Shown here piece by piece: positions 1-64,000 of a DNA stretch of 64,000 nucleotides; positions within the stretch are counted from its first letter, which is position 1; every line of letters starts with the position of its first letter. The translations under genes and the position numbers were made by a program. The notes under the pieces were generated by a model that saw only the letters and a list, made by a program, of their open reading frames with translations, did no database searches and was not told the origin of the DNA. The stretch is from assembly GCF_019097595.1 (NCBI RefSeq), contig NC_080719.1:13820001-13884000 (forward strand), written 5' to 3'. The DNA comes from Hemibagrus wyckioides (Eukaryota; Chordata; Actinopteri; Siluriformes; Bagridae).

Positions 1-420
1 TTTCAAGAAAGTTCTCCTGTCCTCAAATTTCCCACAGAGCTTTAAAAAAACAGGTAAAGCACTCAACCGTGCAGTCATGTGATGCAAAAGTTGTGGCGCG
101 TGATGCACACAGGCCGTCCTCACGCAGGGGGTCTCGTTAGACCAGACGTCTGGCCCACATAAAGAGGAAGTGATGGCTCCATTAAGCTCTTACGAGACGG
201 CAGAGGAGATGGAAAAGACTGTGAGAGCCGTCAATCACTGCTCCCTCGCTCTGGTTCACGCAGCATGCTGGATGAGAGGTGAAGCGGAAGGGCGATGTGT
301 TTGAGCCACACAGGCTGCTGATGAAGGAGGGAGCAGGTGAACACTGATACCTCAGTGAGTCACAAAATCTGGACTCTCAAGAAGGCTGGAAGGTCAGCAC
401 TAAAACAGATTTAAAGCAAC
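1..420. other. GC-richer unique stretch, no gene seen
   Basis: No open frame, splice-bounded exon or repeat signature is visible. The stretch is less AT-rich than what follows and has scattered CpGs, for example near 97-125 and 149. It could be conserved noncoding sequence, but nothing in the bases alone proves that. Confidence 0.25.
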
Positions 421-898
421 AGATGAATTAGATTTTCTTGCTTTACCATATTATCCAGATTAAAAGATACACTTTTGGTTCTTATGACATATAGCAGTGT
501 CATGTATGCTAAAATGTTTGATCAGTCTGACTGTATTATGTCCATTTATTAGTACATTTACGTTAATCATACTACTCCAGAATGTTTTAAATAAAAACCT
601 GGATTAGTCAGCAGAGAAACAAGAACATCTCAGGTAAATACATTGCTCTCAGTTTTTCTGTTCCTAATTTCTTTTGCTTGCATCCTTTACCTGATTGGCC
701 AGAGGGCAGAGTTTGGAAACAAGGAAAATAAGTAAGGAAGCATGATTTAAGAAATGTCCTGAAGACTTTCCCCATGAAAGAAAAACAAAGCTCCAAACCT
801 GAAGAAATGTATTTTTAAATATAATTGTTAAAAATAATTGTTTATATTTCTTTATAATATATATTTGTTTATGAAATGTAGAAATTAATAAAAAACCA
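421..898. other. AT-rich spacer
   Basis: No recognisable feature. The only open frame is a 62-codon minus-strand one at 608-796, which has chance length and no family resemblance. Confidence 0.5.
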
Positions 899-936
899 TT
901 ATTATGATTATGATTATTATGATGATTATTATTATG

Positions 937-981
<45 letters not shown>

Positions 982-1003
982 AATAATATTATTATTATTA
1001 TTG
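899..1003. repeat. (ATT)n trinucleotide microsatellite, imperfect
   Basis: A run of ATT/TTA triplets, interrupted by ATG triplets on the left and an ATTAATAATAAT junction on the right. It directly precedes a Tc1/mariner fossil. Confidence 0.9.
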
Positions 1004-1049
1004 ATTAAAACATTTTTTTTAAATGCAACACTACTGTATTACAGTTTAT

Positions 1050-1504
1050 CACACCTATATATTGTGATATGTGGACATCTGTCCTTCACACTTATATGTT
1101 GGTCTTCCACAACCAGTTTCCACAAAGTTGAAAGTTGCTGGAGATTAAAGATTTCCCTTATCTGGATCTAAGCGGTTCAAACCTGTTCCATCATGACAGT
1201 GGCCCTGTGGACAAAGCAATTTCCATGAAGATATGGTTTGCCAAGACTAGTTTGGAAGAACTAAAATGGCCTGCAAAAAGCCCTGACCTCAACCCCACTT
1301 TACTGATTTGGGATAAATTGGAATTCTGTCGGCCTCCTTGCCTGACATCACCGCCTGACTTCACTAATGGTCTTGTAGCTGAATGGACAAATCTCCACAG
1401 CCTTGTTCCTGAATCTAGTGGAAAGGCTTCCCAGAAGAGTGGAGGCTTTTATAGCAGGAAAAGAAGGACATGCTCAGATGTCAGCCTATGTTTGGTCATA
1501 TAGT
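1050..1504 (+). mobile_element. Tc1/mariner DNA transposon, decayed 3' half
   Basis: The nucleotide order matches the C-terminal half of fish Tc1/mariner transposases. It reads a catalytic-core-like HHDSGPVDKA segment, then KSPDLNPT, then a long run ending at a terminal TTTGGTCATATAG. KSPDLNP is the hallmark around the last catalytic acid of the DDE/DDD triad. The 5' terminal repeat and the N-terminal helix-turn-helix half are missing. The family assignment comes from recognised motifs and the boundaries are approximate. Confidence 0.8.
1135..1503 (+). pseudogene. Tc1/mariner transposase, C-terminal remnant
   Basis: A 122-codon open frame covers the C-terminal part of a Tc1/mariner transposase, which is normally about 340 residues. 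In an intact enzyme the first core motif would read as an Asp-Asn pair (QDN-type). Here it is HHDSGP, so the Asn is lost. The later 'SPDLNPT' block is kept, but the sequence drifts after 'LLIWDKLEF', where family members have an ENLW- or EHLW-like motif. The frame has no N-terminal DNA-binding half and its ATG is internal. It cannot encode an active transposase. Confidence 0.75.
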
Positions 1505-2726
1505 TTATAATGTGTTTTGTAAAATTGCCTTTGAGAATTGTGATATTTTTAATCACCCACCATCTGCTATGCAAGAATCGATAACATATTAGAGTAATCG
1601 CATAAACCTAAAAATATTGTTTGAATTACAGTAGGAACTGGTGTCAGAACTGCTGTTTTAGAAAATTAATCACCTTCTGACCAATCAGATTTGAGAATTT
1701 GTTAACAAACATTTTAACTAGGTATGCACACTGGACAGTTAATTTAATTATTGCTATTCATTTGAAAGATAAAACTGTTTCAAATAACATCAACTGAAAC
1801 AGACTTCATTTTAGGATGCAATAACAAACATTTCCTCTACTGTCATTTCTTATTCAAAGCATTAAAAACTAGACAATATGAGTCTCCAAGAGCCACTGGC
1901 AGCTGTTGAAAGAACACAAAAGACAGACTTGAGGAGACAAAAGCAACATAATGAACAGCATTAAGTTTATGCAATGCCTTGCCATGTGAACAGAACTCAG
2001 CTCTGCTCTAGCAATCTATACGTTTCCCTCAGACTACACAGCAAAACCCGATTTGTTGAGTTCACTCGGATAGTTAATGAAAAACGATCGTCTTCAGTTA
2101 ATTTAGCTGTGCATTTTGTTCAGCTCAATTCAGATGGGGTTAATTGTTTGGCCTCAACCATTTCATTGAACTGAACAAATCAGTTTTGAGAGACAGGAGC
2201 AAGAACAGAACACTGGACCACCACCTGAGCTTAAAAAAAAGTACACTTATTATTATTATAAATGACTTAGAAATGAAGTCAGAAAGTGAGTGCAATGCTG
2301 CATACATTATTGCTGCTTCTCTGATTAAATAGCATCAAACTGCAGCAATGCTATGAGCAGAATGCTACAATCCATTTCTCAGTAATGGGAAAGATGATAG
2401 AAACGTATCCAATAGCAACTGCTGCTGTTTTTGGCTCATATATAATCATCATCTCTGTGAGTTTAAAAGTTTTTTTTTTAGTTGGTCGTGCTTGTGTGCA
2501 ATTAGAGGCAGCTGAATGGATATGCATATTCATTTGAGCCATACTGAGACAGTCACACCTTCACGATTCTATTAACACCACATCCTTGATCCTTGATTAA
2601 CTCTTAATAATTGAGAATTATTTAACTTATTTATTTATTGAAAATTTCTTCTGCACTTTTATCTCATATTCTGGACATTATGTAGAAGAAATTATGATAA
2701 TATCTTAAAATTGCATTTTTGAAGAT
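1505..2726. other. Spacer without genes
   Basis: No gene seen. A TCTGACCAATCAG string at 1676 matches the edge of a dispersed repeat family found elsewhere in the window (see 31255-31575). The small open frames at 1974-2332 are unremarkable. Confidence 0.45.
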
Positions 2727-3075
2727 GCCATGGCTCCTTCACCGGGACTAAATGCTGTGACCCCTTTAGTAAGACTGACAGACACTACAACCATACTTTC
2801 TTTTCTAGGATGGACAAGAACATATGCCACGCCTCCTTCACTGAAACTGGCCGGCACAGAGACCAGGCCTCTTTTGAGAGACACCAAAGCCATGCTTTCT
2901 TTACTAAGATTGACAAGGGGTAAAGGCAAACATATAAGACATGCCACTATCCAGGGAATGAAAGACACATAGGCCATGCCTTCCTTGCTAAGACTTACAG
3001 GCACAATGCCTATACCGTTTTAAGACTGACAGGCACTAAAGCCATGCCACCTTTATTAGCACTGACAGGCAGGAG
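2727..3075. repeat. Degenerate tandem array, ~33-40 bp units
   Basis: The motif GCCATGCC-TTT-CTAAGACTGACAGGCAC recurs with heavy divergence at about 2727, 2758, 2826, 2890, 2942, 2975, 3008 and 3044. The strings 'gactgacaggcac', 'gccatgc' and 'ctttactaag' recur in order. Overlapping open frames on both strands (2705-3004 and 2730-2972) come from this periodicity and are not genes. It looks like an old minisatellite that has lost unit homogeneity. Confidence 0.65.
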
Positions 3076-4425
3076 ATGAAGGGAGAAAGAAATGCACAAA
3101 CAATTATACACACATCCAACCGGTGTTGGATAAATTTAGTGAAAAATTAAAAATACAGAAATACAAAGTGATCCCCTTCTACAGTATTCCAAAGACACAC
3201 TGACTTTACTCCATTACCCACAGGGCATGTACTAAAAAAGCTCCTCAGTCTTACTCCTGCTTTGTGAGTTTAGAGCGTTGTCTCTCGCTCTCTCCCTCGC
3301 TCCCTGAATTTTAAGCAGGAACTGTTCTTTCACCCTTTTCCTCTACCGCTATAGGAAACTTTTGTGCTGCAAAAACGTTCCTTGTGGCTTTAAATGCAGT
3401 CCCAGCATGCTCAATGTTCGGTAGCAAGTCAATATTGAGTGCAATGTTTGTCCCTCAGCATGCTGTTATGCTGCTCCACAATAAGAACAAACAAAGAAAA
3501 ACAAAGGAAAAAGTAAATATATCGCACTGATAATCCAACATGAGCCAATATTCCTCACACAAAAGCACTTTTATGCTATCTTTAACAGGCAGCCATGAGT
3601 TTCTATTTAAATGCACGCTGCTGCCAAAATGGAATAGTTCTTGAGATAGAAGGAACTGCGTCAAGACCTTTTCTGTGTGAGACATGAGGCACTCGTACCG
3701 TTTATTGATACCTCCAAAAAAGCAAAATATTAGTAAATATTTCAGTAGTAAGTAAATCCTGAAACAGTGGTTACTGGATCAGAATCTGTGTGCACAATAT
3801 GTCCTTTATGCTTATGGTGAAGATCTCATGCTGTGCATAAATAACAATCTTTGAGCCTCCAAAAAAGCAATATTTGTGACATGAAACGAAAATTGTAACT
3901 GTAATTGTTGAAGTTATTCTTTGAAGGAGACTTTAGTGTCAGGGATCAACTTTTTATAGTTTGTCAGCCATAATTAAAAAGAAGAATGACCTTATTTTTG
4001 TGGTAATAATTACATATTGTTAAAAAAAAAAAAAAGTATGACGTAATTCTTTAACAAATAAAAAAATCCAGAGTGGTTTATTCAGACTTGCTAATTACAT
4101 GCTAATAATCAAAGTTCCTCCCCTACTAATAAAAATAATAAAATAATTACAGAAGGCAAATGAATAAAAAAAGAAGGCAAGAATAAAAACAAGACCTCCT
4201 GAACATCCTAAAATAAATAGCTTCTGATTTACACAAAGTACCTTTTAAAAAAGAAGGTATCATTTTACAAAGGAAATGACAAATTTATTAAAAACTTTAA
4301 ATTTAACATAAGCAAAATAACATAAAAGGAAGACTTGTTTAAGTGAGATTAAATTTATGAAACCGAACTAAACTATATTCTATGGTGAAGTATTTATAAA
4401 AAAGACCACGCTAAGTTCAAATATA
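3076..4425. other. Spacer without genes
   Basis: A moderately GC-richer patch at 3190-3420 is followed by A-rich sequence to 4425. No coding or RNA signature is seen. Confidence 0.45.
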
Positions 4426-4433
4426 ATCAAAGC
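4426..4433. repeat. Target-site duplication, left (ATCAAAGC)
   Basis: ATCAAAGC immediately precedes the MITE and is repeated exactly at 4724-4731 after it. The 8-bp length is typical of hAT insertions. Confidence 0.9.
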
Positions 4434-4723
4434 CAGGGGCGGACTTAACCAATAAGCGTGGTAAGCAGCCGCTTAGGGCCCCGGGAATTAGGGGGCCCCG
4501 ACCAATACCAAGAAGCCTATATAAATCATATAGTACTTATAACTTTTCTATCATATGTTGTATGGTCTGTCTATAACCATTAAGATTTTAACGTTAGTAT
4601 TACATCTTTTCAAATGCGGGGCCCCCCCTCATGAATAGTGGAACTTTCCTATTGTACTGCACATGCTTGAGATTCCCATACCTGGAATCGCTTAGGGCCC
4701 CCAAATCATTAAGTCCGCCCCTG
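4434..4723. mobile_element. hAT-type MITE, complete, 290 bp
   Basis: The element starts CAGGGGCGGACTTAA and ends with its exact reverse complement TTAAGTCCGCCCCTG, giving 15-bp perfect terminal inverted repeats. It is flanked by a perfect 8-bp duplication, ATCAAAGC. This is the standard structure of a nonautonomous hAT element. The interior has no open frame and contains GGGCCCC-rich blocks, including a repeated CGCTTAGGGCCCC near each end. Perfect ends and duplication suggest a fairly recent insertion. Strand cannot be assigned. Confidence 0.95.
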
Positions 4724-4731
4724 ATCAAAGC
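4724..4731. repeat. Target-site duplication, right (ATCAAAGC)
   Basis: Exact copy of the left duplication at 4426-4433. Confidence 0.9.
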
Positions 4732-6164
4732 ATACCTGCTAACATTTAAGATTAATATATGCTTATGATATTTTCATTAAGCACAGAAATCTGTTTGTAA
4801 GTATATTAATGTGTTTCCAGTATATTTTAATGATATTAGAATTTGATTAATTTTTTTACTTGGGTGCATTTGGGGAAAATTTCCTTTTCGCTTGAACTGA
4901 TGCTTTAAATATTCTGTTGCATGTTTTTTCATCACACAGATGATCTGCAGCGCTGTTTTTCCACACTTACCCAGTACACAGCTGAATGTTTTCTCTGATT
5001 TAACACAACTCTTTCAACTCATCAGTTTCATATCAAGGCCATAGCAAATTCAATAAAGCCTTGACAGAGTAGGAAAAAAGGCAAACTGTTCAATTTAGGC
5101 TAATCCAGAGACAGGATTGGGAAGTAATTTAGGATATTAGGATGTTTATTTAGTTCCTTCAGTGTTGTGTTTTCAGACTATCAGCTACTGAGATCCCATC
5201 AGACTCACAAACATGTACCGACAGGCGAGTCGCAGTGGAAGCACTGGAGTGTGAAAGAGGCTCTGGGCGATGTTAGCATTATTCATAGCTTGTGCTCTTG
5301 TACTGATGAACTTAGAGCTAGGTTTTTGTATTTGACTAGGATTTGTCCAGCATAAAAAAGCACGAATCTTACTTTATGTATATGATCAATTATTTTTAAC
5401 TGCATATAACAGAGAGATATATAAATATAAGATGTACATGTAACATTTGCTTCATTACCTATGAGCCTGAAGCTACAAAATAACCAACTTTCAAACACAC
5501 CAATGCATGAATGTCATGTGAGCTCCAAGATTGCTGTGATGCCATTAAATTTCATGTTTGAGTGATTTGTATAGCAGATAAGAGAAATGGATGTGTCAGA
5601 TGTGAAAATGGAGCAGATTATGCAAAGGTCATGGGTCAGTCATGGAGAGGTCATGGGAATGTTTTTTTTTTTTTAATCTAGCTAGCTAACTGTAATAAGT
5701 GATGTATATTTTGCTAATCACTACTGCAAACTGTAGAGTCAGTGTTATCGATTCACCAAGCTCACAGTTTCTATGTCGATTGATCCTGTCGATTTTATCC
5801 GGCATAACTATGTTAAAGTTATGAAATGCTACTTTGTTTACTCTTGATGTTGAAGTCCGAGTTGAAGGAGTGGTTTCTTTTATTTTTTTTCCCCCACCCT
5901 TTATAATATTTATTTATTTATTTACTTTTTTATTTTTTGTTTTCTTGCATTTAGTCAAAAGTAGCAAATAGCACAAATATTGACCTTCAGTCAATAACAG
6001 CAAATGTATTGAGGAAGAAAAATGGAGCTGTAGACTGTTTTTACTTCTAGCCAACATGATGAAACTAATTTATTAAATCTGTCTGAGACACTGAATACGT
6101 TTGAGGGGCAATAAGTGTAGCGTTACACATCTTACATCATGTGGTTTAGTTATCAGTTTCTAGT
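4732..6164. other. Spacer without genes
   Basis: AT-rich. It contains a T-run near 5660-5673 and short TTTA runs near 5910-5930. No gene or clear element is seen. Confidence 0.45.
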
Positions 6165-6430
6165 TATGGAAAGTCGGCTAATTCCCTTTATCACCCAATT
6201 TGTAGTAGCAATAAACATTCCCTCACCAGCCTCTTTTTTTCTGTCACTTGACTTTCCTGTGTTATAAAACTCACAGCTACATCTTTACCTCATACTCTTA
6301 TGAGTGCTGACACTTGAGATTCCTTCCATAAATGTTAAGTAAATGTCTCCTCACAGAAATATTCACCATTATATGCATCTTTATTTCTAATAATTTGAGC
6401 CATGTGTAAGTTTTTACTACTGAAGTAATA
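6165..6430 (+). repeat. Dispersed repeat family member ('CCTTCCATAAATG' type)
   Basis: It shares ordered strings with 31255-31575 (CCCTCACCAG) and with 20830-20935 (GA-CTCCTTCCATAAATG, then TTACAGAAA-like sequence). The pattern resembles a repeat common in catfish-like genomes, probably a nonautonomous DNA transposon. No ends could be defined. Confidence 0.45.
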
Positions 6431-6479
6431 ACTATCGTTTTAATATAAACCTGCAATTTTATTTTTTACTACAAAGGAG

Positions 6480-6860
6480 TTGGTAAAAGAAACAGCACCC
6501 TGTGGATGGTATATTGCTCTGCAGTGAACCAGACAGGAGGGTTAAATGGAGTATGAGGTGTTAGTGACGAAGCTGCCTGTTCACATATCCATCAGCACGT
6601 ATAGTTCAGGGAGCTTCTCTCTTCCCCAAGTGTTCGGCTCCAACAGCAAATTGTCCATGTCAGGAGTATATTAATGTTTCCGTTGTGTTTATCGTCCATT
6701 ACAGAAGCATCAGAGGCGCGTTCGGTTGTGTTTCGCCGTCATTGTCCATCTCACTGGGCATGGTGAGATGTTCAAACGCTATTTCTCCTGTGCTCAATCA
6801 TGATTCCGAAAACATGGACCCTTTCAGGCGGCAGATCACTGAAGATTACTGACGGGAAAA
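6480..6860. other. Unique, CpG-containing stretch; possible regulatory sequence
   Basis: Composition is more balanced than the neighbours, with several CpGs at 6715-6745. There is no open frame or repeat signature. A conserved noncoding element is possible but unsupported without alignment. Confidence 0.2.
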
Positions 6861-7676
6861 GAAAAACAGAAACATCATTTAGGCTGACTAAATCAAATAC
6901 GTGAGCATTTGTTTTGGTCTGTGGATATATGGATTTTCATATATTATAAAGTGTATTAGTAATTAGGAACCCTTTTCTGTGAATCTGACAACCAGAAATA
7001 TTGGCACCCTTGATAAAGATCATCTAAAGGCCTACATGGCTGTGGTGCATGTAGCTTCAGTGCAACTATTTTTATCACCTAGCTTGTATTGTAGTTACAT
7101 GAACTGCACTCAAAGAAATGAATGAAATTTGTCAAATTTCTGTATTATCTTTCTGTTCTTTTGTCTAGTCTTCAGAAAGTATCACGCCAACTAAAAGCAG
7201 ACAGATTTATTTTTTGAGATATTTGACAGTGAACTTCAGTGAGGTTACACTGTTTTCTGAATTCGACATGAATACAGAACACTTTTGTACTTTATTCAGT
7301 TTTATGGTATTAGCTCATCTTGGCTAAATGAGATAAAACCTTGGCTAAATTGAAACCATTAGACTGCAGGAAGCTGTGAAGTAATTCGGTACAGATGATT
7401 GACAGCCGTGAGTCTATAATGTGAGGAAATTTCCCTCACTTTCATTTCTAAAATAAAGTGTGGCTAGATCATTGATAAAGTACAAAATGGTAATGCCTTG
7501 GGGGTATATAAATGAGAATATAGCTGATGCATTGTGGGTAGTAAAGCTGTATGGTGGTACTTTGTGGTGTTACTGTAGTCCGGTGTTCTTAGCGATTGTG
7601 TAAAGGTAATATGACCTGATAGCATTATGATAGCATTATGTCCCACTGGCAACATGTATCCTTCAGCCCAGCATGT
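6861..7676. other. Spacer; possible transposon end near 6960-7030
   Basis: An ATTGGCACCCTTGATAAAGAT string at 6997-7020 resembles the terminal region of a fish Tc1-like family. No transposase is present nearby. The rest is unremarkable. Confidence 0.3.
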
Positions 7677-7702
7677 ACACACACACACACACACACACAC
7701 AC
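7677..7702. repeat. (AC)n microsatellite, ~13 repeats
   Basis: Uninterrupted AC dinucleotides. Confidence 0.9.
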
Positions 7703-7921
7703 TTAGCCCTTAGATGTCATTAAAATATGATTTTTTTTTATCTTTTACGTGCAGAAAATCAACAGCATGTCATTTCAAATTTACAACACTGTCATTAACA
7801 CTTCCTGTTCCAGCGTTCACCTCAGTACTGCTCCCTGGTCAGTGTTAACACGTGTCCATTGTGATTAGCCTCACTGCATATAACTTTATTAACATGTACT
7901 TGTTCTATTCTACACTCAAAT

Positions 7922-8425
7922 CTACACTTAGCGGGCAGTTTATTAGGAACATCAGCACCTTCCTGCTATTATCCATTAGCTAATCACATTGCAGTGCATA
8001 AAATCATACAGCTTCTTGCAGTTCTAGGTGCCAGAAAGGTTTGTATGAGTATTTCAGAAACAGCTGACCTCCTGAAATTTTCATGAATAACAGTCTCTAC
8101 AACAGAATGGTGCAAACAACAACAACAACAAAGCATCCAGGGAGCTTCAGTTCTGCTGGAAGAAATGTCTTGTTGATGAAAGATGTCAGAGGAGAATGGT
8201 CAGATGTTCAGATTGGTTCAAGGTGACAGGAAGGTTAAAATAACTTACAAAACACTTTTTACAACCATGGTGAATAGAAAAGCATGTCAGAATGTGTTGA
8301 AGCTTGGAGTGGATGGGCTATAAGAGCAGTAAGGTTTTTATTCCTGTCATCCAAGAACTCAAATCTGATGCTACAGTGAGCACAGGCTTAATGCATCTGG
8401 ACAGCTGAAGATTAGAAACAACATC
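7922..8425 (+). mobile_element. Tc1/mariner DNA transposon, 5' half
   Basis: It starts with the terminal-repeat pattern GGGCAGTTTATTAGGAACA. It then follows the order of a well-known fish Tc1/mariner family through the transposase N-terminal helix-turn-helix region: GTATTTCAGAAACAGCTGA, then GGTGCAAACAAC, then TTGATGAAAGATGTCAGAGG. It breaks off after a GGACAGCTGAAGATTAG string. The catalytic half and the 3' end are missing. Deletions, including a missing stretch just after the 5' end, and stops make it non-functional. Confidence 0.8.
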
Positions 8426-8650
8426 AACATAACGTTAAATGCAACTTTAAAATGATAAATAATACAATTCTTTAGGTAATAAAAATATTGCTTCTATTGG
8501 CAGCATTTTGGGACACTTTTGGCTTTGTAGTGCTAAAAATAACTGCTTTGTGTTGTGGAGGATTGCACCACCCTACTATTGATTATTTTCCTATAACAGC
8601 ACAACCCCAAGTGGTTTATTCCTTACTAAATTTCCAGAAATTCATACAGC
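8426..8650. repeat. Possible dispersed repeat fragment
   Basis: TTGATTATTTTCC followed by AACAGCACA also occurs, with small changes, at about 62069-62098, suggesting a shared family. Ends are undefined. Confidence 0.3.
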
Positions 8651-9098
8651 ATCTGGATTTTTTTTCCAAGATTCAATTTTTCCTCTTGCTTTTTCAAAAT
8701 AATACTGTATATACAAAACATGATTATTTGACTCGTCTTTTGTTTTGTGCCAATCCATAACGAGTGTTGTGACTAAACCAGAAAGAGCAAGCATGCAAGC
8801 TTTGGTATTTACTCACAGTGTTTAGTTTATTACTGCAGTACAACAATGAAAGGCAGAATATAGCTGAGAAATTTAGCAGAGGATAAAAAAGCCTGTTGTA
8901 TTTCTTTAAAGGAAAGGTCAGAATAGTCAATGACCTAATAGACACTTTGGCTTATATTCACAGTGCAACCACAAAAATAAGAAAGGATTGTACTATACTG
9001 TTACACTCCATGTGATCTAAAAAGTAGACAATACTATGTAGCAATAAAGTTAGTGGAAAAAAAGTATACAATACTTTATGCAAAAGACATAAACATTA
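8651..9098. other. Spacer without genes
   Basis: No feature recognised. The two opposed short open frames here (8488-8760 and 8724-8945) show no family resemblance. Confidence 0.4.
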
Positions 9099-9131
9099 TC
9101 ATTTTATTTATTTATTTATTTATTTATTTGT
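9099..9131. repeat. (TTTA)n microsatellite, ~7 repeats
   Basis: Tandem ATTT units. Confidence 0.9.
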
Positions 9132-9299
9132 CTGATTGTTTTTTTGTTTGTAACACATGGAATTGTTTAAAAGGTTATACATGTGTTAAAGTACATTTTA
9201 ATGCTCTTTTATCAGCACAACCTTTCTGGAATCAATACATGCTAGTAGTATGAGAACAAACCCAAATCCACCACAGATCAGAGGACCTTAGATCATGTT

Positions 9300-9412
9300 T
9301 CTTGCTTGTGAACCTTAACCAAGTTCTCTGGCAGTCCAGCCCAGTCTGGGATTTGAACTCACAACCTTCTAGCACACAATCTCAACTGCTAAGCTACTGC
9401 TGCCCTTCTATT
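9300..9412 (-). mobile_element. tRNA-derived SINE fragment (family A), antisense
   Basis: It contains GGGATTTGAACTCACAACCTTC, then CTCAACTGCTAAGCTACTGCTGCC. This is the reverse complement of a SINE head with a degenerate pol III B box. The same layout is seen at 40320-40516 and, in forward orientation, at 47885-48072. Only the head end remains. Confidence 0.6.
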
Positions 9413-10683
9413 TTGGTCCAAGATCCCCAGTACCAAATATCTGTTGCTTGTTTCTACCCTAGGGGCAAATGTGAGAATAAAATGTCATGCCCTCACAATG
9501 GCCTGAGGCTGCAAGAAATAATTTGTGCCTGAAATAGAGTCTCCATCCTAGCTTGTGCAGGATAAAACCAGCCCCTATGGATAGAGCTGGTTTTAGAGCC
9601 ACGTCCTCTGATTATGATATACGGGGTCATGCGGGACGAGAGGTAACATCGCTTTGACTATACACTGATTTATAGATGGGCCAGGAGGGGCCACATTCCG
9701 GAAAAGGAAACCTGATACCTAATTTGTGCTGACTCCAGTCACTGTAAAAAGAAACACGAATGCCAGCCTTTTTTGTGATTTTTCACATTGTGTCTCTTCT
9801 TTATGGATGAATGAGTATGAATGTCAATGAGAACGAGAAACTAGTCATCCACAATAAGAAAAAATCAGCAACTGGGTCTGGGTCTTGTGTATTTGAAGCT
9901 GAAGTAAAGGCTTGGCCTGAAAATAGAGTCAGTGGATTTATGTCTTAATCTTGACTCAGTCTTGACTAAATCTTTGCTAGTCCTGGTCTTGAACTTGACA
10001 TTGTTGGTCTTGGCTATAGCAACATACAAGACATAAGTGGGGAAAAGGATTTGTACAAGTTTAATTTTGCATGTAGCCTGGAGTTCTAGTGTAAATAATA
10101 TGATGACATGTGATAGTAAGGTAAAATGTAAGTGTAATGCCGGTTAAAATAGACAACCAAAATCACATGCCATGCTACATGCTATAAAGCTATATGGAAA
10201 ATGACTCAACGCCTTCTAACCAATCAGTATAGAGCATGTGGTGTGGTATAAAAGAATTACTTTTAGCCATAACAATGTCAGACAATTAAAAACCTGGAGG
10301 TAGGCTCCAATTTCTCTGAGAAAAAAGAGCAACAGCACATTATTAGCAGAAAACACAAATTATCCATATAACTAATGTACCATTACATTTCCTCCAAAAT
10401 CACTGCACACCAAGACTGTACATAATTTAGTAAAGAGAAAGCCCAGTGTGACTGCTGCTTGACGCTATGGTAAGACAGAATTAGCTTCGTGAAAGCTATT
10501 TAAAGTCCTAAATGAGGAAGTGGAGGCATTCAGCAGAGAGTACACCGAGTACACTGATCTCACTGCAAACTAAACCTGTAGCTAGCACTTCCACATCATT
10601 ATTAGTCCTTTTTGCCTCAGTGCCTGCTTTTAAAAATGACATTTAGCAAAACACTTAGTCAAGCACCATTCCATTCCATGAGT
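9413..10683. other. Spacer without genes
   Basis: No gene seen. TCTAACCAATCAGTATAGAG at 10215-10234 matches the dispersed repeat family described at 31255-31575. Confidence 0.4.
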
Positions 10684-10935
10684 AATGCTAAGCCCAGGGG
10701 AGGAGGAGAGGATGAGAAGAGGAAAGAGATGTCGATCCTGTAGCGGACGTCTCAAAGAGCACCTGGCAATTGTGCCGAATGAGAAATCGATGGTGTTGTT
10801 CTAGATTAATTAGAGGCTGGCAGCAGGCTGGGCCGTGAGAACAGGGAAAGGACGAGCATGATCGGGTCCTGCGTAGAAATCTGGAGCCGGAACACCAAAC
10901 TCATTATCACCTGTGAGGCCCGATCAATGAACCTT
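10684..10935. promoter_or_regulatory. Candidate conserved noncoding element
   Basis: Balanced, non-repetitive sequence with several CpGs sits between AT-rich flanks and ends at a microsatellite. It holds a CACCTG E-box with an adjacent CAATTG (10760-10774) and a homeodomain-like ATTAATTAGAG (10805-10815). No open frame is present. The call rests on composition and motif density only. Confidence 0.25.
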
Positions 10936-10965
10936 GCTGATCTGTATGCCATTTTGGACACTTGA

Positions 10966-11136
<171 letters not shown>

Positions 11137-11369
11137 CACACACAGTAGATCTCATTTGGCTCAGGAAATGTCTCTGTTAGTAATCTTAGACTATGGCTGT
11201 TTTCACACATGGGTATCTTCATGACAGGTTTGTTTTCATACAAACAAATTCATTCTGCACAGTGGACTAAACAGAAAATGTTAAAGAAAATCTATATACA
11301 AAGAGGCTGATAGAGAACACTTGACTTCATTCATTAATCATCTTCAGTAAATGATTTTTCCTGGTTAGG
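11137..11369. other. Spacer
   Basis: Nothing recognised. Confidence 0.4.
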
Positions 11370-11605
11370 GTTAAGTTGGAGGCAGTCCCAGGATCTCTGG
11401 GCAAAAGGTTGGAATACCCCTCTGTAGTGGATGCCAATTTCCACAATCATTCACTCCAGGGGCAAATTAGACTCAACAACATTTATACTGACCTCATTTT
11501 GTTGACCCTTTTATCCATAGAGTCAAAGCAATCTTGCTCAAGGGCCAGCTGCAGCTTAGAAGTACCAGAATTTGAACTCATCACCTTCTGATCATTAGCC
11601 CAATG
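11370..11605 (-). mobile_element. Degenerate SINE-like repeat, antisense
   Basis: The right part reads GAATTTGAACTCATCACCTTC, then GATCATTAGCCCAATGAG. This resembles the antisense tRNA head of the family-A SINEs at 9300 and 40320. The left part is too diverged to place. Confidence 0.4.
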
Positions 11606-11879
11606 AGTTGTGATTTTGATCTTGAATATGTAAGAACAGGTGGAAATTGGCTAAATTTTAACAAGGCTGGTGTCATCATAACCAGAGACACAGGCTCCCT
11701 TCCAGTTCTGTATGACAATGTTTTTCAGTGTCATCCTTTATTAACATTGATGAGATCTAACCAACATCTGGACTAAATTAGGATAAATCCAAAAGCAGTT
11801 TTCATTAAAATTCCATATAAGGACTTATACTTTCTTATACTAGCAGTTATACTTGACCCTCAATTGATCATTTGTATAA

Positions 11880-11932
11880 ATGAGAAATGTAAGTCACTCT
11901 GGATAAGGGTGTCTGCTAAATGCTGTAAATGG
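11880..11932 (+). mobile_element. SINE/LINE 3' tail fragment
   Basis: GTAAGTCACTCTGGATAAGG, then GTGTCTGCTAAATGCTGTAAATG, is the common 3' tail shared by the family-A SINE (47885-48072) and the LINE end (35024-35062). Confidence 0.7.
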
Positions 11933-14130
11933 GATGAGTTTGCATACCTATAGCTTATCGCTTACAAATTGATCTCTACTGTTCCTTATAAACTTTATTT
12001 TCCTCATTATGTCACCTCATATATTTAGTAAGATGTTGGCTATGAAGAGGATAAGATGAAACCATTGGTATGAATAATTCTTTATTTTTTGTATGTTAAA
12101 CAGTAATCTGGAGGTATAATTGCAGGTAGGATCTGAAGTTGTGAGTCTGGAACTGAAGAAACGTCAGATCAGATGTGCCACAGGCCTGGTCTGATGAATA
12201 AGTTGAATTTGTTGCTTTAAAGTGTCATAACTAATTTGCATAAAAATAAAAAAAAAAGTATTCAAATTCATACACTTTTGCTGAGATGGCGGCTCTGTGT
12301 CAGGCATGTACATAGAAAACGAACAGTCGCCTGCCACTTGCTAGTGTGAATGTAGAGTAGTTATGACCTCATATGCTACCTGCTAATTAGCCTACAGCAC
12401 AGGATTTGGGTACCTCCCTACTGTGTTACTAGAACATACTTATTTTCCCTGCCAATCTAGTCATTTTATTGAATGTAAATGGCAAACAGAGCAGAAATTA
12501 TAAAACCGATCGCTGTACAAATGCTACTTAAGCAAAAGGTGGCAAGAGCGTGTTTTAGAATTTAACGTAAAGATTTTTGTTCTCTGTGGCTCAATATACA
12601 CAACACCCCAAGACACACAAATGCATAAAAGTGTTTTCCCTGAACTCTAAACCACAAGTTTGTTCAATAACTGTTCAGTAGGGCATATCTGACTCCAGCC
12701 TGGTTTTATTGCTCAGCTCTAAATTCAGTGCCAGAGCAATGCAGCTTGACATGAAGCTGAGTCACTCTTACCACCCTAAAGTTGATTCTTTTCTTATCAC
12801 AGCAAATATGTTTTATTTCTTTCATCCTGCAAAAAAATCGGATAATTATTACCATTTTAATTTATTTATAAATGACATTTTATTCATTATTATATAACAC
12901 TTATTGTCGTGTCCATGAAATGAGTTGCTTATCACTTATGCCATAACAACCACAATCACAAACATACAACAACCGTTCCCTCCTTCCTTTTTTTCTCTCT
13001 TAGACAACAAAGCACAGCTTGTCACAATACAGAGAAACTGCAAAGTGTGAACTCCCTCTTGTCAAGAAAACTTAGATACAGCTTTACCTGTACAAAGCCT
13101 TGACATCTTTCCAAAGATCCTCCAGACAAGTCCCTGTGTACATTATTACTAAAGAATCAAAAATGTATTTAAATGTTTCCATCAATATAAACTTGTGATT
13201 TGACGTCAGAACTGCTGAAAATAAATCAGAATCAAAAATTGGACCTTTCTCATGAGCACTGCTATTATAGCCATTGTAAGATCTTTTCTGTCTCTTTTGC
13301 ACATAACTGAGAGCTAAGAGCTTCTTCCCAATGCTATTTTTTCCTCTGCGTCCAGAGACCCAGTTTCTCAAGTGACGTCTTAGCTTTAATGATGCCTCAC
13401 TCAAACACCATTCGTCACACATCCATTAGTCACCACGCTTTTAAACTTTTAATATGTTCATGTGTATGGTTCAGCCAGGATATATTAATGATAAATGAGA
13501 CTTTTCCCCCGCTTGCTCCAGCTGCTGAAACAGCACAGCCTTTTAATTTAGCGTTATCTGAAAGTGTACTTACAGATGACCTTTTAGTTCTGTTCAGATT
13601 AAACATGCTCATGAATCTGTGAGATCAGACCTACAAGAAATATTGGATGATTAGAGGGACTGTTTGTCCTTTCCAACAGATTACAACAGGCTTTATACTT
13701 ATGTGAAATCTTTCGATTCTTTGCCCATATCATCAGCAAGTTCTGTATCATTTTCACTGAAACAAAACAGCTGTATAGTTGAATGGGTAAAGTGTGTCTT
13801 TTTATATGTACTGTGCAAAAAAAAAAAATAAAGCACTGTAAACCTACACATACATAAAAAAAAAGACTTAACCCCCCCATTTTTCTTTCCATTGCTCACC
13901 TGCCAATTCCCACTAACTACCCCTCACCACCACCACCCATTAATACGATAGCTACCAAAGAGGGAAGTGACTACTAGAGTTAGCTCCAAGACACAAGAGA
14001 AGCTGGACAGCCACATCTTTTACAAGCTCCTGCTGCGTCACAGGACAATGTAACACACTCAGAGGAAAACACAATGTACTTTCTTCCACATACATAAGCT
14101 GAGAGACACCCTAGTAGCACTGTGATTGAC

Positions 14131-14132
<2 letters not shown>
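11933..14132. other. Spacer without genes
   Basis: No gene could be supported. A 112-codon minus-strand open frame at 13084-13422 has no recognisable domain and overlaps nothing conserved that I can name. An A-run (13818-13830) and a C-run (13871-13877) occur near the end. Confidence 0.4.

Positions 14133-14178
<46 letters not shown>
14133..14178. repeat. (GA)n microsatellite, ~23 repeats
   Basis: Uninterrupted purine dinucleotides. Open frames across it encode only Ser-Leu repeats on the minus strand. Confidence 0.95.
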
Positions 14179-14184
<6 letters not shown>

Positions 14185-14329
14185 GAGAGTGCCAGCCCCC
14201 TCATCCAGTTTTGCATCCATTATCCACTCTCCATAGCATAGCAAGGAGTCAGAACTTTATCAAATATGGCATCAACAACAACTATGGCAACCAGAAAAAT
14301 TTAGTTGTACAGTCAATTTTATTTCTGGA

Positions 14330-14620
14330 CAAGGATGGCTGTGGCATCTTAAAGATTCAAACTCATGATCTCTGGACAATGGGATAAAGCCTCAAATACT
14401 GCTGTTTTTTTCAGTATAAGCCTTTTTATTATTATTATCACAACACATACATTACAGCACAGTGGAATTCTTTTCATAGCATATCCCAGCTGAGGAAGTT
14501 GTGCAGAGTCAGAGCACAGGGGCAGCTATGATACAGCGCCCATGGAGCACTTAACCCTGACCTTTCAATGAACAACCCATACCCTTAACCACTTGGGCCA
14601 TCACTGCCGGAAGGAAAGAG
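14330..14620 (-). mobile_element. Degenerate SINE-like sequence, antisense
   Basis: Two antisense head-like stretches occur. One is AGATTCAAACTCATGATCTC at 14356-14375. The other is a GGGGCAGCTATGATACAGCG to CCCTTAACCACTTGGGCCAT stretch at 14519-14600. They resemble antisense tRNA-derived fish SINEs with decayed B boxes. Confidence 0.4.
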
Positions 14621-15529
14621 GCAGAGTAGTGAAAGAGTTTTGAAATTTCCCAGCACTGAGACAGTTATAACAGATGTTACAATTGAACCTCAGTTACACT
14701 CATGCTTGATCCATGTGGAAAAATGCTTCCGCTTTTGTCTTGACACAAAATGAGATTTTCACTAATATCTTCAGCAAGAGTGGACAAATCTCATTTGACA
14801 CTCTTGTATACTGGTGTAATTAAGTCACAGCTGTGTGACGCATTTAGGGAAAAGTGTGCAGTTGGCTGTCCCTATATACTGGACAGATCTACACCCAATC
14901 AACATAAACATCTGGGTTGCAGAGTTTGCTAATATACAAACACAGTAGTTAGTTAGTTCTTCTTTCCAACCTGACACCAATGTGCATCGACTGCCAAGTC
15001 AGTCTCAGTGTCTCAGTGAAGAAGAGCAAAAATGCTCTCAGCACCATCTGGCTGTTTTAAGTGGATGGTCCATGGTTACATTAAGTAAAGCTCAGAAGCA
15101 GTCATCAGCGGCAGTGCTAACGATGCTGCAATAGCGCTAACGACTGTGTGACTCCATGCTCACGCCAAGAACCCTCACAGATGGGGAGTGATGAAGTGCA
15201 CCGGGCAAACATGAATTCATTTCAGGGCTGCTACAACAAGAGGGAGATTAGCAGCACAGCTGGAATTTGTGGACAAACTGGAAGTTTTAAACACAGTTCA
15301 GCAGAAGTGAAGTAAATCAAGAGATAGGAGTGATTTGAAGAACAAGCTGTCAGGTATGTTAGAACAGAAACACTCTTCGAGGATCCTCAAGAACTGCATC
15401 TGGTGTGAGAACTGAAAGTTTATGTGGTGCCTAAACACTATTACCAAGAGCAGCTAAAACAGAACAACTTGTAAGAATTGCTAATTCAAATGAGAAAAAT
15501 CTTTCTTTTTAACACCAGTATCACCTTTA
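14621..15529. other. Spacer without genes
   Basis: No coding or repeat signature was recognised. Confidence 0.4.
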
Positions 15530-16075
15530 AGCTCAAGTTTTCTCTCTTTTTCCCTCCCCCCCACCCCTTCTCTCCCTCCGTCTCTCTCTCACTACACATA
15601 TTACTCTCGAGTTACCAGTCATCCTGACTTCTTCTGCTCTCTAGACCTGGCAGATCCACCCTGATGCCCTACTTCAGTTTGGAGTTTTCTTCACCCAAAA
15701 ATCACTCGTTGTTGCTGAGGATGACTCCACATGGACAGTGTAACAATCCCCATGAGATTTCTGTGGATGCTACTGTATAGAAACTATAACGATGGCTATG
15801 GATGTTCTACCGTGGATAGCCTTAGGACTGCAGTTGCCTTCAGCAGTTTTGTGCACCTTTTACACACAGTTACTACTATTGACTATATAGCACCATTATA
15901 GAAGAGAATGATTTGGAAATGCACCGTCTGGTCTAACTAGATGAGAATGTGTTCCTTTCGAGCGTTCTTCTGAAGATTTCTTTCTCTTAATCATCCCAGG
16001 GAGTCTTTTCTTGCCACTGTCACCTCTGGATTGGTCGCTAAGGATAAATTTACAAATTCAAAAGTGCTATAGAAA
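15530..16075 (+). repeat. Dispersed repeat, 3' end shared with 45040-45190
   Basis: CAGGGAGT, then TTGCCACTGTCACCTCTGG, at 16008-16036 matches CAGGGAGT, then ACTACTGTCGCCTCTGG, at 45081-45110. Both are followed by a short A-rich tail region. It resembles a common fish retroposon 3' end. A pyrimidine-rich stretch marks 15530-15595. The left boundary is not defined. Confidence 0.5.
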
Positions 16076-16365
16076 GAAAACTAAATAGAAAAGTTGTGCA
16101 AAAAAAAGTAATTAATGCAATTTTAGTGCAGTATTAGCTTCAACTTAAAAAACAAACAAGCAATTTGGTTTCACAGCTGTTTTAAATCAAGCAGCTTGTA
16201 AAAAATTAAGTAAGGAATAAAACACTTGGAGTGGCTGTTATAGGAAAATAACAGTGGTGGTGTTATACATCAGTTTGACAATGATTGCATATCGTATTTT
16301 AACCATTTAGGACAGAATTAAACACTGTCCATTTGTAGTTGCCCTACAGTTCAGGAATTCCTTCG

Positions 16366-16375
16366 TTCCTTCCTT
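16366..16375. repeat. Flank of the 4-kb element, possible target duplication (left)
   Basis: TTCCTTCCTT immediately before the left inverted repeat is identical to the ten bases after the right inverted repeat (20386-20395). The surrounding sequence is TTCC-periodic, so the true duplication length, six to ten bases or less, cannot be decided. Confidence 0.5.
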
Positions 16376-16390
16376 CACTCAAAAAAATGA
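16376..16390. repeat. Left terminal inverted repeat of the 4-kb element
   Basis: CACTCAAAAAAATGA, the exact reverse complement of 20371-20385. Confidence 0.85.
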
Positions 16391-16575
16391 ACTTTCACTC
16401 TTGTTAGATTTATTAAACCGACCCTTGTTCACAGTACATAAAGAATGCAAGTAACTAAATTAACGTAAGTTTACTATGTTATTTAAACAAAAATTTAGTA
16501 GCATCTACTTTACTTAACAAGTATTTAATCTGTCAATTTAACATGGTTAAGTAAAACGCAAATCCAATTAAATTG

Positions 16576-16686
16576 GACCTTTCGCGGGTGCCATATTTTC
16601 TCGTGGGAGCTGGAGTAACGGACGACGGACGAAAGCGCGAAGAACGAACTGAGAAGAAATCTTAATCGCCATCTTCTTTTTTTCAG
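16576..16686 (+). promoter_or_regulatory. CpG-rich promoter/first noncoding exon of the element-borne gene
   Basis: About ten CpGs fall within 16582-16648, a density not seen elsewhere in this CpG-poor window. Two GCCATNTT motifs (16590 and 16668) fit YY1-type sites, which often lie at transcription starts. A CAG/GTATGA junction at 16686/16687 fits a first-exon donor, giving a 155-bp intron to the acceptor at 16840-16841. The same TTTTTTTCAG string could instead be read as an acceptor, so the exact exon 1 is uncertain. There is no TATA box. Confidence 0.55.
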
Positions 16687-16841
16687 GTATGAATATTTCA
16701 TTATAATTCTTTACCATCCTGATCAACACTGACTATACAAAGTGGTGTAGGTGTCCTGAGAGTTTTATGATTTAAACTTACCAGTCTATTTTGGAGTCTG
16801 TGGCATTTAGTGTTTTTTTTTGTTTTTAAATATTATTTTAG

Positions 16842-19184
16842 GCAGTTATGTTAACTCGCATTTCTTAAGGCAAGCATGTGGCAGTGTAAAGACTGTAAAA
16901 TAACCGTGTCAACTAGATCTCAGTTGTTGAAACACTATAGATTAGTGCATGGACATTATGGTCATGGTAATCGTTTCCCGTGCACTTATTCTGACTGTCC
17001 CTGCAGATTTAAAACATGGAATGCGCTACACAGCCATCTTAACCGTTCACATGCCAAGGAGACCACTGGATTGTCTGTGAATTTAGCTACGTTCAACCGT
17101 CATGTGTGTTCTTGCAGCAACATAGCGTCAACACGTGAGTATTTTAGTCACATCACTAACCATCTAAAAAACAATGAAACAGTGCGTTGTATGTTTGAAC
17201 ACTGCTCTTTTCAGACAAATGTGTGTGGCACATTTAAGTCCCATAAAAATAGGAAGCACAATCCAAACCAGGAGTCGTTAGAGAAAGTGGTACTCAGAAT
17301 TTCTCAGATGAATTCAGTGATGATGAATTGCCAGCAGAAGAGGGGAATGAAGATGTTTCAGGTAGTGTGGAAATTGTCACAGAAGGACAAGATTTGTCCA
17401 AGACCATAGAGCTAAAATTCGCATCAATTTTGCTAAAACTTGAAAATTATTTTCATGCTCCTAGTAATGCCATTGATGAACTTATAACAGATTTGCAGTA
17501 CTTGATCAGTTCTGCATCAGTATCCTTGTCAGCTCAAATTATTCTTGATACCTTTCAGAAACATGATCTTTATGTAGATCAGCTGGTCATAAAAGAGCTG
17601 ATCAGTTCTTTGTCATCGTGCAATCCTCTGTTGAAAGCTACAGCAAAAGATGGTCCTTTAGCCACTGCTTTCAAGTGCATTAAATATTACAGAGAGAATT
17701 TTGAGATAATTGATCCCATTGAAATAATTCTTCAGTCTGAAAAAAAAAAAGATCTTTCCAATATATACCTATCTTAAAATCATTACAACAGCTGCTCAGT
17801 CAGAAAAAGCAGATGGCCAGCTCTATTTTGTGAATATGAGGTAAATATGATGTTATAACTGATATGATGTTTCTTTAGTAGTTTTAAATAGTGTAACAAA
17901 TAGTAATTAATTTCCCTTATGTCAAATTTTGCTTTAGTTATTCATACCATGCAAGGTTAGCCAAAGTGCTGTTTTGTGTTTAGATGTCATTGAATAACCC
18001 TGAATATATTTCTAAACATGAAGGCTATCCTTAGTATAAGCTTATGTCTCTTAAATCTGTAGATTGCTGCTGAATTCACTCGAATCACCACCGTCCCACT
18101 AATTCAGACATTTATGGCAAAACTGGATGGTTACACAAGCAAACTGGCCAGCATCTACTGAAGAAAAGGAGGAGTTGCAGGGCATAAAATTCGCAAACTT
18201 ATGGCTGCCGCTGACCAGGTTTGTGATTTGTAATTATGATGCTTGTAAATCATTTTCAATTTAGTATGATATGTCATCGTCTCTAGCTTAATGTCTGTAT
18301 TGTTCTACAGAATGATACCATCTCAACTCGGAGAGCTTGCATTCTCAGAGCACTTTCTGCGTATCTTAATGAAGATTATGAAAAGCTCATGAAGGAGTAT
18401 GCAGTAAGTGGCATTCTTTTGAGAATATTTAAAGTAAAAATACCCCCCAAAATCACTAGACAATACAATACAGCGCTTATATTTGGGCAAAATTCACATA
18501 ATGTAGTCAAGAAATATAAATGTACAAAGTATATTTAATTCAAAAACATAAACAAAGTAAAGTCGTCTTTTAATGAAACAAACTGAATAGTTTGATGAGT
18601 AACTCAGGTGCAGTTGCAGTAGCATCAGTGGTGCTTTATCATTGCTGGTGGCTTTATTGTTTCTTGAAATCTAGTGTGATTTTTTTTTTTTTTTTTTTTT
18701 TCCTGGGCAACTCATTGGTGTGAAACATTGTGGGCAATTGATACAGAATTCTCAGATTATTTGCTTTTTCTGGATGTGATCCATCATCTAAGTGATAAAT
18801 TTTCAAAATGCATTTGTTGGTGCAGTTAAAATGACTGAATAGTGTTACTCTTTTTGTGTTTTTTAGGATACCGACATTGCGAATGCTGAGAGAGACATGG
18901 CTAATACAGTAATTGGAATTTACATCATCAGGCCTGAAGATGCAGAACTCTGTGATACACCATCAGATGTTGGACTAATTGTTGAGGGAGTGAACGTGCT
19001 TCAGGAGCTTGGCGATGTCACCAAGGCTTGTGCTCTTCTATTGGGAGTCATCTACAGCTTGAATCTCAGCTATCCATCAGACCTGAAGTACACTTTCGAA
19101 TTTTTTCAGAAAGTGTTACTGGGACTTGATGCAAAGAAATTTTCACACAAAATACAGGTTCTCAAAAACAAACTTGTTGATTGA
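16842..19184 (+). pseudogene. C2H2 zinc-finger protein gene (fish multi-copy family), broken
   Basis: Exons inferred from GT/AG sites are 16842-17840, 18063-18218, 18311-18403 and 18867-19184. The last three are in phase 0 and keep one frame into the TGA at 19182. The start is ATG 16876, with A at -3. The N-terminus has three C2H2 fingers: C4-C7-H20-H25, C36-C41-H54-H59 and C105-C110-H123-H128. A helical region and a conserved C-terminal domain (reading DVGLIVEGVNVLQELG, then LKYTFEFFQKVLLGL) follow. This layout recalls a large family of fish proteins, often labelled uncharacterised or SAMD3-like. That is from memory, and function is unknown. Breaks: a frameshift near 17265 after the third finger, a second at the 11-A run 17740-17750, a stop at 17831-17833 just before the donor, and an in-frame TGA at 18159-18161. 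The copy cannot make the full protein. Confidence 0.8.
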
Positions 19185-19621
19185 GTCAGTACATCTTCAT
19201 TTATCTTGCACTTTTAAGTTTTCACAATTTTTTTTTTTTTGACACAAAAAAATAGTCTCAAAATCAGAATTTTTTTGTGACAAACTCTTGTTCACATTTA
19301 AAATGTGTTTGTGTTTTTTTAAAAATTAGGGAGTGGTTGCAATGTTTCCTTAATGGTTAATGGCACTAAATGGCACTTCTGTTAATGGCACTAAAATTTG
19401 AAATCTTGAAAGTGGAGTTCTGCAGCTTTTGAGCAGAGTTGTTTTATTGTTTTTAGGAACTGTGGATTTTAAATAGTGTTTGTGGTTGTTCACCAAAAAT
19501 TAGAGGCCAGTTTTAATGTTCCCTTTACCGATGGCTCAAAAGATATATGAAAAATTGAGTGCTGCAGTATTTTGTGGAACGCTGTCTTGAACAAACTTTT
19601 ATGTATTTTTTTTTTTTTATA

Positions 19622-19627
19622 AATAAA
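19622..19627 (+). terminator. AATAAA polyadenylation signal
   Basis: It lies 438 bp after the stop codon, in a T/A-rich 3' untranslated stretch. Confidence 0.5.
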
Positions 19628-20046
19628 TTGTTTATTATAATATTAGAAGGCATTTGGCCAGTGTAAGAACTTGGGAGGAATGTTTGTTATTGACCAGATT
19701 GTTGTGTTTTTTAAAAATTTTGTTTTATTTTTAAAACAAATTGTGACATTTAAGCTGTTTGTGGTTTACAAAAACAGGCCGGTTTTTGATGTTACCTTCA
19801 TTGATTGCACAAATTATCGGAAATATCAGAAATGGAGTTATGGAGTTTATTTAATATAGTATGTTTCTAATTATATGTTTCTGGTAAATTTATTACAATC
19901 TTTTGAAGGCAGTTGCACTATAAGACATTGTAAAGAATGTTTATTATTAACCAGAAAGAGGTTGTCTAATTGTTTCTAAAGACCTGTTGAATGGAAATTG
20001 TTGCACAGTTTCTTAGCAGTTGTATATTGCAAGACCTTGAAGAGCA

Positions 20047-20052
20047 AATAAA
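20047..20052 (+). terminator. AATAAA polyadenylation signal, distal
   Basis: AATAAA is followed by a GT/T-rich stretch (20056-20100), a plausible downstream element. It lies within the 4-kb element, so transcription could end before the right inverted repeat. Confidence 0.5.
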
Positions 20053-20370
20053 TGCATTTTGTTTCAGAAAATATGCTTGTGATAATTTTTCACTTGTAGA
20101 TCAACTAGTTTAAGTAAATAAAATCAATAAAAAAAGTTTTCACCTGCCACACTGAATGTTCGTAAATGTAACGTAACATTATTAAGTAAAATGTTCATAT
20201 AACTAATTTGTAAAAGTGACAAATCTTAATGTTTTGTATTTACTCAAAGAAATGTTGTCAACTTCACCTACATTTTTTTTGTTCATACAACTAAACCACT
20301 AATCGTAGAAACTACTCAACATAGTTGCGTGGAACCACTTGACACTGCTTTTTTATGTAAGTCCAACAAA

Positions 20371-20385
20371 TCATTTTTTTGAGTG
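20371..20385. repeat. Right terminal inverted repeat of the 4-kb element
   Basis: TCATTTTTTTGAGTG, perfect partner of 16376-16390. Confidence 0.85.
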
Positions 20386-20420
20386 TTCCTTCCTTCCTTC
20401 CTTCCTTCCTTCCTTCCTTC
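20386..20420. repeat. (TTCC)n microsatellite at the right edge of the 4-kb element
   Basis: Eight to nine TTCC units. Only about 2.5 units remain on the left side of the element, consistent with insertion near one end of a pre-existing array. Confidence 0.95.
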
Positions 20421-20829
20421 TCCAGATACTAAACTAACCTAAAGAAGGCCACTTTTATTGCTCCCTTAATTTTCAGCTGTTCTATCACACACATGAAAGG
20501 GGTTTCTAATAAACAGTGAGCCTAATAAAATGATTAGCCTGGATTAGCAAACATAATATGAGACTGAAACAGGGGACTGCTGGTTGCTGATGAAGGGCAC
20601 GCTGAATCAATGTAGGTCAAGAAAGACAACGTAGGTCTTTCTTTAAATATCATCTGATTAATTTTATGTTTTCGAAATGGATAAAAAAATATATATTTCC
20701 ATCACTGTTTTTGTAAAGTTAATAATATGAAAAAAATTATAATAATAATATAAATAGTAATATGAAAAAAATGCTACTAAGGAACCTCAAAGCTTACACG
20801 TTTCTCTGGAAGATTTTCTTGTGTCAGAA
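20421..20829. other. Spacer
   Basis: Nothing recognised. Confidence 0.4.
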
Positions 20830-20935
20830 AACCTGCAGCTTTACCTCTGATTGTTATAAAGCACTGATCCTGGAGACTCCTTCCATAAATGCTTTATAAA
20901 TGTATTCTTACAGAAAACACCCTAGTGCATGTTAG
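20830..20935 (+). repeat. Dispersed repeat fragment ('CTCCTTCCATAAATG')
   Basis: GGAGACTCCTTCCATAAATG at 20873-20892 matches the member at 6165-6430. Confidence 0.4.
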
Positions 20936-22149
20936 TAAATGAGACAGCTAATTTTATGTCCAGATAAGGAAACAATTAGGCAAAATTCTGGTGTGGGTGT
21001 TAATTATTAATAAGCAGCTCATCCTTTATTAAATGATCAAAGAGCCCACAATTACTTTCTAATGGCTAACACGACATGCATAAATGCTCATATAGAAAGT
21101 CAGTTTGACCAGACTATTTTTTATAAATAATATAAATATTTTTTGCATCCTTTGTCCTTTCTCCATTAGGGAATGTGTACCTCTACTGCAAGGAGTCAGA
21201 AATTAGGGACTTTAGCCAGTATGGCATCAATGACAGCTTAAACCGGAAGATATTTTGAGTTGTATTGCACAAAAATTTCTCACTTTTTCTGACTGTCATA
21301 TCCCTCTGCTACAGCAAAAACACAGGTTTAAATTACATTCCTGAAGATGTGAGGTTTGGTTGGCTGAGCTAGTTTTACGTTTTCAGAACAGAAACTCGAA
21401 TCAGGAAGCGGGTGAAGGTTAGCGTGGGGTTTATTTACACGAGCAAACAAATCCAAAAACCATGAGGATTGACAGAGTGGTAAACAGGCACAGGTCAGGT
21501 GATTAACAAACAAAATGTTGGAAGGCAAAGAGGATCAAAAATGTGAGCAGAGCAAGAATCAAAAATCAGGAACAATGACAATAACAGAAGGCAAAAAAAA
21601 AAAGACAGAACATGTGATAACTAAACCATTCTTCACAATTTAGCTGGAAATAAAAGTGGCTAATAAAAAGCACAGTATGTGTGTGTGCGTGTCCGTGTGT
21701 GATTATGAGCATGTAAGTGCAATGAGAAGTCCGCTGAACATGGAAATACAGGTGTGTTGTGGGAAGTGAAGCCCATGGGGCATGTTTGTACAGAAGGCTC
21801 ATGTGTCTGGTGTGAAATGCAAAAAAAAGGTTTTTTCTGACACACTCTTTCAAGTGTATTGAATCAGAATTAGAATTAAACTAGATAACAACACAGTTCA
21901 GAGCGCTCTTAAAAGTTAATACATTTTTCATAACATATGTCAGACTCTGCTTGTAATGAGACCCTTTATGATCACTTTGATATCGCAGAGAATATCTAAT
22001 ATTCTGCTATTTCAGGACGTACATCCTTGGTTTCATTAAACTTCGTCAGAACATACATAATTAAAAACTAACATAATATATAGAAAAAAAGGTGCAGTCA
22101 TTATCTCTATTTCTACCTACATAAAGCACACCTTCTGGAATTGCAATCA
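20936..22149. other. Spacer, perhaps repeat-derived at 21370-21600
   Basis: The 21370-21600 stretch, rich in CAGGT, CAAAAA and GGCAAA strings, has the look of an antisense fish retroelement end, but no boundary or match within the window supports it. A short GT-rich tract lies at 21677-21690. Confidence 0.3.
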
Positions 22150-22500
22150 AGCCCTTACCCTGCTTCCTCGTGTTCTTCTGGGTGACAGATGCAGTGAATG
22201 CACTGAAGAGGCAGCCTTCATCGTCTCAGCGCCTGCATATGGCCGCCCAGCTGCTCTCTCCAGCCTCTGTTAGTCATATCCTACTGAATTAACACAACAC
22301 ATGAATTAACCCGGCACAATTCAACATCATCACCCTGAAATCCCTGGCCTTGACAAGATGCTGCTCTCGCTGTAACGATTCCACAAAAAACACATTTACT
22401 CAGGCAAAACCAGGCCAGATGCTGTTATATTCCTGACTGGCAGGAGCTTAATGGGGTTTGTGGTGGAGTCGATGATCATCTGTAAGAAGGTAAATCATGA
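22150..22500. promoter_or_regulatory. Candidate conserved noncoding element
   Basis: Non-repetitive sequence of balanced composition without an open frame. It includes ATGAATTAACCCGG and GCTGTAACGATTCC blocks with the texture of vertebrate developmental enhancers. This is a compositional guess only. Confidence 0.2.
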
Positions 22501-24359
22501 AATTCAGATCAGTGCAGCAAGAGCTTAGTGTACAGTACAGAGCCTTGTGTTCATTATTCACAGACTTGTTCACAGTCCAGATCCTGATTAAGCCAGAGTT
22601 GTTTCAACACTAGAACGGTGGTATAAATTTATTTAAAAAGAATGGATGGTCAAAGCACAGGTCAGGAGCTGTTCATTAGTGTTCCATAACAATAGCTCTG
22701 ACATTAGTGCCTTCTGTAAAGCAGATTGTTGTTTATTTTAATGCACTCACTCTAATATGTTCTTCTTATTATTGCTTCATAGTAAGACCTCACACAGGAA
22801 ATCCAAGCTGCTTTTTTTTAAACAGAGAGGAAAAAAATAGTCAGGTGAAGGAATGGCTGTTTATAGCTGCTGTAATGATGGCAAGAATGTACTTTTTATA
22901 TGGACATTCAGCAAAATGCAACTACAAGCAGATAAAATGTATGGGGTCTGTGGTTCTGTAACAATAAAAAATGGTAATCGTTGAACATTTGCTGTGGTAT
23001 AACAGGAATAAATCTCTTCAAGTGCTGTTGAAGTGTGGTAAGAGTTACTCCCCTTATGGTCAGACTGCATCACAGCACACTTTTCTCCTTTAATAGCACA
23101 TCCTTGAGTGGTTCATTCTCTAAATACATAGCCCAATATACAATTCTCTGTTGTCGAGGAAGTAAAAAACAACTTCCGGTGACTTTAAAACCTTTCAACA
23201 TGGCCTTTCTCAGTTCTATTTTTCTGTCCTCCTCAAGGAATTTCCAGCACTCAGCTTCACATTTTTTCAGTTTTCTATTACACAATAAATAGCGCAGCAA
23301 TTTCTGTGTGTGTGTGTGTGTGGAGTCAAAAACAATCCGTACAAACAAAGATTATTAAATCCCAAATCGAAAGGAATCACCACCAAACATGAGATACCCA
23401 AAAGGGAAAACATCTCAGACTGTTCCATCACTTATCTTCAGGACCCTGTTGTCTTGTATTGTGACTTTAATGAACACACAGCGCTCTGCATTGGTTTTTA
23501 GCTTCTTTTTCACACTCTCAGGTTAGCAGCTCCCTGTAGGATCCCCCCTTTTCCTTCTAAACTATTACAAAAAAAAAAAAATTAAAGGAAGCTTTAAAGA
23601 CAAGACAGTTTTAAAAAACCATTTCAGCTTGTTAATTTATTTATATATTCTGTGTGATTCTGCTATTTTCCTTTTGCACCACTTGCTACAAGGTCACACA
23701 AGCAGAGGGGATGAGAAGAAGATTATTGGTAGAGTGACAGCATAAAAAAGATCTAAAAGAAAGTGATTATTCAGTAAACATTCAAGGTGCATCATGTAAA
23801 GAAACAAATTACAAGCTTTAATTAAGTGTTGAATGAAAGGAGAAAAGAAAAAAAACAAAGCCGATGTGTTTTATTGATCTTTTATTTAAAATCTTTATTA
23901 AATTATGTGTTTCTTTTCTCTTCTTTAATTTATATCAGCTATCCAGTTGTTTTACTGCTCCATTTTCTGATTTGATCTGAAAGAGATTGAACTCAGAGTA
24001 AAAGAATGAGATCGAATGAAACTGAACTAAAGAATAGAAACTTGAGAATGAGGGAATTGATATCAACCTGTAATTTGCAACCAGATCTACTGTCAGAATT
24101 ATGGCTAAAAAACAACGAATCAACACATTCTGACCAATTCAGAATTGTGAATTATGTTCATATGGCATTTATAAATCTAAGACAGTGTATTCCCTAGGTG
24201 TACCTCAGTGCCCTAAAGCATTTTCTGTAATAATCTCCACTATAACCGTAAGATCTGTGCTTCATTATCGCCTCGTTAAAAAGCTTAAGATCTTCCAAAG
24301 CAAAAAAATCCAACACCATCAACACCGACTGTGGTGAGAATGGCTGCCTGTAGACTCTG
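22501..24359. other. Spacer without genes
   Basis: Holds a short (GT)n at 23305-23322 and an A-run at 23570-23580. No gene is seen, and overlapping short open frames on both strands have no recognisable content. Confidence 0.4.
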
Positions 24360-24640
24360 GAAAATTACACATCTTCCCTCCTTCCATGCAGGACAGGGCG
24401 ATAATAGGAACAGCCGCTTTGCTGATTTCTGGTTTCTGGTCTAATTTATCGGAGACAGAAGAAGTGTCACAAATGCTATTTTGTTTCGCTTCGCGTTGAA
24501 GTCTCTGTTATGCAGCAACACATTAGTGACAGCTTACACTACAACTTGCCTAATTGTTTCTTTGCACCTCACATTAAAAACGTTATTTACACTGCCGCTG
24601 TGACAAATGACCTGAAATGAGCTGGTGTCATAAATGATCA
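24360..24640. promoter_or_regulatory. Candidate conserved noncoding element
   Basis: Unique sequence with few low-complexity runs and several CpGs (TTCGCTTCGCGTTG at 24485-24498). It lacks an open frame. Plausible regulatory sequence, unproven. Confidence 0.25.
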
Positions 24641-27474
24641 GTTATAATAGAGTTATAAAAGAAAATGCTAAATACAGTACCATTGTTCCAAGCTCAGATC
24701 GGGAAATATCCCTATTATATATAGGTTAATCATTAATGTAACATTATGAATATGTACAGAAAAATATAATGAGTTAAAAAGTTAATCAATGGATCTTTTT
24801 ACACTTCGCTGTAATGAATGCAGAAGCACAAGTAGTAGTGGTTCAAAACTTTCAGTGAAATGAACAATAGCAACTGTTGCTCAAACACCCTGAGACATAT
24901 ATATATTTTCTGCATTACAAAAAAGACTACAAATGTAGTACCTACAATTCAGTTGCATTACTTTACACACAATATCAGATTGTGGTAAATCACACTGCAG
25001 GTGCAAAATTCATATCTTTACGTGGACTTTGCCCTGTACTTTATTTACAAGGACACAAATACAGGAAAACATGCAAAATGGACACAGTGTTATTTTTCAT
25101 ATTTGAGAGATAAATTAATATGTGTTAGCACAGCATTCTGATTGGTGAGGCCACATATTACTCAGGCACCAGCCAAGATTAATACAGCCTACTTTACGTA
25201 AAAAAAACCTGAAAAATTCTTTTATTGTAAAAGTATATTAGAGTATATTAGACAAGATCAACCCATATAAATAAAATGCTTAGTGTTTAGACACTGTGAT
25301 GCTACTAATATTACTACAACATTTCATGGTGCCCTGAGGAAATCACACCTGCAAAATTAAATCATATGAAAAATTAATTATATGTAAAAATTACATATGG
25401 ATATAAATGAATCATGTAATAGAAGCATCATTTTATACCAAAAAAAAAATTATATATATATATATATATATATATCACATGGAAATAAATGAGATCATGT
25501 GACAATAAACAATCCAATAATAATGTCTAATAATGCTGGCTGTGCCATCAGCTGTGGTACATGTTTATCATATTTATTGTGTTTCACTGTCTCTGTATAA
25601 TGCAGAATTGGTGGGATAATTGTGTGTGTGTGTGTGTGTGTTTGTAAAAGGTATACTGATGAGGAGTGAAGAGACACTTTTGCAGTGTTGGAATTTGTCC
25701 TGCAGACAAGTCTAGAGGTGGAAGCTCAGTCTCACTGCTTATTACCATACAAGACAGGAGATATAAAGTGACTATGTCCCCCACGGTGTAAATATTTTAA
25801 TTCTAAATGAGTGTGTTGGCAGATGGTAGTGGTGGGGAGCGGTGCCGGGCCTCTGCGGCTCTCTCTGATTAATTAAGTGGCATGAGCTACCTGCCTCCTC
25901 TCCTCCCTAATAATAAGCAGAAATGTAATTTATATAGTGACTTCACATTGGTGTCAATGTTCAAATTTCTGTTTTGTGCTTTGTGCAGCACTTTACGCAC
26001 AGTCCTCTGTCTTCAGTTCTTCTCCTCAGTGTCGTTACTGCTCCATAAGGAACCATCTGATCCGCCTGACTCCTCTAATGCACCATATTAAAGGACGACT
26101 GCAGAATTTTTCAGCCCAACCTCTATTTAGTATGTGTGTAGTACATGTGTAGTTACCACAGACATATAGTATAGAAAGAACAAAATGTGTTTACTTGAAA
26201 GATGCTTGTTCTCTAAATCTATGTAGTTGAGGGACAAAGAACAGTTTATAACCAGGTTTAAAAGTTAATGGAGGTTCACACTGTCATGGTCATGGCTGTA
26301 ACTAGCTATGAGGACACACAGAGATCAGAACCTTGGTAGCATTGGAGGCTTTTGTGTGTTATTATACATATACCCAAGGATTTACTGTAACCATTAGTCA
26401 CATAGGAGAAAAAAACTGCCAAATGTAAATACAAGAAAGGCTTATATGCACACTTACTTATTAATTAGTGCACATACCAGTTTGTTCCCTAGATGTTTGT
26501 TTCAAATACCATCCTTTTTAACTAATAATATAAGAAATAATGAGCATTTCAGCTCTGTCATTAGCAATACTAGATAAAACAGATGATTTTGATAACATTT
26601 AGAGATCTACTCTACTAATTTTCACCATGAAATCTGAGCACTGTGTCAAAGAAATGCTCTTTGAGAAAAAGTAATATTTTTTCATAATTTTGAAGCTGAC
26701 AAAAGTCAGTTTCGAGAAGCAGATAGAATCAAATGAATAGTCTTCCAAAGGATGCCTTATCTACCTCTTTAATATGAAGACAATCAAAATTTTGACAAAA
26801 ATATGAAAGCAAACATCAGAAGAAAGCTCTAAGATATTGAGGCTAGAATCAACAGGTAACTTAATAAAATGATCTAACTGAACGGATCAGTTTTTGAATG
26901 AATGGAAGGAGAAAATAACAGAAATTAAAGATTAGCTATTGGTGAAGACACTCATGACACATTTCTGCATTGTGTATATTAGAGATGATATAATATTGTT
27001 CCTTCCAGTCTTGGTTATAGTTATCATCTCGTGTACATCAATTAGAAACAACAACAACAAAAAAAACAAATAATAATCTCTGTTAATTTTCCTTCTGTGA
27101 TAAACTACTCTAACTCCAGTTACACCATTAAAATTTCTTGAGTTCATTATTTTGAACTCATGAAAAGTGTTTGATAAGACGTTTCATGTTGATTTCTTAC
27201 TTGATTGTTGTTAATGTGTCATGTTACACAAATACTCTTTAGTATTAATAAACCATGTTTAAATTTTTATTTACATGAAACTAAGGAGCTATTTTAGTCA
27301 GTTTAACTCAATCATCTAACATCACTATAGCTAGTAATCTGGGCTGAGTTTCCCAAAAGCATTACAAAGTTAAAAATCATCTTGTCCGAGTGAGATAGTG
27401 TTCAATGTTACATAATTTCACACCTTCCTATATGACTATATACAATATAAGTACACACACTCTCTCATATATAT
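24641..27474. other. Spacer with short microsatellites
   Basis: Contains (TA)n at 25452-25474 and (GT)n at 25621-25641. A GC-richer patch at 25800-25925 ends in GATTAATTAAG. CATTCTGATTGGTGAGG at 25124-25140 is an antisense hit to the CCAATCAG repeat family. No gene was found. Confidence 0.4.
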
Positions 27475-27585
27475 TGTCAGGTCCAAACAGTTCACAAACT
27501 CCATTTCCCAGAACACACCACTGCCTCCAAACATGCCCACTCTTGGACTACTCTCCCCAGAACACCACTCATCCCCTCCCAATCA

Positions 27586-27621
<36 letters not shown>

Positions 27622-27900
27622 GTCCCCTATTCCCCACACTCATACTCACACACACTCTCACCGTTTATAAAGAGACTTTCAATCCCAGCCTGCTTGTAAA
27701 GTAAATGCTCAGTTTTTTCCAGTGCTCCTGAACTTTACTGAGCCTTATTCTTCTGTGTCTGGTTTTCTAACTGCTGCCTGTTTCTTAATACTTGTATTTT
27801 GCCTTTGCCTAGTTACCATTTATTGATCACCTGACCTTAGCCTGGTTTCTGACCCTGACCAAGTCTGCATTGCCTTCATTAAAGCTGTTAACTGCATTTC
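27475..27900 (+). repeat. LTR-like or nonautonomous retroelement fragment
   Basis: It starts TGTCAGGTCC with a 'fresh-copy' stretch of exon-free, C/T-rich sequence. It ends with the order GCCTTATTCTTCTGTGTCTG, CTGCCTGTTTCTTAATACTTG, then CATTAAAGCTGTT, which recalls a dispersed fish retroelement end with its polyadenylation signal. It contains an internal (CA)n at 27588-27619 and abuts a (GATA)n array. The family is uncertain. Confidence 0.4.
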
Positions 27901-27902
27901 TC

Positions 27903-27976
<74 letters not shown>
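27903..27976. repeat. (ATAG)n microsatellite, ~18 repeats
   Basis: Uninterrupted tetranucleotide. It follows directly on the 3' end of the retroelement-like stretch. Confidence 0.97.
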
Positions 27977-27977
<1 letters not shown>

Positions 27978-30029
27978 TTCAATCTGTACTTTGCTAAACC
28001 GAGTTTCATTGCTGAGTACCTGGGCTGTGGAATGACAATGATGTATCTAATTATCTGTCATCTAGTACTGTAAACTGGTTCATCTTTCTAGGAAAACTTG
28101 CACTACAGAAAAATTTAACACTGAACCTCTTTAAAAAGATACAACCTTTATCCATCAAATACTCTTTAAGGAAATAATTTTTACTTGGTGTTTATTATCA
28201 TGTGATTGTGCAGATCTGACATGGAGCTCATTCAACCACACGAGGCTCATTTACACTGAAGTACCATAATGTACAAAAGTGAGAGGGTTGTTAACAAGAA
28301 GAAAAGGCTGGGTAGACTTCAGCATAATGTGAAGCTTAACGAAGAGGGACCATCTCATATGTAAAGCAGCTTAATCTCACCTTGGGAGACTACTATAAAT
28401 GTTGTTTTCAGGAATGATAGAGAACCACTGATGAAAACCACTCATGATCAAATCCATTAAAGGAAATATCCACTCAGAAACTTACAATGTTTTTTTACTG
28501 GAGGTTTTCTGAAATTACTGGCACAGATACAACTTCCTTCAACTATTTCTATCACACATATGTGATAACAGACACATTTGGCTATTAGCTTTTAATAAAA
28601 AGGCAAAGAGCTGCTTTTCTCACTCCATTTTCCAGTGAAGGTTCAATCTCATAATAATGAGCAATTCATAAGAAACTCTTCAGCAAATGTTGGATTCAAA
28701 ATCTAAACGCAGTGGTGTGATATAACACAGCAGAGACTCGACATGACTTGTTAGTCATCTGTAAGTATACAGTATGAGTACTATGGCATTGATGAGGATA
28801 TGAGTATGAAAGTTGAAGCTTTGGAAGATTGAAAAGAGAGTACAGTTGAGGAACTGGACAGACTGAAGGACACTAAAGTGTAGGAATCTGTAGGAATCTG
28901 TTAACCAAAAATTGTTAAACAAAATGAAAATCCTCCTAATAGAAAACTTTGCTATGTAGCGTGTGAACGTGTCGTTACTATAGAAACAATAACATATCAG
29001 ATCTACTATAAAACTGTGATATTATAAAAGATTAACCAGCAGCGTCTGACTAATGTGCCACATTAAATCTGATTATCAGGCAGGACATTCCAGAGCAGAC
29101 TTCTAAGCTATGTTTTGAGTCGTCACTCCAGACAGGTTTACAGCAAAATCAGCCAAACCCACCACCACGCTTCCACCAGCACAGGACACACACATCTCAA
29201 ATATCACAACAAAATGGCTGCATGTACAAACATCATACCAATATATACACACAAAATTACCCACAATTCAGTGCTGGAAAACAATCCTTTTACATTGTGT
29301 ACAATGTATTATTTATAGTCTGCTTTTACATGCTGATGTGATTTTAAATGAAGGTATATTTTAGTGTTGTAATAGGAAAGAATTTTTTTTGTCTTTCTCT
29401 GTGTGAACATAACATTCAAATTCATTACTTTAACCAGAAAAGATCACAAAAATTTTTTCTAACTATTGACCTGCAGATTGTTCAGCATGGCTATTTCCTT
29501 TATCCTTACACTGCTGCGATCTGTGCTTGAATTAAATTCTGCCAAATAAACATCATTTCTATTTCTCTTTTCCTCTGTGTGATGATCCTCAGCTTGTGTG
29601 TCAGTAAAAGTCCACTAGCAACATGGAGAGATGCAAGATGTTCACTCTGATTAAGTCATCTTTGATGCTGGAAGGCTAAAATAAAAAAAATAAATAAAAA
29701 AACACTGTAGCTCAGGGATGAAAAGGTAGAAAAGATGCTCACTGGTCAAGGTCGGAGAGGACTTTTAAACCACTGAGCTATTAGTACATCACCATTCTTT
29801 ATCGCTTTCCTATCAAGCTCATATAGCAAATTAAACACCCTTTCTTGAATTTAGTTGACTTATTTTAGCGTCAGAAAGCCCTGACCAGAACGGCTAATCC
29901 ATGGGAAAGAGAGAATGAGAAAAAGGCGAAGGCTCTAATCCAGTACTTAATCATCTCTTACGTGACACAATCTCTGTCTGGATCCTGCTCATGTACATTT
30001 GAATAATCTTTCCTCGCAGGAGTATTTTG
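27977..30029. other. Spacer without genes
   Basis: No gene seen. GTTACTATAGAAACAATAACAT at 28975-28996 resembles the interior of the dispersed family at 31255-31575. Confidence 0.4.
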
Positions 30030-30200
30030 TCTTGGATTGCTGGCAGTGTAATTTCACCTAATTAAAGATAAGGCTGCGTTGCAGCTATTCCTTTTTGCTA
30101 AGTGATAAAGCAAGCAGCTCCGATAACCTGAGGAATAGTGTTTCCCCTCATATGACTTTGTGCATAAATAAAATAGACTGAAAAGCGTTTTCCCTCTAAT
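30030..30200. promoter_or_regulatory. Candidate conserved noncoding element
   Basis: Contains CACCTAATTAAAGATAAGG (30055-30073), which combines a homeodomain-type TAATTA with a GATA site, and a second GATA near 30104. Unique sequence, no open frame. Low support. Confidence 0.2.
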
Positions 30201-30654
30201 CAATGTGCTAATGAGGTGATCTTAAGATCTTAACACAAAGGCAGGTTATTTACATTTTTGCTTGCTTGTAACAATATATGTATGAACATACTGTTATCAT
30301 GTTATAGGGTTGATTATAATATTGAGGCAGATATCTAGACTGCTAAACGGTAGTTGTTCTTAATTTCCATCTGTCACTCAGAATCATGAGAAAGAATCAA
30401 TTCACAGTAAATGATTATTTTGACACTCAGTTTTTGTATCATGTAATAATCACAGATTAACAGCTTCGTTCATCACATGATTTATAGGTCAATTGCACAG
30501 ACTATGATTTTTCACCTTGCATCGCTTACTGCCAAGGTTTCCCTGTTTGTGCCAGACTAGCTCAATAATGTTTTAACAAGCACACAACCACCGATATTCA
30601 CAGAAGCTAGCTAGGAAACGTAAATAATAACCATTCACATATACTGCATTTTGG

Positions 30655-30815
30655 CAGATGCCCTTATCCAGAGTGACTAACATTTGATCTCACTGTTTAT
30701 ACAACTGACAGTTAAGTGCCTTGCTCAGGGACCCAGAAGGGGCAGCATGGTGGACCTGAGATTCATTCCGGTCAGCATGCCAACACTGTAACCACTAAGC
30801 TACCATATCCCCCAA
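30655..30815 (-). mobile_element. Family-A SINE, antisense
   Basis: Reads, as reverse complement, the 3' tail (TTTGGCAGATGCCCTTATCC), the body (GTGCCTTGCTCAGGGACCCAG) and a decayed tRNA head (ACTGTAACCACTAAGCTACC). Same order as 40320-40516. Confidence 0.75.
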
Positions 30816-30884
30816 AAGAAAAAGGAAGTAAATTACTTGTGTATAAAATGTATCCGTGCAGCACCAGTAGCTCTTTACTACTTC

Positions 30885-30990
30885 TTCTGGTGACACTGTG
30901 GTAGTGTTTGCACCTCACAGTTCCAGGGTCCACAGTTCAATCCTGAACTTGCACAAATTACTTTGCTTGCCCGGCCTTGCCCTAGAAGCA
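30885..30990 (+). mobile_element. Family-B SINE head fragment
   Basis: GACACTGTGGTAGTGTTTGC, then CACAGTTCCAGGGTCCACAG, then TTCAATCCTGA gives a tRNA-like head with a degenerate B box. The body is missing. Confidence 0.55.
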
Positions 30991-31254
30991 GCTTTGCCTC
31001 CTGTTGTAGAAAATTAGCAGCAGTATTTTATAATATGATGGTAATACACACATATTTTTTTAATGTTATTGTATATGTGTGTTTAGAAGAGCTCATTTTC
31101 CACAAGGATCCAAAATCAAAGTCCTGGGAACTCGAATGAGCACACACAGGACTCACTGGTGTCACAGACTCACCTGATTTGCTGAATGAGAGATGAGACG
31201 GTCATGATCATTACAAAAAACATACACTTTTTGTTTAGAGCAACTTACATTCAA

Positions 31255-31575
31255 CTTTTATCACTTACGTTATAGCAACTATAAACAGTCTTTCCCTCAC
31301 CAGGGACGTTTTTTCTGGCCTGATGACTTTGCAGTGTTCTTCACCCCTAACTAGTACGCAGAGCTGACACTGGAGAGATCTGTTTGCGTGGAGCAATTAC
31401 CATAGAAGACTGTGTGAATGAGCAGTTACTATAGAAACTATAACATCAGAACAAATGCATTAATATAAACTGGAGCTACTTTTGGAGCTGCATATAAAGA
31501 AATGTAATCAGCACTTTCTAACCAATCAGAATCAAGAGCTCAGCAGTGCTGTGTATCTGAATCATAGCTGTCAGT
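31255..31575 (+). repeat. Dispersed repeat family member, longest copy ('CCAATCAGAATC')
   Basis: Ordered blocks: CTTACGTTATAGCAACTATAAACAGTC-like start, CCCTCACCAGGGACG, CTGACACTGGAGAGATCTG, TACTATAGAAACTATAACATCAGAACAAATG, then TCTAACCAATCAGAATCAAG. Partial matches occur near 1676, 6165-6430, 10213, 20873, 24130, 28975 and 61910. It is likely a nonautonomous DNA transposon. Terminal repeats could not be fixed. Confidence 0.5.
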
Positions 31576-34500
31576 CTTTTCCCACGTGGACAGCAGACTA
31601 TTAGCTAGCTATTTAATAGCATACAACAATTTGTCATTTTGTTCTCTCTATGCAATCAATCTGTCAATGAACATTATCTTTGCTTTAAAAAGTTTTTCTA
31701 AATGACTTGGTAAATGAATTCCACTAAGAGCTCAACTTAAAAAAGCTAGCATTTGGGACACAGCCATATTCTCTGTGATACCAGAAATAATCACTTGTTA
31801 TTTCAGAGAAGCAGTCCATAAATATGCAACTGAATGATATCCATCATGGACTTCATTTACTAATTTTCATACTGATGTGATGACTGAATTAACCTCTGGC
31901 ACTAATTAGTTCTGCAACAATAGCTGAAGAAACTTGGGTGCAATTTTTCAGCTAATCCACTCCCTGGAATAAAACGTGTTATGTAAGACTGTGACTGACA
32001 GCGATTAACGCTTCTATGTCAAACCTTTCCCGTGCTTAGCGAAATCTTTCAGTTTGAAACGTTTCTGTCTGTGGAGACATAACCGCTGCAAGTTTTCCAG
32101 ATCCTGATGTCGCACAGCACAGGAGTGACATCATTCCTTAGCAACTAGACTACTAAGCAGGCTGGAAAGTGTGTGTGAGGGGGATAAATTAGAAGCATTC
32201 CTTTAGTGCATGAATAAAACATGACCCAAAGATGCCTGTGAATTATTGAGGAGGCAGTAACGAGCTGGGGTAGTTGAGGGGCTTTCAAAGGCAAAAAGGG
32301 TGAACACTGTTTGCTGGCAAAAGGCCTGGGATTAAAATGTTGCCTCTGCCAACATGCACTGAGAAAAAAAAAAGGAAAGGAATAAAAAAAGCATCTTGCC
32401 ACAGGATGCAGAAGGGAAAGCAAAAAAAGAGACGGCTGCTCAAGGGATGTTGTGTGTTTACCTCAGGGAATTGTGCATTAAAAAAAGAAAGAGACTGAAT
32501 GCAGAGCTCTGAGGCACTCCAGGCTAAAGCGTTAAAACCATGGTCATGTCAAGTGATTCTTTTTACGCTTAATTAACAGTGACCTCCAATAATAGCAGCT
32601 ATGATTTACAGTAGATTCTCACTGCCAGGATGTCGTCATCAGGATCAGCAGCACTCAGACTTTGAAGGTTTAAGAGATGTCTAGGAAAGATTAAAGCTTT
32701 TTAAAAGGGAGATGAGATAAACTAATGTTTTTGGGGGTGTGGAATTAAAAAGACTGTACAACTAAAATGATGTTTAGGTTCTGACAAATTCTAACTAAAT
32801 TCTTATAAAACAGCTGACGTTTTTGCATAGCATAACTAGCTAGAATGTTACCTAAATAGTACAATGTGCATACAATGAACACTGAGATATGAAATTCAGT
32901 ATTTAAGCAGAACAGAAAAACTTTTGTTTTATTTCTTTAAGCAATCTGAATGCATCTGCTCTCCCCGAGAATCCCAGACACTTTGAATTTTTACCTAATT
33001 TAAATAAAATCCTGTATTTTTGAGATTTTTTTAACCCTTAAAGCAATAACCTGTTCTATAATTTGGAATGGTATTTTTTTTTTTAGGCCAAATCTCAAAT
33101 TCAAAGAAAAACAAATAAATGACATTGACTAAAATATGACAGAGTTAAGTACATTAAAGGAAAATATTATGTATGTAATTAAATTATTCGAAATTCATAT
33201 TTAAATATTTTTGCCAGATTCAAAGCTTCGTAGAACAGTTTTTGGTATTTCAAGTGGCAAATCCAGTCTCTACAAATCTGCATCAGATGTTTTGGGATGT
33301 ATAAAGAAATCAGGGTTTGTGGAAATCTGAACAGACATTAACCTGGTGCTGTGAGGCTCTTTACAAGCGCTACAGGACAGCACAGGTCTGTGTATGTTTT
33401 GCACTTATGAAATACATAATATATTATTTAATGCATATTCATGTGGGCTTCACTGACAGGACACAGTGGTTAAAGTTTGGATTCTGTGTTTCAATAAGAA
33501 AGAGAGAGAAAAAATAGCTTGGTTAAACAGGTAATTAATCTATTTGCCATTCTGGGCTGACGGTATTTCCAACAGGAAGAGGGATACTGCTGTGTAATGC
33601 AATTGTGTCTGCTACAATACTGTGTGCTGTGTTAATGTTATTTATTGATATGTTATTATTTCTGTGGTGTATCTTGTTAATATTTTATTACACCTAACTC
33701 CCACTGGAAACAAGACAGGGTTTTTTTTCCAGCTCCTGCTGTATGAGGAAGTATTAAATAAAACAAATGATTGGATCATGTCCTATGACTGGATGTCTGG
33801 TACACATTTAGAGGTGTTGCCAAGAGCGATGGGGAACCTGCGAGAAAGTAGGAAATGAACACATGAGCAATGAGTCGAGCTTTCCAGCTAAATGAAACTC
33901 ATCAGACAAAATGAAAGGTTATGAAACAGAAGATATAATTGTATCTCTTAAAATGTTACATTTACTGTCCAAGGCTCCTTCTAAATCTGCTTAGTGCTCT
34001 TGGGTGCATGCATAATGCAAGGAAATGACATCCTGTATGTGAGTGAGGTAGTCCATGCCCTCTTCTAAATGACATGAAGAGATTGCAGTACTGTAAAAAT
34101 GCGGAAAACTCAAGCTTGAGGAGATGTAAAGGTGGCGATGCGGAAACTTTGTCACTAGTGAAGAAAGAGAAAGATGGGAATTTATAGGAAGTTCACAGTG
34201 AAGAAGTCAGAGTTTCAGGTGTGGACTTTCTCCCAAAGTTAACTGACTTTACACATACATTAACAACACCTCACTTCAGACAAGTTTTAAAAAGGAAATC
34301 ATGTTTCCAGACTTTATTTGCACTCAAAATCCAATTAGGATTCTTCTTGTTTGTTGTTGAGGGAATTTGATTGAAATTTGATTGAGATTGAGAGTGAGAA
34401 AATCCCAGTTTCACCACCTCCACAGTAACTGAATGTGGATCCATGGCAATGAGTGTTTTTGCTGCTCTTGAATCCTGTGCTAAAGCTGTAACACGCCTCT

Positions 34501-35023
34501 ACCACAGAATATCAACAGTGTTAATTGTTTCTCATTTCAATACTGTGGGAAAACACAAATCAACAAAACTGTTAATTAAACTCTTTTTTTCTCAGATCTA
34601 ATTGGTCTGTACTGTCTAATCAGACGCTGACAGGCTTCAGTCTTAGTGATTGTATAGGAAAGAGATGACTTTCCCTGATGAACTAACACACCACATCCAC
34701 TAATACTGTGTCAGATGAATAATTCAGCTGTAGAACTTTTTGAAAGATTGAAGTCAGAGTTATGAAGAATATCAGTAACACTTTCTATCAAGGCCACATA
34801 TACAGTACAATACTTGAGAAATTGAATTATTATTTTTTTTTTTTTACTAAACATGAGTATCATTTTGAACTAGTCATACTTTAGTAAATGGTAATGAAAC
34901 TGAATAAGTGTTTTCTTCATTATGTTTAATTATATTTGCAAGTAGAAAAATATTGTCGCTTTACTTCTTACATTTTTATTTAGACCTTCAAAATACTCCT
35001 TACAAATCTCAGAAGATCTTTAA
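31576..35023. other. Spacer without genes
   Basis: Long unique-looking stretch. The part at 31900-32160 is CpG-containing and might be regulatory. No open frame above chance length, RNA gene or element end was recognised. Confidence 0.4.
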
Positions 35024-35830
35024 ATGTACATTTAATGCATTGACAGATGCCCTTATCCAGAGCAATGAAGCATCAGTCTTAAACTCAAGGAAATGTTGTG
35101 AGGAAATACAGCAAGAAGATCATAGAGACAAACATTTCAAAAAAGTTTAAGTATTTCAAGAAGAGGTAGGTCTTCACCTGGTGACTGAAGACAGCCTGTG
35201 ACTCAGCTGTTCTGACATCTAGGCGAAGTTCATTCCACCACCTTAGTGCCAGAACAGATAAGAGTCTTAATGTAGACCTTCCTTGTACCCGGAGTAATGG
35301 TGGGACTGGTCACGCAGTGCTGGAGGATCTAAGGGAATATGCTGTAGTGCAGTGAGTGATAAGCGCTTTGAGGTAAGTGGGTGCTGGTCCATTTTTGGCT
35401 TTGTAGGCAAGCATCAGTATCTTAAATCTGCAATGGGGTGGTGTGGGAGATCTTCAGAAGGTTTATTTACAGAGGTTGAATTGCACTCAGAGTTAGACCT
35501 GCCAGGAGTGAGTTGCAGTAGTAGTAGAGGGATGTGGTAGCTTAGTGGTTATGGTTTTGAAGGCCCCACAATTGTGTAAACGCATTTGATGTAATTCGCA
35601 CTGGATAAGGGCATCTACCAAATGCCAGAAATGTAAATGTAGTCTGGTCTAAAAAGGACAAGACTGAACAAGCACCTGAGCAGTCTGCGTAGATAAAAAA
35701 AGGCCAAATCCTTCTGATATTGTAAAGAAGATATGGACCTTAGCATGCCAAATTAGCAATATGTGAGGAAAAGAACAAGAGGAAAAGTCCATGGTTGTCC
35801 TTGGTTACCCCAAGGTCCAGAAATCATGTT
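35024..35830 (-). mobile_element. LINE 3' end (L2/CR1-like), antisense, interrupted
   Basis: On the minus strand, 35830 to 35155 reads the C-terminal end of a non-LTR reverse-transcriptase polyprotein. Readable patches are LYNIRRI near 35715, QVLVQS near 35672 and KTYLF near 35165. Downstream, 35062 to 35024 is the 3' tail CTCTGGATAAGGGCATCTG. Frames are broken and the 5' part is absent, so this is a truncated copy. A SINE (35527-35640) is inserted within it. Confidence 0.7.
35527..35640 (+). mobile_element. Family-A SINE, internally deleted, nested in the LINE
   Basis: GTGGTAGCTTAGTGGTTATGG is a tRNA-like A-box region. CTGGATAAGGGCATCTACCAAATG is the 3' tail. It interrupts the antisense LINE between GTTGCAGTAG and TAGTCTGGTCT, with a short GTAG/TAG overlap as possible target duplication. 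Confidence 0.7.
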
Positions 35831-36193
35831 CATGCAAGATTTAACAGTGAAGATCATGATGGATGTAATCTAAAAATCTTATTGAAACCCTCTCAAACAT
35901 CTTGTCAGTAGAGCTAATGTTAGTTACCTAGCTAACAGTGTTGGTAGGAATTATGAACATTTATAAATATAGCCTACAATTCCTATTAGAAATCCGGTAA
36001 GGTGAGCTATAGCTTGTTTATGGTCCAATCCTTTCTTGCTGCTTGCAAGGAAACCTGCTGCTAATACATTCCTATGAACTAGATATGAGAGTTTTGTGAC
36101 AATCTACGTGTACAAAGTTTTCATCAGTAACATTATCCTGAGAAAATAATCCTGCCCACAAAGTGCTCTGTTCAATATTTCTTGCATAGTTTG
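35691..36193. repeat. 503-bp duplicated segment, copy 1
   Basis: Matches 38332-38834 without gaps, with 7 mismatches by eye (about 98.6% identity). The first ~140 bp overlaps the antisense LINE and the rest is unidentified AT-rich sequence. No target duplication is visible around this copy, so it looks like the source or part of a larger source unit. Confidence 0.9.
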
Positions 36194-36949
36194 CAATCAC
36201 AAAAACACCTCTCCTACCTTCAAAAATACTGCCTTGGTTTTTTACAATCAAAAGAAACCATTTTTTTGCCAGAAAGAAGATAAATAAACAGAAACGAATG
36301 AGTGGCATGAGTGGCATGTTTCCCCAAATACATTTATTTACAAAAGTTTGCAAGTGAAAAAATAATTGCAAATCGCTTTTTCTGAACACATGCTTTTACC
36401 CTTACATCCTTCAGCAGGGAATAGATCTCTGAAGAGAGGGAAGCTGTTCTTACACAGCCAGAGCAGTCGGGCATGGCTCAGGCACCTCCAGTTCACACCA
36501 GATTCCACAAACACCAGACTCTGGATTGTGTGAATGTGCCTTGGAGGAGCGCCACCATGTTTCTGATCACTTCTCTCTTTATCTGTACACACACTCCTCT
36601 AACCCTGTTGTTCTCCCCAAGCTCTTTATACTGTAGCTCCATAAGGAACTCTGAGTGTAAAAACTGAATGATGGTGTTGTCTCAAAGTTTTTAGGTTGTT
36701 TTCACGTTTCTTTTTTTTACTTTTTTTTGAGCCCTTGGCCCCAAGCCAAAGGTTCAGTCTGATGTGTGGTGAAGTGTAAAAGCTGTTTTCACTCCTGAAG
36801 CGGTCCAGAAAATTGATCCCTGAAAACAGTGTTTTGGGTCTCATTCATCAAACATGGATGTTACAAATATCATTTACAAATATCAATTAACTATCCTGTC
36901 ATGCTAGCTAGCTAGTCAGATTAAGCAGTGCAGTGAAGATTGCAAACAT
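36194..36949. other. Spacer without genes
   Basis: No feature recognised. A 105-codon minus-strand frame (36072-36389) runs into the duplicated segment and has no recognisable domain. Confidence 0.4.
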
Positions 36950-37260
36950 TTTGTGACTGAAGAATTAACATCAGGGAATTTTGTCTGATAATTTAGTATA
37001 AGCAGAAAAAAAAAACAATATTACAGGAATCAGAAATCTTGTAAGATTAGATGTGAAGGTTAATAAACAATTTGAAATATTACTTAAAAATGCTGCCTGG
37101 TTGGTTCATGTTAGCAAGTTAGCTAGGGTTAGCAGAATATGACAAGGAAATCATCTCAGTCAGATAATGTCATCTTTGCAATTTAGTTAGTATTAGCAGT
37201 AAAGATAAATATTACAGGAATCAGAAATCGTGTCTAGTTAGGACATGTTAGATTATTGGC
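36950..37260. repeat. Degenerate ~190-bp tandem pair
   Basis: ATTACAGGAATCAGAAATC occurs at 37020 and 37211. Each is preceded by a GTCTGATAATTTAGTATAAGC-like or CAGATAATGTCATC, TTAGTATTAGC block. Two units are visible and may extend left into 36890. Confidence 0.6.
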
Positions 37261-38024
37261 TAGATTTAACAAAAAATATATTTTAAAATGGTGTTCAGGG
37301 GCTCGCTCTTCCTGTATGGGTGCTACCTGCTCTCATTAAGCAATGAGTCAAAAACTCTCAATGTTATTGTAATTGTGATGTAATTGCTTCAACTTGTCAG
37401 GTTATTTCTTGATTTAAGTTTTGTGATGACAGTAAAATGGGTTTTGGTGATCAGCAGAGAAGATGAAACACCTTATTGTTATACAAAACTAGAATTTTAT
37501 AGGATTGAAGTAGGTAATTAGCTCAGCTTGTGGTGCGTGTGTTGTCACTGAGAACACTGAGGGGGAAAAATGCATGCTGCATGGCTAAAAATCTTATTGT
37601 ATGAGAACAGATCCTTTATTTACAGCCGTTTTTTTGATTATTTTGTTTGGAGAGCAGCACTCTGCAGAGGTTTTTTGGTCTTTTGCCACAATCATATGTT
37701 TTGTTATTGAGTTCCGGCACCTCCATCGTTCAGCAAGGTTTATCTTCTTCCCATCTGTACTAAAAATGCTGTAACGCATCAAAATATGCATAGCATTACT
37801 GCAGATAACAGATTTTATACTGTTTTGTGAGAATGTAGGGAAATAATGGAACATAACTATAAAAAATACCAATTAGATTCATGTATTATAGAAAAAAATA
37901 ATAATAACACAGAATTGTTATTGTAATTGTATACTACAGTCTTTTCTTATAGTATCATCTGCCATTACGGTAAATATATTCCCAGAATACAATTTAGGAT
38001 GCTCTATTGAACTGCTGTATGTAT
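37261..38024. other. Spacer without genes
   Basis: AT-rich. Nothing recognised. Confidence 0.4.
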
Positions 38025-38318
38025 TATATCACCCATAACATTAAAATTATCTGCTTAATATTGTGCAGGACCTCTTGAGCTGTGAAAACAGCTCTGACCT
38101 TTCAAGGCATGGACTTCACCAGACCTCTGAAGGTGTTCTTTGGCATCTGGCAGTAAATTGTCCTGGAAATTGAGAGGTGGAGCCTCTGTTGGATCAGACT
38201 TGTTTGTCCAGCATATCCCACAGAAACTTGATCAGTTTGAGATCTGGGGAATTTGGAGGCCAAATCAACACCTTGAACTCTTTGTCCTTGGGTGCCCATG
38301 ACCTGCCGCTGGTTCACC

Positions 38319-38331
38319 AGTTGTCCTTCCT
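38319..38331. repeat. 13-bp target-site duplication, left
   Basis: AGTTGTCCTTCCT, repeated exactly at 38836-38848 on the other side of the insert. The uninterrupted Tc1/mariner reading needs only one copy. Confidence 0.85.
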
Positions 38332-38834
38332 AGATAAAAAAAGGCCAAATCCTTCTAATATTGTAAAGGAGATATGGACCTTAGCGTGCCAAATTAGCAA
38401 CATGTGAGGAAAAGAACAAGAGGAAAAGTCCATGGTTGTCCATGGTTACCCCAAGGTCCAGAAATCATGTTCATGCAAGATTTAACAGTGAAGATCATGA
38501 TGGATGTAATCTAAAAATCTTATTGAAACCCTCTCAAACATCTTGTCAGTAGAGCTAATGTTAGTTACCTAGCTAACAGTGTTGGTAGGAATTATGAACA
38601 TTTATAAATATAGCCTACAATTCCTATTAGAAATCCGGTAAGGTGAGCTATAGCTTGTTTATGGTCCAATCCTTTCTTGCTGCTTGCAAGGAAACCTGCT
38701 GCTAATACATTCCTATGAACTAGATATGAGAGTTTTGTGACAATCTACGTGTACAAAGTTTTCATCACTAACATTATCCTGAGAAAATAATCCTGCCCAC
38801 AAAGAGCTCTGTTCAATATTTCTTGCATAGTTTG
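38332..38834. repeat. 503-bp duplicated segment, copy 2, inserted in the Tc1 fossil
   Basis: Nearly identical to 35691-36193, with no indels. It is bounded by the 13-bp duplication AGTTGTCCTTCCT (one extra T at 38835). It lacks a poly-A tail or terminal inverted repeats, so neither ordinary LINE retroposition nor DNA transposition is obvious. Confidence 0.9.
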
Positions 38835-38835
38835 T

Positions 38836-38848
38836 AGTTGTCCTTCCT
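38836..38848. repeat. 13-bp target-site duplication, right
   Basis: Exact partner of 38319-38331. Confidence 0.85.
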
Positions 38849-39150
38849 TGGACTACATTTGGAAGGTACAAACCACTGCATATGATGAACATTCCACAAG
38901 ACCTGCTGTTTAGGAGATGCTCTGACCCTGTTGTCTAGCCATCACATTATGGCCCTTGTCAAAGTCGACACATGATTCTTACACTTGCCAAATATTCCTC
39001 CTTCAAATACATCATATATCCTATATAATATATATTATATATTATAAAACACATCCCACCTCTTGACAGAAAATGTGCCAATATAATGAGATAATCAATG
39101 TTATTCACTTCAGAAGTCAGTGTTTCTGATGCTATGACTGATATCTGTAC

Positions 39151-40319
39151 ATAAAAGGTAGTTTTTAAATATGAAGGTAGAAGAAATGAAATGTTTGGTT
39201 GAAAAAAAAAGTTCTATCAGCTACTTGTTCCTGTGATTTGATCAGTGTTAGTGTCACAATCAGTTTTTGTTTTGTTTCGTTTGAGTGCCTTTACTTGAAT
39301 TTTTTTGTGCTTTTGTGTTAATCCTAGTTCTGTTATTATTATCACATTGCTACCTGACCTGTACCTGTGCCTGTACTGTGTCTGGTTCTAGACCCTTTTA
39401 GTGATATATACCCTGTTGCATCTGTTTTTCTGTGAAATTGTTGTCTAAGCCATGTATTGTGTATTTGTTGATGTTTTGAATATAGATTATTTTACTTTAA
39501 TGCTGTCCGCCTGTGCTCTGACCCCTGCTATGAACTTTGATGAACTTGAATAACCTATAATATAGCATGCTGAGTATACATTACATAGCATGCTGTCTTT
39601 GAGTCCTGCATTTAATAAACACATATTACAGGTACATACTGTTTCTAAGCAAAGTTCACTGTCACATAATCAATCATGATATTAACATGTCTACCTATTT
39701 TCTTTGTCTGTACTCTTTCTTTTTTTTTACAGTGTTCAATCATCATCCTCATCTTTTTCATCACTATCACAGCCACTAATGAATTTCCTCAATATACCTG
39801 CTTCCACAAGCTAAAAATGGGAGCACGTTATGCAGTGCCAGGACTTCCTCTACACTGACACACACCGTGTGCGCCGGTGTGATCCTCCTGATAAACTCAC
39901 AGAGGTGCAGCCTTAAATGTCAGTGATTAGAAAAACCCTAAGCTGCTTTATTAAGGAGAAAGCTCTGAACACTACATTATGAGCTCTTTTCTAATCTTCT
40001 TCTCTTGTTTTACAGGTTCATGCAAATAAAAGGAGTTATTATTGATATGTATGGTCAACCCCAGAAATACTGGCATGCTTTGAATGCTTTGAGCAAAAAT
40101 GGACAACAGATGTAAAGAGTAATATTTTTAGAGGACCTTATAAAATTTTTATTTCTTTTCACGCATGGTGCATGTTTTGGTCCTTCTCTAGAGAGAATCA
40201 TTTGTATGAGCCACTCAGAAATCAACAAACGTACATAACCTGATTCTGAATGCATTTCTAACATAAATACAGACATATATGTTGGACTCAATTTGCAAAC
40301 TTTCAGTGTGGCCCTGTAT
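39151..40319. other. Spacer, LTR-like at 39240-39620
   Basis: The 39240-39620 part has a T/G-rich run of short words (CTGACCTGTACCTGTGCCTG) and ends with TCCGCCTGTGCTCTGACCCC, which resembles a fish retroelement end. This is a weak call. No gene was seen. Confidence 0.3.
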
Positions 40320-40516
40320 ATTTACATTTACACCATTTGACAGACATCCTTATATTGAGCGACTTACGTTCATATCATTTATACAAACTGAGCAGATGAG
40401 GATTAAGGGCCTTATTCAACTGCCCAGAAGTGGTAGCTTGATGGTCCTGGGATTTTAACTCACAACCTTCCAATCAGCTGTCCAGCTTCTCAACCACTGA
40501 GCTACCACTTGCCACT
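40320..40516 (-). mobile_element. Family-A SINE, near full length, antisense
   Basis: In reverse complement order it shows the 3' tail (ACATTTACACCATTTGACAG, then CCTTATATTGAGCGACTTAC), the body (GGGCCTTATTCAACTGCCCAG) and the tRNA-related head (GGGATTTTAACTCACAACC, then CTCAACCACTGAGCTACCAC). It is about 195 bp, the same layout as the plus-strand copy 47885-48072. Confidence 0.85.
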
Positions 40517-42199
40517 ATAAAGGGTGTGACACATTGGCACTGCATCACCTAAAAGGCTATTCCTTTATCTCCTAAAATACAGATCATGTGAAAAATTTTG
40601 TGAAAAAGTGTAAAGTAGGTGACATACCAGTGAAGGATGTGGTGAATGTGTGTTTTAAATTGCACATGGTCTTGTGTTACTGGGACTCTGAGAGATCCCA
40701 TGGTGTTCTAGTCATTAGTGGGGCCAAACAATCATACTTCAAGCTCTAGTGTGTTATGTCTGAAGGTTACAGAGAAGTGATCGAGCAGAAGAATGGCGCC
40801 GTGTTTCGGCCTGAGCATTGATGGATAGTGAAGTTGTACCAGTCCCTCTGCAATTAACTCTTCTCCTGCAGAAGAGAGCTGTCAGGCTGATGGAGTCTCT
40901 CACAGCCCCCTGGAGAGGTGTGCAGATGGATGGATGCATCCGTCCGAGCGTTTGCTTTGGTTTGACCTACTCTTCCAGATTCCTCACTGTTGGCTAGACG
41001 AGCACCGCTGAGTGTTTTCGTTCACTGACATTCACTCAGTGTCTCTATACTTTGCCCTTTTGAGTGTTGTTTTTTTAAATAATAAAGCAGTAGTAAATAA
41101 AAATAGGTTAAACGATTGTACCTTAAAAGCTTTACAGTTAGAGGTGAAATAGTCGTTTTGTTTTCATACTAATACTACATATAAACTGAGGAAAAAAACA
41201 TGGTTTAAGCCTTGACCTCAGGAGAATAGAATTATATAGCTGTGAAAAACCCTCAGGAAAACCCAGCTTGGAAGGCATGTTTGTGTTTACATGGATTTCC
41301 TGTTAGTCATTTTATAGACATCCTTTTACGCTCCTTCACATTGCACCCTGTTAACATGCTAATACCACTTGTTACGAATAAAAAAGGACATTGACTGCAC
41401 TTGTGACCATATTCATTAATCTTTATGAGCATGTGTATATTGTATAGTGCACTTGCAAGTGATGTCAAGTGAAGAAGAGGGGGGAAATGAATAATATATA
41501 ACTCCTCTTACTTAACTGATCCTAATTCTAATGTATCTGGGCAAGTGATTCTAGTACTGCCAGGTCCTTAAACAATGCACGTAACCTTCACTTGGTTAGC
41601 TAACCTCTAAGTTACTTTGGCTAAAAGTGTCTAGTAAACGAGTGAATGTTCACTAGGACCCTGTACATTTGAGGGTACTTTTATTTGATAACATCTTTTG
41701 GAGGTGTTTTGGAGACCTCTTTCTTTCCCAGACATTTCCTCTCTTAATAGCCTTCAGTCATGTCTTAATTATTCATAATATATGAACCTTATCTGGGATT
41801 TTAATTCTTTACTCAATCTGTAGCAGTATTACCACTGTGTAGAATATCATGGCTATAAATAATTCTTTTCTGCTTTTTTTGGCCTGAGGATTATCATACT
41901 TTGCAGTAGACTGCATGCTCAAAGAAGTGAGAAGATGTGCTTCTGAGTAGTGCAAAAGAAAAGTGTTCACCCTGTCATCAGGAGATCGCAAGCTTTAATC
42001 CTGATGAAGCCACAGCCATCTGTAGCCATGAAGTCAAGAGCAAAATTGGCTGTGCTCTCTGGGAGGAAGGGATGGCATTACTATCTTTCTCCTGTCAATC
42101 ACAGCAACACTATCCAATCTTGGATCTTTTCTGTGATTTCATGTTTGTTGAAGTGTATTGGCTCAAGTGTCTGACTTCACATGTCTTGGAGGAAAGATG
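40517..42199. other. Spacer; a satellite-like unit at 41370-41460
   Basis: CTGCACTTGTGACCATATTC with TTTATGAGCATGTGTAT (41395-41442) resembles one unit of the ~170-bp repeat at 48300-48800. No gene was found. Confidence 0.35.
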
Positions 42200-42395
42200 T
42201 TTTTGCCTTTACATTCGACGTTTGTTGAGTGTGTATGTTAATCCTGATGGTACTTAGTTTGTATGTTGATTAGTGTGTATGTTGCCCTGTGATAGACCTC
42301 TGTCTCATCCAGTGTATTCCCACCTTGCAACCAGTGTTCCTGGGACAGCCACTGGAACCACTGCAACCCTGAGCAGGATATAGATTCTAATGAAG
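42200..42395 (+). mobile_element. Family-B SINE/LINE body and tail
   Basis: GCCCTGTGATAGACCTCTG, then TCCAGTGTATTCCCACCTTG, then CAGTGTTCCTGGGACAGCC, then CTGAGCAGGATATAG gives the order of a common fish retroposon 3' half. The head is missing. Confidence 0.65.
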
Positions 42396-43669
42396 ATTAA
42401 CAATAGATGAAACATCCCCAAAGCTAGTGTTTATCATCAAACCAATTAGGTGAATCGGTAAGACATAGAGCGTTCATTTGCGTGTGGGGATTCATCCCAA
42501 TCCCAGCGTAATGTCCATGACTTGCTCCAACATGTGGTGCTTGCTGACTCCCTTCACCCAGAAAACCATGAGAATGTCAGATCAGCAGGCCCGGAGGAGA
42601 GGTAAACCACTTAATCTGTCATCTCGAATCACACACACACAGGAAGACAGGAGGCAGCTTCCCATGGAGGAGAGGGAGGAGAGAAATTACAGACACGCAC
42701 TCAGCAGGAGGGGAAGAATAGCCAGCAGGTGGGGTCACACCAGGATGTGGTGGAGCATGTGTGTGTGTGTGTGTTTGTTTGTGTCTATGTGTGTATATGG
42801 TAAATACCATTATATTAAATTTAATGTCACTACAGATGGACTGATATGGACCATCCACACCCAGTGGGTATTAAAAGGATTTTAGGTGTTTTATGTGTAT
42901 GATTTCAAATCAGTTCTCAATCCCAAATGCCATCTTGGTGATCCCTTTCTTCTATATGGGTTTTTCCACATTCAAATAGATAGCCTGGTCTCATAGGACT
43001 GAAAATAATCCCCAGACACTAAGATGTCTGCTGACTGGACAGATTTACTGGATGTAATGACTTATCACATGAAATAGCTAGCAAGTTTAATTAAGTATTA
43101 AAAAAAAACCCTTAAAATTCAAAGAAATTATGGAAACCACACAGGCTTCTGTGGGTTACTGGGTTTTTAATGGTTAGCAATGGTACCTGCCACATTGAGT
43201 AGTTTCATAATGGGATTATATACAATGGGATACAATGTGCAATAATGGGTTTTACACTATGAGCAGTATATACATTCATTCTGCAATATATATATAGTGT
43301 ATATATACAGGAAATAATTACTCAATACATGAATATTTTTAAAAAATTAAACACAGTTCTGTTGCAGCAATTCACATGAAACTCTGACCAGACATCGGTA
43401 TTTACTGAAGTAATCTACACAGATAACAAAACCATAATATTACAATCAATTAAAAAAAAGTTATATTTAATAAAGTACACCAAGGCAATGCAGCAGCTCA
43501 TTTCAATAAAGTAAATTAGTTTAGAAAAAGGCTTATCCATATCTGAATGCAAGCATACAAACATCTGATGATGAGTAGTGGCAAAGAGCTCTCCTAAGAC
43601 CTTCTCAACAAGATCCTTGTGCTACATAACAACAGCAATGGTCACCTACAGATTTCTCAGCTCCTAAAT
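42396..43669. other. Spacer without genes
   Basis: Contains (GT)n at 42759-42775. The 135-codon open frame 42478-42885 runs through low-complexity sequence and has no domain. Confidence 0.4.
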
Positions 43670-43853
43670 CAGTGGTGTCCAATCCTATCCAGAAAGGGCC
43701 GGTGTGGGTGCAGGTTTTCGTTCCAACCAAAGAGAAGCCACATCTGAGTCTACTGACAGCCAAGATCAACTGATTAAACAGGTGGAATCAGGTGTGGTTT
43801 CTGCTTGATTGGTATGAAAACCTGCAGCCACACTGACCCTTTAGACACCTCTG
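43670..43853. mobile_element. hAT-type MITE, palindromic, ~184 bp
   Basis: It starts CAGTGGTGTCCAATCCTATC and its end is an imperfect reverse complement, TTTAGACACCTCTG. Internal arms are also inverted: GGTGTGGGTGCAGGTTTTCG and its mirrored TGAAAACCTGCAGCCACACT. The flanks TCCTAAAT (left) and TCCAAATG (right) look like an 8-bp duplication with a one-base change. The repeat family is common in fish. Confidence 0.75.
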
Positions 43854-44192
43854 TCCAAATGTTGCTGTAAGGACCATTGGGGCAATTCTCTGCAAGTGGA
43901 AGCAATATCAGTCCATGTTTCTTTCAACATCCTTTCAACAATCAAGGCATTACACTTATGTGCAATCTTGTTTAGATTCTACGGTGTGCTCAGTCTCCTT
44001 TATTAACTTCTTAATTTAAATTCCTTCTGGGAGTTTTATGTAAAAATGTCCTTCTTACACTTGGAGAGTTGCCACACTAAATTTCTCTGTGTTGTATACA
44101 AAGACTATAAAGTATCTTACTTCACCTTACCTTACCTTGCTCTATAGGAGTCTAGTGATTCCTAATTGTGATCCCTTACTAATGAGCATAAG

Positions 44193-44196
<4 letters not shown>
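43854..44196. other. Spacer
   Basis: Nothing recognised. Confidence 0.4.

Positions 44197-44258
<62 letters not shown>
44197..44258. repeat. (TA)n microsatellite, ~31 repeats
   Basis: Perfect self-complementary dinucleotide tract that can extrude as a cruciform. It yields an artefact open frame of IYIY repeats. Confidence 0.97.
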
Positions 44259-44262
<4 letters not shown>

Positions 44263-45039
44263 AAAGTATTCAAAAGCATGGAGCAGTGAAGCATGTGAGT
44301 GTGCAGAGAAACTAGTGGGTGTCAGAGCATTTCAGATCTGCGAGCACTGGGATATGGAGAAAAAAATAATGGATGGTAATTGATAATTTACTATAATTTA
44401 CTATGGAGTTTTTCCACTTTATCATAAAATATCATATCCCACAGGTTTCTTAATTCCTGGACATTTCACTGCCAGATATGAGTCTGAAAAATAAATCCCT
44501 GCGCCGTGTTCCTACATGCTCATTATAACACTTGGTGAGTTGGCTTTGAATTTTTTTTTAACTTTTCTAAATTTCAGGTTTATGCAAATTTTTGTAATGG
44601 CTTGTAGAAATGGAAACTGGTGGACCCTTGTTAAAATCCCTAATCTAAGAATGACATGATTAGACTGAAAGTCAGATTTTTTAAACGCTAGCTGCACAGT
44701 TATTCAGAAAGTTCCTTTAAGTTTTTTTTTCCAGCCAGAAGATGATGAATATATGAATTTCTACAGTAAATTTTGAACCCTTTACGACCATCTCTTTCAG
44801 CTGTTTGCTCCGGTTTCTTTTTCACTCCATCATTAAGGATGATGTGATGCTTGTAGAAGGCAATTTTGCTGAAAAAATAAAATAAAATTTATATATATAT
44901 ATATATATATATAACTAGCTGAAACATTTCTTCTCATGCATAATGATGGTGATGATGTGACCTGCACTGTCTGGTGTAGTTACTGTACTTATGCACATTA
45001 TCAAGCAAGATTTTGGAAAATTGTTTGTTCAAATTCTAC
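44259..45039. other. Spacer with a short (TA)n
   Basis: A second (TA)n lies at 44889-44913. No gene was found. Confidence 0.4.
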
Positions 45040-45190
45040 CCAAACACCACCCCACCCTCCACTCCCTCCAATTTACTCCTCAGGGAGTTTTTCTTCACTA
45101 CTGTCGCCTCTGGCTTGTTCACTTAGTAAATCAAAATCTAAGCTTTCTGTAAAACTGTTTTGTGACAACGGATATTGTCCATACAACTAA
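45040..45190 (+). repeat. Dispersed retroposon 3' end
   Basis: CAGGGAGTTTTTCTTCACTAC, GTCGCCTCTGGCTTGTTCACTT, then AAACTGTTTTGTGACAACGG is a common fish SINE 3' portion. The first blocks match 16008-16036. Confidence 0.6.
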
Positions 45191-46173
45191 ACATGAATTG
45201 AAATAGACTGAAATCGCAGTGCTTAGACTGTTTTGGATAAAAACATTTGTGTGTTGGCCTGGGAAAACACTTCACACGGTGGTTTTCGTACCTGCAAAAG
45301 TTAAAAGATTCCATTCTGCCTGATTTTCTAAACAGCAAAAAATAAATAATTAAAAGTATTTGGTTTTGATTAATATTGACATGCATTTAACATGAATTAG
45401 ATAAAATCTAGAAACTGTAAATATGACAATCTTTCTTTCGGTCTTTTTTCATACTCTACAGCATTTTAACAGCTGTAAAATCTCCCAAGATTCACTGAGG
45501 ATCAGTATTTCAGCATAGCAGAATCTTGTAATGTTATAGTAACCCAAAACTCATTATTATTTGCTTGGACCCTAATTGGGTTTACTCATTTTTATTTTGC
45601 TGTGGATTCTGCCACATACTTTTATGTACATCCCTTTTGCCCCTTCCCCCTTTTCAACACCCACTTTTTTGTATTGGGGTTACATCCAAATACAGATATT
45701 GGGATATATACACACACACAGATGAAGTCACTGTGTTACCCTCCTAATCTACAGCCATAAATAGCAGAATATTAAGCAGATTAAAAGTGATCTGTGTTGT
45801 AGAGAAGTCTTCCCAGTCAACAAACAAGCTCCATATGACAAAGTGTAAATGTCATTTGCACACATTGTGCCAGTGTTGTCTAGAAAAATATGTGCAATCT
45901 GGGGTGGACTTGAACTCACAAAAAAAACAAATCACGGGTATGATGGTTTAACAAGTGAAAAATGTCGGAGAAAATCTAAAAGACCTCTGACTCCATATTA
46001 TTCTTTTCTACAAATCAAGACTGGTAAGATAAAGGCAAATGTTTAGTCGTGCTTTATAGATGGACAGCAGGGAAGGGAGAGAACGAAAGAGAGAGATGGA
46101 GGAATAATGTCAAAGATAGAAAAAGACAGAATTGAGGAGTGAGTGTAAGAGAGGGAATTAAATTGCTAGAGAA
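45191..46173. other. Spacer without genes
   Basis: Nothing recognised. It becomes purine-rich towards the microsatellite that follows. Confidence 0.4.
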
Positions 46174-46180
46174 AGATACA

Positions 46181-46184
<4 letters not shown>

Positions 46185-46249
<65 letters not shown>
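46185..46249. repeat. (GA)n microsatellite, ~32 repeats
   Basis: Uninterrupted polypurine tract ending 6 bp before the tRNA-like gene. Confidence 0.97.
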
Positions 46250-46252
<3 letters not shown>

Positions 46253-46255
46253 CAA

Positions 46256-46326
46256 GCGTTGGTGGTGTAGCGTTGAGCGTAGGTGCCTTCCAAGCAGTTG
46301 ACCGGGTTCGAATCCTAGCCAACGCA
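46256..46326 (+). tRNA. tRNA-Gly(TCC)-like gene, degenerate
   Basis: The acceptor stem GCGTTGG pairs perfectly with CCAACGC, followed by discriminator A. The anticodon loop CTTCCAA holds anticodon TCC. The T arm has an intact B-box core GGTTCGAATCC. Defects: the D loop lacks the GG pair (GTTGAGC in place of GGTGAGC), the anticodon stem has a G-G mismatch (GGTGC/GCAGT), the T stem has a C-A mismatch and the variable loop is one base short. No T-run terminator follows within about 40 bp. This is best read as a tRNA pseudogene or a tRNA-like SINE head. Gly(UCC) origin is clear. Confidence 0.75.
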
Positions 46327-46819
46327 CTGCCTTCGACCTGGAACTGATGGTTTATGTAACTGTAGAAATAGAGCCAAAATGAGAAAAGGGTGATTACTGA
46401 CAGATAACAAATGAAAAGAAGAAAATATTCAGCACAGAGTAGTGAGAACATTATCACAGCATTTAGCTAGTATTCAACAGGATTAAAGCAGGTCAGGATT
46501 GACTCTGCAGCCTTCTTCCAAAAATGTTAAATTACAGAAGACATGGAAAAACTTTTTGTTATATAACAGCATGATTTTTAAAAATCTGTTTATTTTTTGT
46601 TTTAGATTATGTAAAGGATTCACCATACAATTTGTAAATGTAATTTATTACAATCATTCCCTCATCAGTTTTTCTTTTTTTCCCCTTTTTCTTAAAGTTA
46701 ATAAGAAGGAAAATGCAGCATGTCATGTTTTTTAGACTGAGTTAAAATCCCACAAATCTCTTGAGCAAGACTCTAAACTGCTTGTACTGTATCATCCTTT
46801 GATTGTAAAAAGCAAAAAC

Positions 46820-46820
<1 letters not shown>
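46327..46820. other. Spacer
   Basis: Nothing recognised. Confidence 0.4.

Positions 46821-46882
<62 letters not shown>
46821..46882. repeat. (GA)n microsatellite, ~30 repeats, one ACA interruption
   Basis: Second long polypurine tract in 0.7 kb. Overlapping minus-strand frames encode only Leu-Ser repeats. Confidence 0.97.
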
Positions 46883-46886
<4 letters not shown>

Positions 46887-47448
46887 ACCCTGAGTAGACT
46901 CTTGTTGTATAAAACCCATCTGTTCTCCATTATCATTTTTGACGCAACTCAGAGGACTGAGCGACATGCGTGGGCTGCAGATAAAAAGGTATTTTGCACT
47001 TGACAGGTTAAAATGATGCTGTTAAGAGGCAATGCTACTGTCCTCTGTCTTATATACTCTCCACCTGAACAAGAGATCCTCTGTAAAGTGTTCTTAAGAG
47101 AGCTTCAGAAAAATATTTAATAGCTGTTTTTACTCTTTTTCCTTTGCCATTTAACAAAGCTGCCTATGCTCAATAAGAACACTGATGCTTTCATTCCTGT
47201 TCCACACTTATGTAATTGACAAATTAATTACAAATAATTTGACAAAATGGTGAGAAAATACACATAGTTCAGGCATTATGGAGAAAAACTAAATCCAATA
47301 TCTCTTTATAGAACATGAAAAACACAGACGTCACTTTAAATATATTATAGACATGTTTCCTATATCTTTCTAGTACAAATAACCAGACAATATGAAGGAA
47401 AAAAGGTTTAAACCATGACCTTAACCCAGGGGGTGAAAAGTTGGGGAT
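46883..47448. other. Spacer
   Basis: Nothing recognised. Confidence 0.4.
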
Positions 47449-47759
47449 GGAGTGTGGCTTATTGGTTAGCATGTTTGCCTTTGGGGGTGTGGGTTTGATT
47501 CTCTTCTCTGCTCTGTGTGTGTGTGTGGAGTTTGCATTTTCTCCCAGTGCTTCAGGGGTTTCCTGGTTTCCTCCCCCAGTCCAAAGACATGTTTCATAGG
47601 CTCACTGGCATCTCTAAATATTTTATAGTCTGTAAGTCTGTTTGATTGCACCCCGTCCATGCTGTCCCCTGCCTTGTGCCCTGAGTCCCCTTGGATTGGC
47701 TCCAGGTTCCCCACGCTCCAGTGTAGGATAAACACTACAGAAAATGGATGGATAGATGG
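47449..47759 (+). mobile_element. Family-B SINE, near full length
   Basis: The tRNA-like head is GTGTGGCTTATTGGTTAGCA with a decayed B box (GGGTTTGATTC). The body follows as GTGTGTGGAGTTTGCATTTT, TTTCCTCCCCCAGTCCAAAG, CACTGGCATCTC and CCTTGGATTGGCTCCAGG. The tail is a GGATGGATAGATGG short repeat. About 310 bp. The antisense copy 57555-57835 shows the same order. Confidence 0.8.
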
Positions 47760-47884
47760 TACCGATTACAGGTTTTCTGTGTTTACATGGGGTGGACACA
47801 CCCTTTCTCTTCTTCCCATCATATGCCTTGTTAAAGACAAAAACACGAATGAATCTGGTAAGCCACACTGTGCTTCCACACAGA

Positions 47885-48072
47885 AGGCAGTATCTCAGTG
47901 GTTTAAGCGTTGGACTACTGATCAGTAGGTGGTGAGTTTGAATCCGAGGACCATCAAGCTGCCACTGCTGGGCCCCTGAGCAAGGCCCTTAACCCTCACT
48001 TACTCAGTTGTATAAATGAGATAAATATAATTTGCCTTGGGTAAGGGTGTCTGCCAAATGCTGTAAATGTGC
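47885..48072 (+). mobile_element. Family-A SINE, near full length
   Basis: The tRNA-related head is CAGTATCTCAGTGGTTTAAG with B box GAGTTTGAATCC. The body is CACTGCTGGGCCCCTGAGC and AAGGCCCTTAACCCTCACTT. The 3' tail is GGGTAAGGGTGTCTGCC, then AAATGCTGTAAATG, which matches the LINE end at 35024-35062 (antisense). It may be the best reference copy in the window. Confidence 0.85.
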
Positions 48073-48299
48073 TTCAAATTAAACGGAACGACTAAATCCT
48101 GATTAAACACTGAAAGCTGGATTACTCCAGGCTGGAGGGTTTTTTTGTAACTGTTGTTGAAGAATCTGGATGCAGAATTAATGACATTGCTCCTGGACCG
48201 GTATTTTCTGTATTTTGAACCTCCATCATAGTATGTATGTACAGTATGTATGTAGTTAGCATGTACTTGTATATAGTTGTGCTACAATGCTAAGATAAG
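48073..48299. other. Spacer
   Basis: Short GTATGTATGTA runs at 48231-48253. Otherwise nothing. Confidence 0.4.
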
Positions 48300-48800
48300 C
48301 ACATAAAAGTTCATGAGAGCTCATTACAAAGAGAGGCAGGAGAGCAGAGACACTCACAACCATTCTTACAAATCAGTATGACCCAAATATCACTTGTTTA
48401 TAATGTTATAAACTTGAATTTGAAGGAGTTAAGTGACCTCTGAGGCTATTGAAGTTAACACAAGAGCTTATAAGATCAAGAAAGCTTATTAAATAAAAAA
48501 AAAAACAGGAGCTCAAATGCACTTGTGACCATTCTCACAGATCACTATAAGCTGAATTGTATGTGTCGATCATGTTAAAACTTGGATTTCGAACAGTTGA
48601 ATGGCCTAGCATGCAGCTACTGATGCAAGCTGTGCTAATTGTGAAGTAAAAAGAAAGAGAGATTACAAAGAAAAATAGGATACCCAATGAACTCTTGACC
48701 ATTCATATAAATCAGCATGAGCTTAATATCACATATTTCAGTGCTATTTTAGTGCATTTGATTATGATATCATGAAACTCCCTGCTAAAGTCTGATTAGC
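48300..48800. repeat. Degenerate ~170-bp tandem repeat, three units
   Basis: The phrase ACCATTC, (T/C/A)-(A/C)-A-A-A-TCA, (G/C)TAT/GCATGAGC recurs at 48359, 48528 and 48698, spaced 169 and 170 bp. AAATATCACTTGT, TTGTATGTGTCG and AATATCACATAT follow in register. Units are diverged. A lone related unit sits at 41370-41460. Confidence 0.7.
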
Positions 48801-49368
48801 ATGCTAACCGTAGTTAAACTCCTGGACATTCAGGGGACGTGGTTTTGTCTACCTTGAAGTATAGCTGAATTTCACTTAAAGCACTTTACTTCATCTTGAC
48901 TAATTTTGAACAATCGTGTCTATTGCACTTTTAAGGCAGGGACTTCTTAAAAAAGGACATCCAGAATGTTCTTTTAAGTCCTTCTCTTTATTCAGGGAGT
49001 GTTTCTTTGTCTAATCCTCACAAGTCATAACACAGGAATTTGCTGAGTCACTACTAGAATCCACACTACTAAAGAAAGTCTTAATGACCTTCAGAACATT
49101 TAGTAGTTTTTATGTGAAGAAAGGTGAAGAGAAGAACTCTGAACTGTGAGAGAAAACATGTTGCCACTTAGGAACAGGAAACCAACACTCCATACACATT
49201 TACTTTTCATTTAATTATCAACTCTTCCTCAGGTAACATTAGGAATTCTAACAAACAGTGTTGGTTTAACCGGATTTATTGGTCAGTTATAGTTAGTAGT
49301 AAGCTACAAGTAGCAATGTTACTAGCTTTGCTACATTTTAGTAGCATGACAGTAGGTGAGATTTTTTT
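48801..49368. other. Spacer
   Basis: Nothing recognised. Confidence 0.4.
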
Positions 49369-49985
49369 CAAAACAATGCAGCTTTTCCACTAACTAGCGT
49401 TCAGCCAAAACAATGCAGCTTTTCCACTAACTAGCGTTCAGCCAAAACAATGCAGCTTTTCCACTAACTAGCATTCAGCCAAAACAATGCAGCTTTTCCA
49501 CTAACTAGCGTTCAGCCAAAACAATGCAGCTTTTGCACTGACTAGCGTTCAGCCAAAACAATGCAGCTTTTCCACTAACTAGCATTCAGCCAAAACAATG
49601 CAGCTTTTCCACTAACTAGCGTTCAGCCAAAACAATGCAGCTTTTCCACTAACTAGCGTTCAGCCAAAACAATGCAGCTTTTCCACTAACTAGCATTCAG
49701 CCAAAACAATGCAGCTTTTCCACTAACTAGCGTTCAGCCAAAACAATGCAGCTTTTGCACTGACTAGCGTTCAGCCAAAACAATGCAGCTTTTCCACTAA
49801 CTAGCGTTCAGTCAAAACAATGCAGCTTTTCCACTAACTAGCGTTCAGCCAAAACAATGCAGCTTTTCCACTAACTAGCGTTCAGCCAAAACAATGCAGC
49901 TTTTCCACTAACTAGCGTTCAGCCAAAACAATGCAGCTTTTGCACTGACTAGCTTCTATCCAAAACAAAATGCAGTGCCACTTTT
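49369..49985. repeat. 37-bp minisatellite, 16 full units plus a partial one
   Basis: The unit is CAAAACAATGCAGCTTTTCC, then ACTAACTAGCGTTCAGC. Sixteen exactly spaced units run from 49369 to 49960, and a decayed partial unit ends near 49985. Variants: GCATT for GCGTT in units 3, 6 and 9, GCACTG for CCACTA in units 5, 11 and 16, and AGTC in unit 12. Units 3-5 and 9-11 carry the same variant order, suggesting a six-unit (222-bp) higher-order duplication. The absence of indels in the period shows efficient homogenisation. Confidence 0.97.
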
Positions 49986-52145
49986 CTCTTTTTCCACATA
50001 ACTAGTTCCACATTTTTTTAATCAATCAAATAAGAGTACAAACTATTGTATTTGTCCAGAACAATTTTTAATACTTGTATGGAATAATCATCCATGGACA
50101 TATTTATCAATGTTTGTTGGTGTGAAAGATTCACACGGTAGAAGTTACACATTTGTTTGTAACCTGTAAACGGAAATGAAAATACTGTCATCTTCTAACA
50201 CTTTTAGCACCAACTTAAGGGCACACAAAATGGTGGGGAGCTTGTTAACTGTTTTTGTTCATGTTACTGTTAGTGATCATCTAGCTGGGAGCAGGAGTTA
50301 GCAGTATTTTCTATGCAATATGAAAATTTATGCATTGAAGCAGTGAATTATCATAATAGCTAACTGTTTAGGTGCATGACAACATGCCTCAGGAATGGTG
50401 TAGCCTACCAGCTAACCTCAGCAAACATGAAATAACAATGATGACAAGCATTTACCTCACTATTAGGTGTATTACTTATTGTCCATAAGTGTTATCTAGC
50501 TAGCTAGATTTTCCATCAATAAACTCTGACTGTATTTGTTGCTCTTATGACGATTGTAGTTTTACAGTTCGGTAATGTTAACTGTTTCTTCCTAAGCAAG
50601 CACTCTACTACTAGAAAATGATGAAGAAAGAATGTACATCAGGTTTGTTTTTTTTTTAATGATCTTAATCCAATATTTTCCAAGCCACTGTAAACTTTAT
50701 CATTACATGTTATATCATAATTGTATAATTCTGTAATGCATTGCTTATATTTCAATTGCTTTCTGTATAAACCAAACACATAATAACTGAAATCAGCTTC
50801 TGAGACAAAGAAATATTCAATTTCAGCAAATTGACTGGGAACTACAAGCATTTCATCCACGGGTTCCAGCAAGTTTTCTTACTGACACATCCAGAGATCT
50901 GAAACAATAGTTTCAAAGATCTCAGAGATCTCAAAGAAAAAATTTCCCACTTGTAGTTACAGCTTTAGACTGGTGTTCATATGTTTTCAACTCATAAATA
51001 CGATCTTTCCGACATTACTTGAACGCACCATCATTTACTTCTTAGCAACAGTACCTTTATAGATCCAATGCACACTAAAAGAAGCGAATTTGAGACTCCA
51101 GACATTTTACCTGATTAACTAGATTTTAATGTATATAGGCACATTTCAACTAATATTACCATTTGTTCAAGTTACAAATATTTCTGCTTCAATCTCTTCC
51201 ACAGACCAGGAGCTTGTTTCCACCTAAGCAACATATCCCAGTGTTAATAGCAAAGATTTCAAGCTCTGAATCTTCACTACAGAGTATTACTGTGTTCCTT
51301 TCGCTTCTAATAAGATTTTTTGGATGTTGGCTCAAGGGCAAATTACTGTGACATAACAGCAATAAAACATAACAACATGGTCAGATGGGTTTTCTTTATG
51401 GCTGAATATTGCACAGGGGCTTTTGGCAATATTGTCCTCTTCTATCATTTCTTACATGACGGGCGTCCATGTGACTGCTAAGATAAAGGCTTTTACAGAG
51501 CTTGATCATGTGACCACTTTAAACACTAAGATACTAAGCTAATAAAATAAAAGTGAACCTTTATTGATGTAGAGTGTTAAGAAAAGGTTCCCAAACACAG
51601 TGTTCATGACTGAAACTGTCTTAAAGTTCAACTGGCTCAACCAGTGCTTTGAGCTAAACATGGAGAGCTGCTATCAATCATAGTTGCCTTGTTAGCATGT
51701 TAGCAAAACCTCTGCTGATTTCTAGACACATAAATTGCCCACAGTGGCGAAAATCAGTTTGAAAAAAAGGTAGCAAGAGGAAAAAAAGGAAGTGCCGTCT
51801 TTTCTATACAGGAGAACTGGCAGGGGATGTGTTTAGATTTGCACATCCACCTACTGACATCATTTTTTTTTGAATAGCAGGAGAAATTCTGAGTAGCAGG
51901 AAGAGACACATTTGAATATAAGAACAGTCAAGATATCAGTTTTCATTTACAAAAACTGTTCATTGTTAGTTGACAAAAATGATGTCATTCTATGATTAAA
52001 GCTATTATGTATTTTTAATAAAATGAATTGAGAAACGGGGTTTGGGAAACGAGAGAGACAGAAACTTAAAAAAGTAAAAAGTGGAGATTCAAAAAGAGAG
52101 CACAGGAGCAAGAGAGAAAGAACGAATGAGCTGGTTAGGGAGTGA
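49986..52145. other. Spacer without genes
   Basis: No gene seen. A 77-codon minus-strand frame at 50639-50872 has no recognisable domain. GA-rich sequence begins near 52040. Confidence 0.4.
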
Positions 52146-52175
52146 GAGAGAGAGAGAGAGCGAGAGAGAGAGAGT
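52146..52175. repeat. (GA)n microsatellite
   Basis: Short polypurine tract interrupted by one CG. Confidence 0.9.
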
Positions 52176-52261
52176 GTGTTCTTGTGCTCATTGAGCCCTA
52201 AGCCCACGCACCAGACTGCACCAGACCTCAGCATGGTGCATGTGCCTGTCAGACTGAAGAA

Positions 52262-52280
52262 CACACACACACACACACAC
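52262..52280. repeat. (CA)n microsatellite
   Basis: About nine repeats. Confidence 0.85.
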
Positions 52281-52356
52281 TTCCTCTCCTGAGGAAAAGA
52301 CATGCTCCTGCTGGTGCACCAGCCGACCTCCATAATTTCACGTATTACATTCGACT

Positions 52357-52358
<2 letters not shown>

Positions 52359-52388
<30 letters not shown>

Positions 52389-52391
52389 ACT
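52359..52391. repeat. (CT)n microsatellite
   Basis: CT tract with a TTT and an A interruption, about 180 bp from the (GA)n at 52146. The two could pair as an inverted repeat of low complexity. Confidence 0.9.
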
Positions 52392-52499
52392 CTCTCTGTC
52401 TGTCTTCATTTCCCCAACACGCCAAATGTTCCTTGCTTTAGCACGGCGATCGTGCCACACACGCAGCTAAAGCTGAAAGCTCACCATCCGTAACAAGGT

Positions 52500-52990
52500 C
52501 TGTTCATCCCCAAACGGCTCACATGCTCTTGCAAAATGTGTCAGGATGCTGAATCTCGTCTCTGTCTTTCAAACTCGATGAAGTCATTCCTAAATCCTCT
52601 AGCCAAACCACAGCCTGGTAAAGGTCGTTATCTGGGGTTAATCGCTGAGACTAAAAAGGACTATGATGATGTCCGGCTTCCACCAGAGGCACTCGAGCCG
52701 CCTCGTAATGGCGTCCGATTACCGCGATAATCTTTATTCATTCGCCGCTTCTCTCAAATCGGGCTAATTAAACTGTACAGAGTCCAGAAAATCAAGGACA
52801 ACAGCGTGATTTATGCCTCACCATGACTTTTTGGATAGATTCATCATCTCTGGCGTCTGAGTTAAAAGGCCCTTGCGGAATATCAATGAGGAGCTAATGG
52901 CAGGCCGTTTCACTAAAGGGAAATGTCCTGGACCGTTTGAGACACACTCTGACCCGGAGTGGTCACGCATAAACCCAAACAGCTCTAATT
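52500..52990. promoter_or_regulatory. Candidate conserved noncoding element
   Basis: Strikingly different texture from the AT-rich flanks: balanced composition, many CpGs (GAGCCGCC, GGCGTCCGATTACCGCG at 52709-52725) and homeodomain-like GGGCTAATTAAAC (52760-52772). A 64-codon frame (52536-52730) is open but shows no family. Best guess is a regulatory element. An exon of an unrecognised gene is not excluded. Confidence 0.35.
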
Positions 52991-54600
52991 AATGCATGGA
53001 CATGCCTGGAATCCGTGCTGTGGTTTAAACATGCACCACTGATGAGAGCAAGCTGAAAATGCACTGTAGGATGGAATCTGAATGAGAAAAAACTCTGTTC
53101 CAAATGACCAATGTCACTTTTAACTGTTGTGTGGCTTCGTCCTCTGAAAACGAGACGGTACTTTCCAGCCAAGAAGATTATTCAATTCCACCCCTGATCA
53201 TTCACCATGGGAGAAAACATGTTCATCCATCATCGTGTAGAGAAAATCCTGCTCTTTATTTTGATTTATGTGGACATTTTATATCTCCTTCCAATACACA
53301 CAAATAAATAATAAATAAATTATTCCCTTAAAGATTAAATTTTTTTGCAACCTTTCAGTTTCATCAAGCCACGCCCCCTATTATATGGACTAGAACTGAA
53401 GAGGGAAAATGTTTATTATTATTATTATTATTATTATTATATTTTACAATTGCAGAATTAATGCAGAACATTAGCACAGTTGTCATACAGTTATACTCTC
53501 CCAAGTTTGATCCAAAGCTTTGGTTACTGTCTCTGGTTTATTCTTAACATATCTTGTTTCTAACATGATCTTAACAATGGTTTCTTCTGAGTTCTCTGGT
53601 TTCCTCCCACCTCTTAAACACAGGCCAGTAGGTTGCTTGTGTACTTTAAATTGAATGTGTGAGTTGTTTGTATCATGTGTGTTTGAGCATTTCCGGTCTT
53701 GTCCGGTCTCCCCACCTGTGCTGTCATTGATGTGTTTGCTAATAATGTCCATGTGTCCTGGGTTAAGCCTTTGATTAGCTTGTCTTTAAACATCATGTTG
53801 AGTCTGAGGGTACATCTTAATCAGCTCCCTAGTTCAATAGTCAGGGTGCTGATTAGGAAGTCGGCCATTTTAGAGGCTGTCTGTCTTTAAATCACAAAAG
53901 CTTTTCACAAACTAAAAATCCACTGGCTATCCTATGATCCTTCTAGATGTACCATGACAGAAAATCATGTGATTAAGCAAACAAAGTTTTATGACATATA
54001 AAACTTATATTTTTATAAATTTTTATTTTTATAAGTATTTTATGTTTGGTTTTTCAGTGACTGATGAGAGAATTAGAAACTGCATGTGCCAGTTGAGCAC
54101 TTACTGGTACCCGAATTTGTGTACATAATATACTGATTAATGAGCTAGAGAGCTGATTGAGATGCACCTTAGCCTTATTTTGAAGTCCTGTTTGTAGGGA
54201 TCCTGTTTCTTGTTTGTTCTGGTTGATGACTTGTTTGTGTTTTGGTATTTCAATTACTGAATTTGCTCTAATAAACAACATGCTGAGTCTACAAAATTGT
54301 ATCCTGCCTTTAATTAGTACATCTTACAGTTTGCTCTTTGGCTTGGTTTAACACAACACATAAAAAAAAAGCATACGACAACAAAAAAGTTGGCCGAGGG
54401 TTATGTAGAGCTTAAAACCTCTTTTACTCATTGTTCAGAAATACAGTGATGGAAAAAGGTAAACAGATCTTTGCCAAGTGCATGCAGAAATGATAAAAAT
54501 CACCATAGCACAAAACACAGAGTCGGTGTTAAATAAATGATTAGCTAATTATATAAATATATAGTGAATACAGGCTGTGAGATGGAGAGACAGAAAAAGG
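52991..54600. other. Spacer with repeat fragments
   Basis: Holds (ATT)n at 53410-53440, a family-B fragment at 53590-53660 (TCTGGTTTCCTCCCACCTC, then CCAGTAGGTTG) and a possible retroelement end near 54180-54300 with AATAAAC. No gene was found. Confidence 0.4.
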
Positions 54601-56079
54601 CATTTACATTTTTAATGTAAACATCAATTCCATCCAAAAATAATACAAAACTGTCTGAACATGAGAGATGGAAATATAAGCTTCATGTCACACATACATT
54701 TTCAACAGAAAACCTGGAGGTTGTCTTTGCAGTGAAACAGGATTTAAAGTGATGCTTCTATACACTCGCAGGCTTTTTACTGTTAAAAAAGGAAACGGTT
54801 CACATCCCCCGAATGCTAAATACTGAGTGCTTTTTAAGGCATTTATGCCCAGACAAATTTCCTATAAACACAAATGTCTTAAAAGCCATTTTAAGGTTGT
54901 CTACTGCACACATCCCATTTGTTCAGATCACAAATCCAATTTTCCTGGAATTCAGTGTATGATGAAAATGTTAACGTTTATGGGATTGGTGTAGCTTTTA
55001 TTATTCCCGTCTTGTTGTCAGATCTAAGACGACTCTATTCCACGCCATATCTCTAGCCATCTGTGGCGTCAGGTACAGTCACTGTGTTCAAGACTGCTTT
55101 ATAACTCAAGCAACCCGTAATAAATGAAGATGCTTAACTTGATTTCTGAGATATGTGACTAAAGCAAAGTTCCCATATTTTATATATATAACACTGAAAT
55201 CATACTATTAAGATCTTAAAAAAGAATTATGTCCAGAGGCAGATCTATTTATATGTGTGGCAGCCTGGGAAAACCTTTCAATTCTCACATTTTCTATACT
55301 ACTTTCATCAGTTGAGGTAATTTTCAGGGCCTCGTTGATGTGCTCAACTCAACTGATCACTATTATATTTGTGCAGAAATAAGCACTGATTCATTTAGTG
55401 ACTTTTGCTCTACTGTGTAAACGAACCAATAGATGAAATAATTAGTGTTCAAAAGTCAAATCTCTACAGAACGCATCAATGATTATTTGACAGCTGCTAT
55501 TCTTAGCATTTACAAATTCTATCTATTAGGACTGCGTCCATTTTACAATTTTAAAGAGACATTCACTGCACAAGGAAATTAGCTAGCAAAGCAAATAATT
55601 AAAATATCTTGTTTCAGCTGCATATGTGAAACTTAGTTCCTTATTTACCTAACATCATCTTGAGAATTTTTTTTTTTTAAATTTAAGAAAACCATTTTTC
55701 TGTTTTGGGGGAAATAGGCAGAAACTAGGCATTTGGGGCTGTTTCTCATCTGGCAGGGATTTTCCAGACTGCCACAGCACAGTTATGTATAACACAGAGA
55801 ACAAAACCAAGTCAGACACTTTAACCCTCAGAACTGAAAAAGATCTGGGTGGCTACCTGTAGATCTGTGTTTCTCTGCTTAAAGAACTGCTAGCTGAAAA
55901 GAAGCTCACTGCCTCTGTCAAAGTTAATGCTATCTTACATAACACTTACTATAGTTCTGGAATTTCACATTTCTGATCTAAGATGGCTAAGGCTATTAGT
56001 AAAATTTGCTAATCTACTAAAATATTGAGTTTGTGTGGCTTCTCTAATTTGACACAGCTTAACGCTTATACATTCTTTA
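54601..56079. other. Spacer without genes
   Basis: No gene, RNA or element end was recognised. Confidence 0.4.
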
Positions 56080-56395
56080 ATTCATTCATTTTCTGTAATC
56101 ACTTTATTCTGCTAAGGATGGAGGTACATCCGGAGTCTATCCCGGCAAGGCATGAATATAGCGCTGATGTGACGCCAGTCCTTGACAGGACATCATTCAC
56201 ATGCTCCTTCACACCCAGAAGCAATTTAGCATAGGGAATAGACCTATCTGCATATTTTTGTAAGGTGAAAGGAAACCAGAGAACCTGAAAGAAACTAGGG
56301 GAAGAACATGCAAAAGCTTAATATCAAAGTGAAGTAACAACAAAATTTCTGCCATTTCTGCCAAATGCCATAAATATAAATGTAAACGACAATAC
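56080..56395 (-). mobile_element. Family-B-like retroposon, antisense, followed by a family-A tail
   Basis: Antisense order: ATTCATTCATTTTCTGTAATC tail, then GGAGTCTATCCCGGCAAGGC, ACGCCAGTCCTTGACAGGAC, GAAACCAGAGAACCTG and GGGGAAGAACATGCAAAAG. A plus-strand GCCAAATGCCATAAATATAAA at 56359-56379 is a piece of the family-A tail. Confidence 0.65.
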
Positions 56396-57554
56396 ACTAT
56401 GCTTTACCTGGTCACATGTAATATTCATTAAATTATCGATACACTATACACTTCTATTGTCCTTCTACTAGATGGACCCCTTCAATTGTCAATCTAAAAA
56501 CCTGAAACAACCAAAAATTTAATTTATGAAATATATGAAGTATAATGTAATGTGTGTATAAACTAAATGTGCAGTACAAAAATTAATCTTGAATCAGAAT
56601 CAGTTGCATGAAGTAGGAGTTTGACAGGACAGTGTACATTTCCAAATGATAGCTAAATGGATGAACAGACAGATAAACTGAGGTGAGGCATGAATGGACA
56701 ATGTGAACAGTACCAGAGAGCTCATTATTGATGAGCATTTCCTCCATAATACCTTTAACCTGTTACAACTTAGCTAAACAGTCTTGGTACTTGGTATACT
56801 CTTATAGAATCAGTTCAGTTAAAGGTTTTTAAGGCTTCAACAGGTGAGTAAGGGGTTTTAGGGTAAAAGAGGTCTAACTGGAACCATTATTAAAAGAGAA
56901 AAGAGACTGAACCCAGTGATTTCAAAGGATGATAGCAACTATTTTTTAGCTTTTGTTTTACAGCATTCCTGTAGAAATCATGCATTCTTTTGAGAATAGG
57001 TCTTAACCCTGATTCCTGATTCTTGCATTTAATCACTTGGTGTATTTTAAACCAAACTAACAAGCCATTGAAATCAAAAAGAGCAGGTTTATTGTTCTGT
57101 AAACATCTAAATACAGGCTATCAGACCAGACCACCAGATCTTTTAATGCAACTTAATTACTGACTTCAGTCATTAATTGGTTTTCATTATCTGCTGTTTC
57201 AGTTGAGGGAACCTTTGATAAAGAGCTCATTAGCATGGTGCTAGCAGCAGAGGCCTGAATGCAGACACACAGCAAAGTGATCGCCACTCTGTTCAGCATG
57301 ACTCAGAGACTGTCTCATAATCTGATTGTATTGTCCAAACAGTTCAAAGCAGATATGTCAGATATGTCAAAATGCTAATGGAGAACTTTATCAGGGTGTT
57401 TTTATCAGTACAATACTACACAAACAGCTCAATCTTGTGGTTTTCAGATAACTTTGCAAAGAATTTGCAATACAGTATTGAAATGTTTCTATACAGCATA
57501 ACCCATGGTATTTTACATATGTTAGACTCTGATGCTAGGAGTATTTACAACCTA
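56396..57554. other. Spacer without genes
   Basis: Nothing definite. 57180-57330 is GC-richer and could be regulatory. Confidence 0.35.
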
Positions 57555-57835
57555 CATTCATTCTCTTCTCTTATCCCACTGGGTCGAGGGGAACCTGGAG
57601 CCTATTCCAAGAGACTTGGGCGACACACAACAGACAATTTAGAGATGCCAATCAGCCTACAGCGCTATGTCTTTGGAGTGAGAGAGAAAACCAAATTACC
57701 CTGAGGAAACCCCTGGGGAACATGCAAACTCCACACACACACACACACAAACACAGCTAAGGCAAGAATCAAACACCCAACAATGGAGGTGTTAGGGCAA
57801 GGCAAGTGTGCTAGCCACTGAGCTCCCCCTGTACT
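57555..57835 (-). mobile_element. Family-B SINE, antisense
   Basis: Antisense blocks: GGTCGAGGGGAACCTGGAGC, AATTTAGAGATGCCAATCAG, TTGGAGTGAGAG, GAAACCCCTGGGGAACATGC, AAACTCCACACACACAC, then head-end GTGTGCTAGCCACTGAGC. Mirrors 47449-47759. Confidence 0.8.
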
Positions 57836-58189
57836 GAATGTTTTCTTAGTAATTTACCAGCACATCCAAGAGAAATATTTGGCATAGATAAAAGGTAGAC
57901 ACAGATTTATGATATTTTTATATAGCTGGCTAGTCAGGCAATAGCTAGCTTGTGCTTAGTGTCTGTATTCCCAGTTGCCTAGCAACAGTGTTCTTATTCC
58001 TTTAACCACTTTAAAGGACTCATTAAAGAGTTTCATTTAAACACCATAATATTTATGAATAATGAATGTCTATTATTACAGTTAATTATTTTTAAATGTT
58101 ACATTTAGTATAAAGGGAAACAAATTATTATTAACTCAATTTTACATTGAATCACTTACTGGAGACAGTAATGTGAAGTACACGAAGTT
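57836..58189. other. Spacer
   Basis: Nothing recognised. Confidence 0.4.
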
Positions 58190-58900
58190 TGCAGGTAATG
58201 TATCATTGCGCCTTTTACTTTTGTAAGACCTCGGCTCATAAGGGCTTCAGATCTGCCTCTTATATCTTTAATAAAATGATTTCATCTGAATGTACTTAGC
58301 AACAACAGGAGAAAAAATGAAGATGCTCTCGATGCCGCACTCATGAGAAGCAATTTGCAATCACTCACAGAGTGAGATAACAAACTGCTCAGGAGAAACA
58401 GCTAAACTGTTGATTTTATGATCAGCATCTCATCTTTACTTCTGTCTGTCTATTTAAATATGTAATTGTTCCGAGTCTCGTGGGGTGAGACTTGAATATT
58501 TGTAGAATTAATCAGCCACATTCATTATCCTCTATGCATGTAGATGTAAAAAATGCAAAAGTGAATAGTTTAATTATTATAGTTTTTTAAATATTATACA
58601 GGTTCACTTTGGGATGTTGCTGATTTAAATGATCACAGCAGACTGTACAGTTCCACTGAAATATTTCCACTATGGCATAAAAAAAATCTGTGGGTTATAA
58701 CCCTAACTCTAGCTTAGCAGTTAATGATGAAAATCAAATTTAAACAATCAATCACAAACGTTAAATGATCGACTACCTTTGGCATTTAAAACGGACTAAT
58801 TGTGGATCACATTTAATCTCATGATCAAAAGCAATTATTAATGAAGTGATAAAGCAACTAAAGCTTTGCTGTTTCTTTAGGATTCATCCGACTGCTGAAG
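58190..58900. promoter_or_regulatory. Candidate conserved noncoding block
   Basis: Two unique, enhancer-like stretches (58190-58520 and 58720-58900) are separated by AT-rich sequence. The second has clustered homeodomain and TCF-like words: GGACTAATTG, AAGCAATTATTAATGAAG and GATCAAAAG. No open frame or repeat match. Composition-based. Confidence 0.25.
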
Positions 58901-59170
58901 ACATGCTCCACAAAGAGCTTACAAAGCATGCATGCTATCTCACTATCACACAACAAGTGGGATATCAATCAGGATAGGAGTATAAAATAATTTCCAAAAC
59001 ATCAGATGTACCATGGAAGGCAATTATCAACTAACAGAGAAAATGCATCACAGTGACATCACCAAGAACAGGATGTCCCTCAAAAAAAAAAACCCCAAAA
59101 AAACAAGGCTACCAAGAGAACTACAGCAACATTAAAGAAACTACAGGAATTTCTGACATTTTTAGAAATA

Positions 59171-59240
59171 GTCTCATCAGAGCACAACACATTTCGTCAC
59201 ATGGTTTGACGTGATTTCTTTGAGTTGTTTTTTGGATGTG
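59171..59240. repeat. Inverted duplicate arm 1 (partner 59349-59418)
   Basis: About 70 bp reading GTCTCATCAGAGCA, then GGTTTGACGTGATTTCTTTG, the near-exact reverse complement of 59349-59418, with several mismatches. The arms are about 108 bp apart and would form a hairpin. Confidence 0.85.
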
Positions 59241-59634
59241 AAAAAGTACTTCTGTCTAGCCGAGCAGATTACTCTCTGCATGTGACAACAATTTTTTTTT
59301 CACGTATCTGGGCTATGGTGAAGGCTGGCGAGACAGAATCACTTTCTCACAAAAAACATCCAATCTCAAAGAAATCACGTCAAACCTTGTGGCAAAATGT
59401 GTTTTGCTCTGATGAGACCCATTCCAAAAAGTGTAATAATTGCATAATTCCAAAGATAGGTTTTGGTCCCATCAACAGAAGAACATCGTACCAACAGTGC
59501 AGCATGGTTGTGGCAGCATCATGCTGTTGGGCTACTTTTCTTCAGTCAGAACTGGCATTTATTTAGGGGGAGGCAATCCTAAACAGCTACAAATACCAGT
59601 TAATTTTAGTGCAAAATCATCAGGTGTCTGCTAG
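59225..59634 (+). pseudogene. Tc1-like transposase remnant
   Basis: Two overlapping frames (59225-59566 and 59440-59634) cover the middle of a Tc1-like transposase. FCSDETHSKK marks the first catalytic Asp region, and TVQHGCGSIMLLGYFSS follows in the other frame, matching the usual VKHGGGSIMLWGCF-type block. A frameshift separates them near 59470, and the two other acidic residues lie in the deleted region. Confidence 0.75.
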
Positions 59635-59938
59635 TAAGCTGAAGATGCTTCACGCTGATAGACTCTTACCCAAAAAGCCTGAGTGGTGTAATAAAATCAA
59701 AAGGTGCTTCAACAAAGTATTAGTTTAGGGGTGTGCACTCTCATGAAACTAGGTCACTGTAAGTGTTTTATTTCCTTTCCCTAAAAAGTTACTGATTGTT
59801 TTTCTCTAACTTTTTATATGCTGTAATTTCACACTGAGAGTGCAAAAAGTTCTGACAAGATTTAACTTATCATTTTTCATATCATGGAAACATACCATTT
59901 TTAACAGGGGTGTATAAACTTTTTATATCCATTGTACA

Positions 59939-60744
59939 TTGCAGTAAATAGAGAGGCATATTCAATTTATCAATGCACTGTATACTGGTACTTTGATATG
60001 ATGGTGATTGATGTTATAAATCTTGCTGACAGCTTTCCCTGATTTAATACTGAAAAGTGCTGTATGTGCTAACAGATACAGGCATTCATTTTTAATTTTC
60101 CTGTTTGAAAGACCGAAACAGACATCCGAGTCCACCGTCAATCCAGCAGCCACCATGAATCCGTAATCCATCCATGAGCTTGTTCTCACTAACACGTTTC
60201 CTGTTAATCCTCATTTACTTCAGGGTATTTATACCAGTTCGTTCACCGCATATATTTGGGAGCTTTTGCCATTTCAGTGCGAATTCTTGTGTGTTTGGTC
60301 TTTTGTTCAATCATTTTAGTTTTTCACCTTTTTTGCTTCTGCCATTTATTTTGATTTGCCCTGCATTTCTGCTTTTGATGTTCCACCTGATGTTTGATTC
60401 CTTCCTTTTTGGATCATGAGTTTGTCTTCTGATTAGGATAGCTTGTACTAGTGACAACTGTTAAGACAGTATTGACAACAATATGGATGAACAGACAGAT
60501 AAATGAAAAGAAAGACAGACAGAGAAACATGGCTTGTGAGTTGTAAGGTAGAGGCTTATCAAACTGACTGCAAGTTTACTCAGCATCTCCAAAGAACCAG
60601 TGTGCTATAAATATCTCCAGCTAGTCAAGACAACCAGAAAAAGTGTTTGTTATGCTGCTTTTTGGCTTCACACACGACATTGAATTGCATTGATATAAGA
60701 TTCACTCCCTCACATTGTTGCACTGCATAAACTGTGAGTGAGAG
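59939..60744. other. Spacer, possible retroelement end at 60170-60420
   Basis: 60170-60420 has a T-rich coding-poor texture with GGGTATTTATACCAG, like the start of a fish LTR or SINE. Weak. No gene was found. Confidence 0.3.
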
Positions 60745-60745
60745 A

Positions 60746-60746
60746 C

Positions 60747-60791
<45 letters not shown>

Positions 60792-60797
60792 TGCACT

Positions 60798-60832
<35 letters not shown>
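60746..60832. repeat. Duplicated (GA)n microsatellite with ATGCACTATAA spacer
   Basis: Two GA tracts, each followed by ATGCACTATAA (60790 and 60831), so the tract plus spacer is tandemly duplicated. Confidence 0.9.
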
Positions 60833-60835
<3 letters not shown>

Positions 60836-61604
60836 CTATAAAAACATGTCACTGCTACAGAATCACACAACCTTACACACATTTTCCAAACACAAATTTG
60901 ATGTTACTGAGCTTCCTACCCTAAGAAGCAATTTTAGAAACATGTCAGATGTTATGATGTTATGAACTGAGTCACACACTTCCCCTTTTTAGATTTGACC
61001 CATTTCTCGACCTGCATGTTTAGAGAAGACGGCGGAGAGAGACTGGAGTTAAAAGTGCAGCATGCAGACCGGGATAGAGCTGGGTTTAGTGAGAAAAGCT
61101 GAGAGGATGTATAGAATAATAATCAGCTCTCAAAGAAAATTTGAGGGCAGATAATAAAAAAAATCCAACAAAAATCTCCCATCTAAAACTTTGCCTTTAG
61201 GCCACTTATACTTGCATTTTCATACGTGGATTGAGTCGGAGCACTTAGGACTGAGTCCGCGTTCATAATCACAGGTTTGCTTTCAGGACATGCTTCTAAG
61301 CCATGACACCATCATGCAAGTCCGTATTTCACTGGTGCACCCAATGAAATTATTTGCTCAAATTATGAAGAACATCAGTGAACAAGACCTGCAAACACAG
61401 CACCATTCTCATATTAGAAGATCTTTAGCTGCTGCTTACTGCTTGCCCATTGATCATTATATCATTTTCTCACTGCAGTAGTGAGTCACAACTCATTGTC
61501 CATAGCATAAAAGCATAAAAAATAACCTAAATGTCATAAGAACATCCACAAAACAAGTTTCCTGTTATAGCAGTCATTCAATCACCTGTCTGTTGAAGTT
61601 GTTG
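60833..61604. other. Spacer
   Basis: Nothing recognised. Confidence 0.4.
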
Positions 61605-61835
61605 TTCTTTGGCTTTTCCCTGTTTGGGGTTGCCACATCGGATCATTTGGTCCACATATTCTGATTTGGCATGGGTTTTACACAATTAACCTTCCTTATG
61701 CAAACTTCCCATTTTATCCGGCCTTTGGACCGGCATTGAAAGTTAACTCTTCAGTGGTTGGCCAGGAATCTGACCTGGGCCATGCCAATGAGAGCATGGG
61801 ATCCTGGCACAGGACCAACAGGAGGCGTCCCTCTA
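61605..61835 (-). mobile_element. tRNA-derived SINE (third family), antisense
   Basis: TTTGGCTTTTCCCTGTTTGG, GGTTGCCACATCGGATCATT, CATTTTATCCGGCCTTTGG, ACCGGCATTGAAAG, then a decayed antisense head GGAATCTGACCTGGGCCATG. Order and spacing match a common fish SINE/LINE end. Confidence 0.65.
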
Positions 61836-61879
61836 GCTTAAATCAATTAAACAAAGACAACAGCAACAAAAAATAATAA

Positions 61880-62110
61880 TTTAATTTTAGCTGAAAGCAC
61901 TACCACTGGAGACTCCATGAATGTTAAATAAACTGTTTGCAGCTGCTCTAATGTAAGTGATAACAGGAAGTGACTTGACAAAATGTAATGATAAATGGAT
62001 ACATTACGTTTTTTCCATGTTGGCAAATTAGTGTGTTATAACTACAGTATAGAATAAAACTTATTGGGGTTGTTGATTATTTTCCCATGACAGCACATTT
62101 TGTCATGTTT
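61880..62110 (+). repeat. Dispersed repeat fragment
   Basis: CTGGAGACTCCATGAATGTTA matches the CTCCTTCCATAAATG family (6165, 20830). The TTGATTATTTTCC part at 62075 matches 8580. Confidence 0.4.
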
Positions 62111-62504
62111 TATTTTTTATGTCCCACCTCACCCACACTCCACATAAGTGTATTTACACTTATAGAACATCTAGCTAAAGTCTAGCATAGATCTTTACAT
62201 TTAAATATAAAGCAAGCATTTAATTTGGATGATTTTATCCTGATGTATCTGTAATGCTCAAGAAGCATGAAACAGCAAAATGTTAATGGAATCATCTGTG
62301 CTCATTAAAATTCAAACGAATCCTTTGGGGAATCAGCTTTAATAGGTTTTGTTAGTGGCAAATATTGAGCAGCTTTTATTTATAATATATTATTAAACTA
62401 TATCCAAAACAAAAGCAATGATGCAATATCGCCAAACATACAGAGCAGGCTGAAACTAAAGCTAATAAAGCTGACAGGGTAGTTGCTTATTTCTGCTAAT
62501 ATAT
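62111..62504. other. Spacer
   Basis: Nothing recognised. Confidence 0.4.
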
Positions 62505-62552
62505 TGTGTGTGTGTGGTGTGTGTGTGTGTGTGTGGTGTGTGTGTGTGTGTG
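62505..62552. repeat. (GT)n microsatellite with periodic GG interruptions
   Basis: GT tracts split by two GGTGTG steps about 20 bp apart. Confidence 0.9.
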
Positions 62553-63444
62553 ATCACTGAGACGCTTCTAATGCTTCCTCTCTCATTAGGTTCAGTGTCT
62601 TCTGTTAGGACTGATTAAGAAAGGCATTTGAGAGTGAACTCTTCCAAGTCACTGCGCTTCTAGCTGTTACAGATGGAGCAAATTATTTGTTTGTCATTGA
62701 CTTAGAGCTCCTGAGTATTTGTTGAATTTGTTGAAAAAATATTGCACGTGATAAACTTGTTCATTCTCTGGAAATTACATTACATGTCAGGAGTGAGATT
62801 TTCTCCCTGTGTGAAAATATGCAGTTTAATTAAGAACTAATCAAATATATAACGCATGTCTAGAAATCTTAAAGAAATACATTTACGAACATGAGCAGCT
62901 GCTTACACCAGGATCAACTTATTGTACATGCAACTCTTATGTTTGGAGTCAGATTTACCTCAGGCTTTATTTTGGATCTTCACAGTGTGTTAAATGTGAG
63001 ACTGTGTGTGACTCGAATAACTTGAAACATTTGTTAAATAAAAGTTGTTGCACATCTTGTTTTTGTTTTTCCAAAATATCCTCTATTTCTATAACTCTGT
63101 TTCATGGAAAGACATTCTTCATTATATCTCTTTGGTTTTCCAGAAATTAACAAAGTGTTTGGATGAAACCAGAGCTACTGACTGTGAAGATTAAAGAAAG
63201 GCTAAAGTGATCCAGACTTTTTCAGAGATGCTGAGTGTCATGTCTGAAACTGTATGAAGCATCCAATCATACAGCTCACAAGAGAGCTGTCACCAGGGGG
63301 CTACTGAATGAACACACACACACATACCAATAAAGGTTTGTTGTCAATACATGATATAATAGTCTGATTAGTAGCAGAAGCTCATGACCATACATTTTTA
63401 ATGGAGCAGGATGACATTAATACTGACAGAGATTATTACACTGT
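62553..63444. other. Spacer without genes
   Basis: Nothing recognised. Confidence 0.4.
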
Positions 63445-63650
63445 AAAGGATAGTCCCATTAAGTTATGTGAACTTATTTCTTGTCTTTAACTCCAGTTAT
63501 CTTGAAATTCTTTGGATATTGAACTCAGGTTTTCAAAAATGAAAACTTAAAGTAATCAATTGTCTTGACTTGCCTTGTGAGTTGAAACAGAGGTTAAGTT
63601 CAAGTTGAGTTTACTCACATTTTTAAGGCAGCAGGAAAACTTTCCTTTCT
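63445..63650. mobile_element. Possible MITE fragment
   Basis: ACACTGTAAAGGATAGTCCC at the left and CACATTTTTAAGGCAGCAGG at the right recall the ends of a fish MITE. No clean inverted repeat or target duplication is visible. Confidence 0.3.
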
Positions 63651-64000
63651 AAGTTTAACCAGCTTGAAATGTCTATCAGTGAAGAGATTTTCAGAGGATA
63701 TCTCACCCGATAATGCTACAGGCTAGTATCTAGTGAATGTTTAGAGAAACCCTAAAAAATTAGCATTTGAGACAATATCCAGCCATCTAAACCTTCAGTC
63801 AAGCATCTTGCTTTAAATGATTTCAGATGTATCTTTGTTCAACAGTGTTTGAGGTAATATCATTAACCAGGGTTGCCAAGTTTCAAATTTGCACTTCATA
63901 CACCAAAAAAATAAATAGTGAAACTAGCTCCAAAAGGGGTGGACAGTTTACTTCTTTTTCTCAGCACTTGCATGGGGAAATAAGGTCACCAAACTCCACA
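63651..64000. other. Spacer to the window end
   Basis: Nothing recognised. Confidence 0.4.

Follow-up and report, generated by a model that had tools for sequence, protein, structure and literature searches.

The En/Spm elements carry terminal inverted repeats (TIRs) that begin CACTA and produce a 3-bp target-site duplication. In maize Spm the TnpA protein assists TnpD, and internally deleted derivatives of Spm are known as dSpm. Transib and RAG-like elements, which are also considered here, have TIRs of the form CACWRTG and a GC-rich 5-bp duplication. The excerpted portion of the SmTRC1 report describes four alternatively spliced transcripts for maize En/Spm (PMC1636069). The same portion describes SmTRC1 together with related animal and fungal CACTA-like (TRC) elements, with relatives reported in Danio rerio, and notes 2-bp direct repeats flanking 7 of 14 SmTRC1 copies (PMC1636069). 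EnSpm/CMC elements are among the known fish transposons, according to an excerpt of PMC7599744.

We examined a unit with inverted-repeat ends at positions 16376 to 20385 of a 64,000-nucleotide stretch of Hemibagrus wyckioides DNA (the window). The unit is very probably what an internal deletion has left of a CACTA-related DNA transposon (EnSpm/CMC superfamily), a non-autonomous copy inserted in a TTCC microsatellite, and its zinc-finger gene a remnant of the transposase and not a passenger. The observations behind this reading are the pattern of breaks in the copy, the relations of two protein families, a predicted fold and conserved catalytic residues; our confidence comes from the protein side and from the ends of a single copy. 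The window element itself is an ordinary decayed derivative. Its features are as follows.

16374 to 16375, no strand: TT of the TTCC microsatellite, likely the left copy of a 2-bp target-site duplication
16376 to 16390, plus strand: left TIR, CACTCAAAAAAATGA, perfect inverse of 20371 to 20385
16400 to 16686, plus strand: promoter-like, CpG-rich stretch with a presumed non-coding exon 1 that ends at 16686, from the CpG ratio and a CAG/GTATGA donor
16842 to 17840, plus strand: exon 2, opening part of protein 1 (C2H2 fingers and linker) running into a short segment from protein 2 (SRWPALF...), from tblastn and junctions
17800 to 17820, plus strand: internal deletion junction; the match to P0010 stops at residue 313 and protein 2 restarts at RWPALF
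18063 to 18218, plus strand: exon 3, part of protein 2, with an in-frame TGA at 18159 to 18161, from tblastn and splice sites
18311 to 18403, plus strand: exon 4, part of protein 2, from tblastn with P0007 (29 of 32 residues identical) and splice sites
18867 to 19184, plus strand: exon 5, C-terminus of protein 2 and stop, from tblastn with P0007
19622 to 20131, plus strand: four AATAAA polyadenylation-like signals (19622, 20047, 20117 and 20126)
20371 to 20385, minus strand: right TIR, perfect inverse of the left arm
20386 to 20387, no strand: TT, likely the right copy of the target-site duplication; the TTCC microsatellite runs on to 20420

Much of what the first-pass annotation had described was confirmed, namely perfect 15-bp TIRs whose outer ends span 4,010 bp, TTCC flanks, a CpG-rich start, GT/AG splice sites and polyadenylation signals. 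The CpG observed/expected ratio is 1.16–1.62 in three 200-bp windows (starts 16400, 16500 and 16600), compared with 0 to 1.04 in the other 49 (the 1.04 is at 20600, outside the element). Four GT/AG junctions are seen (donor after/acceptor before 16686/16842, 17840/18063, 18218/18311 and 18403/18867), the last three of which agree with the start and end points of matches to relatives. The gene itself had been taken for a complete multi-exon gene. In fact it joins broken parts of two genes, with two frame changes, a TGA and a large deletion.

The exons were mapped by tblastn with P0001, P0004, P0005, P0010 and P0015. Exon 2 corresponds to residues 1–313 of the 895 in P0010, a member of family 1, and is 86–93% identical to the nearest family 1 members, P0001 and P0005. 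The end of the same exon is family 2 sequence (SRWPALF, at residue 329 of the 523-residue P0057), which, together with the point where the P0010 match ends, indicates that gene 1 and gene 2 were brought together by one deletion. Around 17809–17815 a long stretch is absent relative to the relatives; the missing sequence amounts to approximately 580 codons of protein 1, including the catalytic core and the C-terminus, and approximately 325 codons of protein 2. Frame shifts are found near 17265 and in an A-run near 17741–17751, both in exon 2. Exons 3 to 5 match family 2 over its C-terminal third, and 93 of 104 residues (89%) in exon 5 are identical to P0007 from Leuciscus chuanchicus.

The count of three C2H2 fingers needs revision. 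The relatives have four finger-like units, the third of which has ligands (C75, C78, H92 and H96) that are invariant in A5, and the third unit of the window copy is without the first of these cysteines. The earlier remark that no transposase motif is visible holds for the window copy, in which the Transposase_21 domain is absent, but not for its relatives. Judged from its sequence, the window copy cannot make a working transposase. One might speculate that its finger-only product binds the ends and represses.

By the names among the matches listed, the protein relatives come mainly from ray-finned fish; the P0074 cluster among these matches also bears a ferret name. The relatives form two families. 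Family 1, a fish C2H2 protein of about 895 amino acids, has a predicted RAG1/Transib-like fold and a conserved pattern of DDE acids and C2/H2 zinc ligands. The acids D364, D456 and E710 are found in 50 of 50 members of A5 and are absent from the window copy. At E <= 0.1, 45 of 77 full-length members match Transposase_21, all below the Pfam cut-off (28.6 bits; best observed 24.5), and the other 32 have no match at this threshold. Among the matches listed, the precomputed Pfam column gives PF02992 for 2 of 120 in one set and for none in another. Ten members were rescanned, with Transposase_21 in five and DUF4218 in none.

The C-terminus of protein 1 is assigned a BAH fold by the structural test and may have a BAH function. 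The Pfam BAH profile matched none of 11 segments or 77 whole members, and a PDB profile search with this C-terminus returned one unrelated weak match and no BAH domain. Similarly, the PDB search with the protein 1 sequence profile returned zinc-finger chains only and no RAG1. These sequence-only negatives caution against over-reading the sequence.

In several fish, family 2 carries the annotation "sterile alpha motif domain-containing protein 3-like" and is usually treated as a separate gene. A PB1 match is present in 10 of 22 members. In the predicted model of protein 2 (pLDDT 73, pTM 0.46), PB1 and ubiquitin-like folds fit the first 80 residues about equally, and beyond residues 1–82 there is no trusted structural match. 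No recognised transposition domain was detected in protein 2.

We pooled 303 proteins from three listings (120 each of the 122, 434 and 543 passing E <= 1e-3, the last figure being for family 2). Segments of both families occur in at least six of the 303 proteins among the matches listed, always with gene 1 first and in six fish species: Maylandia zebra (P0003), Perca flavescens (P0016), Collichthys lucidus (P0064), Oreochromis niloticus (P0089), Merluccius polli (P0212, with all seven segments) and Synaphobranchus kaupii (P0236). Four of the six are partial, and gene models can wrongly fuse neighbours. P0003 and P0089 have nearly identical protein starts and may represent one old insertion. 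The Maylandia zebra locus LOC106676402 names both P0003, which starts with the fingers, and P0296, which starts with PB1 and is protein 2 alone, as would be expected of alternative transcripts of one element. Both products share an unrelated insert of about 80 residues in their protein 2 part, perhaps another transposon, which implies that LOC106676402 is itself decayed.

These data bear on a reading that we consider unlikely, in which the element is a CACTA relative and protein 2 comes from the host, picked up by some copies and not a standard component. The small number of joined proteins, the usual separate annotation of protein 2 and its lack of a recognised transposition domain are as this reading would have it. 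However, the join has a single order in the six species among the matches listed, one locus name covers both a finger product and a protein 2 product, and 543 protein 2 clusters would be unusual for a host gene. Protein 2 is presumably part of every intact element.

It is very improbable that a small DNA transposon picked up the zinc-finger gene from the host as cargo, in the manner of Pack-CACTA elements, and then spread the fish zinc-finger family. A spliced gene, a CpG-rich promoter and TIRs do lie in one unit, and the window copy is without the catalytic part. However, the full-length relatives resemble a transposase in their RAG1 fold, DDE acids with zinc ligands and Transposase_21 matches, and the part missing from the window copy is exactly the would-be catalytic part, as an internal deletion gives. 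The first-pass annotation had offered both a host-like cargo gene and a protein that takes part in mobility; the former is not supported by these results, and the predicted fold, the weak Transposase_21 matches and the DDE and C2/H2 pattern make the latter the better supported of the two. The gene is best read as the transposase gene of a CACTA-related element that has lost its catalytic part.

The inverted repeats at 16376–16390 and 20371–20385 appear to be the true ends of this element. Both arms adjoin the TTCC microsatellite in phase. Direct flanks of 1, 2, 6 and 10 bp are identical, and those of 3 and 4 bp are not. A 2-bp duplication fits best, since removing the element and one TT preserves the TTCC phase of the joined flanks, but within a TTCC repeat the length is not unique, and 6 and 10 bp can be accommodated as well. 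That two unrelated MITE ends, or chance repeats, surround a decayed host gene is hardly credible: a perfect 15-mer inverted pair does arise somewhere in the 4-kb AT-rich stretch in 30 of 200 shuffles, and TIR-like 15-mers (up to three mismatches) number 11 in the window against 8.8 expected, which is chance level, but none of 5,000 dinucleotide shuffles of the two 100-bp end windows gave a perfect 15-bp inverted match between them, both arms border one microsatellite whose phase is kept, and the enclosed gene is transposase-derived. As a pair anywhere in the element is not rare, its placement at both edges is the telling feature.

No further copy of the element was found by blastn at E <= 1e-3 in the rest of the window. 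A lone TIR-like 15-mer, CACTCAAAGAAATGA, occurs at 7107–7121 with one mismatch, and no partner for it was found in the window. There is no clear enriched subterminal motif; the best 6-mers were such as AGTAAA (5 vs 2), and no 7- or 8-mer stood out except the A-run.

A second CACTA-like inverted pair, CACTAAGCTACC, at 30793–30807 and 35533–35547 (14 of 15 positions), was set aside, as these repeats resemble what we take to be two tRNA-type SINE heads in opposite orientation. The window also contains a 504-bp direct repeat (35690–36193 and 38331–38834, 98.6% identical), the second copy of which is flanked on both sides by AGTTGTCCTTCC, as after a retroposon-like insertion. A 37-bp tandem repeat of 16.2 copies lies at 49369–49968. 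At 46256–46327 ARAGORN and Rfam identify a tRNA-Gly (TCC) adjoining a (GA)n run, either a gene or part of a SINE.

The element most probably works like, and is, a CACTA/CMC element. Its TIR begins CACTC, sharing CACT with the canonical end and differing at the fifth base; among animal members the ends are variable, as in SmTRC1 with CCC. Of the 2–3 bp duplications made by CACTA/EnSpm elements, 2 bp fits and 3 bp does not, and within the TTCC repeat 6 and 10 bp fit as well. The DDE RNase H-like core with conserved acids expected of the superfamily is present in the relatives and not in the window copy. As the TIR is not strictly CACTA and the Transposase_21 matches fall short of the Pfam cut-off, we use the label "CACTA-related". 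Scans of viral contigs and genome contigs gave patterns only and no encoded relative. The suggestion that this was an undescribed system is not supported, the gene being the transposase gene of a CACTA-related element.

On the present reading, En/Spm and the fish element share CACT-type ends, a relation to Transposase_21, two different proteins per element and internally deleted derivatives. However, En/Spm has a CACTA TIR and a 3-bp duplication, compared with CACTC and a likely 2 bp here. The agreement with Transib and RAG-like elements is in fold alone: the TIR reads CACTCAA and not CACWRTG, and no RAG1 was matched by sequence in the PDB. RAG1/RAG2, RAG-like transposons and Transib are approximately 11–12% identical to protein 1, a structural relation and not membership. 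In contrast to RAG, the fish element has no RAG2-like kelch partner, C2H2 fingers replace the N-terminal zinc motifs of RAG1, and the C-terminus is BAH-like. As far as the excerpted text goes, SmTRC1 resembles the fish element in its Transposase_21-type transposase, TIRs, 2-bp flanking repeats, spliced transcripts yielding different proteins, and many truncated copies (PMC1636069). However, the SmTRC1 TIR is 54 bp and begins CCC, where that of the window element is 15 bp and begins CACTC, and neither a BAH-like C-terminus nor a PB1-type second protein appears in that excerpt (PMC1636069).

The parent element would most likely have had two genes in a row. Gene 1 would encode a transposase of approximately 895 amino acids in which C2H2 fingers at the N-terminus are followed by an RNase H-type DDE core, RAG1/Transib-like in fold and with its C2...H2 zinc site split, and by a BAH-like domain at the C-terminus. 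Gene 2 would come next, for a protein of approximately 525 amino acids with an N-terminal PB1-like domain. The fingers and the neighbouring domain of protein 1 would bind the ends, and the DDE core would excise the element and insert it elsewhere, duplicating 2 bp of the target. By analogy with TnpA and TnpD in maize Spm, protein 2 may be a helper. In the window copy a single deletion eliminated the catalytic core together with the beginning of protein 2; what remains is the promoter, the finger exon and the last protein 2 exons. Deleted copies could be mobilised in trans while their ends are intact, by analogy with En/Spm and, from the excerpted report, SmTRC1 (PMC1636069).

More tentatively, and a little short of an even chance in our estimation, this CACTA-related lineage of ray-finned fish may be a two-protein machine resembling RAG1/RAG2. 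A RAG1-fold transposase, with C2H2 fingers that read DNA and a BAH-like domain that reads chromatin, would act with a PB1-type partner, and the ~895-residue "uncharacterized C2H2 protein" and "SAMD3-like" families would be its products and not host genes. In the literature, of which our coverage was partial, we found no description of the two genes as a pair, of the BAH-like end or of a transposon origin for SAMD3-like proteins, and an existing database entry is quite possible.

According to an excerpt of PMC11258905, a sex-linked insertion/deletion marker in Oplegnathus fasciatus lies beside a gene annotated samd3. If that gene belongs to the SAMD3-like family, the sex marker could be a transposon insertion.

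On the reading proposed here, an uncharacterised fish gene family becomes a set of transposon proteins, and many fish gene models now called "C2H2 protein" or "SAMD3-like" would have to be re-annotated. A vertebrate CACTA-type transposase with a predicted RAG1 fold and a possible chromatin-reading domain would also offer a comparison for the origin of the histone reader in RAG1/RAG2.
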